From: Geminocystis herdmanii PCC 6308 | GTDB taxonomy: Bacteria > Cyanobacteriota > Cyanobacteriia > Cyanobacteriales > Cyanobacteriaceae | Direction: 5' to 3' | Assembly: GCF_000332235.1 (NCBI RefSeq) | Contig: NZ_CM001775.1 | Location: 1,580,230 to 1,644,229 of the forward strand | Length of the DNA stretch: 64,000 nt | Shown here: positions 1-64,000 of the stretch, in pieces | How positions within the stretch are numbered: position 1 is the stretch's first letter | Layout of the letters: each line of letters starts with the position of its first letter | The notes under the pieces: model-generated | The model's input: the letters and a program-made list of their open reading frames with translations, nothing else | Databases searched by the model: none | Told to the model about the DNA's origin: nothing | Translations under genes and position numbers: made by a program

Positions 1-62
1 GATGTCTGTAAATCATTTTGTCTTTTTCCAGTGTTTTTCTCAATTGTCTTTATCTATTAACA

Positions 63-371
63 ATGAATATTAAAAAAAATATAGAAAAAATACAAAACAA
101 ATTATATACTTTTTGTTACGATTATTTGGGCTTAAAATATTTCCGAAAAATCGCTTTAACGGATGTAATCAGTTTTACGGGCAGTCAACAGTTAACGGGA
201 TTATTGCCTCTCATTGGCTATGCCCTCGTCATTGCCACCATCGGCGATTTTTTATACATTCTCTATCCCCCACAATTACAAAATCCCTCATGGGAATTAG
301 GGGCGATTGGTTTATTGATTGAAAATAGTTGGGGGCTTTTAATCGGTTTTGGTTTTGTAGAATTTTCTTGA
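63..371 (+). pseudogene. Truncated HpsJ-like membrane protein (left arm copy)
   Basis: The ATG at 63 starts the same protein as the minus-strand copy at 858. It has a charged N-terminus, a hydrophobic helix around LLPLIGYALVIATIGDFLYI, the motif YPPQLQNPSWELGAIG, and a second hydrophobic stretch GLLIGFGF. The motif resembles HpsJ-like proteins of cyanobacteria, which often accompany cyanoexosortase or polysaccharide loci; that assignment is from remembered family patterns. The reading frame leaves the repeat arm at 356 and ends with four unrelated residues (VEFS) encoded by the opposite strand of a transposase fragment. HpsJ-like proteins are normally about twice this length, so this is a broken copy. 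Confidence 0.6.
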
Positions 372-474
372 TTGCCCGATGTGAATAACCTTGAAGGGTC
401 ATTCTGACTGCTAATGCCCTTTTTAATTCTCTAGAATCTGGATTTGATTCGATAAACTGGTCTAATTCTTTCAC
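357..474 (-). pseudogene. IS630-family transposase remnant (N-terminal HTH)
   Basis: A GTG at 474 begins VKELDQFIESNPDSRELKRA followed by LAVRMTLQGYSHRAIKKILQ. This is the N-terminal helix-turn-helix of cyanobacterial IS630-type transposases, where LKRAL and GYS.R.I..IL are conserved. After about 39 codons the frame runs into the left repeat arm at 356, so the DDE catalytic domain is gone. The break is exactly at the arm boundary, which suggests the inverted duplication removed the rest of the element. Confidence 0.7.
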
Positions 475-495
475 AATTTTTCTTACTAATTGTTT

Positions 496-858
496 TTAGT
501 ATTTTCTCACAAATGATTCCTTATTGCTATATTCAGAATTACCCGTAAAATAACGACTAAAAATAAAACCAAAACCGATTAAAAGCCCCCAACTATTTTC
601 AATCAATAAACCAATCGCCCCTAATTCCCATGAGGGATTTTGTAATTGTGGGGGATAGAGAATGTATAAAAAATCGCCGATGGTGGCAATGACGAGGGCA
701 TAGCCAATGAGAGGCAATAATCCCGTTAACTGTTGACTGCCCGTAAAACTGATTACATCCGTTAAAGCGATTTTTCGGAAATATTTTAAGCCCAAATAAT
801 CGTAACAAAAAGTATATAATTTGTTTTGTATTTTTTCTATATTTTTTTTAATATTCAT
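496..858 (-). CDS. HpsJ-like membrane protein, C-terminally shortened
   Basis: A 120-residue protein from ATG 858; an upstream TTG at 903 is possible but less likely. Two hydrophobic segments (about residues 45-65 and 80-100) flank the YPPQLQNPSWELGA motif seen in HpsJ-like proteins. HpsJ-like proteins are linked in other cyanobacteria to exosortase and exopolysaccharide functions (family knowledge), usually with a long coiled-coil region and a last membrane helix. Both are absent: the frame stops at 496 after SRYFTGNSEYSNKESFVRKY, just before the IS630 fragment. It is probably a truncated and non-functional gene. The protein with a sorting-signal-like tail at 1101-1742 lies nearby on the same strand, which is a plausible functional neighbour for an intact HpsJ. 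Confidence 0.5.
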   Translation of the reverse strand: MNIKKNIEKIQNKLYTFCYDYLGLKYFRKIALTDVISFTGSQQLTGLLPLIGYALVIATIGDFLYILYPPQLQNPSWELGAIGLLIENSWGLLIGFGFIFSRYFTGNSEYSNKESFVRKY

Positions 859-932
859 TGTTAATAGATAAAGACAATTGAGAAAAACACTGGAAAAAGA
901 CAAAATGATTTACAGACATCGACTAGATTTTC

Positions 933-962
933 TGTAGAGACGTAAAATCTTACATCTCTACA
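933..962. repeat. Short palindromic repeat (MITE-like hairpin)
   Basis: The 30-bp stretch starts TGTAGAGACGTAA and ends TTACATCTCTACA; the two halves are inverted copies with two mismatches. Short palindromes built on GTAGAGACG are common dispersed repeats in cyanobacteria. It lies between the HpsJ-like gene and the secreted protein gene. Confidence 0.7.
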
Positions 963-1100
963 ATAGTTTTAGCCATTAAAAATTTAATTTCTGGAGAAAT
1001 CTATTGAGAGAAGCAGAAATTTAATCAAAGTTTAAGGGTTGAATAATATTCAACCCCGATAAAAAAAAGATAAAAATTAAACTGTTAAACCCCAACCAAA

Positions 1101-1742
1101 TCATTTTTGGAATTTAACTTTTTTGAATTTTTGTTTTGCCCAAACCCCAGCACCGAATAAAATAGTAGTACCTAATACGGGTAAAGCATCGGTTTCCCAA
1201 GGAACTCCCACCGCACTAAAAGAAGTAACATCAAAAGATGAAGTTTGAGCGGTGACATTCTCAAATCGAAAACCAAAACTTGTGTTACCGGGTATGAATA
1301 AAGACACATTACCAGTCTGAGTAGTACCCAGATTCAATTGAGTGGGAGTCCCATTGACTGAATAGAAAAACCGATCAGCCGTGACGCCAGTTGCTGCCCA
1401 GTCAAAATTAATGATATAATATGCACTCGCTATTGGAATTGTCAACCACTCAGCAGAGGCTGGAATGCCGGGAGATAAAGGATTAGCGCCACCGATAGTA
1501 TTAAAGCCGATACTGTCGAATGGATCGGTAATTGTGTAGGCGTTAGGAGCCGTTAAATAGTTTGCAGGGGTACCCTGATTATTGATAGAAAAACCAGCAC
1601 CAGGAGTAGGAGCCCCTAAAGTATTCGTAGGATTAAACTCACCGACAAAACCAGCCGCATGGGCAGGGGCTGAGATTCCCAGAGTAATCAAGGAAACGGC
1701 ACCCACGGCACCGATCGAACAAATAGAAGATAATTTCATCAT
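1101..1742 (-). CDS. Secreted protein with PEP-CTERM-like (PWE) sorting tail
   Basis: A 213-residue exported protein. Residues 1-30 form a signal peptide ending in a SAPAHA|A cleavage-type site. The body is rich in Gly, Asn, Thr and Pro, looks like a beta-sandwich, and has no catalytic motif I recognise. The C-terminus has the three-part layout of exosortase substrates: short motif VPWETDALP, hydrophobic helix VLGTTILFGAGVWA, then a basic end KQKFKKVKFQK. PWE in place of PEP suggests a variant for a cyanoexosortase; that pairing is inference. The start is supported by AGAGGT six bases upstream of the first of two ATG codons. A truncated HpsJ-like gene lies upstream of it; no exosortase gene is in the window. 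Confidence 0.75.
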   Translation of the reverse strand: MMKLSSICSIGAVGAVSLITLGISAPAHAAGFVGEFNPTNTLGAPTPGAGFSINNQGTPANYLTAPNAYTITDPFDSIGFNTIGGANPLSPGIPASAEWLTIPIASAYYIINFDWAATGVTADRFFYSVNGTPTQLNLGTTQTGNVSLFIPGNTSFGFRFENVTAQTSSFDVTSFSAVGVPWETDALPVLGTTILFGAGVWAKQKFKKVKFQK

Positions 1743-2059
1743 AGATGACCTCTTTTAATTTAAAATATTCTACACTCATTATAATCATTAATCAGTAAAT
1801 ATGACTAATATCTTTTTTTAGTTTTCCACGGTTTAACACCGTAAAAATACTGAGAGTTTGCCAACGAAAGAACGGGATAGCGATTAAAACTAGGTATTCA
1901 ACTATAATATGAGGGAAAATAATAGAAAAAAGTGCATAATTTGAGACATTTTTCGTCAAAAATTCAACACTTTTGCTTCTAATTCCCCCGTAGGGGTGAA
2001 CGAAATTTTGGGTAGTAATTATATACTTGATTTTGAAGTAACGAGTAACGAGTAATGTG
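1743..2059. other. 317-bp intergenic region
   Basis: No coding sequence is seen. The part next to 1743 holds the promoter region of the leftward sorting-tail gene. At 1926-1966 there is a segment (AAAAAAGTGCATAATTTGAG onwards, then TTTTTCGTCAAAAA) that recurs in diverged form at 54099-54140, probably the end of a decayed mobile element. Short GAGTAAC repeats occur near 2040. Confidence 0.5.
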
Positions 2060-2665
2060 TTAAAAGCTACTGATGACGATGTGTCGGCTACTGTCTAAGG
2101 TGATAAATCCTTGTTTTTGTAAATCTCCTAGTAATCTTGTGATAGTGACTCTTGTAGTCCCGATCGAATTAGCGAGATTTTGATGGGTTAATCTTACTTT
2201 TAATCTAATACCTAAGTCTTTATTTTCTCCGATTTCTTGCCCTAAAAGTTGTAACAATTTTATCAATCTATCTTCAACTTTTCTGATTCCTGCGATAGCT
2301 AATAATTGTTCACTTTGTTGAATTCTTTTGACTACCTGAGAAAGCATTTTTTGGGCTAAAACACTGTTTTTTTCGATTTCTGCGATCGAGTACCATTGCA
2401 ACTGAACATCGGACAAAGAGTTAGCCTGAAAATTATCTAAAGCGGTAAACCATAAACCAAAAAAATTATCAGAATGTATCCACCCTAATAGAGTTTCCTC
2501 ACCTTGGGGATTTATTTTGAGTAATTGTACCACTCCTTTTTTTACCTGCCAAACACCCTGACTAATCAGAGGAATATCTTCTCCTCTCTCAAAAAAATGT
2601 AATCTTCTTTCGGTGGTTGCCTCTGGACTGGTAAAATTACGATGAGAAGGATAAGTTAAAAGCAT
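2060..2665 (-). CDS. Crp/Fnr-family transcriptional regulator
   Basis: A 201-residue regulator of the Crp superfamily. The N-terminal part (about 20-110) is a cyclic-nucleotide-type beta-roll (FFERGEDIPLISQGVWQVKKG...), followed by a long dimerisation helix (about 105-135) and a C-terminal winged helix (about 155-200). The recognition element is LTHQNLANSIGTTRVTITRL, close to the NtcA/Crp signature (TR.T.TRLL.DL). The effector-binding loop is not that of a classic cAMP site, so the ligand cannot be read from the sequence. It is not NtcA itself as far as I can tell: the N-terminal half differs. The gene stands alone, transcribed leftward; no clear Shine-Dalgarno is seen before ATG 2665. Confidence 0.85.
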   Translation of the reverse strand: MLLTYPSHRNFTSPEATTERRLHFFERGEDIPLISQGVWQVKKGVVQLLKINPQGEETLLGWIHSDNFFGLWFTALDNFQANSLSDVQLQWYSIAEIEKNSVLAQKMLSQVVKRIQQSEQLLAIAGIRKVEDRLIKLLQLLGQEIGENKDLGIRLKVRLTHQNLANSIGTTRVTITRLLGDLQKQGFITLDSSRHIVISSF

Positions 2666-2778
2666 GGTAGTTTAGTATGATTGACATGACCTAAACATAA
2701 GGGTATCTTCTTAAAGTTAAGAGAAGGTAATGGATAACTTACAATAGCATTAAGATTTGTTTAACGTTATTTTAACTT

Positions 2779-3040
2779 CAATACTGCTCGGTTAAGCCCC
2801 CTTGCCCCCAGGGCTGTTTCAAAGTAAGTTGGTAAAAATGTTGGGGTGTTAGGGTATTAGGGGATTAGGGGTTTTTTTTTACTTATAGATTTTAAATAAT
2901 AATAAAAAATCTTAAAAGAATCAATTTATGATAGTAAATTATCAAAACTCATTACTCTTTACTTATTACTCATTACTCCCTCTTAACCAAAAATTTGAAA
3001 ATGAAACAGCCCTGCCCCTTGCCCCTACTTAATGAATTGT
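2779..3040 (+). repeat. MITE-like element, family A (long form)
   Basis: Begins CAATACTGCTCGGTTAAGCC, the same end as the 122-bp unit at 19076-19197. The inner part GGGCTGTTTCAAAGTAAGTT (2811 on) and everything to about 2985 recurs inverted at 13810-13980 at roughly 85% identity by eye. Near the right end, TGAAACAGCCCTGCCCCTTG (3002 on) is the inverted counterpart of the left end, so the element has imperfect terminal inverted repeats. It fills most of the gap between the Crp gene and the unknown 545-residue protein and carries no gene. Confidence 0.7.
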
Positions 3041-3044
3041 TTAT

Positions 3045-4682
3045 TCATTCAATTTTTTTCGTCATCAATTTAACTTTATTAACTATTTTAATCAAAATTT
3101 CTTCTAACCATAATATTAATCGATCGAGCTTTTCTAAAATTATTTCTAAAAAGTGTTTTTCATATTTAATTTCGATAACTTTTACTTCGATTTCTTCTTC
3201 AAAAGTAACTTTTTGATTAGATAAATCATGACTATTTTTATTGTTAATATTAGCTTTATTTTCTATTTTTGGAATATCTAAAACCGTGTTTTTTGCGGAA
3301 GAAATATTAATAGATATTTCCTGATTTTCGACACTTAAAGATTCGATGATTTCTGAGGGTTCGATCGACGCCATCGAAATGTCATCTTGAGGTAAAATAA
3401 AATTAGATTCGTTATTATCAGGTTCGATCGTGTCAGGAAGTTTAGGAATACTACTATATAAATCTTCCCATGATAACCAAGGATCAGCTATTTCATCATT
3501 AATTAAGATAATTTCAGTTTCGGAAAAACTGGGTAAAAAACTTTTTTTAGCATTAGCAGATAACGAAGATTTTTGTTGACTAAAAAAATAGTTAATAGCC
3601 GCCCAAATTAACACTTGTATTTGAAAAGGATCATCAGGATTATTAAGTTTATCATTTAGATGATTTTTAGCAATATTTAATTGATTTAAACCTTGATTAA
3701 TTAATTGTTCTGTGGTTTCTTGAATCTGAGGGATAATGTTTTCTGCTGTTTCTTGAGACTTAGTAATAATATTTTGAATCGTTTTTTGTGCAGGAGGTAG
3801 ATTATCATTAATATTATTAGTGATTAAACTATTCTCTGCTGTTTGATTATCTTGTGATAAAGGAATATTTTTAGTTTTAAAGAAATAGTCTAAGGCTTCT
3901 CTAATTAATCTTAAAATAGAGATTTTTTCTTGGGTTTGCTCGATTATATCTTGATTTTGTGGTTCAATAGAACTAGAATTGGGAAAAGTTAATCTTTCTA
4001 AACTAACTAATAAATTATCAATAAACGCAATAATTGAGTTATGATTAACTGGAGAATTAATGACTAAATCAGAAGATTGAAGATTGTTAACATCTTGAGA
4101 TATTTTACTCTCAACTTTTGATTTACCAAAAATATTTAATCCCGCAAAAAACTTAGTTAAAAAATTACCTTTAGTTGAAGCAGATAATAATTTTTGAGAG
4201 GTGAATTTCTCAGTCATATCATTAATAAGTAAATTAATTTCTAACTGTTGTTTAATAGGGATAATATCTTTAATTTTATTTTTTTCTAAGACAAAAATTA
4301 AGCGTTTATTTTTTAATCTACTGGCTAAACCTTGAAAATTTTTAGAAGGTAAAGAAGGTAACTCAGGATTATCATTAATAGCATTATTAATTACTAAAAT
4401 TAAATCATCATTATCGATAGAATTGTCAATATTTTTAGTCGTTTTTCCTTTCGGTAAAGATATCTTTGATTGAGGAGAAGCAACAAAACTTTTACTAACT
4501 TTTTTGGTGGTTTCCCACAACCAAAAGAAAGGTAAAATTAAACTTTGTAAACCACCTTGCACCACATAACCCAATTCACGAATTTTAACGTTAACTTTAC
4601 TATTAAATTTGATATAATTTCGGTTAACAAAGTTAAATAATCTACTTTTATAAGGTTTTGTTGAGGGAGGGGGTGAAGACAT
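3045..4682 (-). CDS. Uncharacterised 545-residue protein, conserved N-terminus
   Basis: I do not recognise a function. The first 80 residues (KSRLFNFVNRNYIKFNSKVN, then a weakly hydrophobic stretch LQSLILPFFWLWETTKK) resemble the start of hypothetical proteins common in cyanobacteria. The remainder is low-complexity: long Asn/Ile/Glu/Lys-rich helices with repeated QETAENI-type segments (about 315-340), an acidic middle, and a basic C-terminal helix ending KLMTKKIE. There is no signal peptide. The gene ends five bases after the family A repeat. ATG 4682 is preceded by AGGAT, a weak ribosome-binding site. It could be a membrane-associated scaffold protein, but the sequence gives no direct proof. 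Confidence 0.7.
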   Translation of the reverse strand: MSSPPPSTKPYKSRLFNFVNRNYIKFNSKVNVKIRELGYVVQGGLQSLILPFFWLWETTKKVSKSFVASPQSKISLPKGKTTKNIDNSIDNDDLILVINNAINDNPELPSLPSKNFQGLASRLKNKRLIFVLEKNKIKDIIPIKQQLEINLLINDMTEKFTSQKLLSASTKGNFLTKFFAGLNIFGKSKVESKISQDVNNLQSSDLVINSPVNHNSIIAFIDNLLVSLERLTFPNSSSIEPQNQDIIEQTQEKISILRLIREALDYFFKTKNIPLSQDNQTAENSLITNNINDNLPPAQKTIQNIITKSQETAENIIPQIQETTEQLINQGLNQLNIAKNHLNDKLNNPDDPFQIQVLIWAAINYFFSQQKSSLSANAKKSFLPSFSETEIILINDEIADPWLSWEDLYSSIPKLPDTIEPDNNESNFILPQDDISMASIEPSEIIESLSVENQEISINISSAKNTVLDIPKIENKANINNKNSHDLSNQKVTFEEEIEVKVIEIKYEKHFLEIILEKLDRLILWLEEILIKIVNKVKLMTKKIE

Positions 4683-4981
4683 ATCGTAATCCTAGATAAT
4701 TTATCAGATTTTATTAAGAAATTTTATGGAGAAATAGAAGAATTAAGAATATAGAGTGTAAAATTGATCAGCATAATTGTCAATGGAGGATTATTCATCA
4801 TCTTTTAATATATAGCCTTTTTTACAGTAATGCTAAGACGTATTTAACTAAAATTTTTCATTAATTATCAAAAAGGATTTAAACTCTTAACTTTTAATTA
4901 CTCGCACTAAGGGTAATGGAAGTGTTACCTTTCACTAAGAATCTTTCTACTTTATAAAAACAGTAATTGCTATAATATTTT

Positions 4982-5779
4982 ATGACAGATATAAACAATC
5001 TTGTAAATGAATTAAAAAATACTAAAATTGCTTATCAAGAATCTTTGCAAAATAGTCGTTTTAAGGCTGGTTTTCTTGGTAGGATTGCCCATGAAATTCG
5101 ATCGCCCCTAAGTAGTTTAATGGGATTACATCAACTAATTATTAATGATTTATGTGAAAGTCAAGAGGAAGAAAGAGAATTTATTGAAGAAGCCTATAAT
5201 TATGCTAAAAAATTAATGGGTATTCTCGATCGATTAATTAGCGTTTCTAAGTTAGAAGTGGGAAAACTGAGTTTAGAAATCCAAAAAGTCAATATTGGAG
5301 AGTTACTAACAGATATACAAGAAGTAATGACTTTACAAGCGACTAATCGGAATCTAAAATTGATATTAGGCGACATAGAAAAAGATATTATAACTCCTGT
5401 TGACAGGGCAAGATTAACGGATGCGTTACTATTTTTGTTGGAGGTAATAATTGATTATGGAGAAATGGGGGAAATAAAGTTAAGTTGTCATCAAGATAAA
5501 GAAAACCAAACCGCCATTATCACCATTAATTTTCCTTGTCAGCATCTGGCTATCAGTGAAGATATAGATTTAGTCAAATCCCCTATTCAAGAATTAAAAC
5601 AGTTAAATAGTTTGCCACAACTTTCCAGTGGCATGAAAATAATGTTGGCGGAGTCTCTTTTAGAAACTATGGCAGGAAAGTTAATCTTAAACGCCAGTGA
5701 AGAAGATAACCTCACACGATGGCAGTTATTTCTTCCGCTCCTAAAAACTTGGACAAACTTGGACATCATGAAAAAATGA
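4982..5779 (+). CDS. Histidine-kinase-like protein with degenerate ATP-binding domain
   Basis: A 265-residue soluble protein. Residues about 30-95 are a HisKA dimerisation domain with an intact H-box (GRIAHEIRSPLSSLMG; the histidine is the phospho-acceptor). The rest aligns in layout with a HATPase domain, but the N-box that normally reads DxxRLxQVLxNLLxNAIKF is DRARLTDALLFLLEVIIDYG, lacking the Mg-binding asparagine, and no G1 or G2 glycine boxes can be found. Autokinase activity is therefore unlikely. It may serve as a phosphotransfer or dimerisation partner, or as a decoy. No sensor domain is attached, and no response regulator gene is adjacent. Confidence 0.75.
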   Translation: MTDINNLVNELKNTKIAYQESLQNSRFKAGFLGRIAHEIRSPLSSLMGLHQLIINDLCESQEEEREFIEEAYNYAKKLMGILDRLISVSKLEVGKLSLEIQKVNIGELLTDIQEVMTLQATNRNLKLILGDIEKDIITPVDRARLTDALLFLLEVIIDYGEMGEIKLSCHQDKENQTAIITINFPCQHLAISEDIDLVKSPIQELKQLNSLPQLSSGMKIMLAESLLETMAGKLILNASEEDNLTRWQLFLPLLKTWTNLDIMKK

Positions 5780-5842
5780 CCCTAAATCCATCATTTTTGC
5801 GTTAACCGAGCAGAATTTGTTAACGATTCGTGACAAGGAATC

Positions 5843-7342
5843 TCACCTTGCAGTAAAAGTGTCTTTCGACTTGCTATTAAACCTATTACTATGTAACTCA
5901 TCTAATAGCTTGACCTCTACTTCTCTGTTAGAGACACTAAAGAAACTATGACGTTTTACGCCTTTGAGCTTCTTATTCAGGGCATTCCAAAAACTCCAAA
6001 CGTGCCGACTAGAATCAACTTGAATTAATCGGGCGTAATTGGTTGGAATACTCTCTTTTTTCCTTAATGCCCGTCTTGCTAATACCAACGCTGCCGCCGT
6101 ATCGCTTGACAAACCATAAAGCCTCATAAATTTTGTTAATCCGATTAAACTTGAAAAGGCAGGATTAACTTTTATTACTTCAATTCCATGTTTAAAAGCA
6201 CAACTATTTAACATATCTAAAAAACAACTATAAGCAAAGTTTGATAACATTCGAGAATATTTAACTCCCTCTTCTTTCATGGTTGCTTTTTTTCGTTCAA
6301 AATCTAAATTTTCTACACTAATTGGACACTCATATTGATAAGCTAATTTTACTAATTTCTTGACTGCATCACCGATAATTGCTGTTGTTTGATTAGTGCT
6401 TTTATCTCTCACATTTATTTTAATTTGTCCCTTTGCTTTTAAATTTCCCTCATTATCAACATAACTCCAACCAATTATATTCGGGTTTAAATCTATTCCT
6501 AACATTCCATTTTTACGATAAGAAATAATCGGAGTTTCTGGCAAATCAAAACTACAATATAAATACCATTTTTCACCTTTTTTGACAAATCTAAAAGTTA
6601 ATGCTTGTTGATTATTTAGAGCATAATTTACATCACTTTGTCCATAGCTAAATTTGACATTTTCAATTAAATAATACTTCCCAAAAATTGACTCATAGCA
6701 AGGAGGTACTCTAATTTTTAGCCCCTGGGGTAATAACTGACAATTTTGATTGCCATTAGTTTCATCTTTACTTCCTACTAAAGTAAATTGTGAACTACGA
6801 GTTTTTTGCCAATCTTTTAACCATTCTTCATGACTAGAATAACCATTTTCTTTTAAATTAAATTGAGCGTACCATAGTTTTTTCCCACCAAACACCAGAG
6901 ATGGTTTATTCTTTTTTAAAGTAACTAATCTATCTTTTAAAGTCGCTAATTTTCTTTGTTTTTGATGAATAGTAAATCTTAATTTACTTCTGACTGACTT
7001 TTGATTCCTACCACAAGACAAAGGTAATTTAGCTAACTTTTTCTTCTCCGTCTCAATAGTTTTTTCTAAACCTTTAATTTTTAATTCTGTTTGTTTTATT
7101 TGGCTTTTATAGCACTCTTTTCTTGAAGCGATTTTACCTTTTAAGATAATGTGAATGGAGTTAAATTGACGGGCATTTATACCGTATTTTATTTGATAAC
7201 TTTTTTTTAAATAATTCAGTTTTTTTCCTTTTTCTAAATCTTTGTATAAATCTCTTTCAATTTTGCCAAAAAAACCTCCTATTAAATCACAAAATTCTGT
7301 GACTTCTGTATTTAGTAAAGTTTGATAAGTTATTTTACTCAC
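5843..7342 (-). CDS. tnpB: TnpB-type RuvC nuclease (IS200/IS605 family), no zinc finger
   Basis: A 499-residue TnpB-related protein, starting at GTG 7342. The C-terminal half is a split RuvC domain with all three acidic residues: D284 in LGIDLNPNIIGW, E344 in ISVENLDFERK, and D414 in YGLSSDTAAALVLARRAL. The CxxC...CxxC zinc ribbon that most TnpB proteins carry between the second and third RuvC motifs is missing; that stretch reads NPAFSSLIGLTKFMRLYG. Residues about 75-145 are a basic helical region. TnpB proteins are RNA-guided nucleases whose guide RNA comes from the 3' end of the gene and the DNA just beyond (established for the family), here about 5780-5900. No TnpA transposase gene is next to it, so the element is probably not self-mobile. 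Confidence 0.85.
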   Translation of the reverse strand: MSKITYQTLLNTEVTEFCDLIGGFFGKIERDLYKDLEKGKKLNYLKKSYQIKYGINARQFNSIHIILKGKIASRKECYKSQIKQTELKIKGLEKTIETEKKKLAKLPLSCGRNQKSVRSKLRFTIHQKQRKLATLKDRLVTLKKNKPSLVFGGKKLWYAQFNLKENGYSSHEEWLKDWQKTRSSQFTLVGSKDETNGNQNCQLLPQGLKIRVPPCYESIFGKYYLIENVKFSYGQSDVNYALNNQQALTFRFVKKGEKWYLYCSFDLPETPIISYRKNGMLGIDLNPNIIGWSYVDNEGNLKAKGQIKINVRDKSTNQTTAIIGDAVKKLVKLAYQYECPISVENLDFERKKATMKEEGVKYSRMLSNFAYSCFLDMLNSCAFKHGIEVIKVNPAFSSLIGLTKFMRLYGLSSDTAAALVLARRALRKKESIPTNYARLIQVDSSRHVWSFWNALNKKLKGVKRHSFFSVSNREVEVKLLDELHSNRFNSKSKDTFTAR

Positions 7343-7480
7343 GATCGTTAATGATGGAAAGAAATAAAGATAAAATAATTATATCATAAGGAATAAAGAT
7401 GACGTTCCTAGATCGATAAACTTAAACAAATGTTTAAAAAATCACAAAAAATGTCTAAGTTTATCCTATATTGTCTAATT

Positions 7481-7951
7481 TTATTGGTACAGTCTGTTAA
7501 CCCCTTGACATTTTTTAACCACATCATTGCTAGTGGGATAACGATTATATAAAACCATGGTGGTGGTAGTATTTTCTTCAAAACCGATTTTTTTATAAAA
7601 GTTTTGTTGATGTGTCGTTGTCAAATAAATTCTCTCGACTCGATTTAACTGAGGATGACTAATTAAGGTTTCTACTAATTTACTGCCTAATCCGAATCCT
7701 TGATAGTCAGGATGAATTACCACATCCCAAATAGTAGCACGAAAAACACCGTCTGAAGTTGCCCTTGCGCACCCGATAAGTCTTTTATTATCCCATACTG
7801 TCACTACTGGGTTACTATTTTCTATGGCGATGGCAATGTCTTCTCTACTGCGATTTTTTGCCCAGAAAGTAGTTATAGAATATAATTCTTGTAATTGTAC
7901 TAGATCGATCGAACTTTTATCGGTACAAAATTGGATATGGCTAAAATTCAT
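7481..7951 (-). CDS. GNAT N-acetyltransferase, plastid NSI/SNAT-like
   Basis: A 156-residue acetyltransferase from ATG 7951. That start is preceded by GTGGAG eight bases upstream and begins MNFSHIQF; a longer frame opens at 8035 but adds a hydrophobic, non-conserved stretch. The acetyl-CoA loop is HPDYQGFGLGSKLVETLI, matching the Q/RxxGxG/A motif. The segment RLIGCARATSDGVFRATIWDVVIHP is close to the chloroplast acetyltransferase NSI/SNAT family (RATGD.VFNAIIWDVVV). In plants those enzymes acetylate plastid proteins and, in vitro, serotonin; the substrate here is unknown. It stands alone, transcribed leftward. Confidence 0.8.
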   Translation of the reverse strand: MNFSHIQFCTDKSSIDLVQLQELYSITTFWAKNRSREDIAIAIENSNPVVTVWDNKRLIGCARATSDGVFRATIWDVVIHPDYQGFGLGSKLVETLISHPQLNRVERIYLTTTHQQNFYKKIGFEENTTTTMVLYNRYPTSNDVVKKCQGVNRLYQ

Positions 7952-8200
7952 GAATGTCACTCCACAGAAAAAATTGAAAGTATTGAGAACACATAACTTA
8001 ATAGAGAATGATAAACTATTATTTTGTTTTATCACTTCATTAATAAGACTTGATAGCTCGATCGAACCGTATCAATTTTAGCAAATTACTCAAAAAGAAG
8101 GTTCAATGAAAAATGGGGAATGGGGTTGTTGAAACTTTGAGTTAAATTTATTAAACTTAAATATAGTAATTTTTCTAACTCGTTATAATTGAAAAAACTA

Positions 8201-9196
8201 TTAATTATTAACTAGATTTTTATTATAAATTCTCTCATTATTTTTCTTTTGTATTAATGGTAATTCTAACAACATGAGTAAATCATAATATTTATCATCG
8301 AGTTTCGGAATTTGAGTAATTATACTAAAATAATACTCACAATTATCCATTTTTTTAAATTCTTGATCAATCTGTTTCATAATTTGTTTATGAATCCATA
8401 ATGCTCCAGTATTATCAGTATTTGGTAATAAAATAATTAACTGATTATGTTGATAAAAAGCTGGTAAATCCGTAGGACGTTTTAATTGTTTTTGGATGAT
8501 AATAGAAACCTCTTTTTTTAGATTATCAATTAAATTTTCTGGATGATTTAACTCTATTAAAACTAAAGATAAGGGTTGTTTTTCTCGTGCTAATCTTCGC
8601 CATTCATAATCTAAGCAATCAATGAAAGTGTTATATTTAGCTAATCCTGTGATTTCATCTAAAATTTGACAATTATTTAATTCTTCTTGTAAAGCTATTA
8701 ATTTTTTATAAAGAATATTTCTTTCAATACCAATAATTAAGTGATTAACAATATCTTGTATATCTTTAATTTCTTCAGGTGTCCAAGCTCTTAAATAATT
8801 ATAATCATAGATAAATAAAATACCCCAAATTTTTATAGGAGTTAAGTTTTTAAATTCGGGAGTTTTCAAAATTAAAGGAAATGCTAACTCTGCTCTTTTT
8901 AAAGGTGCTGTATCATCATTAAAAGTTAATTTATCTTGGTGAGTATAATAACCATTTTTTAATTGATTTAGATACGATACCACTGGTTTATAAATTTCAT
9001 AATTATCTTGATCATTTTTAGATAAAGAGTTATAAATATTACCTTGAAAATCAATAATATTTTCTTGCTCTCCTTGATAATTTAGTTGAGAAATAAAAAC
9101 TTGTTCGCAGTCTAAATATTCTTTAATATAGGTTAAAATTTGAGGAAAAAATACTTCATAATTGATGGATAAAAAAAAGGAATCTATAATATTCAT
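8201..9196 (-). CDS. GAF-domain protein with degenerate GGDEF domain
   Basis: A 331-residue soluble protein. Residues about 15-160 form a GAF-type sensor fold (CEQVFISQLNYQGEQ..., WGILFIYDYNYLRAWTPEEI). Residues about 175-320 follow the layout of a diguanylate cyclase domain: the opening DEITGLAKYNTFIDCL corresponds to DxLTGLxNRRxF, and LIILLPNTDNTGA to the strand after the active site. The GGDEF motif itself is replaced by FYQHNQL, so no cyclase activity is expected. It may bind GTP or act as a protein-interaction module. ATG 9196 is the natural start. No neighbour explains its role. Confidence 0.7.
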   Translation of the reverse strand: MNIIDSFFLSINYEVFFPQILTYIKEYLDCEQVFISQLNYQGEQENIIDFQGNIYNSLSKNDQDNYEIYKPVVSYLNQLKNGYYTHQDKLTFNDDTAPLKRAELAFPLILKTPEFKNLTPIKIWGILFIYDYNYLRAWTPEEIKDIQDIVNHLIIGIERNILYKKLIALQEELNNCQILDEITGLAKYNTFIDCLDYEWRRLAREKQPLSLVLIELNHPENLIDNLKKEVSIIIQKQLKRPTDLPAFYQHNQLIILLPNTDNTGALWIHKQIMKQIDQEFKKMDNCEYYFSIITQIPKLDDKYYDLLMLLELPLIQKKNNERIYNKNLVNN

Positions 9197-9451
9197 AAAA
9201 AATTAATGTTGCTCAAAAATTACTTATCCTTACCATATTGATTGATATAGTAATTAGGTTTAAAATTTTCTGTAATCAATATTTAATAAACATTTACAAA
9301 AATTGGTAAAAGAAGGGGTGAAACCCTTACTACAAAGAAAAAAAATCTTTTTGGAAAAAGTCTCATAGAAATCGAACATAATTTTAGCTAACTTAGAAAG
9401 AAGTCTCATAAAATGAGATTACTCTAAACATCAGGAAAAAGCTAGGAATAA

Positions 9452-9889
9452 ATGACTAAAAAATCTAAATTTTTACGAGAGTTAAAAAGATTAGAACAAA
9501 AACACAATCAATTATCTTCTCATAATGTCAGTTTATCATCGATCGAATCTAGTAAAATGTCAAAAGTACTAGAAAAATTTATGTCACCCTATCTATACTT
9601 AACCAACGACTTGAGTAGTAAAACCAAATTATTCACCATTGGCGTGGTGGCTTGGAATGCTTCCTTATACCCAGAAGAGGAGAGGGAAGACATCACAGAC
9701 TTATTGTTTTCTCAGGAAGTTATCGGGGATGATGTGAATATAAAACAAGAGTTAACCGACATTGTACAACAATTGATCGATCGAAAACTAACTTATTTTC
9801 CAGAGGATAAACGACTAATTATCGACTTTGACTTACAAAAATTTGGAGACTCCGATAGACTATTCGTCACATCTCAACCCATAAAATAA
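9452..9889 (+). CDS. Conserved hypothetical protein, 145 residues
   Basis: I do not recognise a function. It starts at ATG 9452 with a basic coiled-coil-like N-terminus (FLRELKRLEQKHNQL), followed by a compact acidic domain with a hydrophobic core (KLFTIGVVAWNASLYPEEER) and a C-terminal beta-type end. There is no signal peptide, membrane helix or cysteine. Proteins of this length and composition occur as single-copy hypothetical genes in cyanobacteria. A 7-bp repeat tract follows the stop codon immediately. Confidence 0.65.
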   Translation: MTKKSKFLRELKRLEQKHNQLSSHNVSLSSIESSKMSKVLEKFMSPYLYLTNDLSSKTKLFTIGVVAWNASLYPEEEREDITDLLFSQEVIGDDVNIKQELTDIVQQLIDRKLTYFPEDKRLIIDFDLQKFGDSDRLFVTSQPIK

Positions 9890-9890
9890 T

Positions 9891-9977
9891 GAGGAATGAG
9901 GAATGAAGAATGAAGAATTAGGAATGAAGAATTAAGAATTAGGAATTAGGAATTAGGAATTAGGAATTAGGAATGAG
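9891..9977. repeat. 7-bp tandem repeat tract (GAAT/TTAGGAA type)
   Basis: Twelve or so imperfect heptamers, first GGAATGA/AGAATGA variants, then five near-perfect copies of AATTAGG. It starts two bases after the stop codon of the 145-residue gene. Similar heptamer arrays recur across the window. Confidence 0.85.
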
Positions 9978-10020
9978 TAATTAAGATAATAATAACCTAC
10001 TGTTAATTATTCATTGTTTT

Positions 10021-10051
10021 GTCATTGCGAGGAATAGAAAGCAATCTCAAA
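10021..10051 (+). repeat. Dispersed repeat GTCATTGCGAGG...GCAATCTC
   Basis: GTCATTGCGAGGAATAGAAA is followed by GCAATCTC. A second copy lies inverted at 20591-20622. Repeats of this type are scattered in many bacterial genomes and can form a small hairpin through ATTGC/GCAAT. Confidence 0.6.
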
Positions 10052-10114
10052 GAATGATATTATCATCAAAATACCTTCTAAGATAATAAAAATTAAGATT
10101 AAGACATAATAATA

Positions 10115-11452
10115 ATGAATATTATTGATAATTTTCGTTTAGGATTAGCCGTTGCCACTGCTAAAATAATTACTGGAATTGTTAAACTATTTAAACTAGG
10201 TTCAGCGAGTGTGTTACCCGGAGAAATAGCTAGTCGTTTTCACCCTCAATTATTAAATCTTTTATCAACACAATTAAGTCAAGGTTTAATCTTAGTGGTG
10301 GGTACAAATGGGAAAACTACCACTTCTTTATTATTAAAAGATATATTAGTTAATAAGGGTTATAAAGTTATCCATAATTCTACGGGTGCAAACTTAATTA
10401 ATGGTTTAGTTACTTGTTTAATTATGCACAGTAATTTATGGGGAAAATTAACCGCCGACTATGCTATTTTAGAAGTGGATGAAAACGTTTTACCTTTAGC
10501 CTTAAAACAATGTAATCCTACCCATATTTTAGCCCTAAACTTATTTAGAGATCAACTCGATCGATATGGAGAAGTTGACACCATTAGTTACCGTTGGCAA
10601 AGTTCGATCGAACCCTTAAATAAAGATACTATTATTATCTTAAATGGAGATGATCCAACCCTCTGTTATTTAGGCCAAAATTTATCTCAAAAAGTCTTAT
10701 ATTTTGGCTTAAATGAACCAGAATTATACTTAGAAGAAATCCCCCATGCGGTGGACTCTATTTATTGCCCTAAATGTGGTACATCCCTTGATTATAAAGG
10801 AGTTTATCTTTCTCATTTAGGAGATTATGACTGCCCAAGTTGCGATTTTACTAAGAGTAAATTAGATATAAATAGTAGTGAATGGTCACAAATTTTGATC
10901 GGAGTTTACAATAAATATAACACCTTAGCCGCAGGATTAGTCGCAGAATCGATCGACATAGAAAGAGAAATTATTAACGACACTATTACCAACTTTAAAG
11001 CCGCCTTTGGTAGAGCCGAAGAATTAACAATTAAGGACAAAAAAATACGCATTTTACTATCTAAAAATCCCGTGGGTATGAATGAAACAATTAGAGCCGT
11101 AAATGATATTAGACAAGTTAATTTATCTAGCCCTATTTTAATGGTTTTGAACGATAGAACTCCCGATGGTACAGACGTATCTTGGATATGGGATGTGGAC
11201 ACAGAAAAATTAGTAGAAATGGGAGGAAATATTGTGGTAAGTGGCGATCGAGTTTATGACATGGCATTACGTCTAAAATATAGTCTTGATACCCTTGAAT
11301 CTTCCATGAATTTAATAGTCGAAGAAACCCTACAAAATGCCATTAATAAAGCCCTAGAATTAACTCCCACAAACGAAACTTTATACATTATTCCCACCTA
11401 TTCAGCCATGTTAGAAGTGAGAAAAATACTAATCGGCAGAGATATTCTTTAA
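10115..11452 (+). CDS. murT: Mur ligase MurT (lipid II isoglutaminyl synthase subunit)
   Basis: A 445-residue Mur-ligase-family protein. The ATP loop is VVGTNGKTTTSLLL (residues 61-74). A four-cysteine zinc ribbon, C218/C221 and C240/C243 (YCPKCG ... YDCPSC), is the hallmark that separates MurT from MurC-F. A C-terminal DUF1727 domain follows (NDRTPDGTDVSWIWDVD). With the glutaminase GatD, MurT amidates the D-glutamate of peptidoglycan lipid II in the cytoplasm (established in Gram-positives; homologues occur in cyanobacteria). In many genomes gatD is adjacent, but there is no amidotransferase gene on either side here. ATG 10115 has no clear ribosome-binding site. Confidence 0.9.
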   Translation: MNIIDNFRLGLAVATAKIITGIVKLFKLGSASVLPGEIASRFHPQLLNLLSTQLSQGLILVVGTNGKTTTSLLLKDILVNKGYKVIHNSTGANLINGLVTCLIMHSNLWGKLTADYAILEVDENVLPLALKQCNPTHILALNLFRDQLDRYGEVDTISYRWQSSIEPLNKDTIIILNGDDPTLCYLGQNLSQKVLYFGLNEPELYLEEIPHAVDSIYCPKCGTSLDYKGVYLSHLGDYDCPSCDFTKSKLDINSSEWSQILIGVYNKYNTLAAGLVAESIDIEREIINDTITNFKAAFGRAEELTIKDKKIRILLSKNPVGMNETIRAVNDIRQVNLSSPILMVLNDRTPDGTDVSWIWDVDTEKLVEMGGNIVVSGDRVYDMALRLKYSLDTLESSMNLIVEETLQNAINKALELTPTNETLYIIPTYSAMLEVRKILIGRDIL

Positions 11453-11924
11453 TTAATTAGGAATGAGGAATTAGGAATGAGGAATTGTTATTTTTTGATG
11501 TTTTAGTGATAAAAACCAATATTTTTTTAATTTCTTGAAAATCAGAATATATAGAAGTACCACTGCGTAATAGCTATTTACTTAAAATATATTCTTTTTT
11601 TCATCGACTAAATATTGATAAAGTTTAACGATTCTTAAGGCAAAACTAAATGATTTATTTTTAATAATATTCTCTTTCATACTGTTTTTTTAGTAATAAC
11701 AACAAATTATAATAAATACTGATACAAAAATTTTTATTGCTAATTCTTCATTCTTCATTCTTCATTCTCCATTCCTCATTGCTTTAGGTTTTTATGAGAA
11801 AAAACCCTAAAAATTCTTAACATAAGTTAACATAGAGTTTAGGAATATTAAAAATAAGCTCAAAACTCCCAATAATAAGAGTAATTGATAAAATAAACAT
11901 AAATGTATAGGAGGCTATCCACCA
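11453..11924. other. 472-bp intergenic region upstream of ftsH
   Basis: No gene is seen. Heptamer repeats lie at 11459-11487 (GGAATGAGGAATTAG type) and, inverted, at 11748-11781 (ATTCTTCATTCTTCATTCTC). The rest is plain AT-rich DNA that should contain the ftsH promoter; I could not single out a convincing -35/-10 pair. Confidence 0.6.
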
Positions 11925-13772
11925 GTGAGCAAAAATAACAAAAAATGGCGCAATGTAGGACTATATGCGATTTTAGCAGTAGTAGTCGTCGCACTAGGTA
12001 CTGTATTTCTCGATCGACCCCAAACCAATCAATTAAGTTGGAAATATAGTCAATTTATTGATGAGGTTCAAACAGATAAAGTTGAAAGAGTACAACTGAG
12101 TGCCGATCGAACCCAAGCTATCGCCACCGCCAGAGACGGACAAAGATTTTTAGTAAATCTACCAAACGATCCTCAATTAATCGATATTTTATCAGATAAT
12201 AAAGTCGATATTGCCGTTTTACCCCAAAGTGACGAAAGTTTTTGGTTTAGAGCTTTAAGTAGTCTATTTTTCCCCATTTTACTGTTAGTAGGGTTGTTTT
12301 TCTTACTTCGCCGTGCATCCAACGGCCCTGGCTCTCAAGCCATGAACTTCGGGAAGTCTAAAGCCAGAGTACAAATGGAACCCCAAACCCAAGTTACTTT
12401 TAGCGATGTAGCAGGAATCGAACAAGCCAAACTCGAATTAACCGAAGTAGTGGACTTCCTCAAAAATGGTGAACGCTTTACCGCCATCGGTGCAAAAATT
12501 CCTAAAGGTGTCTTATTAGTAGGCCCTCCCGGAACTGGTAAAACCCTCTTAGCCAAAGCCGTTGCAGGGGAAGCAGGAGTGCCTTTCTTCAGCATCTCTG
12601 GTTCTGAATTTGTAGAAATGTTTGTGGGAGTCGGTGCTTCTCGTGTGCGTGATTTATTTGAACAAGCAAAACAAAACGCTCCTTGTATCGTATTCATCGA
12701 TGAGATTGATGCAGTAGGTCGATCGAGAGGAGCCGGTTTAGGCGGTGGCAACGATGAAAGAGAACAAACCCTCAACCAATTATTAACAGAAATGGATGGT
12801 TTTGAAGGTAACACTGGTATTATTATCGTAGCCGCTACTAACCGCCCTGATGTCCTTGATTCTGCGTTATTACGCCCCGGACGTTTCGATCGTCAAGTAG
12901 TAGTCGATCGACCTGATTTTGCAGGAAGAGCAGAAATTCTCAACGTTCACGCCAGAGGTAAAACTTTAGGGTCCGATGTGGATTTAGACAAAATCGCCCG
13001 TCGTACTCCCGGATTCACTGGTGCAGATTTATCTAACCTTCTCAATGAAGCCGCTATTTTAGCCGCTCGTCGTAACCTAACGGAGATTTCTATGGATGAA
13101 ATTAACGATGCCATCGATCGAGTTTTAGCAGGTCCTGAGAAGAAAAATCGAGTCATGAGCCAAAAACGGAAGGAATTAGTCGCTTATCACGAAGCAGGCC
13201 ACGCTTTAGTGGGTGCATTAATGCCCGACTATGATCCCGTGCAAAAAATCAGTATTATTCCTCGTGGACGCGCTGGAGGGTTAACATGGTTCACTCCTAG
13301 CGAAGATCGTATGGAATCTGGTTTATACTCCCGCTCTTACCTCCAAAATCAAATGGCGGTTGCTTTAGGCGGACGTATTGCAGAAGAAATCATCTTCGGT
13401 GAAGAAGAAGTTACCACAGGTGCTTCTAATGATTTACAACAAGTAGCACGAGTTGCTCGTCAAATGATTACTCGTTTCGGTATGAGCGATCGACTTGGTC
13501 CTGTAGCATTAGGTCGTCAAAACGGTAACGTCTTTATGGGGCGTGACATTGCGTCCGATCGAGATTTTTCTGATTCTACCGCTTCCGCCATTGACGATGA
13601 AGTGAAAAAATTAGTAGATCAGGCTTACCAAAGAGCGAAACAAGTCCTCGTAGAAAATCGTGCTGTTTTAGACAAATTAGCAAATATGTTAGTCGAAAAA
13701 GAAACCGTTGACGCTGACGAATTACAAGATATTCTCAACACCAACGAAGTCAGAATGGCTGCGATCGTCTAA
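11925..13772 (+). CDS. ftsH: FtsH ATP-dependent zinc metalloprotease (FtsH3-like)
   Basis: A 615-residue membrane protease. Two membrane helices (about residues 12-29 and 108-128) enclose a lumenal or periplasmic domain. The AAA domain has Walker A GPPGTGKT (200-207), Walker [10 protein letters not shown] (254-262) and the second region of homology [20 protein letters not shown]. The zinc site is HEAGH (422-426). The N-terminus ([17 protein letters not shown]) and the length match Synechocystis FtsH3 (slr1604), which forms hetero-hexamers with FtsH1 or FtsH2 and takes part in membrane protein turnover, including photosystem II repair (family knowledge). The start is GTG 11925, with AGGAGG at 11909-11914. 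Codon use is markedly more regular than in the neighbours, as expected for a highly expressed gene. Confidence 0.95.
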
Positions 13773-13809
13773 TATTGCATCTAGCAAAAAATTGACTGGA
13801 TTAGGAGAG

Positions 13810-14073
13810 GAAGAGTAATGAGTAATGAGTAATGAGTAATAAGTAATGAGTTTTGATAATTTACTATTATAAATTGATTATTTCAAAATTTATTATTATT
13901 ACCTAAAATCTTAAAACAAAAAATCCCCCTAATCCCCTAATACCCCAACATTTTTACCAACTTACTTTGAAACAGCCCTGCCAACTTTGGGGGAGTTAAA
14001 CTTCTTGAAAGTCCCCAGTATTGGGGATTTAGGGGCGGACAAAATAGCTTGAGCGACTAACCGAACAGTATTG
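13810..14073 (-). repeat. MITE-like element, family A (composite copy)
   Basis: Two parts are joined. Positions 13810-13980 are the inverted counterpart of 2811-2985, including ACTTACTTTGAAACAGCCCT. Positions 13981-14073 are the inverted counterpart of the left three quarters of the unit at 19076-19197, ending CCGAACAGTATTG. The 13814-13850 end is a heptamer tract (AGTAATG repeats). It occupies most of the 388-bp gap between ftsH and the response-regulator gene, leaving no coding sequence. Confidence 0.7.
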
Positions 14074-14160
14074 GGTTGAATATTATTCAACCCCTACGAA
14101 CAAATTAAAAATCTTTCAATTCAGTATATCTCCTATCTCCTGTCTCCTAACTCCTATCTC

Positions 14161-14964
14161 CTATTTAGCTAGTAATTTTTCCTTGATTACTCGATTATTA
14201 GATAGATATTGTTCATTGCGAGAAAGATTTTGAGAAAAACGATTTCTGTCAGTAAAATTATTACTACAATTATTTTGGGAATGTTGTAACAATTCAGTAT
14301 TAAAGCGATAACCTACATTGCGCACGGTTTGAATTAAATTAGGTTGACGGGGATCAAGTTCAATTTTCTTTCGTAAGGATAACACATGGGTATCGATCGT
14401 TCTCTGATTTTCGATGGCTTCGGGCCAAGCTCTACGCAGTAATTCAGAACGACTTAAAGGAGAACCTTGAGCCTGACTTAGTACATATAATAAGCTAAAC
14501 TCTTGAGGAGTGAGATCAATTAATTCCCCTCTAAATTCTACTCGTCTTTGTACTAAATCTATTTTTAAATCTCCAAAATCCAACATTAAAGGGGTATTAT
14601 TTACCCGAAAACGTCTTAACAAAGATTCGACTCTGGCTAAAAATTCCTGCATTCCAAAAGGTTTTTTTAAGTAATCATCCGCCCCAGCTTTTAATCCTCT
14701 TACCACATCTTTCTCATTAATTTTTGCCGATAACATTAAAACTAACGTTTGATGAGACTGATATAACCATTCACAAAACTCGATACCATCTCCATCAGGC
14801 AAATCAGAATCTAAAACGATTAGAGTTGGCACTTGATTCGCTAAACTATTTTTAGCTTGTTGAATTGTACCGTATTGATGCGTAATATAACCGACTTGCT
14901 GTAAATGCCACCCTAAGAGCGATCGTAAATGGGGATTACCTTCAATGATAGAAATATAAATCAC
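14161..14964 (-). CDS. OmpR/PhoB-family response regulator
   Basis: A two-domain regulator. The receiver domain holds the phospho-acceptor aspartate in TLIVLDSDLPDGDG and the conserved lysine in YLKKPFGMQEF. A winged-helix DNA-binding domain of OmpR type follows (IDLTPQEFSLLYVLSQAQGS ... RTIDTHVLSLRKKIELDP ... VGYRF), and a 40-residue Asn/Arg-rich tail ends the protein. Conserved homologues start just before EGNPHLRS, so I favour GTG 14964 (268 residues); an ATG at 15015 would add 17 residues with no homology. Neither start has a strong ribosome-binding site. No cognate kinase gene is adjacent. Which cyanobacterial Rre it corresponds to cannot be decided by eye. Confidence 0.85.
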   Translation of the reverse strand: MIYISIIEGNPHLRSLLGWHLQQVGYITHQYGTIQQAKNSLANQVPTLIVLDSDLPDGDGIEFCEWLYQSHQTLVLMLSAKINEKDVVRGLKAGADDYLKKPFGMQEFLARVESLLRRFRVNNTPLMLDFGDLKIDLVQRRVEFRGELIDLTPQEFSLLYVLSQAQGSPLSRSELLRRAWPEAIENQRTIDTHVLSLRKKIELDPRQPNLIQTVRNVGYRFNTELLQHSQNNCSNNFTDRNRFSQNLSRNEQYLSNNRVIKEKLLAK

Positions 14965-15049
14965 TTTAAGAATACCAATGTTATGAATCTTTGATACCTT
15001 AGCATAACTAATCAATTGTCAAGATACTGTTACATAGAATACTTATATC

Positions 15050-15112
15050 AAGAATGAAGAATGAAGAATGAAGAATGAAGAATTAAGAATGAAGAATGAA
15101 GAATTAAGAATT
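15050..15112. repeat. 7-bp tandem repeat tract (AAGAATG)
   Basis: Eight to nine consecutive heptamers AAGAATG/AAGAATT between the OmpR-type regulator (upstream side) and the DUF3352 gene. Same class as the tracts at 9891-9977 and 55709-55751. Confidence 0.85.
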
Positions 15113-15131
15113 ATTAACTTCTTCTTCTTAG

Positions 15132-16754
15132 TTATTTTTTGAACAAAGAAATATTAAAATCTACTTGGCTAGTGGTAGGATTAATCATGGAACTTGTAAG
15201 CGCGATCGCACTAATAGAATCAGCTAAGGCTTTAGCTTCCATAGAAGAACTATCCCAGAAATTTGGATCATAATTTACGGCAACAGATAAGGCTTCCTGT
15301 AAATTACAATAAAAATAGCCATTATTATTATTAGGTAAAGATGCCGTAGCCAATTTGAAAGTAGAATTTTCTAATAAAGAATTAGCAGGTTTAATATTGT
15401 TTATATCTTCAAAATTTCCTGTTAAACTCATCAAGAATTTTTTGTCATTCAACCATCCATAGGAGACAAGATTCGCTTCAGGACTATTCCATTTTGTGAC
15501 ATTAATGCCATTAATATCACTGGTTTGAATATTCAAAAATGGTACTAACTTTGCGGTATTTTCTAAACTTTTTAAAGTGGCTTCTCCTTGAGTTTTATTA
15601 CTACTTTCTAGGATAAATAATCCCGCTAAAGTGTTTAAAGAATTATTATTATTAGGCGGTAATAAAGCCAGTGCAAATTCTCCATCAAGCCAACTAATAA
15701 TATCTGTCTCTAAATCTAAATTTAACCATTGAGAAGTCATCATTTTTGCTTGATTAATCAGTAAATCTAAGTCGGGAATATTTTGTGTTTCTTCATTTAC
15801 TTGTTGCCAAAATTGATTAATTCCTCCTCCTGTCATCACGCAAATAGTATTATCTGGAATTTGACTCAAAAGATTATTACTGACTGGTTTTGATTGTTGT
15901 GTGGTGGTTAAAGGATCAACTAAATTAATCACACTACGCATTTTTAAACCGTGATTTTCAACACTTACATTTGCCAAAATAGAGTCTATTTTTTCTAGTT
16001 GATTTTTAGCTGATTTTTCTACTTCTATATCGGGTACACTATTTTTAATAATATTTAAGAACCAATTACTATAATCAGGAAAATAAACTTGTATAAGTTC
16101 ACTATTTTTGTCAAATTTTTGCGATGAATTATCTGCTAAAGAAAGTCCTCCTTTATGAGTATCAATAATTTTAGTAATAACCTCTTGTTTATCGGCAATG
16201 ATTATATAATTTTGAAAGGTGGTAAAAAATATTTTTTCTGATTGATCATCTAGTTGATAAATAGTAATATTTTGATGTTTAGTTTCGTTAATATTTCCAC
16301 TATTTGTTGTTTTTATTCCATCGAAAAAATTTTTAGCTTTCAATTTATTTTTAATCCCTAAAATTGCGACAGTATCATAGTCTATTCCAGCTTCTGGCGA
16401 AGGTAAAAGTGCGATCGAGATACCTGCTAACCAAGGAGATATATCTTGTTGATAATCAATATTTTGACTGTTTATAGTGACATTTTCGCTAATAAATTCT
16501 TGCCAATTATTATTAGTTAATTCTTGAAATTCCGTTGTGCCAAATTCTCTTAATTGTGACCATTTTTTCTCATCCGTAGAAATAAAAGTATTAACTAACG
16601 CTGATTGTGGAACTATTTTATTACTAGCTTGTAAAGTTAATTTTTCCCCTAATAATAGTTTTTTCCCAAAATAATAACCACCGCCAAAGGCTAATAAGGT
16701 TATCAATAAAAAGGGAAAACATCCGCTTTTTTTGTTCGGTTGTGAAGGTGTCAT
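15132..16754 (-). CDS. DUF3352 domain protein, membrane-anchored
   Basis: A 540-residue protein. The N-terminus (KKSGCFPFLLITLLAFGGGYYFGKK) is a single membrane anchor with the bulk predicted outside the cytoplasm. The remainder matches the cyanobacterial DUF3352 layout: repeated segments in which a hydrophobic strand with a P-x-P motif (ISIALLPSPEAG; FALALLPPNNN) precedes an alpha/beta stretch on turnover-like comparison of values (TVAILGIKNK; LAGLFILESSNK). The function of the family is not established. ATG 16754 is the natural start. It is transcribed away from the NAD kinase gene, with 258 bp of shared upstream region. Confidence 0.8.
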   Translation of the reverse strand: MTPSQPNKKSGCFPFLLITLLAFGGGYYFGKKLLLGEKLTLQASNKIVPQSALVNTFISTDEKKWSQLREFGTTEFQELTNNNWQEFISENVTINSQNIDYQQDISPWLAGISIALLPSPEAGIDYDTVAILGIKNKLKAKNFFDGIKTTNSGNINETKHQNITIYQLDDQSEKIFFTTFQNYIIIADKQEVITKIIDTHKGGLSLADNSSQKFDKNSELIQVYFPDYSNWFLNIIKNSVPDIEVEKSAKNQLEKIDSILANVSVENHGLKMRSVINLVDPLTTTQQSKPVSNNLLSQIPDNTICVMTGGGINQFWQQVNEETQNIPDLDLLINQAKMMTSQWLNLDLETDIISWLDGEFALALLPPNNNNSLNTLAGLFILESSNKTQGEATLKSLENTAKLVPFLNIQTSDINGINVTKWNSPEANLVSYGWLNDKKFLMSLTGNFEDINNIKPANSLLENSTFKLATASLPNNNNGYFYCNLQEALSVAVNYDPNFWDSSSMEAKALADSISAIALTSSMINPTTSQVDFNISLFKK

Positions 16755-17012
16755 TATCTTTAATTATTAATAAAAGTTTGGATTAATTGAAAAAGTTATC
16801 AAATTAACCTACTTTCATTATAAGTACTGATGCAAAATAGATTGTAAATTTTAAAACTAATAAAAATTTTGTCAATCCCCTCCTCCCCTAATCCTCCTTT
16901 TATCTTCACCAGTTTTTTATGGTTAACTTCAGTAAGATCGGGCAAGTTCTGGTAAAATACGATCGATACTGTGCGGTAAAGTCACCCCCCATTGAACGAG
17001 GAAGAATTATTG

Positions 17013-17930
17013 ATGCCCAAAATTGGCGTGATTTATAATGATATAAAACCTACGGCTTGTCAAGTCGCTCAAGAATTACAAAACCTATTAACAGATCAAG
17101 GTTATCAAGTATGTTTGGCAACGGGATACGCAGGAATTTTAGGATACTCTCATCCGGGTCGTCCCGTGTGTCATAGTCCCATTGAACAAATTGCCCCCGC
17201 AGGATTTGATCAAGATATGAGTTTTGCCATCGTTTTGGGGGGAGATGGCACTGTGCTATCGGCTTTTCGGCAGGTTGCACCCTATAAGATTCCTCTTTTA
17301 ACGGTGAATACTGGTCATTTGGGTTTTTTGACCGAAATTTATCTTAATCAGCTTTCTCAGGCTTTAGAACAGGTGTTAGAAGGAGATTATCAACTAGAGG
17401 CTCGATCGATGATGAAGGTTAGTGTCATTCGAGAAGATACTTCTTTATGGGAAGCTCTCTGTTTGAATGAAGTTGTAGTTCATCGTGAACCCTTAACCAG
17501 TATGTGTCATTTTGAAATTGCCATCGGGCGACATTCTCCCGTGGATATTGCCGCCGATGGGGTGATTATTTCCACTCCCACAGGCTCAACGGCTTATTCC
17601 TTGAGTGCTGGAGGTCCTGTGGTAACGCCTGATGTGCCAGTATTTCAATTAGCTCCTATTTGCCCCCATTCCCTTGCTTCTCGTGCTTTGGTATTTTCCG
17701 ATCGAGAACCTGTTACTATTTATCCTGCTACTCAGAATCAAATGGTGATGGTAGTGGATGGTAACGCTGGTTGTTATATTTTACCCGATGATGAAGTGCG
17801 CATTGTTCGATCGAGTTATGATGCCCAATTTATTCGTTTACAACCCCCAGAATTTTTCCGTATCCTGCGGGAAAAATTAGGTTGGGGATTACCTCATATT
17901 GCGAAACCTTCCTCTGTAGAATTACCTTAA
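17013..17930 (+). CDS. nadK: NAD(+) kinase
   Basis: A 305-residue ATP-NAD kinase that makes NADP+ in the cytoplasm. The signature [15 protein letters not shown] (catalytic Asp in GGDG) and the second motif [10 protein letters not shown] are intact, as are the NAD-binding stretch [10 protein letters not shown] and [22 protein letters not shown] place the start at ATG 17013 ([10 protein letters not shown]), with GAGGAAG at 16998-17004; a TTG seven codons earlier would put that site inside the gene. Cyanobacteria usually have two NAD kinases; which one this is cannot be settled here. Confidence 0.95.
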
Positions 17931-18056
17931 AATCCGATCTGTGATTTTGGAGATCGATCGATTAGAATAAAACTACCTCAAAATAATTAGTAATTAGGAA
18001 TGAGTAATTAGTAATTATGCTTTGATGATTAAATTAATTTTTATATATAAATTATT

Positions 18057-19019
18057 ATGACAAATGCAGATAATCGTTTAAGAAACGAATTTTTAAATAC
18101 TCAAGTTATCACTCGAAGTAGTGGCAAACGTCTGGGGGTTGTGCGAGAAGTATTAGTCGATGTCGATCGAAGAGAAGTAATCGCTTTAGGATTAAGAGAT
18201 AATCGCCTAGCCATGTCAGGCATTCCTAAATATATGTATCTCAATAGCGTTTCCCAAGGAGGAGACGTTATCTTAGTGGAAAATGAAGACGTTATCGAAG
18301 ATGTTGACATCGATATTTATAGCCCTCTTATTAACTCCGAAGTTGTAACAGAAACAGGCGAACCCCTAGGAAAAGTAAGGGATTTTCAATTTAACCTCGT
18401 GGACGGACAAATATACTCTTTAACCATTGCCGTTATCGGTTATCCTCAAATTCCAGAGCAGTTAATTAGTACCTACGAATTATCCGTTGATGAAATCGTC
18501 AGTAGTGGACCAAATCGAATTATTGTCTTTGAAGGTGCAGAAGAAAGAATAACTCAGCTTACGGTAGGAGTCTTAGAAAGACTGGGTATTGGGCGCCCCC
18601 CTTGGGAAAAAGAAGACGAAGAAATGTATTATGCACCAACTACCGCCCCCGAAAATCAGTTACCGACAGGTACGCCCGTTCGTGCGGTGGCTCAACCTTT
18701 ACAAAATCGTCCTGTAGTGGCTGAGGATAATTGGAATGATGATGAATGGCAAGAAGCACAGCCTATTACTACACCCCCTCGCCGTAAAGCACAATCCATG
18801 CCTCTTTATGAAGATGATATAGAGGAAGACAATTGGGGTGAAAGTCGAGTAGAAAGAGAATCAGCACCCCGTTATCAATCTGATAATACTCCTAAACGTC
18901 GCTATAAAAATGATTCGATCGACGATGATATGTGGGATGACGATGACGACTCCGATTATCGCCCTCAAAAAGTGAATATTCCTCAAAAACAAAAAATGCC
19001 CGAATACGAGGAATATTAA
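18057..19019 (+). CDS. PRC-barrel domain protein with acidic tail
   Basis: A 320-residue protein with two PRC-barrel domains: residues about 10-85 (VITRSSGKRLGVVREVLVDV) and about 92-165 (EVVTETGEPLGKVRDFQFNL). PRC barrels are small beta domains found in RimM, photosynthetic reaction-centre H subunits and many cyanobacterial proteins of unknown role. From about residue 205 the protein is disordered and acidic, with repeated DNW/EDD patches (EEDNWGES, DDDMWDDDDDSDY). There is no signal peptide. A tether or assembly factor is plausible but not shown by the sequence. Confidence 0.8.
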   Translation: MTNADNRLRNEFLNTQVITRSSGKRLGVVREVLVDVDRREVIALGLRDNRLAMSGIPKYMYLNSVSQGGDVILVENEDVIEDVDIDIYSPLINSEVVTETGEPLGKVRDFQFNLVDGQIYSLTIAVIGYPQIPEQLISTYELSVDEIVSSGPNRIIVFEGAEERITQLTVGVLERLGIGRPPWEKEDEEMYYAPTTAPENQLPTGTPVRAVAQPLQNRPVVAEDNWNDDEWQEAQPITTPPRRKAQSMPLYEDDIEEDNWGESRVERESAPRYQSDNTPKRRYKNDSIDDDMWDDDDDSDYRPQKVNIPQKQKMPEYEEY

Positions 19020-19075
19020 AACAATTAACAGTTAACAATTAACAATTAACAATTTTGGCATTCTTACTCATTACC

Positions 19076-19197
19076 CAATACTGTTCGATTAGTCGCTCAA
19101 GTTATTTTGTTCGCCCCTAAATCCCCAATACTGGGGACTTTTACCAAGTTTAACTCCCCCAAAGTTGGGGGCAGGGGGGCTTAACCGAGCAGTATTG
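19076..19197 (+). repeat. MITE-like element, family A (122-bp unit)
   Basis: The cleanest copy of the family. The left end CAATACTGTTCGATTAG and the right end (reverse complement CAATACTGCTCGGTTAAG) are imperfect terminal inverted repeats. The inside carries complementary runs CCCCAATACTGGGG and CCCCCAAAGTTGGGGG that fold into hairpins. Related copies lie at 2779-3040, 13981-14073 and 51457-51525. Confidence 0.8.
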
Positions 19198-19253
19198 ACT
19201 GATTACCTATTAACCATTTCTCAATATCTAGTTATGTTTGTATAACAACTACC

Positions 19254-20585
19254 ATGAATTTAGAAGATGCCTTATCTATTTTTGTTCGATTGATTCACCC
19301 GATTCAACTCAACGATTTACAAGAATTAGTCTTTCAACAATCTTGGTTAGGCAAAACTTATCAACAAATCGCTAGTGAATTTGGTTATGATCATGACTAT
19401 ATTAGATGTATCGGCTCTCAATTATGGCAAATATTGAGCGATCGAACCCAAAAAAAAGTTAATAAACATAATTTTCGATCGATTATTAGGCAATATAAAG
19501 AAGGTGCTAAAATTCAGAATTTTCAAGAGATTAATCAACAAAATCAAGAGCAAAAATTAGAAATTCCAGAAGGAGCAGTACCTTTAGATTCTCCCTTTTA
19601 TATTGAACGTGATCCCATCGAAAAACAATGTTATCAAGAAATAGTTAAACCCGGTTCTTTAATCCTCATAAAAGCTCCCTCTTTATTTGGTAAAACTTCC
19701 CTTGCAAAAAGAATTATTGCCTATACAAAACAATTAAATTATCACAACATTATCATTAAATTTGATCAAATTGATAAATCATTGCTAGAAAATATAAATC
19801 AATTTTTGCGTTGGTTTTGTGCTAATGTAGCCCATCAATTAAATTTAAAACCAGACTTAGATGAATACTGGGATAAAGATTGTGGCAGTAAAGTTAGTTG
19901 TAATATTTATTTAGAAAATCATATCTTAGCACAAATAAAAAATCCCTTATTAATTACCTTTGATCAAGTTGATCTTTTATTTCAATATCCTCAAATCACT
20001 AGCAATTTTTTACCCTTATTACGTTTTTGGTATGAAGAAGCAAAAGACGTGGAAATCTGGCAAAAATTAAGATTAATAGTTATTTATGCCACAGACATTT
20101 ATGTCCCTTTAAACATTAATCAATCTCCCTTTAATGTCGGTTTATCATTTCCTTTACCCAAATTTAATCAACCTCAAATAGAAAGATTATCTCAACTCCA
20201 TCAATTAAATAAACATCAGCAGGAATTAATTACAAAATTAATCAAATTAATCGGAGGAAATCCTTATCTAATTCGTTTAGCAATGTATAACTTAAAAACG
20301 GGAAATATAGAAGGAAATCAACTATTAGAAAATGCTCCAACTTTATCAGGTATTTATGGTAATCATTTGCGAAGCCAATGGATAAAAGTGCAAAATTTTC
20401 CAGAGTTATTAAACGCAGTAGAAAAAATAACCAAGAGTGAAAAAAGTGTTCATCTTGAACCTATTATTACCCATAAATTGGAGAGTATTGGTTTAGTCAA
20501 ATTAAATCAAGATCAAGTTACCTTTAGTTGTGAACTTTATCGAGTTTTTTTCCGTAATCAATTAGCCATTTTTAACCAGAATTAA
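19254..20585 (+). CDS. AAA-like NTPase with vMAP-type N-terminal HTH
   Basis: A 443-residue protein. Residues about 1-80 match the helix-turn-helix found at the N-terminus of vWA-MoxR-associated proteins in cyanobacteria (LQELVFQQSWLGKTYQQIAS, ...YIRCIGSQLW). The AAA-like domain (about 120-400) has a Walker A written APSLFGKTSLAKRI and a Walker B LLITFDQVDLLF, with a sensor-like IVIYATDIYVPL. The first AAA glycine is changed, but the GKTS core is intact. Aravind and colleagues linked vMAP proteins to predicted ternary conflict or defence systems; no MoxR or vWA partner is next to it here. It converges with the kinase gene at 20640. Confidence 0.75.
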   Translation: MNLEDALSIFVRLIHPIQLNDLQELVFQQSWLGKTYQQIASEFGYDHDYIRCIGSQLWQILSDRTQKKVNKHNFRSIIRQYKEGAKIQNFQEINQQNQEQKLEIPEGAVPLDSPFYIERDPIEKQCYQEIVKPGSLILIKAPSLFGKTSLAKRIIAYTKQLNYHNIIIKFDQIDKSLLENINQFLRWFCANVAHQLNLKPDLDEYWDKDCGSKVSCNIYLENHILAQIKNPLLITFDQVDLLFQYPQITSNFLPLLRFWYEEAKDVEIWQKLRLIVIYATDIYVPLNINQSPFNVGLSFPLPKFNQPQIERLSQLHQLNKHQQELITKLIKLIGGNPYLIRLAMYNLKTGNIEGNQLLENAPTLSGIYGNHLRSQWIKVQNFPELLNAVEKITKSEKSVHLEPIITHKLESIGLVKLNQDQVTFSCELYRVFFRNQLAIFNQN

Positions 20586-20590
20586 AGTTC

Positions 20591-20622
20591 GTCTCAGAAA
20601 TTGCTCTGTGCCTCGCAATGAC
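20591..20622 (-). repeat. Dispersed repeat GTCATTGCGAGG (inverted copy)
   Basis: The reverse complement reads GTCATTGCGAGGCACAGAGC then AATTTCTGAGAC, the same repeat as 10021-10051. It fills the 54-bp gap between two convergent genes and might act as a bidirectional stem-loop. Confidence 0.55.
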
Positions 20623-20639
20623 AGAATATCATTAATCTA

Positions 20640-23600
20640 TTATATCGGGATTGCTGAAAAAGTATTTTGCTCAAGTACAATAGGAGGGAGGATTAAGTGA
20701 TAAGAAAAGCCTTTATTTATCTCTGTTTCTATAGTTAATTGTGCGCCTAATTGTTCGGTTAAAATATTAATTAAACGTACCCCTAACGATCGATTATACT
20801 GCCATTTTTGCCCCTGATTACTACCTTGACCATTATCACTAATAACTAGATGAATTATTTTATTTTGCTCTTGATATAATCTCACAATTATTTTTCCTTG
20901 ATGACTTTGATTAAAAGCGTGTTTAAAACTATTTGTTAAAATTTCATTGACAATTAAGCCACAGGGTATGGCATTTTCAACATTAATATTAATCGGAGTT
21001 CGATCGAAATGTAAAGAGTATTTTACTGTTTGCGGATAGGGATTACAACTATTAAATAATGTCTCAATTAATTGAGTGAGATAATCCCCGAAATTTAACT
21101 GAGCAAAATTATTTGATTGATATAACTTTTCATGAATCATTGCCATACTTTGAATGCGATTTTGACTATTTTGAAATGCTTTGATAATGGTTTCATCTTC
21201 AAAATAAGTAGCCTGTAGATTTAATAAACTAGAAATTATATATAAATTATTTTTGACTCGATGATGAATTTCTTTTAATAAAATTTCCTTTTCTTCTAAA
21301 GATTTTTTGAGCTTAAATTCGGCTTCTTTTCTTTTAGAAATATCCCTAGATGCGGAAATAATTTCGGTAATTTTTTTTGTGGAATTATCAATAACTGGTT
21401 TACTGGTAGTTTCAAACCAAATATAATTACCTTTTTTATTGAGAATACGATAACTATAGGTGATACTTTGATTTCGATCGACCATAGTTTGATAACATTG
21501 ATTAAACAAAAAAATATCATCCCGATAAATCCAATGTTGAGGTAATGTATTAATTAATTCCGAAGGTTGATAACCTAATAATATTTTTACCGATGGAGAG
21601 ACATATAAATAAATACCATCAGGAGAATGACGACTAATCATATCCGTAACATTATTAGCCATCAAACGATAACGAGCTTCGCTTTCCTTTAAGGCTTGTT
21701 GATTTTTTTTCCTTTCAGAAATATCTTTAGCAATGGCGCAATAATAAAATTTTTCCCCATAATTGAAGGGATAAATATTAACTTCTACAGGAATTAATGT
21801 GCCATTTTTATGACGATGAAAAGATTCGATTGTCATCTGTTTTTTTTCTGCTAATGTATTCATAATCTCAAGCCATTTTTTATTGTCATCTTTTTCAAAT
21901 AAAGGATTAATATTTTTTACTTGCATGGTTTTAAATTCTGCGGAAGAATAACCCAAAGTCAAAGTGGCTGCTTCATTGGTATAAAAAAAATTAGTGAATT
22001 TATCTACCAAAAAAACAGAATCCCCTAATTTATCTAAAGTAAATTGTGTTAATTTTAAATTCTCCTCTAATTGTTTCCTCTCAGTAATATCATCATAAGT
22101 CACTAAAACTCCCATAACTTCCCCTTGAGAATTATGTAAAGGCATTCTACAAGTATCTGTATAAATTTCTTTTCCATCACAGATAATTTTTTCAATGACA
22201 TGATAACGAGTTCGATCGTACTCCATCACCCAACGATCCCATTCCCGATATAATTCACTTTGATGGGGAGTAATGGGTAAATCAAAATCAGTTTTTCCAA
22301 TAATACCACGAGTATCAGTACAGCCTATTACATTCGCAAAACTACGATTACACCCTAAATAAACAGAATTACGATCTTTCCAAAAAATTTTCTGAGGTAT
22401 ATTATCGATAATCAGACTGAGAAAATCTTTCACAGATTTTAACTCTTTTGTGCGCTGAGAAACTCTCATTTCTAACTCTTGGTTTAAGAGAATGTAGGAG
22501 TTTTCCGCCTCTTTCCTTTCCGTAATATCCATCGCCATAGATAGCACTATTTTTCTCCCATCAGGCAGTAAACCTAAAGGCATAGTGTGAAAATGCCATA
22601 CCCTTTCTTTTCCCTCTACCGTATGAATGGTATATTCTCCCTCATCTAAAGATTCTTTAATCTGGTATAAATCCTCTATATAATTACTAATTTCGAGCAT
22701 CTTTTCTTTATAGGCTTTTTGCGCCCATTGAGTAATAGTAGGAATCTCTTGGTGAGAATAACCACTAATATCACTCCATGCCTGATTAATTTGTATAACT
22801 TCCCCATCTTCTGCATGAATCATTTGCGGAAATGGTGCATAAATAAACGCATTACGAAAACGCATTTCACTGACTTTTAATTCTTTTTCTATTTTCTTTT
22901 CTTTGTCTATATCTTGAATGGTTGAAATAAAATATTTCGGTTTATTTTCATTATCTTTAACTAAGGAAACATCAAGACGAGTCCAAGTATTTTCTCCATT
23001 TTTTTTGATATACCTTTTCTCTAAAGAATAGGTATTAATTTTTCCTTTTAAAAAATCTTCGAGTAACTTTAAATCTTTTTCTAAATCTTCTGGATAAGTA
23101 ATTTCTTGGAAGGTTAATTGAGTTAATTCTTCTTGACTATAACCTAATATTTGACAGAATTTATTATTGACTTTTAACAGTTTTCCTGTTAAGCTGACTC
23201 GGGCAATACCAATAAAAGCTGATTCAAAGATCGATCGATATTTAGCTTCACTTTCTCTTAGTTTAATGGTCGTATTTTTTTGATAAGTAATATCTGTAAT
23301 TGTGCCAATGATATAGCTTTCTTGTTCAAAAATTTGTTTTTTGATACAAATAGTTTCAAACCAAAGAACTTCTTTTCGATTAGGATGACAATAACGATAA
23401 CAAAATTGACTATTTCCTCCATCTATTAAAGTTTGAGATAATGTATCTAAAAATAATTGTTTATCATTTTCATAAATATTATCTAACCAAAGACTCATTA
23501 TCGGCTTATTAATATGTTCATTTTCACCTAATAATCTTTGAGTTTCTGTATTAGCATAGATTAAATTACCTAAATTATCTAAACGGAATACACCTAAAGG

Positions 23601-24017
23601 TAAATTTTCCGCTAAATCAGCGTATATTTTTTTAATTAATTTAACTTCCTTCCTTAAATTTTGCTCTTTAGTAATATCTTGAAAGGTATAAACAAGATAT
23701 TCCTCATTGAAATTATTAACATATTGAATATTAATAGATAAATAGATATTTTCTCCTTGTTGATTCTCCCTCAAAAAAATGATATTTTTAAGAACTTTTT
23801 TTCTTTTTATCTCCAGTAAATTAGTTTTTAATAATGGTAAAATTTGGTTAATATTTTCTTTACTTTCAATTTCTGCCTGAGAATATTTTAGCATTTTAGC
23901 CAAAGAAGAAGATACATAGATTAATTTACCTTCAATATTTGTAATTAATACCCCTTCATTAATTAATTCTAATAAAATAGGTAAAAATTGAGACATATTT
24001 TCGATCGTACTAACCAT
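20640..24017 (-). CDS. Seven-PAS sensor histidine kinase (HisKA_2 type)
   Basis: A 1125-residue soluble kinase. Seven PAS units follow each other at roughly 110-130 residue spacing (start points near residues 10, 130, 255, 380, 525, 650 and 780), each closing with a PAC-type DITERK or DISERK motif. The kinase core is of the HisKA_2/HWE kind: H-box EIHHRVKNNLYIISSLLNLQ with the histidine near residue 918, N-box NEILTNSFKHAF, and G-box DNGQG ... SLGVRLINILTEQLGA. This class is common in cyanobacterial phytochrome-like and redox kinases. No membrane segment or receiver domain is present, so it is cytoplasmic and needs a separate response regulator, which is not adjacent. No heme- or bilin-binding residue is obvious. 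Confidence 0.9.
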   Translation of the reverse strand: MVSTIENMSQFLPILLELINEGVLITNIEGKLIYVSSSLAKMLKYSQAEIESKENINQILPLLKTNLLEIKRKKVLKNIIFLRENQQGENIYLSINIQYVNNFNEEYLVYTFQDITKEQNLRKEVKLIKKIYADLAENLPLGVFRLDNLGNLIYANTETQRLLGENEHINKPIMSLWLDNIYENDKQLFLDTLSQTLIDGGNSQFCYRYCHPNRKEVLWFETICIKKQIFEQESYIIGTITDITYQKNTTIKLRESEAKYRSIFESAFIGIARVSLTGKLLKVNNKFCQILGYSQEELTQLTFQEITYPEDLEKDLKLLEDFLKGKINTYSLEKRYIKKNGENTWTRLDVSLVKDNENKPKYFISTIQDIDKEKKIEKELKVSEMRFRNAFIYAPFPQMIHAEDGEVIQINQAWSDISGYSHQEIPTITQWAQKAYKEKMLEISNYIEDLYQIKESLDEGEYTIHTVEGKERVWHFHTMPLGLLPDGRKIVLSMAMDITERKEAENSYILLNQELEMRVSQRTKELKSVKDFLSLIIDNIPQKIFWKDRNSVYLGCNRSFANVIGCTDTRGIIGKTDFDLPITPHQSELYREWDRWVMEYDRTRYHVIEKIICDGKEIYTDTCRMPLHNSQGEVMGVLVTYDDITERKQLEENLKLTQFTLDKLGDSVFLVDKFTNFFYTNEAATLTLGYSSAEFKTMQVKNINPLFEKDDNKKWLEIMNTLAEKKQMTIESFHRHKNGTLIPVEVNIYPFNYGEKFYYCAIAKDISERKKNQQALKESEARYRLMANNVTDMISRHSPDGIYLYVSPSVKILLGYQPSELINTLPQHWIYRDDIFLFNQCYQTMVDRNQSITYSYRILNKKGNYIWFETTSKPVIDNSTKKITEIISASRDISKRKEAEFKLKKSLEEKEILLKEIHHRVKNNLYIISSLLNLQATYFEDETIIKAFQNSQNRIQSMAMIHEKLYQSNNFAQLNFGDYLTQLIETLFNSCNPYPQTVKYSLHFDRTPININVENAIPCGLIVNEILTNSFKHAFNQSHQGKIIVRLYQEQNKIIHLVISDNGQGSNQGQKWQYNRSLGVRLINILTEQLGAQLTIETEINKGFSYHLILPPIVLEQNTFSAIPI

Positions 24018-24078
24018 ATAGTTATCCTATTTGATTGATAATATTTTATCAGAAAAATGAACCACTAAGACTTATAAA

Positions 24079-24139
24079 AAGTTTGTAGTAATGGCTTTAG
24101 CCGTTTATTAATAAGCCTTAAAAGGCTTACTACGAACTT
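24079..24139. repeat. Inverted-repeat element AAGTTTGTAGTA...TACTACGAACTT
   Basis: A 61-bp palindromic element: AAGTTTGTAGTA at the left and TACTACGAACTT at the right, with GGCTTTAGCC and GCCTTAAAAGGC hairpins inside. It resembles a dispersed cyanobacterial MITE built on GTTCGTAGTA. It lies in the gap between the seven-PAS kinase and xisI. Confidence 0.75.
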
Positions 24140-24237
24140 ATATAACATAAATATTTATTATCAGTATTTAATAGATTAAACTCCTATCTAAAAAATATAA
24201 TTTTGATAGGTTTTAGCAGAGTTATTACTGACTCTTT

Positions 24238-24567
24238 CTAATTAATAGCAAATTCCGTAAATGGGCGTTTATATGGTGCATAAAATCCTAAAACAATATC
24301 ATGTTTAGGCACACCAGCTTCAACTAACTCATTAGCAATACCTATTTCTGTGCCATCCCGTTGAATCCAGATTTTGTCTTCTTTTAAGTCCACATGAATA
24401 ATAACTCCATAAATTCTTTTTTGATCTTTCCAACCAATATTTAATACTTGATAATGGTGACGATTTTCATCAAAAAGTAATTGTATTTCAGTATCATTTT
24501 CTATATCATTAACTGAGTGTTTACTGAGAATATCTTGAATTAATTGAGCATAATCTATTCTTTCCAT
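24238..24567 (-). CDS. xisI: XisI family protein
   Basis: A 109-residue XisI protein (RIDYAQLIQDILSKH ... YQVLNIGWKDQKRIYGVIIH ... AGVPKHDIVLGFYAP). In Anabaena, XisI and XisH were found to be needed with the XisF recombinase for excision of the fdxN element (established); elsewhere xisHI pairs are widespread without any excision element, and an addiction-module role has been suspected. It overlaps the end of xisH by 13 bp and is co-transcribed with it. No xisF-type recombinase is in the window. Confidence 0.9.
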   Translation of the reverse strand: MERIDYAQLIQDILSKHSVNDIENDTEIQLLFDENRHHYQVLNIGWKDQKRIYGVIIHVDLKEDKIWIQRDGTEIGIANELVEAGVPKHDIVLGFYAPYKRPFTEFAIN

Positions 24568-24971
24568 AAAACGATCTCCTGTTTAACTGAATCAAAAATT
24601 AATAGTTTAATTTGATATTCCGCTACGGAATTTTGAATAAATTGTCGAGCAAAAAAATCTTCATAAATATCTTTAGATATAGCTAAATATAATATACGTT
24701 GAGGCTCTTCTAGTTTTAATGCTAATCGATAATTAAGAATTTGTCCCAAAGCTAAATGAAATTCTTTTACTGCTGAAGCACCTAAAAATGATTTAATTTC
24801 TACCGCTATTTTTTGTCCTGATTTTTCAGCCGCAATTAACCTTTCTGCCCCTAAATCTATATAAAATTCTACATCATTGATTTTTAAATAAAGAGGATCA
24901 TTTGTAATTTGCCAACCATCTTTTTCCATAGCAATACGGACTGATTGATGATATAAATCTTTAGCTGACAT
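24555..24971 (-). CDS. xisH: XisH family protein (PD-(D/E)XK-like)
   Basis: A 138-residue XisH protein. It has the endonuclease-like arrangement of the family: FYIDLGAERLIAAE then KIAVEIKSF, i.e. an aspartate followed by an E-x-K, which are the catalytic residues of PD-(D/E)XK nucleases. Downstream come KEFHLALGQILNYRLAL and LYLAISKDIYEDFF. It starts at ATG 24971, and xisI begins inside its last codons. The pair stands alone between a sensor kinase and the polyferredoxin gene, so its target is unknown; a nuclease/inhibitor couple is one reading. Confidence 0.9.
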   Translation of the reverse strand: MSAKDLYHQSVRIAMEKDGWQITNDPLYLKINDVEFYIDLGAERLIAAEKSGQKIAVEIKSFLGASAVKEFHLALGQILNYRLALKLEEPQRILYLAISKDIYEDFFARQFIQNSVAEYQIKLLIFDSVKQEIVLWKE

Positions 24972-25127
24972 TTGTTATATGTAACTTTATTTTATAATGT
25001 AACAAAAATAATAGATATACTTATCAACTTTATAATATAACGTAACAAATCACTATTGCCTATTCCCCATGATTATCGAGAGTAGTCGAGATGCCCAGCC
25101 TTAATCAATATCAAATTATTGTCATTT

Positions 25128-27644
25128 TTAAAGAATGATTTGCCAAAAAAGAACACTTAATGTCATCAAAGAAAAATGTTGCGGTAATAGAGTTTTAATG
25201 GATTGACGAGAAATTTTTTGAGTGAGAATAATAGCACTAATTAAGCCAAAAATAAGGGTAACTCCTTGTAAAAAAGTGATAACCGCAGGATGTGCCACAA
25301 AAATTGGTAAATTACTACCATCTAAGCCAAAAGTTGCCCACGCTACGGGTAAAATTCTTCCCGCTTCTCCTAAACCTAAATGAAGATAGTAGGCTAAATT
25401 AGCACATAATACCAGAGGTAAATAACCATAGGCTAATTCGATAAAAGAACGAGATGATGTTTTTTTCACCTTACCGATTAAACGAATGATACTATAGCCC
25501 ATTAAAGGGATAATCACAGGTAAAATTAACAGCACGATCGAGCTTAAAGAATGTAGCCAAAATTGACTCATATCTAAGTTTAACCCCAAAAGTAGGTTAA
25601 TTTCAGGTAACTTATGGACAAAAACCACATTTAGCAGGAGAAATAATAAAGCAACTTCATAGCTACGAGGTTGATGAGTTGTCCATAATTCAATAGCTGG
25701 AGGGCGTAAATTAAGAGTTACAGAACGATGGGGACAGGCTTTTAAGCACGTCATACATAACACACAATCCCGATTATCCTGTAACTGTGCAGGATGGGAA
25801 TATAAAGGGCAACCAAGGGTTTCTAAACCTTCTCCTTTTTGCACTCCCCCTTTATAACATTGATAAGTAGTACATTCTGCGGAGCAAGTGCCTTGTTGCG
25901 CTCGTAATTCTATGATGGAAAGTTTGGCAAACATACCATTCATGCCCCCAATGGGGCAGAGATAGCGACACCAAAAGCGTCTTTCAAATATAGCGGAACA
26001 AATCATCGCTCCCCCAGTGATAATTAACAGTAACCATGCAGAAAGATAGGCGGTATTCGGCAAATCCCAAAGCTCCTCCCATAATAAAATTAGGGTGAAA
26101 AGCCCAAATAAAAACCATCCTCCCCATTTGTCGGCTTCTTGCCGTGGCCATGACTTCAGTTGTCGGGGAAATAGCCATAATGACAGTTTTTGTGTCACCT
26201 CTCCATAAATCATAAATGGACAAAAACTGCACCACAGTCTTCCTACAAATGGGAAAGTTAGCAAAATTAGAGGCCACCACCACGCCCAAAAAATGTTCAG
26301 CACGAAGTTTTCCTGTCGATTTTGAGGGGCTAAAAACAAAATTCCGATAACTAAGGCAAAAATCCCTAAAGTAAAGCCATAATTGACTCGATCGGGATAC
26401 CAAGGACTGCGAAGAAGACTACGAAATTTTGGATAGGCGTTGAGTAAATTAAAGCGAAATTGTTGCTTTTTACTGCGAGATTGCCAGATGATTTCTTCCG
26501 TTAACTCATTACTGCCTGAAAGTTGTACGATCGCCCTTTCAATGAGGTTCTCCAATTCTCGCAAATTGTTAGGGAAATCATAACCTTGAAGACGGCGCAA
26601 GGCTTCGGGGGTAATTTTAGGTTTATCCACCCTTTGACTACGACAAATTAAACTAATATAATAGTTCACTTGATCTTCTAAATCCGCTTTTCTAACTCGG
26701 AGGGGAGGCACTTTTATCAGATGTTTAACACAGTTATTGACGGAGGAAATCGCTTTTTCAGAGATGATAATTAAACGTGCTTGACAGGTTTTTGTAGAGT
26801 TATTGATATTTCCTGAACGCTCGATCGGGGTATAAGTGTTAGTTTTGAGTAGTTGAATGACAGCATCATTTAATTCTGAGGGTAAATCTTGGATATTATT
26901 GAATACTAAAGTGCCTTTCCCCAAGGCTTCAATTAACCCCAGTTTGCCTCCTACCCTGCCAAATAATTCTGCACCACTGGCTTGTAATTTGGCACAATCC
27001 ACCTTAATCATTGGCTCTCGTCTATAGGATGAGCTATAATGAATTAAACTCGCAAGGTTATCCTTTTCTAATCCTTGTTCTCCGAAAATTATAACAGAAG
27101 CTCGATCGATCGTCGCATTTTTCACCTGTTGCCGTAGCCTCATGGCATAACGACTTTTTCCCACAATACCCCGTTTCGCTTTCGTTACCAGATATGGACG
27201 TAATACAGCTTGTCGTTCTTGTTCAAAATTCAGTTGCGAGGATAAATCAGCGACTTCCTGCGCTAATTGTTGGGTGAATACTTGATTAATTTGAGGGTAT
27301 TGGGAGGCTAATTCTTGAAATTCCACCGACGAAAGACTCCATAATGTTGCCTTGGTTAAAGTTTGAAGGGTGTATTTTGTCGGTTGTTGTAATAGGCATT
27401 CTTTGAAATTGATAAGCGCACCTGAAAGTAAACCAAAATTTTCTTTATTTGCTTGAGTTTCTACTTGCCCTGCTTCTAAAATGTATAATCTTTCTACGGG
27501 TTGATTTGCTAAAATAATCGTTTCCTTTGCCTCGAAAGACACTTTTTTTAATAAAGGCTCGATCGAACTTAGAATCTCATGGGGTAAGCTAGATAAAATA
27601 GTCTGTTTTTTTAACCATGTTAACAAGGAAGAAGAATCATTCAT
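25128..27644 (-). CDS. Fusion of cNMP-binding, sigma-54-type AAA and membrane polyferredoxin domains
   Basis: An 838-residue protein with three parts. Residues about 10-140 form a cyclic-nucleotide-binding beta-roll. Residues about 158-390 match the sigma-54 activator AAA domain but are degenerate: Walker A reads GEQGLEKD (188-195) rather than GExGTGKE, Walker B reads TLVFNNIQDLP (245-255) with the Asp-Glu pair replaced by Asn-Asn, and the GAFTGA sigma-54 contact loop is absent. PPLRVRKADL and FPNNLRELENLI are kept. From about 420 on there are multiple membrane helices and NosR/polyferredoxin-type clusters: CSFC (472-475), CRYLC (559-563), CSAEC...C (587-596), and CVLCMTCLKACP (627-638), the last a complete 4Fe-4S motif. 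No sigma-54 exists in cyanobacteria, so transcription activation is unlikely; a redox or ligand-sensing membrane switch is inferred. Confidence 0.85.
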   Translation of the reverse strand: MNDSSSLLTWLKKQTILSSLPHEILSSIEPLLKKVSFEAKETIILANQPVERLYILEAGQVETQANKENFGLLSGALINFKECLLQQPTKYTLQTLTKATLWSLSSVEFQELASQYPQINQVFTQQLAQEVADLSSQLNFEQERQAVLRPYLVTKAKRGIVGKSRYAMRLRQQVKNATIDRASVIIFGEQGLEKDNLASLIHYSSSYRREPMIKVDCAKLQASGAELFGRVGGKLGLIEALGKGTLVFNNIQDLPSELNDAVIQLLKTNTYTPIERSGNINNSTKTCQARLIIISEKAISSVNNCVKHLIKVPPLRVRKADLEDQVNYYISLICRSQRVDKPKITPEALRRLQGYDFPNNLRELENLIERAIVQLSGSNELTEEIIWQSRSKKQQFRFNLLNAYPKFRSLLRSPWYPDRVNYGFTLGIFALVIGILFLAPQNRQENFVLNIFWAWWWPLILLTFPFVGRLWCSFCPFMIYGEVTQKLSLWLFPRQLKSWPRQEADKWGGWFLFGLFTLILLWEELWDLPNTAYLSAWLLLIITGGAMICSAIFERRFWCRYLCPIGGMNGMFAKLSIIELRAQQGTCSAECTTYQCYKGGVQKGEGLETLGCPLYSHPAQLQDNRDCVLCMTCLKACPHRSVTLNLRPPAIELWTTHQPRSYEVALLFLLLNVVFVHKLPEINLLLGLNLDMSQFWLHSLSSIVLLILPVIIPLMGYSIIRLIGKVKKTSSRSFIELAYGYLPLVLCANLAYYLHLGLGEAGRILPVAWATFGLDGSNLPIFVAHPAVITFLQGVTLIFGLISAIILTQKISRQSIKTLLPQHFSLMTLSVLFWQIIL

Positions 27645-27699
27645 TTCTTTAGCATCTTACTATTTTCTCCTTTATTTTAAACGCTTTCACAAGGAATGG

Positions 27700-27742
27700 A
27701 GAATGGATAATTGAGAATGGAGAATGGATAATAAATAATTAA
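27700..27742. repeat. Short repeat tract GGAGAAT/GGATAAT
   Basis: Imperfect 7-bp repeats (AATGGAGAATGGATAATTGA and following) in the divergent promoter region between the polyferredoxin and DCC genes. The same GGAGAAT unit, inverted, is found inside the olefin synthase gene at 33892-33942. Confidence 0.7.
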
Positions 27743-27831
27743 TTGATTAATCCCCTATTATCTAACACCTTTAATTATTTTTATCTGATAATTAAATAAT
27801 AGAATTTTAAAAAAACTTTAATCTTAACTTT

Positions 27832-28245
27832 ATGACTAAAAAATATCATGTAATTTATGATGGTAACTGCAATTTATGCGTTACTTTTACCCAATTATTA
27901 GAAAACTTTGATAAGGGTAATTTATTTAATTATATTCCCATGCAAAATATAGAAATTTTACAACAGTTAAATGTTACCTCTCTTGATTGTGAATTGGGAA
28001 TGATATTGATTGATAGTGAGAATCTTAATCAACGTTGGCAGGGAAGTTTTGCCGCCGAAAAAATCATTGAATTATTACCCAATGGGCAATTTTTTATCAA
28101 TGCTTATCGTGCTATTCCTAGTTTAAAATGGTTAGGGGATAAAAGTTATTTACAAATTAGAGATAATCGTTATCAATGGTTTGGTAGTCGTGAAAATACT
28201 TACTATTCAACCTATGATTTTAGCTGTAAAAATAATCATCATTAA
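27832..28245 (+). CDS. DCC-family thiol-disulfide oxidoreductase
   Basis: A 137-residue member of the DCC1-like (DUF393) family. The defining motif DxxCxxC near the N-terminus reads YDGNCNLC, a thioredoxin-like redox pair; AYRAIPSLKWLGDKSY is the conserved middle. The family is predicted to carry out thiol-disulfide exchange, but substrates are mostly unknown. It begins at ATG 27832. The MMADHC-like gene starts 22 bp after its stop on the same strand, so the two are probably one operon, which would fit a thiol-dependent partner. Confidence 0.85.
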   Translation: MTKKYHVIYDGNCNLCVTFTQLLENFDKGNLFNYIPMQNIEILQQLNVTSLDCELGMILIDSENLNQRWQGSFAAEKIIELLPNGQFFINAYRAIPSLKWLGDKSYLQIRDNRYQWFGSRENTYYSTYDFSCKNNHH

Positions 28246-28267
28246 CTTTTGCTTAAATTCGCCAAGA

Positions 28268-28750
28268 ATGAATACAATAATAGACTATGAAATTATCGTC
28301 AAATCTTTAAATAATAAGAATGAATATATTATCGAATATTCTCAAGAATTATTACCAGACTGGGAAGACATACCAAAAACTATTATTTTCTTATTTTTTA
28401 AATGTCAATGTATGTTAGATGGTAGTAATTTAACTGAAGAAGAATTAGAAAAAGATAAATTATTATTAGAATTTAATCGATTAGGGAAAGAGTTTTATTA
28501 TCTTAGTAAAAAACAAGGAATTTTAACAGAAATTATCTGCCCTAAAACTGGTTTTCCCCAATATTCCACTAAGGGAAATCAGATATTTATTACTCAACAA
28601 TTAGTTAAAAGATATTTACCTTCATTTCAAGTTAAATCAGGAGAATGCGGTTTAATTCATCCAGTTTGGAGTCAAGCTGTTTATCCTTGCATAATAATTT
28701 CTTCAGCTTCAATCACAGAAATTCAACCCATTATCTCCCTCGTTTTTTGA
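28268..28750 (+). CDS. MMADHC-like (cobalamin trafficking protein D) family protein
   Basis: A 160-residue protein beginning MNTIIDYEII at ATG 28268; a longer frame from 28181 overlaps the preceding gene and is not credible. The segments LLPDWEDIPKTIIFLFFKCQ, ICPKTGFPQYSTKGN and SGECGLIHPVWSQAVYP follow the pattern of cyanobacterial proteins annotated as methylmalonic aciduria and homocystinuria type D protein. In animals that family delivers cobalamin and uses a conserved cysteine to bind cobalt. Whether the cyanobacterial relatives handle B12 is not known. The likely equivalent cysteine here is the one in SGEC, but I cannot prove the alignment by eye. Confidence 0.7.
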   Translation: MNTIIDYEIIVKSLNNKNEYIIEYSQELLPDWEDIPKTIIFLFFKCQCMLDGSNLTEEELEKDKLLLEFNRLGKEFYYLSKKQGILTEIICPKTGFPQYSTKGNQIFITQQLVKRYLPSFQVKSGECGLIHPVWSQAVYPCIIISSASITEIQPIISLVF

Positions 28751-28842
28751 TATTTTAAAAATCTTGATTTTTTCAGTATTTCTCCTATCTCCTGTCTCCT
28801 TTCTCCTAACTCCCTAATCGATAAAGACTTTTTCATCAATTC

Positions 28843-31800
28843 CTAATTAGAGATAATAGCAGAAGCTATCTCAAAAGGTTTCTCCCAATGTAAATTATGC
28901 CCTCCTTCTAAAACGATTTTCTTAGCTTGAGACATCGCTAATTGTTGCGCCTCCAAATCCTCTCTACGGTTAAAATTACTTCGATCGCCGTATATAATAG
29001 TTAACGGTAGGGTGAGATTAGATAGTATTTGTAAATATTGCTGACGTTGGATACTATTAACAATACCGGCACGGGTAGTTAAAAGGGGAGAATAGGTAAA
29101 AGTTACCCCATTTTCTACAGGTTTAGTGATACGTTGGGCTAATTTTAAAGCAAAATCTTTATCAAGAGAGGGGGTAGTAGTTAATAATCTTTGCGCCACT
29201 GTTTCCACATCTGCATAAATAGGAGAAGCAGGAGGCGACACCAGATAGTCTAATTGACTGGTAAGGTTAGTTAACTCAAAAGATGTCGTTTCTACAGGTA
29301 AAATTGGCTCAACTAATACTAATTTACTTACCTTTTCAGGGCGCATACTAGCAAATATACTGGTTATCATTGTACCGAGGGAATGCCCCACGATCGAAAA
29401 AGGTTTATCAGTGATTTGATTTGTTAGGCTATCTAAATCAGCGACAAAATCTAGTAGATTATAAGAGCAACCTTTACTTACATGATCAGACTTTCCATGT
29501 CCTCTTAAATCTGGCGCTACTATATAATAACCTTGTTGTGCCATCGATCGAGCTACCATATCCCAACCATAACCTTGATCAAGGATACCATGAACAAGAA
29601 CTATTAAAGGATGCTCTGGATTACCCCAAGTGCAAACACATAAGTTTAAATCTCCCACCTTCATAAATTCTTCTTTCATCTCAATATTGTTATTGAGTTC
29701 GATCGAACTTTCCTCACGGGGTAGGGTATAGTTAAAATCATGGGCTAAATTTGTCGAGACAGGATTAAGCAGGAGGGGTAAGTTTACTTTACGCCAATGA
29801 TTTGCTAGGTTAGCATCTATTGTAGAACGAGAGTGAAAATTAGGATCACCCACTCCCATAGAAGCATTGCGCACTCCGTCAGTCATTCTTTCTCCTTCAT
29901 AGGGATTCAACACAGACTCCGAAAAAGGCACTTCCAAAAAGTCGCACATTTCCCTCATAATCGCTTCAGGATTTGTCACTAATTCTTCATAAAATACTCG
30001 ATAAACCCTAGAAGAATCTAGTTGTGACGTAAAGTCAACAATATTTTCATTACTCTTACGCCAGATTGCCTCCCCAATCTCGTAGGGGTTGCCATGATGA
30101 CTCAATCCTAGCAGTTTATCCATGCGTAAACGAGCAAAAGATTCGATAACCGAGTAGGGATGACGAATTAAGTGGATATATTTTGCATTACTAAACATTT
30201 TTTGTGCATGGAGGAGAGTCGCCATTTCCATACCATAGGTAGGAGACTTATCCACCAAGAGACGATTACCACTTAACTCCTGCAAAATTTTGTATAAGTC
30301 TGGAATAGATAAATTTTCCTCTACCCATTGATTAATTAACGCCTCGCTTTCCTCGGCGGTGATACCTTTTAAATCCATCAAAGTGCGCTGCAAACCCTCG
30401 TCAAGATGAGAGGCTTCCAGTTGTTTTTGTCTTTCTTTGAGGGTAGTAAAGGGGAGTAAATGTAACTCTGGAGGCGAAACCAGATATGGATTTCCTGCTA
30501 ACATTACCCTTAATAATGTAGAACCCGATCGAGGACTTGATAATATAAATGCTATAGGCTGGGGGTTTACTGTCTCTTTTGCATAGGTGATATTTTCCAC
30601 CGAAAGGGGAGAGGATGAGAGGGGGAGAGGGAGAGAGGGGGAGAGGGGGAGAGGGTGAGAGGGGGAAGACTGATGAGTAACAGCAAATTCTTGACTTAAA
30701 TAAGAAGCCAAGGCGGAGATAGTCGGGCGCTCATAAAATTCACGGGGGTATAACATTAACTGTAAGTCAGTCTTTAAATTATTAATTGCCTCCATCACCA
30801 TTAAAGAATCCATCCCTAAGTCAATTAAATTATCATCGGGGTTTATATTTCCGTTAAAGTTTAAGATAAGTTCGATCGACTTGGTAAGATAGTCAACTAA
30901 TAGTATCTCTCTTTCTTCCGTGTCAGCTTGAGTCAACTCCACAAATAAATTATTAGGAGTATTTTCTACCGATTGAGGAATAACATCTTGAATATAAGAA
31001 GATGTGGATAAAGTAGGAAATTTTTGTGCAATTTTTGCCCAATTAATCTTCATTACTCCTAGTTGCGAAGCAGGAGAGTTAATTAAATCTGTTAATAATC
31101 CTATCCCCTCATGGACATTTATTAACTCCATCCCCGAAGCCGTCAAAGAATGTTGTTTCGATTCCGCCATACCTACATCAAACGCACCCCAGTTGATAGT
31201 TAGACAGGGAAGATTTAAACTGTGACGATAACTCGCAAAACTATCTAAGTAACCATTGGCTACTCCATAATTTCCTTGTCCTGCTGAACCCAACATAGAA
31301 GCGACAGAAGAAAAGTTGACGAAAAATTCAACAGGTAAAGTCAGGGAGAGTTGATGTAAATTCCAAGCGCCCAAGATTTTAGGAGACATCACCATTTCTA
31401 ATTTATCGATAGAAAGGGTAGTTAAAAGACTATCAGCTAAGATACCAGCACTGTGAATGATACCCTTGAGAGGAGGCAGACTTGTTTTGATATGTTGGAA
31501 AACTGTCTTTAATTCCTCATAATTAGTCACATCAACGGGGGGGAGATAAAGATTAACTCCTTGCTTTTGCCATGTATCTAATTGTTTTTGTATCGTTACC
31601 GAAGGTTGACGGCGGGAGAGGAGAATTAAATTTTTTGCCCCTTGACTAATTAACCATTTTGCGCATTGGATTCCCAACGCCCCCAATCCTCCACTAATCA
31701 GATAACTAGCCGAAGGTTTGATCTCGATCGAAATTTTCTCAGAGGGGATATTATTAGTTAGACTCTCTTTTTGTTTTTGTCGTAAACGAGGGTAGTAAAT

Positions 31801-34800
31801 ATTTTTACCTCGAATAGCTAACATCTTTTCATCTTCCTCCTTTAGTAAGGGGGGATTAAGGGGGGATTCCTCATCTATTTCATTTTTAGTGAATAGAATT
31901 TTTTGCAGGATAGAAGAAGAGGAGGCAAGATTTTCCATTTCAACATCAATGATACCTCCCCAATATTCGGGATGTTCAAGGGCGATAATTTTTCCTAACC
32001 CCCAGAGACTTCCCCCTTGAGGATTAATTTTTTCTTGGTGAGTCACCCATTGACTTTGATTTGTTAGTAACCATAATTGGGGTTGAGAAGAAGTCATTAC
32101 CAAACTTTGGAGTAAGTTGATAACGGGAAGACACCCTAAATAGTTACTATCTTTCAAGCTGATAGTTTCGTTTTCTTCTTCTTGGTTGCTTAAACCCCAA
32201 CCATAGATAATTAATGAGGAATGAGAAATGTTATTGTTGTCATCAACAAAAGAATCCCCTATTTGACTTCCCCCATTTTTAGGGAAGATTGAGGGGGGTT
32301 GTGAATCCTCAAAATATTGCCATAATAATTGATAGTCTTCCTTTTTATTGCTTAACCAAAAACAGTTATTTTCTTGTCGATATTCTTTACCTTGATAGAC
32401 TAAATAAACCTTGTTTCCTTGAGTTGTCAAATTTTCTGCTAACTTTTCCGTTAAGGCATTATCACTAAAAATTAAATAACTTTTTCCAGAAGAAGAAATA
32501 ACAGGAAACTTATCCCCTTCAATCCACTCAATTTGATATAAGGCTTCTGTTAACGAGGAGTTATCTTTTTGCTTATCATCTCCTAACCAATAACGACTAT
32601 TTTGCCAAGGATAATTTGGTAATTGTACTTTTTCTAAATAGGGGTTATCTTGATGAAAATTAGTCCAATTAATTTTAAAACCTAACTGGTATAAAGTAGC
32701 CAAACTATTTAATAAAGTCTGAAAGGAGGAGTCTTTTTCGAGACTAGGTAAATAGATATACTCTCCATCTAATAATAAATATTTTGCCATACCCAAGAGG
32801 ATAGGCTTTGCACCAATTTCTAATAAAATTTGATAACCATTATTTTTTAAATAGGCGATACTGTCAGCAAATTTGACAGGTTTCATCACATGATTAACCC
32901 AATAATCTGCTGTTGCGATTTCCTCATTAATTACCTTTCCTGTGACATTAGAAATAAGAGGAAGTTGAGGTAAGTTATAATCAATAGTCTCTGCGATTTC
33001 CTTAAATTGAGTCAAGATAGGTTGCATTAAGAAGGAATGAAAACCATGGGATACTGCTAATTTTCTTGATTTGATATTATGTTTCTGCGCTTCAATGATT
33101 ATTTCTTCTAAGGTGTGGTTATAACCAGAAATAACAATATTATTATCTCCATTGATAACAGAAATTTCTACTTGATTGTTATAGGGGTTAATTAATTTTT
33201 CTACTTTGTCTAAAGAGGTAAATAAACATACCATACCGCCATCGAGAGGTAAGGTTTGCATTAACTTTCCTCGATAAGCAATTAATTTTAAACCATCTTC
33301 TAAACTGAAAACTCCTGCTAAAGTGGCGGCGACATATTCTCCGACACTATGCCCCATTATAATAGATGGTTGAATACCATAACTTAACCATAATTTTGCT
33401 AAGGCATATTCGATAACAAATAAAGCAGGTTGAGTATAAAGGGTTTGATTTAATAAGTCGGCATTTTCTTCTTGAAATAAGACTTCGGTGAGGGGTTTAT
33501 CAAGGTATTGATTTAAGATTTGCTCACAATAATCAACTATATTTTTAAAGTAGGAAGAAGTTTGATACAACTGCTCTCCCATTTTACTATATTGTGATCC
33601 TTGCCCTGTAAATAAAAAAGCAATTTGACTATTTTCTACTGTCTTGTTTTCTTTTACTTTTAATTGAGAGAGGATTTCTTCTTTATTTTTCCCAACAAAA
33701 GCGAGTTTATATTTTAAGCTCGATCGAGCGATATTAGAGGTATAACAGATATTAGCAAACTCCTCATCCTTTGCCGTTTCTAAAAACCCTCGATAACGAG
33801 TCACTAAATCTGACAACGCCGTCTCACTTTGCGCACTTATAGTGAATAGTGAATAGTGAATAGTTGATAGTTGAGAGGGAATAAGGGAATCATTCTCCAT
33901 TCTCCATTCTCCATTCTCCATTCTCCATTCTCCATTCTCCTCATCACCGATTATAACATGGGCATTCGTGCCACCAAAACCGAATGAGCTAATTCCAGCG
34001 TAACGAGGTTGTGAAGATTTTTTCCAAGCAATGGATTCTGTAGGAATTTGGATGCGACTATTCTCAATCTTTATATAGGGGTTAAGTTGAGTAAAGTTGA
34101 CTAAGGGAGGGATAACTTCATGACGCAAAGCCAATACTGTCTTGATTAACCCTGCTATTCCTGCCGCCGCCTCCAAATGTCCGATATTTGTCTTTGTTGA
34201 GCCTACCCACACAGGAGATGATTCTTCATCTTGACTAGATAATAATAACTCACTGAGGGAATTTAACTCAATAGGATCACCTAATGCTGTACCAGTGCCG
34301 TGCGCTTCGATATAATTAATCTTATCTTCGGTAATCCCTGCTTTTTCCCATGCAGTTTTGACGACTCTTTGTTGCGCTTTACCTGAAGGCGCGGTTAAGC
34401 CGTTACTTTTTCCATCTTGATTGACAGCAGTGCCGTAAATTACTGCTAATATATTATCTCGATCGAGTATAGCTTGATTTAGGGGTTTAAGGATAACAAC
34501 TCCGCAACCTTCTCCTCTGACATAGCCATCGGCTTCGGCGCTAAAGGTTTTACATTTACTATCTTGCGCCATCATTCCTGCTTTTTCAAAAGTCTCCGTT
34601 AACTCAGGAGAGAGGATAAGGTTAACTCCGCCAACAATGGCTTGACTACACTCACCATTTTTGATACTATTAACGGCTAAGTCGATGGCTACAAGGGAAG
34701 ATGAACAAGCAGTATCGACACTTAAAGATTTTCCTAATAGATTATAACTATAGGATATACGATTAGCAGCGATCGATCCTGCATTACCTGTGCCAGTATA

Positions 34801-37302
34801 AACATTAACATCCCAATCATTTTTTACCTGAAGTTGAGCATAATCGCTACTACTGATGCCGATAAAAACTCCCGTATCGCTACCATTCAAACTATCAAGG
34901 GAAATATTAGCATTTTCGATCGCTTCCTGGGTAACTTGTAATAAAATCCTTTGTTGTGGATCAATATTAACAGCTTCCCTTGGGGATATGTCAAAAAATT
35001 GTGGATCAAATTGGTCATAATTATCAATATAACCTCCACTATAGTTTATATTCGCTCTCTGGCTCGATCGAACTGCAGACTTACCTTGTTGTAATAATTG
35101 CCAAAATTCATCACAATTATTAGCTTGAGGAAAACGACAGGCAACACCAACAATAGCAATTTTTTCTGTTAACTGTGTTGGTTTTTTTTCTGTTATACCC
35201 TCCCCCCCGACAGTTTTTTCTTCTGCTAGATAGTAGGATAACTCAGCAATATTGGGGTAGTCGTAAATGAGGGTGGGAGACAAACGACAATCTAGCCAGT
35301 CTTCCAACTCTCCTGTTAACCTAACCGCTTGTAAAGAATCCAATCCATAATTAATAAAAGGTTGATAGGTGTCAACTTGGGAAGCCTTAACGCCAATGCG
35401 TTGGGCGATATTTTCTTTTAACCAACCCTGTATATTAGATACAGAATGAGAAATGAGTAAATTATCTGCCTGTCTTCCTGTCTTCCTGTCTTCCTGTCGG
35501 CTTCCCCCATTGATAGGGGGGATTGAGGGAGGTTGCTTTTCTTCTTCTCCCTTTTTCCAGATTGCCACAATATCTAAACTACCGTCTAAAAACCCTTGAC
35601 GACAAGCATAACGAGTAATCTTCCCACTAGACGTTTTAGGGATACTTCCCGTTTTTAACAATACTATACTATAAACCTGCAATTCATGATTAAGGGAGAT
35701 CGAGTTGCGAATTTCTGTAAAAATTTGTTGCTTTAAAGTCTCATCTTGACTAATTTTATTTAAAAAAGTGCGTTTTAGCTCAAAGGTTATCACTAAATGC
35801 TCATCTTGTTCTATTTCCACAGCAAAAGCGGCGCCACTTTCTGAATTAAGCGCCTCATGACAAAAAGCCACACTTTCTTCTATATCTTGAGGATAATGAT
35901 TTCTTCCCCGAATAATAATTAAATCCTTTAACCTTCCCGTAACAAACAACTCCCCCTCGCTAATAAATCCTAAATCTCCCGTGCGCAAAAAAGCCCCTTT
36001 TCCATCCTTTGTATAGGCATGAAAAATATTATTAGTAGCCTCCTCTTTTTGCCAATAACCTTGAGTAACACTAGCACCTTTTACCCAAATCTCTCCCACT
36101 TGATTGTCTTCACACACCTCCAAAGTATCAGGATTGACGATTAAACTCTCCAACTCCGAAGCCACCTTACCACTACTAACCAATACCTGAGTATCTGAGG
36201 AATTATCTTCTAGGATAACGATAGAATTTTGCCTTAACGCCTCTGCTGACAAAGTTTTTACCACAGGCGGTTGATGCTTATTCCCCCCTGAAACCATGAG
36301 AGTTGTTTCCGCCATGCCATAGCAAGGATAAAAAATTTCCTGTTTAAAGCCACAATCGGCGAAATATTCGCTAAATCGGGCAATAGTCTCCGCCCTAACG
36401 GGCTCTGCACCACTAAACGCCAGTTTCCAACTGCTTAAGTCTAAATCCGCTTTTTGCTTTTCTGTGATTGAATTGACACACATTTCGTAGGCAAAGTTAG
36501 GTCCTCCTGTGGTGGTAACTTTATACTTAGAAATCCCCTTGAGCCAACGGAGTGGGCGTTGCAAAAAGCTCACAGGTGGCATAACAATGGTGCTAATTCC
36601 TCCGTAAATAGGTTGTAGAATACCCCCTATTAATCCCATGTCATGATAGGGAGGAAGCCAAGAAAAGCAGGTATCACTACTATCAATATTGAAACAAGTA
36701 CGAATTAAGTGAGAATTATGAATTAAGTTGCCATGACTTACCATAACTCCTTTAGGTGCACCGGTCGAACCACTGGTATATTGTAAAAAGGCAAGATTAT
36801 CTTCTTGAATATAAGGGGATTGTTGCCAATTTTTGCCGAAGTCAAGGGGGATATTATCTGTAGGAATACAGGTTATATTGTTATGTTTAGTTAATTTTTG
36901 TTCGATTTTTTGCTTTAAAGATTCTGTGGTGAGGGCAAAAACCGCTCCAGCATCTTTTATGATAGTGTCTAGTCGGGCAAACGATCGATTCTGACGGGGG
37001 GGATAAGCCGGGGTTGCGATGATTCCGGCATAAAGGCAACCTAAGAAAGCGGTAATAAATTCTAAACCGGGTTGATATAATAATAAAGCTCTTTCCCCTT
37101 GCACTTGATGCCCTAATAAATTTTTGGCAGTGCGAGAAAGATGTTGGGCGATGGCTTTTGCTTGGCTATCTAATTGTTGGTAGGTTAAACTTTCCGTCTG
37201 CGCTTCACCGTCGCCTAAGAAGGTAAATATAACTTTATCGGGTTGCGAAACCGCACGTTCTTGAAGTAGATTAACGAAGTTAGAATGTTTAACGTATCCC
37301 AT
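28843..37302 (-). CDS. ols: Olefin synthase, type I polyketide synthase (FAAL-ACP-KS-AT-KR-ACP-ST-TE)
   Basis: A 2819-residue megasynthase that turns fatty acids into terminal alkenes. Domains in order, with approximate residues: fatty acyl-AMP ligase (1-590, SGSTGAPKGVMVS near 179); ACP1 (GLDSLQA near 654); ketosynthase (from 715, active Cys in DTACSSS near 866, EAHGTGT, NIGHLEAAAG); acyltransferase (GHSVGEYVAA near 1320); ketoreductase (ISGGLGALG near 1866); ACP2 (LGMDSLMVM near 2165); PAPS sulfotransferase (SSPRSGSTLLR near 2257); thioesterase (GHSLGT near 2642). This matches the Ols enzyme of Synechococcus PCC 7002, in which C3 sulfation triggers decarboxylative elimination. Start at ATG 37302 (MGYVKHSNFVNLLQERA), matching the PCC 7002 N-terminus; 23 upstream codons in frame look non-coding. 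Several interdomain linkers carry short tandem repeats also found between genes. Confidence 0.95.
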   Translation of the reverse strand: MGYVKHSNFVNLLQERAVSQPDKVIFTFLGDGEAQTESLTYQQLDSQAKAIAQHLSRTAKNLLGHQVQGERALLLYQPGLEFITAFLGCLYAGIIATPAYPPRQNRSFARLDTIIKDAGAVFALTTESLKQKIEQKLTKHNNITCIPTDNIPLDFGKNWQQSPYIQEDNLAFLQYTSGSTGAPKGVMVSHGNLIHNSHLIRTCFNIDSSDTCFSWLPPYHDMGLIGGILQPIYGGISTIVMPPVSFLQRPLRWLKGISKYKVTTTGGPNFAYEMCVNSITEKQKADLDLSSWKLAFSGAEPVRAETIARFSEYFADCGFKQEIFYPCYGMAETTLMVSGGNKHQPPVVKTLSAEALRQNSIVILEDNSSDTQVLVSSGKVASELESLIVNPDTLEVCEDNQVGEIWVKGASVTQGYWQKEEATNNIFHAYTKDGKGAFLRTGDLGFISEGELFVTGRLKDLIIIRGRNHYPQDIEESVAFCHEALNSESGAAFAVEIEQDEHLVITFELKRTFLNKISQDETLKQQIFTEIRNSISLNHELQVYSIVLLKTGSIPKTSSGKITRYACRQGFLDGSLDIVAIWKKGEEEKQPPSIPPINGGSRQEDRKTGRQADNLLISHSVSNIQGWLKENIAQRIGVKASQVDTYQPFINYGLDSLQAVRLTGELEDWLDCRLSPTLIYDYPNIAELSYYLAEEKTVGGEGITEKKPTQLTEKIAIVGVACRFPQANNCDEFWQLLQQGKSAVRSSQRANINYSGGYIDNYDQFDPQFFDISPREAVNIDPQQRILLQVTQEAIENANISLDSLNGSDTGVFIGISSSDYAQLQVKNDWDVNVYTGTGNAGSIAANRISYSYNLLGKSLSVDTACSSSLVAIDLAVNSIKNGECSQAIVGGVNLILSPELTETFEKAGMMAQDSKCKTFSAEADGYVRGEGCGVVILKPLNQAILDRDNILAVIYGTAVNQDGKSNGLTAPSGKAQQRVVKTAWEKAGITEDKINYIEAHGTGTALGDPIELNSLSELLLSSQDEESSPVWVGSTKTNIGHLEAAAGIAGLIKTVLALRHEVIPPLVNFTQLNPYIKIENSRIQIPTESIAWKKSSQPRYAGISSFGFGGTNAHVIIGDEENGEWRMENGEWRMENDSLIPSQLSTIHYSLFTISAQSETALSDLVTRYRGFLETAKDEEFANICYTSNIARSSLKYKLAFVGKNKEEILSQLKVKENKTVENSQIAFLFTGQGSQYSKMGEQLYQTSSYFKNIVDYCEQILNQYLDKPLTEVLFQEENADLLNQTLYTQPALFVIEYALAKLWLSYGIQPSIIMGHSVGEYVAATLAGVFSLEDGLKLIAYRGKLMQTLPLDGGMVCLFTSLDKVEKLINPYNNQVEISVINGDNNIVISGYNHTLEEIIIEAQKHNIKSRKLAVSHGFHSFLMQPILTQFKEIAETIDYNLPQLPLISNVTGKVINEEIATADYWVNHVMKPVKFADSIAYLKNNGYQILLEIGAKPILLGMAKYLLLDGEYIYLPSLEKDSSFQTLLNSLATLYQLGFKINWTNFHQDNPYLEKVQLPNYPWQNSRYWLGDDKQKDNSSLTEALYQIEWIEGDKFPVISSSGKSYLIFSDNALTEKLAENLTTQGNKVYLVYQGKEYRQENNCFWLSNKKEDYQLLWQYFEDSQPPSIFPKNGGSQIGDSFVDDNNNISHSSLIIYGWGLSNQEEENETISLKDSNYLGCLPVINLLQSLVMTSSQPQLWLLTNQSQWVTHQEKINPQGGSLWGLGKIIALEHPEYWGGIIDVEMENLASSSSILQKILFTKNEIDEESPLNPPLLKEEDEKMLAIRGKNIYYPRLRQKQKESLTNNIPSEKISIEIKPSASYLISGGLGALGIQCAKWLISQGAKNLILLSRRQPSVTIQKQLDTWQKQGVNLYLPPVDVTNYEELKTVFQHIKTSLPPLKGIIHSAGILADSLLTTLSIDKLEMVMSPKILGAWNLHQLSLTLPVEFFVNFSSVASMLGSAGQGNYGVANGYLDSFASYRHSLNLPCLTINWGAFDVGMAESKQHSLTASGMELINVHEGIGLLTDLINSPASQLGVMKINWAKIAQKFPTLSTSSYIQDVIPQSVENTPNNLFVELTQADTEEREILLVDYLTKSIELILNFNGNINPDDNLIDLGMDSLMVMEAINNLKTDLQLMLYPREFYERPTISALASYLSQEFAVTHQSSPSHPLPLSPSLPLPLSSSPLSVENITYAKETVNPQPIAFILSSPRSGSTLLRVMLAGNPYLVSPPELHLLPFTTLKERQKQLEASHLDEGLQRTLMDLKGITAEESEALINQWVEENLSIPDLYKILQELSGNRLLVDKSPTYGMEMATLLHAQKMFSNAKYIHLIRHPYSVIESFARLRMDKLLGLSHHGNPYEIGEAIWRKSNENIVDFTSQLDSSRVYRVFYEELVTNPEAIMREMCDFLEVPFSESVLNPYEGERMTDGVRNASMGVGDPNFHSRSTIDANLANHWRKVNLPLLLNPVSTNLAHDFNYTLPREESSIELNNNIEMKEEFMKVGDLNLCVCTWGNPEHPLIVLVHGILDQGYGWDMVARSMAQQGYYIVAPDLRGHGKSDHVSKGCSYNLLDFVADLDSLTNQITDKPFSIVGHSLGTMITSIFASMRPEKVSKLVLVEPILPVETTSFELTNLTSQLDYLVSPPASPIYADVETVAQRLLTTTPSLDKDFALKLAQRITKPVENGVTFTYSPLLTTRAGIVNSIQRQQYLQILSNLTLPLTIIYGDRSNFNRREDLEAQQLAMSQAKKIVLEGGHNLHWEKPFEIASAIISN

Positions 37303-37487
37303 GTATATAGAATTAACCAGAGTATTAAGTATTTTTATAATTATTAAGCAATTCTTAACAATTAACAACAATCAATCTTATCATCTTAACAGATTTCGAC
37401 ACGTTGACTGTTGATAGCTGATCCCTCTTTCTTTTACTTAGGGTTTGCGCAGGGGAATCATAAGACTATTTCACCACTTTTCTTATA

Positions 37488-37577
37488 TCGAACTGAGGTG
37501 AATTATATAATCTTCTGAAAATTACACCTGAAACCTGCAACCTGCCCTTATCAAACATTCTTGCATCGAACTGAGGT
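37488..37577 (-). repeat. Dispersed repeat, family B (short 90-bp form)
   Basis: Bounded by two copies of TCGAACTGAGGT (37488-37499 and 37566-37577). The reverse complement of the interior (GATGCAAGAATGTTTGATAA ... AGAAGATTATATAATTC) matches 46316-46400 closely. It lies between the 5' end of ols and the GH10-like gene and looks like an internally deleted copy of the ~205-bp elements at 45580 and 46312. Confidence 0.75.
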
Positions 37578-37581
37578 ATTA

Positions 37582-39594
37582 TTAATTGTTAATGGTTAAT
37601 TGCTGACTGTTCGATCGATTAGCAATAACAGTGCGTTCACCGTATTGTAATAAATTATCGAGGGTAATAAGACGATTTTGCCATGTTTGCACCTGTTGCG
37701 GTTGTTGTTTTTTATGTTGGGCTAAATAGTTTGGTAATTTTGTGGTTAAAGCTGTTAATTCTTTTTTGGTAAGCTCTAAATTTTCCTCTGTAGGATTTTG
37801 TGCTAATTGTTTAAATCGATCGTGTAGTTGATCTGCTTGTTTTGACCATTCCTTGAGATAACGAGGTTCGATGCCAAAGGCGCGCGGTGCGATCGAAATC
37901 TGATGATTCATCAACATAAAATTCCATTCTTTTTGTAAGGCTTGATAACGAACTAAGGCACTTTGGAAGGGTTGACGATGGGGTAAAGGTTCAGCTACTT
38001 CTTGAGGAGTACCTTGGGTATGCTTAAACATTGCCTGTAAACCTGTATTAAAATTTTCGGCGGCAAACAAGGCAAACCCCCCAGAAGGCATATTCCGAAT
38101 CGATTGTAATTGATCAAAGGCTTCAGAATTAGGTACATTCAACAAACGAATACCCGGAATAATCAAACTCGAATTTTTGTAAGAAAATTCATACACTCCT
38201 TGAGTACGTTCTTCTAAATTTCCTGTATATAAAGCGTACGTCATTAATACCATCATATCCACCCATTCGCTATGAATCCAGTCTTCCCAGTGTTGTTGTA
38301 GGGTAAATAATCGTTCTTTGCGTTCCATGGGAAACACCGCCGTAGAAATAATTAAATCAGGGCGTTTTTGTTTAAGCCGTTGAGACGCTTCTGCTACAAA
38401 ACTGCTAATTTGTTTAATGCGAAATCCAGTCCATTGACTCCAGGCAGGAGAAGCAGGAGTTAATTTTATCGGATCGATTCCATAGTTTTCTTTGAATAAT
38501 GCACGACTCACATCGGTATAACCAAATTGTTGTTTAGTCATACTATCTTGAAAGGGATAGCGAATGTAATCCAATTGAATTCCATCTACATCATAGTTAG
38601 TGGCTATTTCCTCTAACAGTGCCATGATATAGCGACGGGCTTGGGGATTAGCAGGATCAAAGAAGGCTTTTTTAAATCCGGGAGTACGGTTAAATACTTG
38701 CCCTTGTTTATCTTTTAATACCCAACTAGGATTACGAGATAACACAGGTCCTAAATAATTCTCATCTTGCCCTAAAAGGCGATTGTGGCCTTGATTGGCG
38801 GCGGCGAAAATCCATGCCCAAGCGTGTAATTCTATGCCTCTTTCATGGGCTAATTCGATCGATGCTTGAAGGGGATCCCATCCTTTCGTCATGGGATTTT
38901 GTTCAGGGGCTACCCTACTAGGATATATGGGATAACTGGCGTTAACTGTCTCGAAAAATACTGTATTAATGCCAGATTCAGCCATACGATCGAACAATGG
39001 TTTTAAATCTTCTTTGGATTTAGCCTTGACGATCGTACCTCTATCTAACCATATCGCGCGTACTTCAGGTTGAGCAAAAGGTCGATCGACGGGGTAATTA
39101 TCCCAGAGACTACGACGAGCATCTAACCAAGTTTGTCTTGCTTTACCATAATCTTGTAAGGCTAAGTTAGGGAAATCTTGAGCAACAATTTTCGCATTCG
39201 CAATGGCTTGAGATGCCAAATTATTACTATAACCAGGAGTAATTTTATTTTCTTTCGTCAGAGAATTGGACTTAGGAGGATTTTTTAACACATGATCGAC
39301 GATCGAACTCATGGGCTGTGTGTATTTCCGTTGTTTAGCTTCCGCCGTAATTAAAGTACTTTCCACCCGATAAATTAAATCTTGTAATTCTGTCACCATT
39401 TGCTCAATTTCCCGTTGAGAAATTTTATTTACCTTACGGGAGGCTTGGATATTTTCAGCTTGAATGACATTAGAGTTAAAATTATTTAAAGATGAAGTAT
39501 TTTGAGCTAAAACAGGAGAATTGGAAAAGATACCCAGTAAGAGTAACAATTTTTGCCAATTTTTGCTTAACCCTACTTGCTGTAATTTAATCAT
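37582..39594 (-). CDS. Secreted glycoside-hydrolase-like protein (GHL10/DUF187 family)
   Basis: A 670-residue exported protein. A signal peptide ends at about residue 30 (LLLLLGIFSNSPVLAQ). Residues about 165-510 form a TIM-barrel of the glycosyl-hydrolase-like 10 family: RAIWLDRGTIVKAKS at the start, ELHAWAWIFAA, then VDGIQLDYIRYPFQ, where the Asp pair and following Tyr-Ile-Arg-Tyr are characteristic, and WVDMMVLMTYALYTGN. Family members are thought to cleave a cell-envelope polysaccharide, but the substrate is not established. A C-terminal helical region follows. ATG 39594 is the start. It is on the same strand as lepA, 308 bp downstream of it, without an obvious operon. Confidence 0.85.
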   Translation of the reverse strand: MIKLQQVGLSKNWQKLLLLLGIFSNSPVLAQNTSSLNNFNSNVIQAENIQASRKVNKISQREIEQMVTELQDLIYRVESTLITAEAKQRKYTQPMSSIVDHVLKNPPKSNSLTKENKITPGYSNNLASQAIANAKIVAQDFPNLALQDYGKARQTWLDARRSLWDNYPVDRPFAQPEVRAIWLDRGTIVKAKSKEDLKPLFDRMAESGINTVFFETVNASYPIYPSRVAPEQNPMTKGWDPLQASIELAHERGIELHAWAWIFAAANQGHNRLLGQDENYLGPVLSRNPSWVLKDKQGQVFNRTPGFKKAFFDPANPQARRYIMALLEEIATNYDVDGIQLDYIRYPFQDSMTKQQFGYTDVSRALFKENYGIDPIKLTPASPAWSQWTGFRIKQISSFVAEASQRLKQKRPDLIISTAVFPMERKERLFTLQQHWEDWIHSEWVDMMVLMTYALYTGNLEERTQGVYEFSYKNSSLIIPGIRLLNVPNSEAFDQLQSIRNMPSGGFALFAAENFNTGLQAMFKHTQGTPQEVAEPLPHRQPFQSALVRYQALQKEWNFMLMNHQISIAPRAFGIEPRYLKEWSKQADQLHDRFKQLAQNPTEENLELTKKELTALTTKLPNYLAQHKKQQPQQVQTWQNRLITLDNLLQYGERTVIANRSNSQQLTINN

Positions 39595-39673
39595 TTATAT
39601 ATATATACGAAACTAATTTTAAGAAATATTAAATAATCTGCAATAAATCATATCAAAGTGAGGGGATAAGATC

Positions 39674-39740
39674 GAATTGAGAATTGAGAATTGAGAATTG
39701 AGAATTGAGAATTGAGAATTGAGAATTGAGAATTGAGAAT
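39674..39740. repeat. 7-bp tandem array AATTGAG (about 9 copies)
   Basis: Nine nearly perfect AATTGAG units in a row, the most regular heptamer array in the window. A second array of TTACTCA units follows at 39810-39858. Both lie in the 308-bp gap between lepA and the GH10-like gene, which otherwise holds nothing recognisable. The copy number should vary between close strains through slippage. Confidence 0.9.
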
Positions 39741-39809
39741 GAATAAAGAGATTTCTAACCATAATTATATGAGAAATATTTTCCTAAACCTCTTTAAAAA
39801 ACAGGGTTT

Positions 39810-39858
39810 CTTACTCATTACTCATTACTCATTACTCATTACTCCTTACTCATTCCTC
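39810..39858. repeat. 7-bp tandem array TTACTCA (about 7 copies)
   Basis: Consecutive TTACTCA units with single-base changes near the end (TTACTCC, TTCCTCA). The inverted unit TGAGTAA also appears at 13814-13850. Confidence 0.85.
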
Positions 39859-39902
39859 ATTTCTATCTATAAATGGTGGGCGGTGCATCGCCCTACATTT
39901 TT

Positions 39903-41711
39903 TTATGAGTCTAGTTTTAAGACTGCCATAAATGCGGATTGAGGTACATCCACAGTGCCGATCGATTTCATGCGTTTTTTACCTTTAGCCTGTTTCTGTA
40001 ACAGTTTTTTCTTACGACTAATATCACCGCCGTAACATTTCGCTAAAACGTCTTTTCTTAAAGCAGGAATATGCTCACTAGCGATAACTTTTGCACCGAT
40101 GGAGGCTTGAATCGGTACTTTAAATTGATGGCGGGGAATCAATTCTTTGAGTTTTTCTGTCAATGCCCTTCCGACATTATAGGCTTTATCTCGATGGACA
40201 ATCATGGCTAAAGCGTCCACAGGGTCTTTATTTACTAGAATATCCAAACGTACTAAGGGATTTTCTCGGAAGCCAATGAGTTGATACTCCATACTGGCGT
40301 AACCCCTCGATCGAGATTTGAGTTGATCAAAAAAGTCTGTTACCACTTCCGCCAAGGGTAGTTCATAAATCAAGTTGGTGCGGTTCATGGTAAAATATTT
40401 CATGTCAACAAAAATACCTCGCCGACTTTGACACAATTCCATGAGAGTACCCACATAGTTTTCAGGGGTAATCATTTCTACCTTGATGTAAGGTTCTTCT
40501 ATCTTAGTCCGTTTTTGAGGATCGGGTAATGCACTAGGATTGTCAATCTCAAGGACTTCTCCATCGGTGGTAGTGACTCGATAAACAACGGAAGGAGCAG
40601 TAATAATTAAGTCTAAATTATATTCTCTTTCTAGGCGCTCTTGGACAATTTCCATGTGCAGTAAACCTAAGAAACCACAACGGAAACCAAAACCCATAGC
40701 GCTGGAGGTTTCAGGCTCAAAAGAAAGCGCTGCATCGTTTAATTTGAGCTTCTCTAATGCGTCTTTTAAGTCTCCATATTGATCTGCATCAATGGGGAAT
40801 AAGCCACAAAATACCATGGGTTTGGCTTCGGTATAGCCGGGCAAGGCTTCCGAAGCAGGATTATTAACCAGAGTAATAGTATCTCCTACCCTTGCATCTC
40901 CTACGGCTTTGATGGCGGCGGCTAAATACCCTACTTCCCCTGCGTGTAATTCATTGACTTGTACTTGCGTCGGGGATAATACGCCCACCTCATCCAACTC
41001 ATATTGTTTACCAGAAGCCATTAAGAGGATTCGATCGCCTTTTTTGATTCTACCATCCATAACACGGAAATAAACAATAACCCCACGATAGGGATCATAG
41101 TAACTATCAAAAATCAAAGCTCGTAAAGGTTTATGCTCTGTTTCTTCTGGAGGAGGCACTCGATCGACGATGGACTCTAAAATAGCATCTATATTCAATC
41201 CTGCCTTAGCAGAAGCATGGATAATATTAGTACAGTCTAAACCGACAACATCTTCAATTTCTTTGATAACCCGTTCAGGTTCAGCACTAGGTAAATCGAT
41301 TTTATTTAAAACAGGGATAATCTCTAAATTATTTTCTAACGCCAAATAAACATTAGCTAAGGTTTGAGCTTCCACTCCCTGAGACGCATCCACCACTAAT
41401 AATGCACCCTCACAGGCAGCTAACGATCGAGATACTTCATAGGAAAAGTCAACGTGTCCGGGGGTATCAATCAAATTTAACACATAATCTTCACCATCTT
41501 TTGCCTTATAATTCATTCGAGCAGCTTGAAGTTTAATGGTGATACCTCTTTCCCGCTCTAAATCCATATTATCAAGGAATTGAGCCTTCATATCTCGATC
41601 GCCCACAGTGCCTGTTACCTGTAACAAACGGTCTGCTAAAGTGGACTTACCGTGATCAATATGGGCAATAATGGAAAAATTCCGTAGTCGTTTAACGGGA
41701 GCGTCAGTCAT
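39903..41711 (-). CDS. lepA: Elongation factor 4 (LepA)
   Basis: A 602-residue ribosome-associated GTPase. G1 is [15 protein letters not shown]3 is DTPGHVDF and G4 is NKIDLP. The elongation-factor domains II to V follow, and the LepA-specific C-terminal domain ends [20 protein letters not shown]. It binds ribosomes and affects elongation or 30S assembly under stress (family knowledge). ATG 41711 gives the usual start [19 protein letters not shown]. Length and motifs are normal. Confidence 0.97.
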
Positions 41712-41946
41712 AAATTTATCTTCTCAAAACTTAGCAATGAAAAATTAACGTTTCTTAACTTATTTTAATTCACTTTACGATGTTTAGGGGAAGGGGGAAA
41801 GTATTTTGCTCAAAAGATAGGAATAACATCATCACAAAAGTTCGATCGCACAGCACCGCCCTTGATAATCGAACAGCACAACGAAGTGATCACCATGGGT
41901 ATTTTTTTTGATAGAATTTCGATCGAATGATTAGTTGTCAGAAATA

Positions 41947-42921
41947 ATGTCCCAATTTCCTCACGATGAATTTGTAAAAGAATATTTGCCCGAATTATAT
42001 CAACAATATGGGCAAGTCATTCCCTCGGCGGATGTAACCAGTGAAAGAAGACAAATCGATGTGTTATTTATTCCCATAAAACCAGTACCCACTACGCCCG
42101 AAACATTAGGATTATTAGGGCGACTGGGGCAAACTACCTGTTTACTGGAGGTATATCGAAATCCCGTCACCATTGAAGAAATCTGGGATTGTCTTGGTAA
42201 ATTAGTTAGCGTCAGACAAAATCACATCAAAGACGCAAAACGGGAAAAAAGAAAGATAACTAAAACCCAATTACCATTTTTATGGATTATTACCCCAACC
42301 ATTTCCAAAGCTATCTTAAAAGAATTTGACGCTGTAGAAAAGGGGGGTTGGGAAGACGGAATTTATTTTCTTGCCTCTGGATTTCGTATTGGAATCATTG
42401 CCATACATCAGTTACCCGTCACAAGGGATACCCTCTGGTTAAGAATCTTAGGGAAGGGTAATAAACAAATTCAAGCGATCGAACAATTAAAAGCGTTACC
42501 ATCAGATTATCCCAATCGAGAAATAGTATTAGAATTAGTGTATGGGCTACTCTCAAAATTAACGGCAAATCAAAGGAATAAACAAGAAACAATCAAGGAG
42601 GATGAAACACTGATTATGAGTTTAAGACAATTATATCGAGACAAAATTGCCGAAGTGGAAAAACAAGGCATTCAACAAGGCATTCAACAAGGATTGCAAC
42701 AAGGGATTCAACAAGGATTGCAACAAGGGATTCAGCAAAGGTTGCAACAAGAAATCAATATGTTTATTCGGTTATTGAAAAGAAAAATTGGCAACGTTTC
42801 ACCTGAGTTAGAAAACCGAGTTAAAAATATTCCTATGGATAAATTAGAAGATTTTGGCGAAGCATTGTTAGACTTTAATTCACCGCAAGATTTAACCCAT
42901 TGGTTAGATAATTATTCCTGA
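41947..42921 (+). CDS. Rpn/PD-(D/E)XK-like protein with DUF4351 C-terminus
   Basis: A 324-residue protein from ATG 41947 (a TTG four codons earlier is possible). The N-terminal region has a restriction-fold look: RRQIDVLFIP then TCLLEVYRNP, a D...E-x layout, with the usual lysine not obvious. A glutamine-rich segment (about 240-270) consists of 12-bp DNA repeats encoding QQGI/QQGL. The end (LLKRKIGNVSPELENRVKNI ... FNSPQDLTHWL) matches DUF4351, found at the C-terminus of Rpn-family and related proteins, often mislabelled flagellar assembly protein H. E. coli Rpn proteins are DNases acting in phage defence and controlled by a short protein made from inside the same gene. An AAGGAGG at 42595-42601 followed by in-frame ATG 42616 suggests the same arrangement. 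Confidence 0.65.
   Translation: MSQFPHDEFVKEYLPELYQQYGQVIPSADVTSERRQIDVLFIPIKPVPTTPETLGLLGRLGQTTCLLEVYRNPVTIEEIWDCLGKLVSVRQNHIKDAKREKRKITKTQLPFLWIITPTISKAILKEFDAVEKGGWEDGIYFLASGFRIGIIAIHQLPVTRDTLWLRILGKGNKQIQAIEQLKALPSDYPNREIVLELVYGLLSKLTANQRNKQETIKEDETLIMSLRQLYRDKIAEVEKQGIQQGIQQGLQQGIQQGLQQGIQQRLQQEINMFIRLLKRKIGNVSPELENRVKNIPMDKLEDFGEALLDFNSPQDLTHWLDNYS
42595..42601 (+). promoter_or_regulatory. Internal Shine-Dalgarno AAGGAGG within the Rpn-like gene
   Basis: A full AAGGAGG sits inside the coding sequence, 14 bases before the in-frame ATG at 42616. Other genes here mostly lack such a strong site. It could drive internal initiation of a 101-residue C-terminal protein. Confidence 0.45.
42616..42921 (+). 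CDS. Candidate nested short form of the Rpn-like protein
   Basis: An in-frame ATG would give a 101-residue product starting MSLRQLYRDKIAEVEKQ and containing the Gln-rich repeats and the DUF4351 end but not the nuclease-like part. Support is positional only: the strong ribosome-binding sequence at 42595-42601 and the parallel with the intragenic antitoxins of E. coli Rpn genes. The 14-base spacing is longer than ideal. If produced, it could bind and block the full-length protein. It may equally be an ordinary internal methionine. Confidence 0.35.
   Translation: MSLRQLYRDKIAEVEKQGIQQGIQQGLQQGIQQGLQQGIQQRLQQEINMFIRLLKRKIGNVSPELENRVKNIPMDKLEDFGEALLDFNSPQDLTHWLDNYS
42664..42756 (+). repeat. In-frame 12-bp repeats (QQGI/QQGL)
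   Basis: About seven copies of a 12-bp unit (CAACAAGGCATT, CAACAAGGATTG and similar) inside the Rpn-like coding sequence. Because the unit is a multiple of three, slippage changes helix length but not the reading frame. Confidence 0.85.
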
Positions 42922-42951
42922 TTTCGTCATTAATGAACGATCGAGCAATTG

Positions 42952-42970
42952 TCCACTATACTATAGTGGA
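42952..42970. promoter_or_regulatory. 19-bp perfect palindrome, possible operator
   Basis: TCCACTATACTATAGTGGA is an exact palindrome around a central C. It sits 31 bp after the Rpn-like gene and shortly before the DUF3769 gene. No T-run follows, so it is not a standard terminator. A dimeric repressor site is a reasonable guess. Confidence 0.45.
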
Positions 42971-43021
42971 TGAGTTTTAATACTTATTTGCCAATTGTAT
43001 AAGTTAGCTAGTGTTGAACCG

Positions 43022-45568
43022 ATGATTCCTATTGTTAGCAGTCTATTAATTGCCACCACTCCCCATAATTTTGATAAATCTCAATTAACAGAATTTGATT
43101 CCAACTCTCCATCTATCATCCTAGCTGACGAACAAACTATTTCGATCGAACCCCTTGAATCTTTTTCCCCTTCCCCTAAAGATGAACCATTAGAGGAAAT
43201 TTCCCCTGCTGTAGAAAAAGAAGAAATCCCCTTACCGAATATTCCAGATGCTCACCTTAGAGAAATTAGTCAGTCTAACCCTCCAATCTTAAAAGTTAAT
43301 CCACAGGGAATTAATGAAGCCATAGAAGAAAACACCATCGCCAATTCTCCTTCTGAGTCAGAAAGTTTAATCGCTCAAAAAAATTTAACCCCTAAAAATA
43401 TAGACTTGCATTCTATTCCTATCCCCGTAGAAAGTCCTCCAAAAATTGAAGCGAAGGAATTAGGAAAGCCTTTAAGTATCAAGGAAGAAAACAATAATTT
43501 TCGATTAGATAAAGAATCTTCTATCAGGTTTAATCTCACAAAAACTTTAATTACCGCTTCTAGGGGAGGCAAATCTCGTCAATATAATTTTGATGTTCGA
43601 TCGTCCGCTTTTGAATTAGTGCAAAATGAGGATAAACCCGTCAATATCGAAATTCCGGCTAATACCCTTGATGTAGTGGAAATTTTAGCGGATGAACAGG
43701 AATATTTAGATCAACAACAAATTATCAAGGCGAGGGGAAATGTGGTAATTCGTTTCTCTAATGGTATTTTAATCGCTGATCAAGTTTTAGTCAATTTGGT
43801 CGATCGCATTGCGGTAGCTCAAGGTAATGTTACCTTAGAAAGAGGAGAACAAACTCTTAGGGGCGATCGATTTGAATACTACTTCGTGCAAGATCAAGGA
43901 GTTATTTTTAACGCTAAGGGAGAAATATATCAACCGAGTCTAAGCCAAGATTTTCGAGGAGAAACCGCCAATAATCCCTTACCCCAACAGCCTTTGAGTT
44001 GGCAATTTGAAGCGAATCAACCCTTAAGGAGAGTCGTATCTGCCGAAGGGTTTGGTTTTGCTGTTGGTAGTATTAGAGAATATTCTTTAGTACAGGGAAA
44101 TCAAACGGCAGGAAGTATATCAACAGGCGGACAAGTTAACCGTTTTCGTTTTGAAGCCGAAAAAGTTAATTTTGATGGAAATAGTTGGCGTGCGACAAAT
44201 ATTCGTTTTACTAATGATCCTTTTTCCCCTCCAGAGTTTGAAATTAGGGCAGACACAGCCCATTTAAGGAATATTTCCCCTTTACAAGATGAGCTAACCA
44301 CTACAAATTCTCGTTTAGTCTTTGATCAAAAAGTGTCCATTCCTCTATTTCAAGATCGCTTGGTGTTCGATCGACGCAATCGCAGACCGGGCTTGTTTTC
44401 CATCGGTTTTGACGGAGAAGATTTAGGGGGTTTATACATCGAAAGAGACTTTGAAATTTACACCGATGAGACGACTCTTTTTACCTTAACTCCCCAAATA
44501 TTACTACAAAGAGCGTTCCTGCCCGATTCTTTTGTGGATGAAAATGCGATCGATCCTGATGATAACGGCGGTTTATTCAACCCGTCTAGTTATGGTTTAG
44601 TTGCCACATTAATTAAGGATTTTAACGATCGAACCAACTTAACAGCCGTAACAAATTTTACAGGATTAGACTTAGATAACCTCGAAAATCGCCTTCGAGC
44701 CTCCATACAATTAAACCAAAAAATCGGTAATATCCAAGCTCCTTATACTGCCAGTTTACAGTATAACTATCGAGATAGACTCTTTAACGGTTCTTTAGGC
44801 TTTCAAACTGTACAACAAAGTTACGGAATTATCGGCACATCCCCTTACTATCAACTAGGCAAATCAAGTTTCGGTTTTGTCTATCAAGCCTCCATGCAAA
44901 ATATTACCGCCGACACCGATAGACAAGAATTATTAGGTAATAATCCTAAAGATAATCTTACCAATTTAACCCGTTTTCAAGGTGCTGGAATCTTAAATGG
45001 TAATATTTTACTTTGGAGTGGTCAAGCATTACCTGCTACCCCCGAAGAAGGATTAAAATATACAGCTACCCCTGTCGCCCCCTATCTTAGTTTTAATACA
45101 GGTTTAACAGGAGTTAGCAGTTTTTATAGTAATAGTGAAACTCAAGCAACCCTTACGGCAACCGTTGGATTACAAGGACAATTCGGTCATTTTTCTAATC
45201 CCTTTTTTGACTATACGGGCTTTAATGTCAGTTTCAGTCAAGGATTTAGGGGTGAACAATCTCCCTTCTTTTTCGATCGATTTGCCGATGATCAAGTATT
45301 ATCATTAGGACTCACTCAACAACTATACGGACCTATTCGAGCAGGATTACAGAGTTTTATCAACGTCAAAACCAATGAAGAAATTAGTACAGACTACTTC
45401 ATAGAATATAGTCGCCGTACCCATAATATTATCATTCGTTATAACCCCGTCCTCGAAATAGGTTCAATTAACTTACGCATCAGCGACTTTAACTGGGATG
45501 GAAACGCAGCACCCTTTGAAGGTACGGGCATTCGCCCCGTTGTAGATGGTGTCACCAGAGGAAATTAA
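43022..45568 (+). CDS. DUF3769 protein, LptD/OstA-like outer-membrane biogenesis factor
   Basis: An 848-residue protein with a long, disordered Pro/Glu-rich N-terminus up to about residue 200. Then comes an OstA/LptA-type beta-jellyroll (DVVEILADEQEYLDQQQIIK ... ARGNVVIRFSNG ... LVDRIAVAQGNVTLERGEQ), followed by a large beta-barrel-type domain rich in alternating strands (LTPQILLQRAFL, FGFVYQASMQNI, RAGLQSFINVKT). This is the DUF3769 arrangement taken as the cyanobacterial counterpart of LptD, which inserts lipopolysaccharide in the outer membrane. The start is uncertain: ATG 43022 or TTG 42995. The first residues (MIPIVSSLLIATTPH) could be a weak export signal. Confidence 0.8.
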   Translation: MIPIVSSLLIATTPHNFDKSQLTEFDSNSPSIILADEQTISIEPLESFSPSPKDEPLEEISPAVEKEEIPLPNIPDAHLREISQSNPPILKVNPQGINEAIEENTIANSPSESESLIAQKNLTPKNIDLHSIPIPVESPPKIEAKELGKPLSIKEENNNFRLDKESSIRFNLTKTLITASRGGKSRQYNFDVRSSAFELVQNEDKPVNIEIPANTLDVVEILADEQEYLDQQQIIKARGNVVIRFSNGILIADQVLVNLVDRIAVAQGNVTLERGEQTLRGDRFEYYFVQDQGVIFNAKGEIYQPSLSQDFRGETANNPLPQQPLSWQFEANQPLRRVVSAEGFGFAVGSIREYSLVQGNQTAGSISTGGQVNRFRFEAEKVNFDGNSWRATNIRFTNDPFSPPEFEIRADTAHLRNISPLQDELTTTNSRLVFDQKVSIPLFQDRLVFDRRNRRPGLFSIGFDGEDLGGLYIERDFEIYTDETTLFTLTPQILLQRAFLPDSFVDENAIDPDDNGGLFNPSSYGLVATLIKDFNDRTNLTAVTNFTGLDLDNLENRLRASIQLNQKIGNIQAPYTASLQYNYRDRLFNGSLGFQTVQQSYGIIGTSPYYQLGKSSFGFVYQASMQNITADTDRQELLGNNPKDNLTNLTRFQGAGILNGNILLWSGQALPATPEEGLKYTATPVAPYLSFNTGLTGVSSFYSNSETQATLTATVGLQGQFGHFSNPFFDYTGFNVSFSQGFRGEQSPFFFDRFADDQVLSLGLTQQLYGPIRAGLQSFINVKTNEEISTDYFIEYSRRTHNIIIRYNPVLEIGSINLRISDFNWDGNAAPFEGTGIRPVVDGVTRGN

Positions 45569-45579
45569 TCATCAATAGA

Positions 45580-45787
45580 ACCTCAGTTCGATAAAAGAAT
45601 TCTTGAGGTTAATAGGTTTCAGGTGGCAGGTTGCAGGTTAACAATTTCTTTGTTTAGATCAATTAATTACTTAATTTAATTTGGATAAAATCAATTTTTG
45701 TTCAACTTTTTTACCTTATCTTTACCTGATACCTAACACCCTTTCCGATACCTTATCTTAACCGATGATTTTATGTCGAACTCAGGT
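45580..45787 (+). repeat. Dispersed repeat, family B (208 bp)
   Basis: Ends: ACCTCAGTTCGA at the left and TCGAACTCAGGT at the right, a 12-bp imperfect terminal inverted repeat. The interior includes CAGGTGGCAGGTTGCAGGTT and ACCTGATACCTAACACCCTT followed by TCCGATACC. A direct-orientation relative lies at 46312-46513. It occupies most of the 361-bp gap after the DUF3769 gene. Confidence 0.8.
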
Positions 45788-45929
45788 AATAGAGAATTTA
45801 AAATGATTTCAATTTGTACTGAGGAAATATCTCACATTTTCCCACAGATTAAATTTTTTTTATCCTTTATGATAAGCCGTAAGAATAGAAAACCCACTTT
45901 TAAAATTTTCAAATAAGGACTCAAAACCA

Positions 45930-46178
45930 ATGAAAATGATGTATCGAGGCATTTCCTATGAATACAACCCTAGTCCCATAGAAGTTGAAGGGAAAAAAAA
46001 TGAGGTGATTTTTCGTGGTTGTCGTTATCAATTAAATCGTGCGGTTGTTAATATTCCCAATCAAACAAATTATCACATTGTTTATCGTGGTGTTTCTGTT
46101 ACTACTGGTAAAAAAGTGACATTTTTAGGACATACCTACGAAAACAGAAAAATTATTTTATCGCCGATGGGATGCTAG
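45930..46178 (+). CDS. DUF4278 domain protein
   Basis: An 82-residue protein typical of the cyanobacterial DUF4278 family: MKMMYRGISYEYNPSPIEVE at the start (family pattern: M-x-L-x-YRG-x-x-Y). YRG-type motifs repeat at FRGCRYQLNR and YRGVSVTTG, giving three short beta units. The family is small, often induced by stress in expression studies, and of unknown function. ATG 45930 is preceded by AAGGA (45916-45920). It is enclosed between two directly repeated family B elements. Confidence 0.85.
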   Translation: MKMMYRGISYEYNPSPIEVEGKKNEVIFRGCRYQLNRAVVNIPNQTNYHIVYRGVSVTTGKKVTFLGHTYENRKIILSPMGC

Positions 46179-46311
46179 GGTTAGTTTCCTATTGATTTGA
46201 TTTAGATTACCAAAATTAGTAAGACTTTTTCTATAGGGTTGAGTATTTGGTTTATCCACTGAATATAATTCAGGAATTAAACTTACTTAATCCTATTTTT
46301 TTATTATCTAT

Positions 46312-46513
46312 ACAGTTCGATGCAAGAATGTCTGATAAGGGCTGGTTTAAGGTTGCAGGTTGCAGGTGTAATTTTCAGAAGATTATATAATTCGATCGAA
46401 GAATTTAACATAAAAAATCAATTAAGATATATTTTTTGTCAATTCTTTAACCTAATACCTAACACACTTTCCGATACCTTTACAGCACCGAAAATTTTAT
46501 CTCGAACTCAGGT
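46312..46513 (+). repeat. Dispersed repeat, family B (202 bp)
   Basis: Same orientation and layout as 45580-45787: CAGTTCGATGCAAGAATG at the left, TCGAACTCAGGT at the right, with AAGGTTGCAGGTTGCAGGTG and CCTAATACCTAACACACTTT inside. Its right end is four bases from the stop codon of the hybrid kinase. Together with 45580-45787 it brackets the DUF4278 gene. Confidence 0.8.
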
Positions 46514-46517
46514 TGCT

Positions 46518-49500
46518 TCAATGAGAGATATATTTTGTTAATAATTTATTAAAACTATCCACATTAATCGGCTTCGTCAAATAATCATCCATTCCTGCCG
46601 ATAAACATTTTTCTCTATCCCCTTCCATGGCATTTGCCGTCATGGCAATAATCGGAATATCTCTATAATCATCTCCTGCCTTACCCTGTCTAATCTCCCC
46701 TGTTGCCTCATAACCGTCCATTTCGGGCATTAAACAATCCATAAATATTAAATCATAGTGTTTATTTTTCAAAGCCTTTAAGGCTTCAATTCCATTATTC
46801 TCAATATCAACTTTTAAGCCTAATTTTTTACAGATGCCTTTGAAAACTATTTGATTAACGTTGTTATCTTCTACTAACAATATTTGGGTATTGAGGGAAT
46901 AATCAGATATTGTTTCTTGAGGGGGAGAAAAATCCTTGACAATGATATGATGATCTCTAATTTTGGTGATGGTATCAGCTAATTCTAAAGGGGTAACGGG
47001 TTTACTGAGGTTGCCACTAAAACCACTATCTTTAAAAATATCTTGGTGACTATAATCAACGATCGAACTCATCAACACTAAAATTATATTACTATTCTGA
47101 GCGTGAAGGCGTTTACCTAGGGCAATACCTGAAAGATTAGTTAAATTTTGGGCAATAAAAGCAATATCGATCGAAGATAAATCTACATTATCACCATTAT
47201 CGGAAGTAATCACTTTTGCGCCCCAAGTTTCCAGTTGACTAGATAAAACTTGACGATTAGTCTGGTTAGTTTCTATCAAGAGAATAGTTAAACCTTGTAA
47301 ATTAATGGTAGGAGAAAGAGATAAATTTTGGCTTGGAGGTTGTAAAGTGACGGTAAATTTAAACTTACTACCCTTACCCCATTGACTTTCAACTTCTACA
47401 TTACCCCCCATTAACTCACAGAGTTTTTTCACAATAGATAATCCTAAACCCGTACCGCCATATTTGCGAGTGACACTAGCATCAACTTGACTGAAAGAAT
47501 CGAATAAGAGGGGTATTTTTTCTTCAGGAATACCAATACCTGTATCTTGAATTTCCCCTGTAAAAATTAACTCGTCATTCTGTTGCGTCACACTGCATTT
47601 AACGATAATTTCGCCATTTTCCGTAAATTTAATGGCATTACCGATTAAATTAGTCAAAATCTGTCTTAAACGACTAGAATCACCTTTTATTATCGGATTG
47701 TGAATATTAACTAAGTCTAAGATTAATTCTAAGCCTTTTTCTTGGGCTTTCAATGCCATTGCTTTGGCAACATCCCCCAACACTTGATATAAGTTAAAAT
47801 CGATGGCTTCTAAGTCTAATTTACCCGCTTCTACTTTCGAGTAGTCGAGAATATCGTTAATAAGGCTTAATAATGATTCTGCACTACTTTGGGCGATGGA
47901 AATCTGCATTTTTTGTTCGGTAGTCAGGGGAGTATCTAAAACAAGATTTAACATCCCAATTACCCCATTCATCGGAGTCCGAATTTCATGACTCATACTG
48001 GCAAAAAACAGACTCTTACTTTCTACCGCCATTTCTGCTTTTTGTTTCGCTTCCCTTAATTCTTGCTCAACTTTCTTCCTTTCGGTAATATCTTGAAAAG
48101 AGCCATAAAGTCTCACACATACACCATCTTGAAATTCTGCTTGTCCATTAGATTCTACCCAAATTTCTCTGTCTTTCGCCGTAATTAGTTGCAATTCTTC
48201 CGTCCAAGGAGTACCATCTTTGATAGCTCGATCGATTACTTCTTGAATGCGATTACGACTTTCTCCTTCCTTATAAAAATTAATGCCTGTTTCTAAATTC
48301 GGCTCAAAATCTGGCTCAACTTCGTGAATTTCTTTTGTCATGGATGACCAAGATAATGTATTCGTACTTAAATCTAACTCATAAGCCCCAATATGCCCTT
48401 GACGACTCATGGCTTCTAGCATTTGTTGTTGATGTTCGAGCTTGATTTCTGCTTCTTTTTGTGCTGTAATATCTAACGTAATAATCGTCACAATCCATCC
48501 TTGATTATTGGTATCTCGACGGGTATAGTTATTCTGGGAAATCCAACGGATACTACCGTCTTTATGATGAATACGATACTCATAATGTCCAATGTTTTCC
48601 TCAAAAATATCTCGATAGACTTCCTGTTCAACTGTTTGCCAATCATCGGCTACAATTAAATTGATCCATAAATTTTGATCAAGTCTTAATTCCTCTGCTG
48701 TATAACCGCATATCGCTTCACAACTGCCAGAAACATAATCGATATTCCAATGATTCGAACCATAGAGAGTCATACGGGTAATAATTCCCGTTAAATGTTG
48801 AAGAATATCTTTGAGTTTGTTTTCTGAATCTCTCAAGGCAGATTCTAAGGATTTGCGATCGCTAATATCCCAAACGATACCATGCCAATGGATTTCCCCA
48901 TTATCTCTTTTTTCAGGGAAAGAATGACCTCTGATCCATTTTATGCCTGAGGGGGTAATAATACGCCATTCATGGGTAAAAATTTCTGCCCTCTCTAAAC
49001 TGCGTTTAACCGCATCAACATATCCCGTCACATCTTCGGGGTGAATTTGCTCAAAAATCAGATTACCATTAGCGTAAATTTCTGATAAGGAAACTTCATG
49101 AATTACCTCCGCCGCCGGACTGATATACTCAAATCGACTAATACAGTTAATATCTTCAATGACAGTGTAGATAACGGAAGGAGAAGCCTTTGCCAAAGAC
49201 TGGAATCTTGCTTCACTATTTTTTATCCGAAATTCCGCTAGTTTTTGTGCTGTAATATCGATCGTAATAATGGTAAGTAACCATTGATTATTCTGTTTAT
49301 CCCAACGACTATAATTATTTTGACAAACCCAACGAATTGAACCGTTTTTATGATTAATCGGATATTCATAACTACCCGATCGTTGTGCAAATATGTCATT
49401 ATAAACTTGATCCTCAATAGCCTCCCATTCTCCCTCCACAATTATACTTACCCATAAATTTTCATCAGTCATTAATTCTTCTGAGGTATAACCGCAAATT

Positions 49501-51359
49501 CTTTCACAACCCCCTGATATATAATCAATTTTCCAAGTGCCTTGCTCACTAATGATCAAACGGGTAACAATTCCTGTAGCATTATCCAGAATTTCTCTTA
49601 ATTTTGTGTCTGATTCTTGTAACGCTGATTCTAATTGTTTACGATCGGTTATATCAATAGCGATACCATGCCAACAAATTTCATCCTGAGATATTTTTTC
49701 TGGTAACGAATTTCCCCAAATCCATTTAGTTTTTCCAGATGGGGTGATAATACGCCATTCATAGGTAAAAGGTTGATTATTTTCTAAACTGCTTTTTACT
49801 TGTGCAATATAGCCTTCTCGATCGTCGGGGTGCATTTGGTTTAAAATTAATTGACTATCCTTTAAGACATTCTCCACCGAAATTTCATGAATATCATAAA
49901 CGGCGGGACTGATATACTCAAATTTAGTCACATCATTAACTAAATTCTGTGTCATGCTATAAATAACGGCAGGAGAAGCGGATGTTAATTTTTCAAATCT
50001 AGCGTTACTCTGGCTTAAAATAACGGTTTTTTCAACCACTTCCTTTTCTAATTCTTGGGTATAATTTTCCCTAATTCTTTCTGTTTCTGTTAAAGTCGTT
50101 ATCATTTCTTGGAAAGATTGAGACAAAATTGCTATTTCTTGAATATGGGTATTTGGTATAATTTGACGGTTTTGATTTTCTGTAAAATTGCAGGTTGCTT
50201 GACTTAAACTAGATAACGATCGAGTTATGCGTTTAGAAGTCCATAAACTGAGAATAATAGCGATAATTAAAGCTAAAACAGTTAAATTGATGGTATTGCG
50301 TACATTTTCTTCAATTTCTCCCATAAATTCCCCTTCAGGAATCACCGTCACCATCCATAAATCCACTTCTTGTTTAAGGGGAGTAACTTTGACAAAATAT
50401 TTTTGCTTTTCCCATGTCAAATTTAGTAATGGAGAATCAGCGAAATTCTTGCTTAAATCTCCTTGAGAAGTGATTAGATTAGCAATGGCTACGGTAAGAG
50501 AATTTTCACTTTCCGTAATTTTTAAACGACGATTTTTGACGTTAACATTTTCTTTTAAAGTGCCTTTCGGAGTGTTATCAAAGGGGGTTTCTCCCGTAGA
50601 AGTTGCCACTAAAAAGCCATTTCGATCGATAATCAATATTTGCCCTTGATGATTTTTGTTGATTTCCTCTAAAAAATCCCCCAGTTGGGTTAAATAAATA
50701 CTTGCACCCACTATGCCTTGAAATTTTCCCGTTTGATTATAAAAAGGCAAAATTTTTAGTAGCTGAAGAGTCGGTTTATCTTGTCCTTTGGATAAGGTTA
50801 CATTAGCAATCCACTTACCTTGAGGATTGTTTTTAGCCTGTAAATACCAAGGATTATCAGGAGGATCATTATGGGGATTATAATTGTATCTAGTTTCTTT
50901 TAATATCTTATTTTGTCCGTCAATATCGGCTTGATAGCGATAAAATGCTTTATTAGGGTTATTTTTATCTAATTTGCGAATCATTAAACTATCATTAAAA
51001 GGACGCTCTACTGTTAACATTTCGCCATCTTCATTAGCGATGGCAAGGGTAGTTAATCGAGGGATAATTTTCAACTGTCGCACATAATGCCCCTCCATTG
51101 TTTCCAAGTCAAAACCATCTATAACCCCCTGCTGTAATAAAACGGCATTTTGTTGAGCTACTATTTTTGTCGTATTAAAGTAAGTGCCTACCTGCTGGGC
51201 AGTGCGATCGCCAATTTTCTCCATTAATTGTTCTACCATAATGGCAACGGTTTTTTTTCCACTACGGTAGGAAACATATCCTACTAAACTGACGATCGTA
51301 GTTACTAAAACCGTAAACTGTAGAACTAATAGCAAATAGAGAGGAATTTTTTTTGGCAT
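46518..51359 (-). CDS. Hybrid histidine kinase: dCache-HAMP-PASx5-HisKA-HATPase-RECx2
   Basis: A 1613-residue inner-membrane sensor. Membrane helices at about 8-30 and 355-375 flank a dCache-type periplasmic domain (40-345), then a HAMP linker (375-430). Five PAS domains follow (about 453-580, 584-710, 717-842, 846-970, 978-1095). The first pair is repeated as the second pair with an offset of 262-264 residues. The kinase core has H1124 in SMSHEIRTPMNG, N-box NLIGNAIKF, DTGIGIP and GGTGLGLSI. The first receiver (1355-1470) lacks the phospho-acceptor (IDIAFIAQNLTNLSG); the second (1490-1610) is intact, with D1541 in LIFMDCLMPEMDG. It stands alone, so outputs are unknown. Confidence 0.92.
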   Translation of the reverse strand: MPKKIPLYLLLVLQFTVLVTTIVSLVGYVSYRSGKKTVAIMVEQLMEKIGDRTAQQVGTYFNTTKIVAQQNAVLLQQGVIDGFDLETMEGHYVRQLKIIPRLTTLAIANEDGEMLTVERPFNDSLMIRKLDKNNPNKAFYRYQADIDGQNKILKETRYNYNPHNDPPDNPWYLQAKNNPQGKWIANVTLSKGQDKPTLQLLKILPFYNQTGKFQGIVGASIYLTQLGDFLEEINKNHQGQILIIDRNGFLVATSTGETPFDNTPKGTLKENVNVKNRRLKITESENSLTVAIANLITSQGDLSKNFADSPLLNLTWEKQKYFVKVTPLKQEVDLWMVTVIPEGEFMGEIEENVRNTINLTVLALIIAIILSLWTSKRITRSLSSLSQATCNFTENQNRQIIPNTHIQEIAILSQSFQEMITTLTETERIRENYTQELEKEVVEKTVILSQSNARFEKLTSASPAVIYSMTQNLVNDVTKFEYISPAVYDIHEISVENVLKDSQLILNQMHPDDREGYIAQVKSSLENNQPFTYEWRIITPSGKTKWIWGNSLPEKISQDEICWHGIAIDITDRKQLESALQESDTKLREILDNATGIVTRLIISEQGTWKIDYISGGCERICGYTSEELMTDENLWVSIIVEGEWEAIEDQVYNDIFAQRSGSYEYPINHKNGSIRWVCQNNYSRWDKQNNQWLLTIITIDITAQKLAEFRIKNSEARFQSLAKASPSVIYTVIEDINCISRFEYISPAAEVIHEVSLSEIYANGNLIFEQIHPEDVTGYVDAVKRSLERAEIFTHEWRIITPSGIKWIRGHSFPEKRDNGEIHWHGIVWDISDRKSLESALRDSENKLKDILQHLTGIITRMTLYGSNHWNIDYVSGSCEAICGYTAEELRLDQNLWINLIVADDWQTVEQEVYRDIFEENIGHYEYRIHHKDGSIRWISQNNYTRRDTNNQGWIVTIITLDITAQKEAEIKLEHQQQMLEAMSRQGHIGAYELDLSTNTLSWSSMTKEIHEVEPDFEPNLETGINFYKEGESRNRIQEVIDRAIKDGTPWTEELQLITAKDREIWVESNGQAEFQDGVCVRLYGSFQDITERKKVEQELREAKQKAEMAVESKSLFFASMSHEIRTPMNGVIGMLNLVLDTPLTTEQKMQISIAQSSAESLLSLINDILDYSKVEAGKLDLEAIDFNLYQVLGDVAKAMALKAQEKGLELILDLVNIHNPIIKGDSSRLRQILTNLIGNAIKFTENGEIIVKCSVTQQNDELIFTGEIQDTGIGIPEEKIPLLFDSFSQVDASVTRKYGGTGLGLSIVKKLCELMGGNVEVESQWGKGSKFKFTVTLQPPSQNLSLSPTINLQGLTILLIETNQTNRQVLSSQLETWGAKVITSDNGDNVDLSSIDIAFIAQNLTNLSGIALGKRLHAQNSNIILVLMSSIVDYSHQDIFKDSGFSGNLSKPVTPLELADTITKIRDHHIIVKDFSPPQETISDYSLNTQILLVEDNNVNQIVFKGICKKLGLKVDIENNGIEALKALKNKHYDLIFMDCLMPEMDGYEATGEIRQGKAGDDYRDIPIIAMTANAMEGDREKCLSAGMDDYLTKPINVDSFNKLLTKYISH

Positions 51360-51456
51360 TTTGGCATTATTGTTCAGTAATTTTACGTGATTACTTACGT
51401 TTATTATAAATCAAATATAGACTTTCCATCACTTGACGGATCGATCGAAACTAACT

Positions 51457-51525
51457 CAATATTTCTCGGTTAAGCCCCCAATCCCCCAACTTTGGGGCGG
51501 GGAGTAAAAGGGTGAAAATCCCCAT
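51457..51525 (+). repeat. MITE-like element, family A (degenerate fragment)
   Basis: CAATATTTCTCGGTTAAGCC followed by CCCAATCCCCCAACTTTGGG resembles the right end of the 19076-19197 unit read inverted. The remainder is lost. It lies in the 359-bp gap between the hybrid kinase and petM; the rest of that gap should contain both divergent promoters, which I could not pinpoint. Confidence 0.6.
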
Positions 51526-51718
51526 TATTACCTGAGTAAACCATAAAAATAGATGATGAATGACTTAGAACCCACATTCTGCACGTCAAACTGTATAAAT
51601 CCAGATTATGAGCTTAATATATTAAGCCACTACATTACAGATTATTCATTGATCATTGTTCTAAGCTAGGATAAACTAAGGAAAATATGAATAAATTTAT
51701 TACATAGGAGATAAATTA

Positions 51719-51829
51719 ATGACTGCTGAAAGTATGTTGTTTAACGGTGCAATTCTTTGTTTTGGTGTAGTTTTAGTTGGTTTAGCTTGGGGTTTTCTTT
51801 TGTTAAAATTAACAGGGGAAGCAAAATAA
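51719..51829 (+). CDS. petM: Cytochrome b6f complex subunit 7 (PetM)
   Basis: A 36-residue single-helix thylakoid protein, [16 protein letters not shown] ... [16 protein letters not shown]. It matches PetM in length, in the MTAESML start and in the GLAWGF core of the helix. PetM is a small peripheral helix of the b6f complex carrying electrons between the photosystems. AGGAG at 51706-51710, eight bases before ATG 51719, gives a good ribosome-binding site. Confidence 0.95.
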
Positions 51830-51955
51830 TCTTTGATCATTAATCGATCGATTAAGTAAAATTAATTAGATATTTTGTTGATTAAAATCTACATTCAGAA
51901 GGGGGTAAAACCCCTTGGTAATATTTGTTATTAATTCTCATTTATTTATATATTT

Positions 51956-52351
51956 ATGGAAGATGATATTCGTTGGAAACAAAGATTTTATAACTATCAA
52001 AAAGCCTTAAATCAATTAACAAAATTTATTGAAAAAGATCAGCTTAATGAGTTAGAAGAACAAGGATTTATTAAAGCCTTTGAATACACCTACGAATTAG
52101 CTTGGAAAGTCCTTAAAGATTATTATGAGCAACAAGGAGAAACCACAATACAAGGAAGTCGAGATGCTATTAGACTGGCTTTTCAAAGAGGTTTAATTAG
52201 TGATGGTGATAACTGGATGAAGATGATAAAAAGTAGAATTGCCTCAGTACATACCTATAATTTACAAGTTGCTCAACAAATTAGCAAAGATATTCATAAT
52301 CTATATTTTCCCTTATTTCTTGAACTCAAAAATAAAATGGAATCTTTATGA
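51956..52351 (+). CDS. HI0074-family nucleotidyltransferase partner protein
   Basis: A 131-residue all-helical protein of the HI0074 (nucleotidyltransferase substrate-binding) family, related in fold to HepT. Markers are WKQRFYNYQKALNQLTKF, EQGFIKAFEYTYELAWKVLK and GSRDAIRLAFQRGLI. Such proteins pair with minimal nucleotidyltransferases, and the couples behave as toxin-antitoxin modules in several bacteria (family knowledge). Its last codons overlap the start of the MNT gene (ATGA), so translation is coupled. The R...H/Y RNase motif of HepT (RX4HXY) reads RIASVHTY here, which is compatible. Confidence 0.85.
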   Translation: MEDDIRWKQRFYNYQKALNQLTKFIEKDQLNELEEQGFIKAFEYTYELAWKVLKDYYEQQGETTIQGSRDAIRLAFQRGLISDGDNWMKMIKSRIASVHTYNLQVAQQISKDIHNLYFPLFLELKNKMESL

Positions 52352-52677
52352 TAAAATTTGGATTAAAAGAGAGTTCGATCGAGCAAATTAAGCAAATTTT
52401 TTCTAGGTATCCAAGTATAAATAAAGTGATACTTTATGGCTCTCGTGCCAAAGGAAACTATCGACAAGGATCAGATATAGATTTAACCTTAATAGGAGAA
52501 AATATTAGTCATGATCAACTATGGGAAATAGCCACAGAAATTGATGATTTATTATTACCTTATATGGTGGATTTATCCATTTTTAATGATATTGATAACC
52601 CCCATTTGATTGACCATATTAACAGAATCGGGGTTACTTTTTATGGACAAAATCGAGAAAAAATTGGCAATGAATAG
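52348..52677 (+). CDS. Minimal nucleotidyltransferase (MNT)
   Basis: A 109-residue MNT protein. The nucleotidyltransferase signature GSRAKGNYRQGSDIDLTL holds the GSRA...G.DIDL catalytic core, with a third carboxylate probably in MVDLSIF. In MntA/HepT pairs the MNT protein AMPylates the partner to silence it. ATG 52348 overlaps the stop of the HI0074-like gene by four bases. The pair is inserted between petM and bciB, two photosynthesis genes, suggesting a mobile cassette. Confidence 0.88.
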   Translation: MIKFGLKESSIEQIKQIFSRYPSINKVILYGSRAKGNYRQGSDIDLTLIGENISHDQLWEIATEIDDLLLPYMVDLSIFNDIDNPHLIDHINRIGVTFYGQNREKIGNE

Positions 52678-52746
52678 GGTAAAATCAACAGATATAACAA
52701 AATATTATCATTGAATCACCCCAAAGGAATTATAAAAAAACATAAC

Positions 52747-53940
52747 ATGACTGCAATTACTTCTCATCAAAAAGCCAAAGCCTTAAAACCGGGTAGTCGT
52801 CGCCCTGCGAAAGATTTATGTAGCGAGTGCGGATTGTGTGACACTTATTATATCCACTATGTGAAGGAAGCCTGTGCTTTTATTAATCAACAAATTGCCG
52901 AGTTAGAAGCCGATGCCCATGGGCGTAGTCGAGATTTAAACAATGAGTATGACGTTTATTTCGGTGTCCATCAAGAGATGATGTCAGCTAAGAAAAAACA
53001 ACCCATCGAGGGAGCTCAATGGACTGGTATTGTTAGTTCGATCGCCTGTGAAATGTTAACTCAGGGGCTAGTAGAAGGGGTTGTATGCGTTCAAAGTGAC
53101 GAAAACGATCGATTTCAACCTAAACCTATTATCGCCACCACTACAGAGGAAATTTTGGGGGCAAGAGTCAACAAACCTACTTTATCTCCTAATTTATCTA
53201 TCTTAGAGCAAGTGGAACGATCGGGCATGAAACGGCTATTAGTGATTGGAGTGGGTTGTCAAATTCAGGCTTTACGAGCGGTAGAAAAACAACTAGGATT
53301 AGAAAAACTCTATGTTTTAGGCACTCCCTGCGTGGATAACGTCACCCGCGCTGGATTACAAAAATTCTTAGACACTACGAGCAAGTCTCCTGATACGGTT
53401 GTCGCTTACGAATTTATGCAGGATTTTCGAGTGCATTTCAAACACGAAGACGGTAGTATCGAAAAAGTGCCTTTCTTTGGCTTAAAAACGAATAAATTGA
53501 AAGACGTTTTTGCCCCCTCCTGCATGACTTGCTTTGATTATGTTAACTCCTTGGCGGATTTAGTGGTAGGTTATATGGGAGCGCCCTTTGGTTGGCAGTG
53601 GATTGTAGTCCGCAACGATACGGGCAAAGAGATGTTAAACTTAGTGGAAGATCAACTTAACACTCAACCTGTAATGTCTAAAGGCGATCGTCATCAAGCC
53701 GTACAAAACAGTATCCCTGCCTACGATAAAGGGGTAACACTACCCATGTGGGCAGCACAATTAATGGGGGTTGTCATTGAAAAAATAGGCCCTCAAGGGT
53801 TAGAATATGCTAGGTTTTCCATCGATTCTCATTTTACTCGTAACTATCTTTATGTGAAGCGTAACTATCCAGAAAAGTTAGAAAATCATGTGCCGAATTA
53901 CGCAAAAAAAATTGTCTCCCAATATAAGTTACCAGAATAA
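52747..53940 (+). CDS. bciB: Ferredoxin-dependent divinyl chlorophyllide a 8-vinyl reductase (BciB)
   Basis: A 397-residue iron-sulfur flavoprotein of the F420-hydrogenase beta-subunit family, equivalent to Synechocystis slr1923. Cysteines in LCSECGLCDTYY (N-terminal FeS site), GVGCQIQALRA, GTPCVDN and PSCMTCFDYVNSLADLVVGY are all present. It reduces the 8-vinyl group of divinyl chlorophyllide with electrons from ferredoxin, an essential step to normal chlorophyll a. The start is ATG 52747 (MTAITSHQKAKALKPGSRRP), as in the homologue; a TTG at 52711 is unlikely. A clear terminator follows the gene. Confidence 0.93.
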   Translation: MTAITSHQKAKALKPGSRRPAKDLCSECGLCDTYYIHYVKEACAFINQQIAELEADAHGRSRDLNNEYDVYFGVHQEMMSAKKKQPIEGAQWTGIVSSIACEMLTQGLVEGVVCVQSDENDRFQPKPIIATTTEEILGARVNKPTLSPNLSILEQVERSGMKRLLVIGVGCQIQALRAVEKQLGLEKLYVLGTPCVDNVTRAGLQKFLDTTSKSPDTVVAYEFMQDFRVHFKHEDGSIEKVPFFGLKTNKLKDVFAPSCMTCFDYVNSLADLVVGYMGAPFGWQWIVVRNDTGKEMLNLVEDQLNTQPVMSKGDRHQAVQNSIPAYDKGVTLPMWAAQLMGVVIEKIGPQGLEYARFSIDSHFTRNYLYVKRNYPEKLENHVPNYAKKIVSQYKLPE

Positions 53941-53966
53941 TAACTGAATTTGTTATTGCTCGATCG

Positions 53967-53997
53967 AGAGGCTGTCAACTTTTAGCCTCTTTTTTTA
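53967..53997 (+). terminator. Rho-independent terminator after bciB
   Basis: AGAGGCT (53967-53973) pairs with AGCCTCT (53984-53990) across a 10-base loop, directly followed by seven Ts. Confidence 0.9.
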
Positions 53998-54354
53998 TTG
54001 TGGCAATGTTCAAATTTATTTTCGATGTGGGTAATTAGGGTTGGCTGAATAAATCAGAAAACTATTAAAATCAATGGTTTAGACACACTACATTAACCAA
54101 AAAGTGCACAACTTTGAGTATTTTTAGTCAAAAAATGAGCATTTTTTAGATTATTTATAATAAAATACTTTTATAATAATATGTTTGTGCAAAACCTTAA
54201 AACCTTGATTTTTGTGTTAGTTATTCCCTTTTTCCTTTTCCCTCTTCCCTTTTCCCTACCCTCAGCAAAATACTATGAGGCAAACCCTAATTACCATAAA
54301 TAATATATGATCATTTGTTGAGGGATAATCAAAATTAAGAAATCTTGTGAAGTA
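53998..54354. other. Non-coding stretch between bciB and the IS200/IS605-derived element
   Basis: No gene is supported. At 54099-54140 lies a diverged copy of the segment at 1926-1966 (AAAGTGCACAACTTTGAGTA). A pyrimidine-rich CCCTTTTTCCTTTTCCCTCT tract at 54224-54262 is a low-complexity repeat. Confidence 0.5.
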
Positions 54355-54822
54355 CCTAACACTAACCTTGCGGTATAGTGTAGGCTTCTCGTCTCAAATG
54401 CCACTGCTTTATCTTACTCCGAACTCAATCTGAGTATGATCAAGACTTACACAGCATCTCTAGTATTGCTACCTTTATGGCTTTCGCCAACCCGAGCAGG
54501 AAACTGCCTTCCGCAGTCTCATAGAACAAAAAATTCTATTTGCATCTCAACCTTGCCATTACTTGGTATTGGGCTGATTACTTCCCTAGACTCTGCCGAG
54601 TACATACTTTATGCCACAAGGGCGGCCTCTTAGTCAGCTAGCTGGGTCAATGACCAACTTCATCTTACCAAATGGATGTTCTATTTGACAATATTTTTTC
54701 TGAAAATATCATCAAACAGAACGTTTTTTTGCTGGTCGAAATTCCTGCCGTAGGCACTGCGTAGCAGCCCCCACACTGATTTTGTGGGACTTTTTTGTCG
54801 TAAAATACAGTGTGGGACTTCT
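54355..54822 (-). mobile_element. Non-autonomous IS200/IS605-derived palindromic element
   Basis: Read on the minus strand, the left end has a hairpin CCCACACTG/CAGTGTGGG (54770-54778 with 54808-54816) and the right end has GAAGCCTACACTATACCGCA with stem ACACTA/TAGTGT (54359-54364 with 54376-54381). The same two features frame 61090-61305. Subterminal hairpins rather than terminal inverted repeats are the hallmark of IS200/IS605-family ends. Between them, GC-richer DNA with no open frame resembles a decayed tnpB end plus guide-RNA scaffold. The left end touches the nadC leader. Confidence 0.55.
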
Positions 54823-54848
54823 TTCTCCCATTTAAAGTTAAAAAATTA

Positions 54849-55712
54849 ATGATGATGATAACGCCTATTCCTTCTCCCTTGATTTTAGATAAATTATTAC
54901 ATGATTGGTTATTAGAAGATATTGGTAGGGGCGATCGAACTACTGATTGTATTTTTCCAGTGGACTCGCCCCAAGGTAAAGCCTATTGGATAGCCAAAGA
55001 AGAAGGTGTCATCGCAGGATTACCCATAGCGAAAAGAGTTTTTCAATTATTAGAAAATGATATTAAATGGCATGATTTAGCATCAGATGGAGAAACACTG
55101 ACCATAAATAGTAAAATCATGGACATAGAAGGGAAAATGAAAACCTTACTTACAGGAGAAAGACTTGCCCTTAATTTAGTCATGAGGTTAAGTGGTATTG
55201 CGACAATGGCAAAAAAATATGTGGAAGCAATACAAGACTATCCCACAAAATTAGTCGATACTCGTAAAACGACTCCGGGTTTGAGAATTCTCGAAAAATA
55301 TGCCTCCCAAGTAGGCGGTGCGATGAATCATCGTATGGGTTTAGATGACGGCATCATGATTAAGGATAACCACATCCAAGCCTCTGGAAGCATCGGTAAG
55401 GCAATTCAACTCATCCGTAAAACCATGCCTTATCCTCTCTCTATTGAGGTAGAAACCAGCAATTTAGAGGAGGTAACTGAAGCCATCAACCATCAAGCCG
55501 ATATTATCATGCTAGATAATATGTCAGTGGCAGAAATGACAAAAGCTGTCATCTTGATTCGACAAGAAAACCCTCTTATCAAAATTGAAGCCAGTGGTAA
55601 TGTCACCCTTACTAATATTCGCCATATTGCGGAGACTGGAGTTGATTATATCTCAACCAGTGCAACTATCACTCGATCGAGCTGGTTAGATATTAGCATG
55701 AGATTTAATTAA
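54849..55712 (+). CDS. nadC: Nicotinate-nucleotide pyrophosphorylase
   Basis: A 287-residue quinolinate phosphoribosyltransferase of de novo NAD synthesis. Markers are LLEDIGRGDRTTD, TRKTTPGLRILEKYA, GGAMNHRMGLDDGIMIKDNH, IEVET and the phosphate-binding EASGNVTLTNI. The start is one of three consecutive ATG codons at 54849-54857; I use the first. The 13 codons before it come from the end of the IS200/IS605-derived element and are not conserved. Because that element lies only 27 bp upstream, the nadC promoter may be inside or beyond it. Confidence 0.93.
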   Translation: MMMITPIPSPLILDKLLHDWLLEDIGRGDRTTDCIFPVDSPQGKAYWIAKEEGVIAGLPIAKRVFQLLENDIKWHDLASDGETLTINSKIMDIEGKMKTLLTGERLALNLVMRLSGIATMAKKYVEAIQDYPTKLVDTRKTTPGLRILEKYASQVGGAMNHRMGLDDGIMIKDNHIQASGSIGKAIQLIRKTMPYPLSIEVETSNLEEVTEAINHQADIIMLDNMSVAEMTKAVILIRQENPLIKIEASGNVTLTNIRHIAETGVDYISTSATITRSSWLDISMRFN

Positions 55713-55751
55713 GAATTAAGAATTAAGAATTAAGAATTAAGAATTAAGAAT
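55709..55751. repeat. 7-bp tandem array TTAAGAA (6 copies)
   Basis: Six perfect TTAAGAA units start at the nadC stop codon. A pyrimidine tract of CTCCTA(C/T) units follows at 55753-55800, reaching the pgm stop. Confidence 0.85.
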
Positions 55752-55830
55752 TTTCTCCTACTCTCCTACTCTCCTACCCTCCTACTCTCCTATTCCCTAA
55801 TTCCCCAACTCCCTAACACCGCAACACTTA

Positions 55831-57483
<1,653 letters not shown>

Positions 57484-57578
57484 TTAAATTTATTTTATGC
57501 CCTTAATGTACTTTAAAATTGAGCAATTAAACAGAGAAATTAGGAATGAGAAATTAATTAACATCAACTAAAAAACAT

Positions 57579-59192
<1,614 letters not shown>

Positions 59193-59426
59193 CTAATTCG
59201 TCAATAAATATAAAAATTAAGATAAGGTGGCTAATATCCACAATTCAAAATCTTATCCTATAACTGATCTCTCATTTTTAAGATCGATCGACGAGAGTAA
59301 ATTTACCATACTCTTTATAGAAACAATTTAATCTTGATGAAAGTCAAGCATAGACAATAAGCAATAGTATCTTGTAATATTATATTATATCCTTAATAAT
59401 TATTTGATTCTAGGAGATAGTAAACT

Positions 59427-59669
59427 ATGACTTTACTAGAAATTGTTAAATTAGTTGGTAACTTGTCACAGGAAGATAAAGATTCCCTTTTTGAGATTCT
59501 CAAAGAAGAAAAAATAAAAGTTCCACAAAAGACAAAATCTAATAATGAAACTTTCTGGGAGATGACATTAAGATTTCGAGAAAAAATGGAACAGGAAGGA
59601 ATAGAGTTTGATGACGCAGATTTTGCCGATTTAAGAGATAAAAGTGTTGGCAGAGAGGTAGAACTTTGA
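59427..59669 (+). CDS. Putative VapB-like antitoxin
   Basis: An 80-residue acidic protein directly upstream of a PIN-domain toxin and overlapping its start by four bases. The N-terminal half is helical (LLEIVKLVGNLSQEDKDSLF); the C-terminal half is charged and probably flexible (EFDDADFADLRDKSVGREVE), as in antitoxins that wrap around PIN toxins. No DNA-binding fold is recognisable with confidence. The call rests mainly on position. CTAGGAG at 59411-59417 supports ATG 59427. Confidence 0.7.
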   Translation: MTLLEIVKLVGNLSQEDKDSLFEILKEEKIKVPQKTKSNNETFWEMTLRFREKMEQEGIEFDDADFADLRDKSVGREVEL

Positions 59670-60088
59670 AATATAAATATCTATTAGATACAAATATTAT
59701 TTCTGAAATTAATAAAAAAATTCCTAATCAATTTGTAACTGAAAAAATGACCATTCATCAGAAAAAAGTAGCCACCGCTTCTCCCGTGATTCATGAGCTT
59801 TTATATGGTTGTTTAAGATTGCCTCCGGAATCAGCTAAAAGAAATTTTTTACTGAATTATATTAAGCAAATACCGTTAACAATGCCTATTTTTAGTTATG
59901 ATTTAGAATCTTCACAATGGCATGGAGAAGAAAGAGCTAGATTATCAAAAATTGGCAAAACTCCAGCATTCATAGATGGACAAATTGCCAGTATCGCTTA
60001 TTGCAATAATTTAATTTTAGTGACTAATAATGTTAGTGATTTTGACTCATTTAATGGATTACAAATTGAGAATTGGCTTCTCAAATAA
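59666..60088 (+). CDS. PIN-domain ribonuclease toxin (VapC-like)
   Basis: A 140-residue PIN protein. The acidic residues expected in the active site are present: YLLDTNIISEIN near the N-terminus, IHELLYG, and PAFIDGQIASIA, with LVTNNVSDFDSF near the end. PIN toxins cut RNA (tRNA or rRNA in VapBC systems). Translation starts at TTG 59666 overlapping the antitoxin stop (TTGA), a coupled arrangement that keeps the two in ratio. A stem-loop 78 bp downstream could end the transcript. Confidence 0.88.
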   Translation: MKYKYLLDTNIISEINKKIPNQFVTEKMTIHQKKVATASPVIHELLYGCLRLPPESAKRNFLLNYIKQIPLTMPIFSYDLESSQWHGEERARLSKIGKTPAFIDGQIASIAYCNNLILVTNNVSDFDSFNGLQIENWLLK

Positions 60089-60165
60089 TTAAATAAAATT
60101 TCAATACTTTATTTGATTAAAAGCAGTAAAATTGGACAATGAAAAAAACCCTACTTTGTTAGCTG

Positions 60166-60189
60166 ACAAGGTTAACATCAACCTTGTTT
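60166..60189 (+). terminator. Possible terminator after the VapC-like gene
   Basis: ACAAGGTT (60166-60173) pairs with AACCTTGT (60180-60187) over a six-base loop, followed by only three Ts. It may serve both the toxin gene and the convergent gene at 60231. Confidence 0.5.
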
Positions 60190-60230
60190 AAGACATAATT
60201 TATCACGACGAGAAGTAAGAAAGCCTTGCC

Positions 60231-61019
60231 TTATTTGTTTAAATCAATTAATCCTAAAAAGTTATTAATATTTTGTATGATAGCTTCTTGTTCTGTTGAA
60301 TCACCCTTTAAGGGTAATAAAATTTCTTCTCCCCTATTTAACATAATTTTAGGGCGAAAAACCTCATGGGAATCATGATATTCTTTCACAAAAGTAACTT
60401 TTTTTATTTCTCCTAATCGATATTCTTTTACTTGATTTTGAAACAAATTTTTGTCTTCAATTAACATTTTTCCCATACTTTTATTAAATATAATGTTTGT
60501 CTTTCTAAAATGGGTTAATCCTCCCATCATTAAACCACTACCTGCTAAGGCAAATAAACCACCAAAACTATAGGCAAATAATCGATCGTCTTGTTTAATT
60601 GTCAAGGAGTTTTCATTAATATTTTGGATAAATTCATTAATTTTACTCACTTTATTGGCTTTATTTTTTTCTCCTGAACTATACATTATGCTTAAGGGAA
60701 TCATTCCCATATTAGTATCTAATTCTACTCGATAAGTTGGGCTATCACCATCACTATCAATTCCTAATTTTGCATTATATAATCTTGGGATATTAGTCTT
60801 TTTTTGACTGATTAATCCCTGTTGAATTAAACCACAAGAAATCTGATTTATTTCGATACGATCGCACTTTAAAATATGAACTTTGCCGATCGATAAAATA
60901 ACCCAAATTCCCACGAGAAAAAATGGACTACCAAACAATAATAAAAATAATCTTCCTAAATAAATTTTAGAACTATATCCTAAAGATAATAAATTAGAAT
61001 TTTGCTGAATAATTTTCAT
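60231..61019 (-). CDS. Uncharacterised protein with two membrane helices
   Basis: I recognise no function. The 262-residue protein has a membrane helix at about 24-46 (LFLLLFGSPFFLVGIWVILS), a soluble stretch of about 100 residues containing two cysteines (KCDRIEINQISCG) that could form a disulfide, a second helix near 148-166 (AYSFGGLFALAGSGLMMGGL), and a cytoplasmic PH-like tail (MGKMLIEDKNLFQNQVKEYR ... ILLPLKGDS). The helix-soluble-helix-tail layout recalls small bacterial membrane proteins with pleckstrin-like domains, as an inference only. ATG 61019 is the only good start. Confidence 0.65.
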   Translation of the reverse strand: MKIIQQNSNLLSLGYSSKIYLGRLFLLLFGSPFFLVGIWVILSIGKVHILKCDRIEINQISCGLIQQGLISQKKTNIPRLYNAKLGIDSDGDSPTYRVELDTNMGMIPLSIMYSSGEKNKANKVSKINEFIQNINENSLTIKQDDRLFAYSFGGLFALAGSGLMMGGLTHFRKTNIIFNKSMGKMLIEDKNLFQNQVKEYRLGEIKKVTFVKEYHDSHEVFRPKIMLNRGEEILLPLKGDSTEQEAIIQNINNFLGLIDLNK

Positions 61020-61089
61020 AATTTATCCCTGATTATATAATTAGAAATTGCTGAAAAAGTCAATTGATTAGGGTTTTAGCTTAACCAGC

Positions 61090-61305
61090 GAGAAGCTCCA
61101 CACTTTGTTTTTGAAAAAAAAAAAATTAAACAAGTGTGGGATGAATCGCCAGTGACGTGGTATAATAACTAGAAAGTGGGGCTGGGCGTGTTCCTCACTA
61201 TAAAATGCCGTAGTGGGAAAGAAGGAGTACCACGATAGAATTTCAAGAAGGATAATTTCCGCTTGAAGCCTACACTCTACGAATGTGAGTGTATGGAGCG
61301 TCACT
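61090..61305 (+). mobile_element. Non-autonomous IS200/IS605-derived palindromic element
   Basis: Left hairpin CCACACTT/AAGTGTGG (61098-61105 with 61132-61139, A-rich loop) and right hairpin ACACTC/GAGTGT (61272-61277 with 61287-61292), preceded by GAAGCCT and followed by ATGGAGCGTCAC. The layout and the sequences around the stems match the longer element at 54355-54822. The 130 bp between the hairpins is GC-richer than its surroundings and contains no usable gene. It ends 30 bp before the pstB stop codon. Confidence 0.6.
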
Positions 61306-61334
61306 ACTTAAAATCAGTATTAATTCTCAAAGAT

Positions 61335-62147
61335 TTACCCAAATCGTCCGCTAACATAATCTTTGGTGGACTGTTCTTCTGGGTTACTAAAAATTTTCTC
61401 AGTGTTATCATATTCCACTAAATAACCGATTTTACTGCCTTTACCCACCGCTTCCGCATTGAAAAAAGCTGTCATATCAGCTATCCTCGTGGCTTGTTGC
61501 ATATTATGAGTAACAATTACGATCGTATAGTTTTCTTTAAGTTCCTGCATTAATTCCTCCACTTTCAGGGTAGAAATAGGATCAAGAGCAGAACAAGGTT
61601 CATCCATTAATAATACTTCAGGTTCAGCGGCGATCGCCCTTGCAATACACAATCTTTGTTGTTGTCCACCAGACAAAGAAAAACCACTTTCTTTTAACTT
61701 ATCCTTCACCTCATCCCACAAAGCAGCCCGACGAAGGGAAGTTTCTACTAACTCATCTAAATTATCCTTATAACCATTTACCCTTGCACCATAAGCAACA
61801 TTATCATAGATAGTTTTCGGGAAAGGATTAGGTCTTTGAAATACCATTCCAATACGTTTTCTTACCACCACAGGATCAATATCTTTAGCATATAGATTTT
61901 GTCCATGATAAGTAACAACACCTTGAAGTTTAAAAGAACTAATTAAATCATTTAAGCGATTTAAACATCTTAAAATAGTACTTTTACCACATCCAGAAGG
62001 ACCAATAAAAGCAGTAATTTTTTGAGAAGGAATATCTAAATTTACACCCCTAACAGCTTTATGACTACCATAAAAAATGTCCACATTTCTTAATTCAAAT
62101 ACGGGAATCTTAACAGATTCTTCTTCATATATTAATGATTCTTCCAT
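61335..62147 (-). CDS. pstB: Phosphate ABC transporter ATP-binding protein PstB
   Basis: A 270-residue ATPase of the high-affinity phosphate importer. Walker [11 protein letters not shown]-loop [18 protein letters not shown], signature [15 protein letters not shown], and Walker [13 protein letters not shown] are intact. It powers PstC-PstA at the inner membrane face. It is last of the pstC-pstA-pstB cluster, 137 bp after pstA. Such operons in cyanobacteria are under SphR (PhoB) control, but the promoter lies beyond the window. Confidence 0.97.
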
Positions 62148-62284
62148 GATTTTTTTCTTATTTAATTTAATATAATTTGACTAATAAATGAAATTTTCAG
62201 AACTTAGAGCAATCCTCTTTGAATTGTGAGATTTTAAAAAACGATAGGAGAGAGTATTGTTAATTGTTAATTATTCATTACTTA

Positions 62285-63169
62285 TTAATAAATTTTTCTA
62301 CGAGTAGCTAAACGAGCTAAAATACTGGTTATTAATACTAAGAATACCAAAATTAATGACCCTGCCCACGCTAATTCTTGTTGTGGTTTAAAAGGTAAAA
62401 TCGCAAAATTATAGACTAATACCGATAAAGTGGCGATCGGTTCTTTAAACCCTTGCACAGACACATTAGGCCAAAAGTTCGAGAATAACGCTGTAAAAAT
62501 TAAAGGAGCAGTTTCTCCCGCCGCCCGTGCGATGGCAAGAGTCACCCCAGTAATAATACCGGGTAGAGCCGCAGGAAGGACAATTTTTATTACTGTCTGA
62601 TACTTATATGCACCAACTCCCAAAGCCGCCCAACGAATTTCTTGAGGTACAATTTTTAAAGCCTCATCGGTAGTCCGAATAATCGTAGGTAACATCAACA
62701 CCGCTAAAGCCACACCCCCAGCAATGGCAGAAAAACCTACAATACCGCTAGAGACTAATAAACCGAAGGCAAAAATCCCCGCAATAATCGAAGGAACACC
62801 ACTTAAAACGTTAGTAGCGAAGCGAATACTGGTGGCAAACTTATTGTTGTTACTGAACTCAGACAGATATACGGCGGCTAATACCCCAATAGGTACAGCA
62901 ATAATTACAGCAATACCCACTACTACCAAAGTTCCAATAATCGCATTGGCTAAACCCCCTTCACTTAATCCGGGAGGAGGAGGTAATTGGGTAAATAAAT
63001 CAAAATTGAGACGACTAAAACCCTGTACAATAACGAAAAAAAGTACGGCAACTAAAGGAACTAAAGTTACTACCATACATAAAGCACTTAACCCTGTCAT
63101 TACCGAGCCTAAAATCACCCTAGGGCTAGATGATTTCTTTTTTAAACTGCCTATACTAAGAGTACTCAT
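62285..63169 (-). CDS. pstA: Phosphate ABC transporter permease PstA
   Basis: A 294-residue membrane permease. Six hydrophobic helices are visible. The cytoplasmic EAA loop reads EALKIVPQEIRWAALGVGAY and the following AALPGIITGVTLAIARAAGE completes the ABC-permease signature. It forms the translocation pore with PstC. The start is ATG 63169, after a 42-bp gap from pstC. Confidence 0.96.
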   Translation of the reverse strand: MSTLSIGSLKKKSSSPRVILGSVMTGLSALCMVVTLVPLVAVLFFVIVQGFSRLNFDLFTQLPPPPGLSEGGLANAIIGTLVVVGIAVIIAVPIGVLAAVYLSEFSNNNKFATSIRFATNVLSGVPSIIAGIFAFGLLVSSGIVGFSAIAGGVALAVLMLPTIIRTTDEALKIVPQEIRWAALGVGAYKYQTVIKIVLPAALPGIITGVTLAIARAAGETAPLIFTALFSNFWPNVSVQGFKEPIATLSVLVYNFAILPFKPQQELAWAGSLILVFLVLITSILARLATRRKIY

Positions 63170-63211
63170 AAAATTTTTAAATATAAATATGAATCAAATA
63201 ATTATTCATTG

Positions 63212-64000
63212 TTACTCGTATTTTGCTTTTACTTGATTAACAATATATTCTGCAAGGATATTGACAATTAACGTTAATAACATTAAGACTAAACCTGCAT
63301 ACATCAGCGCCGAAATTTGTAACCCACTAGCTTCTGCAAACTGGTTGGCGATCAAAGATGCGATCGTGTTGGCTGGGTCTAAAATAGAGATACTGATACG
63401 GTTAGAGTTACCAATAATCATCGTTGCCGCCATAGTTTCTCCCATAGCACGACCTAAAGCTAACATAATTCCTCCCATAATCCCTGAAATGGCTGCTGGA
63501 ATTAAAACTCGGAAAATAGTTTCCCAACGGGTAGCCCCCAATCCAAGGGAGGCTTGACGTAAATCGGGGGGTAAGGAAGCGAGGGAGTCACGGGAAATGG
63601 CAATAATAATCGGTAAAATCATGATGGATAAAACAATCCCTGCTGGTAACATACCCGGTCCTGCAGGGGTAGTGCTAAACAGGGGAAACCAACCGAAATT
63701 CTGATTAAGCCAAGTACCAAAGGTAGTAGTCAAAGGTATTAAGACAAAAATACCCCACAAACCATAAACTACACTAGGAATAGCCGCTAATAATTCTACT
63801 AGGAAGACTAAAACGGTGCGAATATTTTCGGGGATAAAATCTTCACTTAAAAAAACCGCCGCCCCAACTCCTAAAGGAATAGCAATGATTAAGGCAATTA
63901 AAGATGATACGATCGTACCGTAAATAACCGCAATTACCCCATATTCATCGGTGACTGGATTCCAATTACTATTGGTAAAAAAACTAAAATTAAATTCTTT
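63212..64000 (-). CDS. pstC: Phosphate ABC transporter permease PstC (5' end outside window)
   Basis: The frame stays open to the right edge of the window, so only the C-terminal 262 residues are present. Read from the edge, it starts KEFNFSFFTNSNWNPVTDEY, then YGTIVSSLIALIIAIPLGVG, the permease core. The EAA loop is SLASLPPDLRQASLGLGATR, followed by AISGIMGGIMLALGRAMGET. An internal methionine at 63760 is not the start. Together with PstA it makes the phosphate channel. Confidence 0.95.
   Translation of the reverse strand, partial: KEFNFSFFTNSNWNPVTDEYGVIAVIYGTIVSSLIALIIAIPLGVGAAVFLSEDFIPENIRTVLVFLVELLAAIPSVVYGLWGIFVLIPLTTTFGTWLNQNFGWFPLFSTTPAGPGMLPAGIVLSIMILPIIIAISRDSLASLPPDLRQASLGLGATRWETIFRVLIPAAISGIMGGIMLALGRAMGETMAATMIIGNSNRISISILDPANTIASLIANQFAEASGLQISALMYAGLVLMLLTLIVNILAEYIVNQVKAKYE

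Follow-up and report, generated by a model that had tools for sequence, protein, structure and literature searches.

A conserved cyanobacterial fusion of a Crp-like domain, a putative pseudo-AAA domain, and a membrane polyferredoxin

Introduction

NapH, NosR, and RdhC share a module in which four membrane segments are combined with two CX3CP motifs, and NapH and NosR, but not RdhC, contain two further 4Fe-4S motifs. According to the study describing this module, NapH was proposed to accept electrons from quinol, and the structure formed by the RdhC CX3CP motifs was given as not known (PMC5928378). The sigma-54 activators FleQ, NtrC1, NtrX, and PspF have an AAA fold with a lid and a Walker A lysine. 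In PMC3162934, sigma-54 and its activators were absent from all 29 cyanobacteria examined, and the GAFTGA element of VpsR was described as having a deletion, so that this regulator is probably not sigma-54 dependent. VpsR, a soluble regulator, binds c-di-GMP, as stated in the title of its PDB entry.

A gene of Geminocystis herdmanii PCC 6308, located in the 64,000-nucleotide stretch of DNA analyzed in this study (the window), encodes an 838-residue protein that resembles each of these systems in part. It has membrane helices with two CXnCP motifs, as do NapH, NosR, and RdhC, and these are followed by 4Fe-4S-type cysteines, as in NapH and NosR. However, its first motif is CX2CP, its first cluster motif is atypical, extra helices are present at the C-terminus, and a pseudo-AAA domain is fused to the module, whereas the FMN-binding extracytoplasmic domain of NosR was not found in it by Pfam. 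The AAA fold, the lid, and the Walker A lysine are shared with the sigma-54 activators, but the catalytic Glu, GAFTGA, the arginine-finger segment, and a DNA-binding domain are missing, and the genome gave no match to the sigma-54 profile PF04552. With VpsR, the protein has in common an activator-type AAA domain with a disrupted GAFTGA, but it is by its sequence of the membrane iron-sulfur type. The N-terminal Crp-like domain followed by a long helix is reminiscent of the Crp/Fnr family; however, the helix-turn-helix and the residues that usually hold the cyclic nucleotide are absent. The standalone polyferredoxin L166 (genome G031) is of the same membrane-half type and is 27% identical to the Geminocystis half, and another standalone polyferredoxin, L184 of Deinococcus ficus, shows 27% identity to the protein of L132, which belongs to class B (classes are described below); neither polyferredoxin is fused to an AAA or Crp-like domain.

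Gene and domain organization

The original prediction, made from the letters of the window, described one 838-residue frame in which a Crp-like domain, an AAA domain, and iron-sulfur membrane modules follow one another. The frame list and Pfam agree with this frame, its coordinates, and its domain order, and they place the gene on the minus strand, which the prediction had not given (Table 1). Pfam further detected two Fer4_5 stretches and a Fer4 match at residues 624–640 that was under its cut-off, and it found neither a DNA-binding domain nor a helix-turn-helix in the 838-residue protein. No listed NCBIfam model covered the whole protein, and the NCBIfam models for sigma-54-activator AAA domains and for NapH gave partial matches far under their cut-offs. 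The AlphaFold2 model of the protein, in which no cofactors were included, had a mean pLDDT of 88.9. A 139-residue frame inside the fusion gene, on the same strand (25984–26403), was taken as a shadow frame.

Table 1. Features of the fusion gene, with positions in the window and residues of the encoded protein
Feature	Position	Strand	Residues	Basis
Whole gene, Crp-like/pseudo-AAA/membrane polyferredoxin fusion, 838 aa	25128..27644	minus		Single open frame
Degenerate Crp-like (cNMP_binding) domain	27297..27542	minus	35–116	Pfam 2.6e-9, over cut-off
Long helix linking Crp-like and AAA domains	27192..27293	minus	118–151	AlphaFold2 model
Sigma54_activat AAA core, GAFTGA loop deleted	26766..27167	minus	160–293	Pfam 6.1e-15
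Altered Walker A GEQGLEKD, lysine K194 kept	27060..27083	minus	188–195	Alignment
Altered Walker B GTLVFNN, Asp-Glu to Asn-Asn	26895..26915	minus	244–250	Alignment
AAA lid (AAA_lid_14)	26487..26699	minus	316–386	Pfam 5e-12
First membrane cysteine motif CSFCP	26217..26231	minus	472–476	C472 and C475 in 157/157 rows
Second membrane cysteine motif CRYLCP	25953..25970	minus	559–564	C559 and C563 in 157/157 rows
Atypical four-Cys stretch C587, C591, C596, C612	25809..25886	minus		C587, C591, and C596 in 157/157 rows, C612 in 156
Canonical 4Fe-4S motif CVLCMTCLKACP	25731..25766	minus	627–638	Four Cys in 156/157 rows
C-terminal helical membrane extension	25131..25664	minus	661–838	AlphaFold2 models, charge pattern

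Distribution and classes of the fusion

Among 60 genomes near the source genome (the source genome included), 45 had a match at 1e-20. One open frame running from the AAA domain into the membrane half was present in 42 of these 45 genomes, as counted by rows; in G014 and G024 the gene was cut by contig ends, and G031 had a standalone membrane half. The domain architecture was also followed through a phylum-wide sample of 291 cyanobacterial genomes, again with the source genome included, of which 72 had a match, in some cases partial. The fusion is conserved and is the product of neither chance nor a frameshift. Since the family is absent from the other 219 sampled genomes, its job is not universal. 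When the 72 matching genomes were sorted by identity and extent, 57 contained class A, which is the type of the G. herdmanii PCC 6308 gene, five contained class B only, nine contained class C, and one (G315) contained a fragment; class B was also present in three of the class A genomes (G041, G124, and G240).

In a scan of a contig collection, 191 of 199 pattern-matched stretches encoded a relative at 1e-3, and the best 80 of these 191 all bear cyanobacterial names. The search beyond cyanobacteria covered a plasmid collection of 72,556 records, in which two records, both cyanobacterial (Aulosira and Pseudanabaena), encoded a protein with at least 80% coverage. For residue counts, seven duplicates were removed from 164 selected frames, leaving 157 rows that include the Geminocystis gene; L001, a cut copy of the Geminocystis gene, and L171, a fragment, were not taken into the rows. 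Three incomplete frames (L078, L147, and L149) of 84 representatives were omitted from sets A1 and A3, which consist of 81 relatives and the Geminocystis protein, with L166 added in A3.

A tree built from the membrane half united ten class B rows with a support of 97 and six class C rows with a support of 100, the others being class A. Rooting with L166, L177, and L178 failed because their branches were very long, and the tree is unrooted. Class A proteins have a Walker A of the GEPGLEKDN type and NN at Walker B; of the 137 class A rows, 20 retain the Gly before the Walker A lysine, and NN occurs in 131 of the 157 rows of all classes. Class B proteins are about 40% identical to the Geminocystis protein and have a nearly intact Walker A, with GxGKT in all ten rows that have the site (the first Gly is often Ala), and DN at Walker B in nine of ten rows. 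The plasmid copy L183, which belongs to class B and is not among the 156 rows that cover the Walker sites, has Glu-Asn at Walker B, with no Glu at the catalytic position. Class C is found in genomes of 2.3–3.7 Mb and has a class-A-like Walker A together with DQ, DC, or SG at Walker B. The Crp-like region is missing in eight of nine class C rows and is filled in the ninth (L139) only in a stop-to-stop frame, and a Pfam scan of two class C proteins found no cNMP domain.

The AAA domain

Modelled residues 155–389 matched the fold of FleQ with a Z score of 25.0 (227 residues aligned, rmsd 2.4), and the matches to FleQ, NtrC1, and NtrX had Z scores of 24.4–25.0. Alignment with activators, as proposed with the original prediction, was performed for 13 members and four activator-type proteins encoded in plasmid records; of these four, three are annotated as sigma-54 regulator or NifA and one is unannotated. 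It confirmed the loss of the Walker B Glu, the predicted loss of the GAFTGA loop, and the deletion of the FREDLYYR segment, which bears the arginine fingers, in all 13 members. The predicted replacement of the Walker B Asp-Glu was likewise correct, the residues being Asn249-Asn250, and a catalytic Glu at position 250 was found in none of the 156 rows covering the site. As for the claim that the Walker A lysine context had been lost, the Gly before the lysine is indeed changed (GEQGLEKD in place of the normal GxxGxGK), but the lysine itself is not lost, K194 being kept in 156/156 rows. Judged by its sequence, the AAA domain is a pseudo-ATPase.

The invariance of K194 favors retained nucleotide binding, which this one lysine and the modelled fold would suggest for the AAA domain. 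Binding of Mg-nucleotide is expected to be weaker in the Geminocystis protein because of the change of Gly to Glu before K194 and of Asp to Asn at Walker B. The further erosion seen in class C, where four of nine rows lack residues 226–235 and have Ser-Gly at Walker B and where the Sigma54_activat score of L146 is under the cut-off, counts against retained binding.

Comparison of the Geminocystis gene with L036 gave dN/dS values of about 0.08 for the AAA core (0.137/1.752), 0.05 for the lid, 0.11 for the membrane half, and 0.40 for the Crp-like part, and the Crp-like part was again the least constrained in comparisons with L009 and L010; these values come from a simple counting method applied to three pairs, with dS partly saturated. 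The AAA domain thus appears to be under purifying selection about as strong as that on the membrane part, which fits a reused domain better than a decaying one. The original suggestion of an inactive AAA domain put to a new use agrees with this conservation of the inactive form.

A search of the Geminocystis genome for rpoN with PF04552, the profile of the sigma-54 DNA-binding domain, gave no match. When 386 cyanobacterial genomes were searched with this profile, 11 matched at 0.001 and two exceeded the cut-off, one with a 207-residue frame (G165) and the other with a match to profile positions 25–72 (G258). The absence of a PF04552 match, the loss of the Glu, GAFTGA, and the arginine-finger segment, the lack of a DNA-binding domain, and the nature of the C-terminal part, which is a membrane module, support the view that the AAA domain would be unable to perform sigma-54 activation. 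The earlier claim that it could not do its textbook job is borne out in this respect.

The membrane redox module

Twelve cysteines (C472, C475, C559, C563, C587, C591, C596, C612, C627, C630, C633, and C637) are conserved in 156 of 157 rows, and the sole exception, L149, misses five of them because its frame is broken. The pairs C472/C475 and C559/C563 end membrane helices, which lie at residues 415–552 in the AlphaFold2 model, and form a CX2CP and a CX3CP motif, respectively. The remaining eight are in the loop of residues 587–637, where one canonical CxxCxxCxxxCP motif is accompanied by an atypical set; C587, C591, C596, and C612 are probable ligands in a putative 2x4Fe-4S region. This number of cysteines would be enough for two 4Fe-4S clusters in addition to the two membrane motifs. 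The complete 4Fe-4S motif that the prediction had placed at residues 627–638 is present in full, and more cysteines are conserved than the several pairs it had noted.

The mean number of K+R per loop was 1.8–11.7 on the AAA side and 0–1.3 on the opposite side (151–157 rows), and the long Fe-S loop also holds 9.3 D+E on average. This charge pattern suggests that all twelve cysteines are on the AAA side, most likely in the cytoplasm. The ferredoxin loop was poorly modelled, with pLDDT below 50 at residues 587–604 and 612–621. The membrane half matched TIGR02163 (NapH/MauN) at 8.2e-12 with 45.2 bits, compared to a curated cut-off of 213.05, and the NosR model at 2.4e-4, far under its cut-off. A search of solved structures with the model of the membrane half yielded no Foldseek hit with an E value of 0.001 or lower, and Z scores did not exceed 6.2. 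Because no solved structure was matched with confidence, the assignment to the NapH/NosR type rests on sequence motifs.

The Crp-like domain

In cNMP domains, a Glu and an Arg normally hold the cyclic nucleotide. The Geminocystis domain has Ala76 and no Arg at positions 90–95, as far as columns assigned by alignment only can tell. Among 137 class A rows, Glu76 was present in eight and an Arg somewhere in 90–95 in 34, and none had both Glu76 and Arg91. The domain seems ill-suited to conventional cAMP binding. Of the 157 rows, 16 do not contain the Crp-like region, some of them being split or contig-end frames (L147, L149, and L099), and this region is the most dispensable part of the protein. 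Since this part is both loosely constrained and missing in these rows, the conserved unit is the pseudo-AAA domain together with the membrane redox module.

Gene neighborhoods and co-occurrence

At class A loci, no constant neighbor that would name a partner was found. The largest neighbor groups, present at 12, 11, 8, and 8 loci, are general ones, which we take to be an ABC ATPase, an ArsR-like, an efp-like, and an accB-like group, respectively. Five of 11 class B loci have a cysteine synthase gene on the same strand, no more than 1.5 kb downstream, compared to none of 93 loci that belong to neither class B nor class C (all such loci with enough sequence, some of them near copies and one the standalone L166) and none of eight class C loci. 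In the two plasmid copies of class B, the cysteine synthase gene follows by 5 and 17 bases, giving seven of 13 class B loci overall. Both plasmid records carry petC and psbA within 8 kb; DsrE-family and rhodanese genes are also nearby in the Pseudanabaena record, and ArsP and Rrf2 genes in the Aulosira record, where another neighbor is presumably MerR-like. At L138, in class B context, nifH lies about 1.8 kb downstream. We also take the genes upstream of L150 to be chlL- and chlN-like, a gene upstream of L135 to be psbA-like, and a gene set near L136 and L137 to be heterodisulfide-reductase-like. The neighbors of the class B paralogues, namely cysteine synthase and in some cases psbA, petC, and nifH, suggest a low-oxygen or sulfide physiology, a context that may not apply to class A.

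The nifH gene was found in 28 of 57 class A genomes and in 18 others (p 6e-12), and FTR1 in 49 of 57 class A genomes and in 38 others (p 2e-23), both p values being from raw counts that ignore kinship. No nifH was found in the Geminocystis genome. According to these counts, neither gene is a required companion of class A.

Proposed function

We tentatively favor, as the best explanation, a quinone-linked electron carrier in the membrane that is controlled by a non-hydrolyzing, nucleotide-binding AAA domain. The four helices with two CXnCP motifs and the eight-Cys region would constitute a NapH/NosR-type electron carrier facing the cytoplasm, in which two cytoplasmic 4Fe-4S clusters could exchange electrons with the quinone pool of the membrane on one side and with a soluble partner on the other. 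The AAA domain keeps the activator fold and the phosphate-binding lysine and appears to have lost hydrolysis, sigma-54 contact, and DNA binding; it would most likely bind nucleotide without turnover and switch the redox module on and off via the lid and the junction to the first membrane helix, with the Crp-like domain as a possible, optional extra input. The disabled AAA domain in the fusion now probably regulates electron flow rather than genes. In this scheme, we infer the cluster content, the quinone link, nucleotide binding, gating, and physiology.

The main competing explanation is a membrane sensor for redox state or oxygen/sulfide with AAA output, in which the Fe-S module would read the quinone pool or a gas, the pseudo-AAA and Crp-like output would bind a regulator, and electron transfer would serve only for sensing. 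Soluble domains of regulator types, the conservation of the AAA domain without catalysis, and the position of class B near low-oxygen and sulfur genes would suit such a sensor. However, we consider it somewhat unlikely, as conservation of the membrane half is similar to that of the AAA domain, the motifs of this half match those of electron-transfer proteins, and the Crp-like part, the expected signaling partner, is dispensable.

Under the electron-carrier explanation, which we prefer, a more specific proposal is that the non-hydrolyzing switch, derived from a sigma-54 activator in a phylum that lacks a functional sigma-54, makes the polyferredoxin a valve that couples the ATP/ADP state to plastoquinone/Fe-S electron flow, with one branch in low-oxygen/sulfide photosynthesis islands. 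This proposal is speculative, and we judge it unlikely in this form.

FtrD adjoins the FTR1 iron permease, and CcoG serves oxidase assembly. A comparable role of the fusion in supplying electrons for metal uptake or the assembly of cofactors would fit the frequent presence of FTR1 in class A genomes, but the same raw counts ignore phylogeny and include the 38 genomes with FTR1 and without class A, and FTR1 is about 1.6 Mb from the fusion gene in the Geminocystis genome. A standalone Azospirillum relative overlaps an FTR1-family gene, but it is very distant. Although a FUR-domain gene follows the class C gene of L143 by 7 bases and genes that we presume to be metal-uptake-like lie beside those of L144 and L145, this role seems quite improbable. 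A transcription regulator still acting without sigma-54, as VpsR or TyrR does, is least plausible and very improbable: VpsR, with the GAFTGA deletion mentioned above, was the best PDB sequence match (2.7e-17), but the protein has no DNA-binding domain in Pfam and its AAA domain is tethered to a multi-pass membrane module.

Literature and annotation

No study of this fusion family was found in the open-access literature, as judged by title or the start of the abstract. The accessible part of PMC5061849 makes no mention of polyferredoxin, 4Fe-4S, cysteine synthase, or cyclic nucleotide, and neither the names of the neighbor genes nor polyferredoxin were found in PMC9337993. The family would represent a redox protein family that is widespread in cyanobacteria and built from known modules in a new combination, and it names a candidate electron entry or exit point at the plastoquinone pool. 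It also offers a clear example of an AAA+ motor apparently without catalysis or a partner sigma factor, in which the phosphate-binding lysine is still under selection. Three annotations were seen for its members: as a cyclic-nucleotide-binding protein, as a nitrogen assimilation regulatory protein, and, in the case of a fragment, as a sigma 54-interacting transcriptional regulator. Classing the family among regulators would misfile it.

A sigma-54-like reading frame in one genome

Among the 386 cyanobacterial genomes, one frame (L179) gave the sole strong match to the DNA-binding domain of sigma-54 (2.3e-16), and the genome carrying it (G165) belongs to the same order as the window's organism. 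The frame contains the stretch ITRRTVTKYC, which resembles the RpoN box, and no full-length rpoN was seen within the locus.

Plasmid-borne, reduced and broken relatives

Pseudanabaena galeata and Aulosira laxa each have a plasmid (L176 and L183) on which a class B gene, i.e., a paralogue of the window's fusion gene, is accompanied by a cysteine synthase gene. On these plasmids, petC and psbA were located about 8 kb or less from the class B gene, as were sulfur or metal genes, and these surroundings look like a mobile island for photosynthesis under low oxygen or with sulfide. A second Pseudanabaena plasmid (L185) carries a fragment of a class B-type AAA domain, whose annotation reads "sigma 54-interacting transcriptional regulator".

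One family member (L171, genome G315) has shrunk to a frame of 256 residues, in which the start of the Crp-like domain is joined to the C-terminal membrane part; this short frame is the product of an internal deletion. The reading frame was in two pieces in a class B copy (L147, genome G240) and in a class C copy, of the type mostly missing the Crp-like region (L149, genome G288).

Other genes in the window

The overlapping gene pair downstream of the fusion gene resembles xisH and xisI, and had no NCBIfam match above the cut-off. The large multi-domain frame resembles a polyketide synthase in sequence; it seems to open with an acyl-activating part and to close with an alpha/beta-hydrolase.

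Coordinates of the features described in this section
Feature	Location	Length (residues)	Remark
Sigma-54-like frame (L179)	G165:C1:411956-412339	207	
AAA fragment (L185)	L185:5097-5411	104	
Two small overlapping genes	window 24238-24971		minus strand, as the fusion gene
Sensor kinase	window 20640-24017	1125	seven PAS (sensory_box) stretches
Multi-domain frame	window 28843-37371	2842
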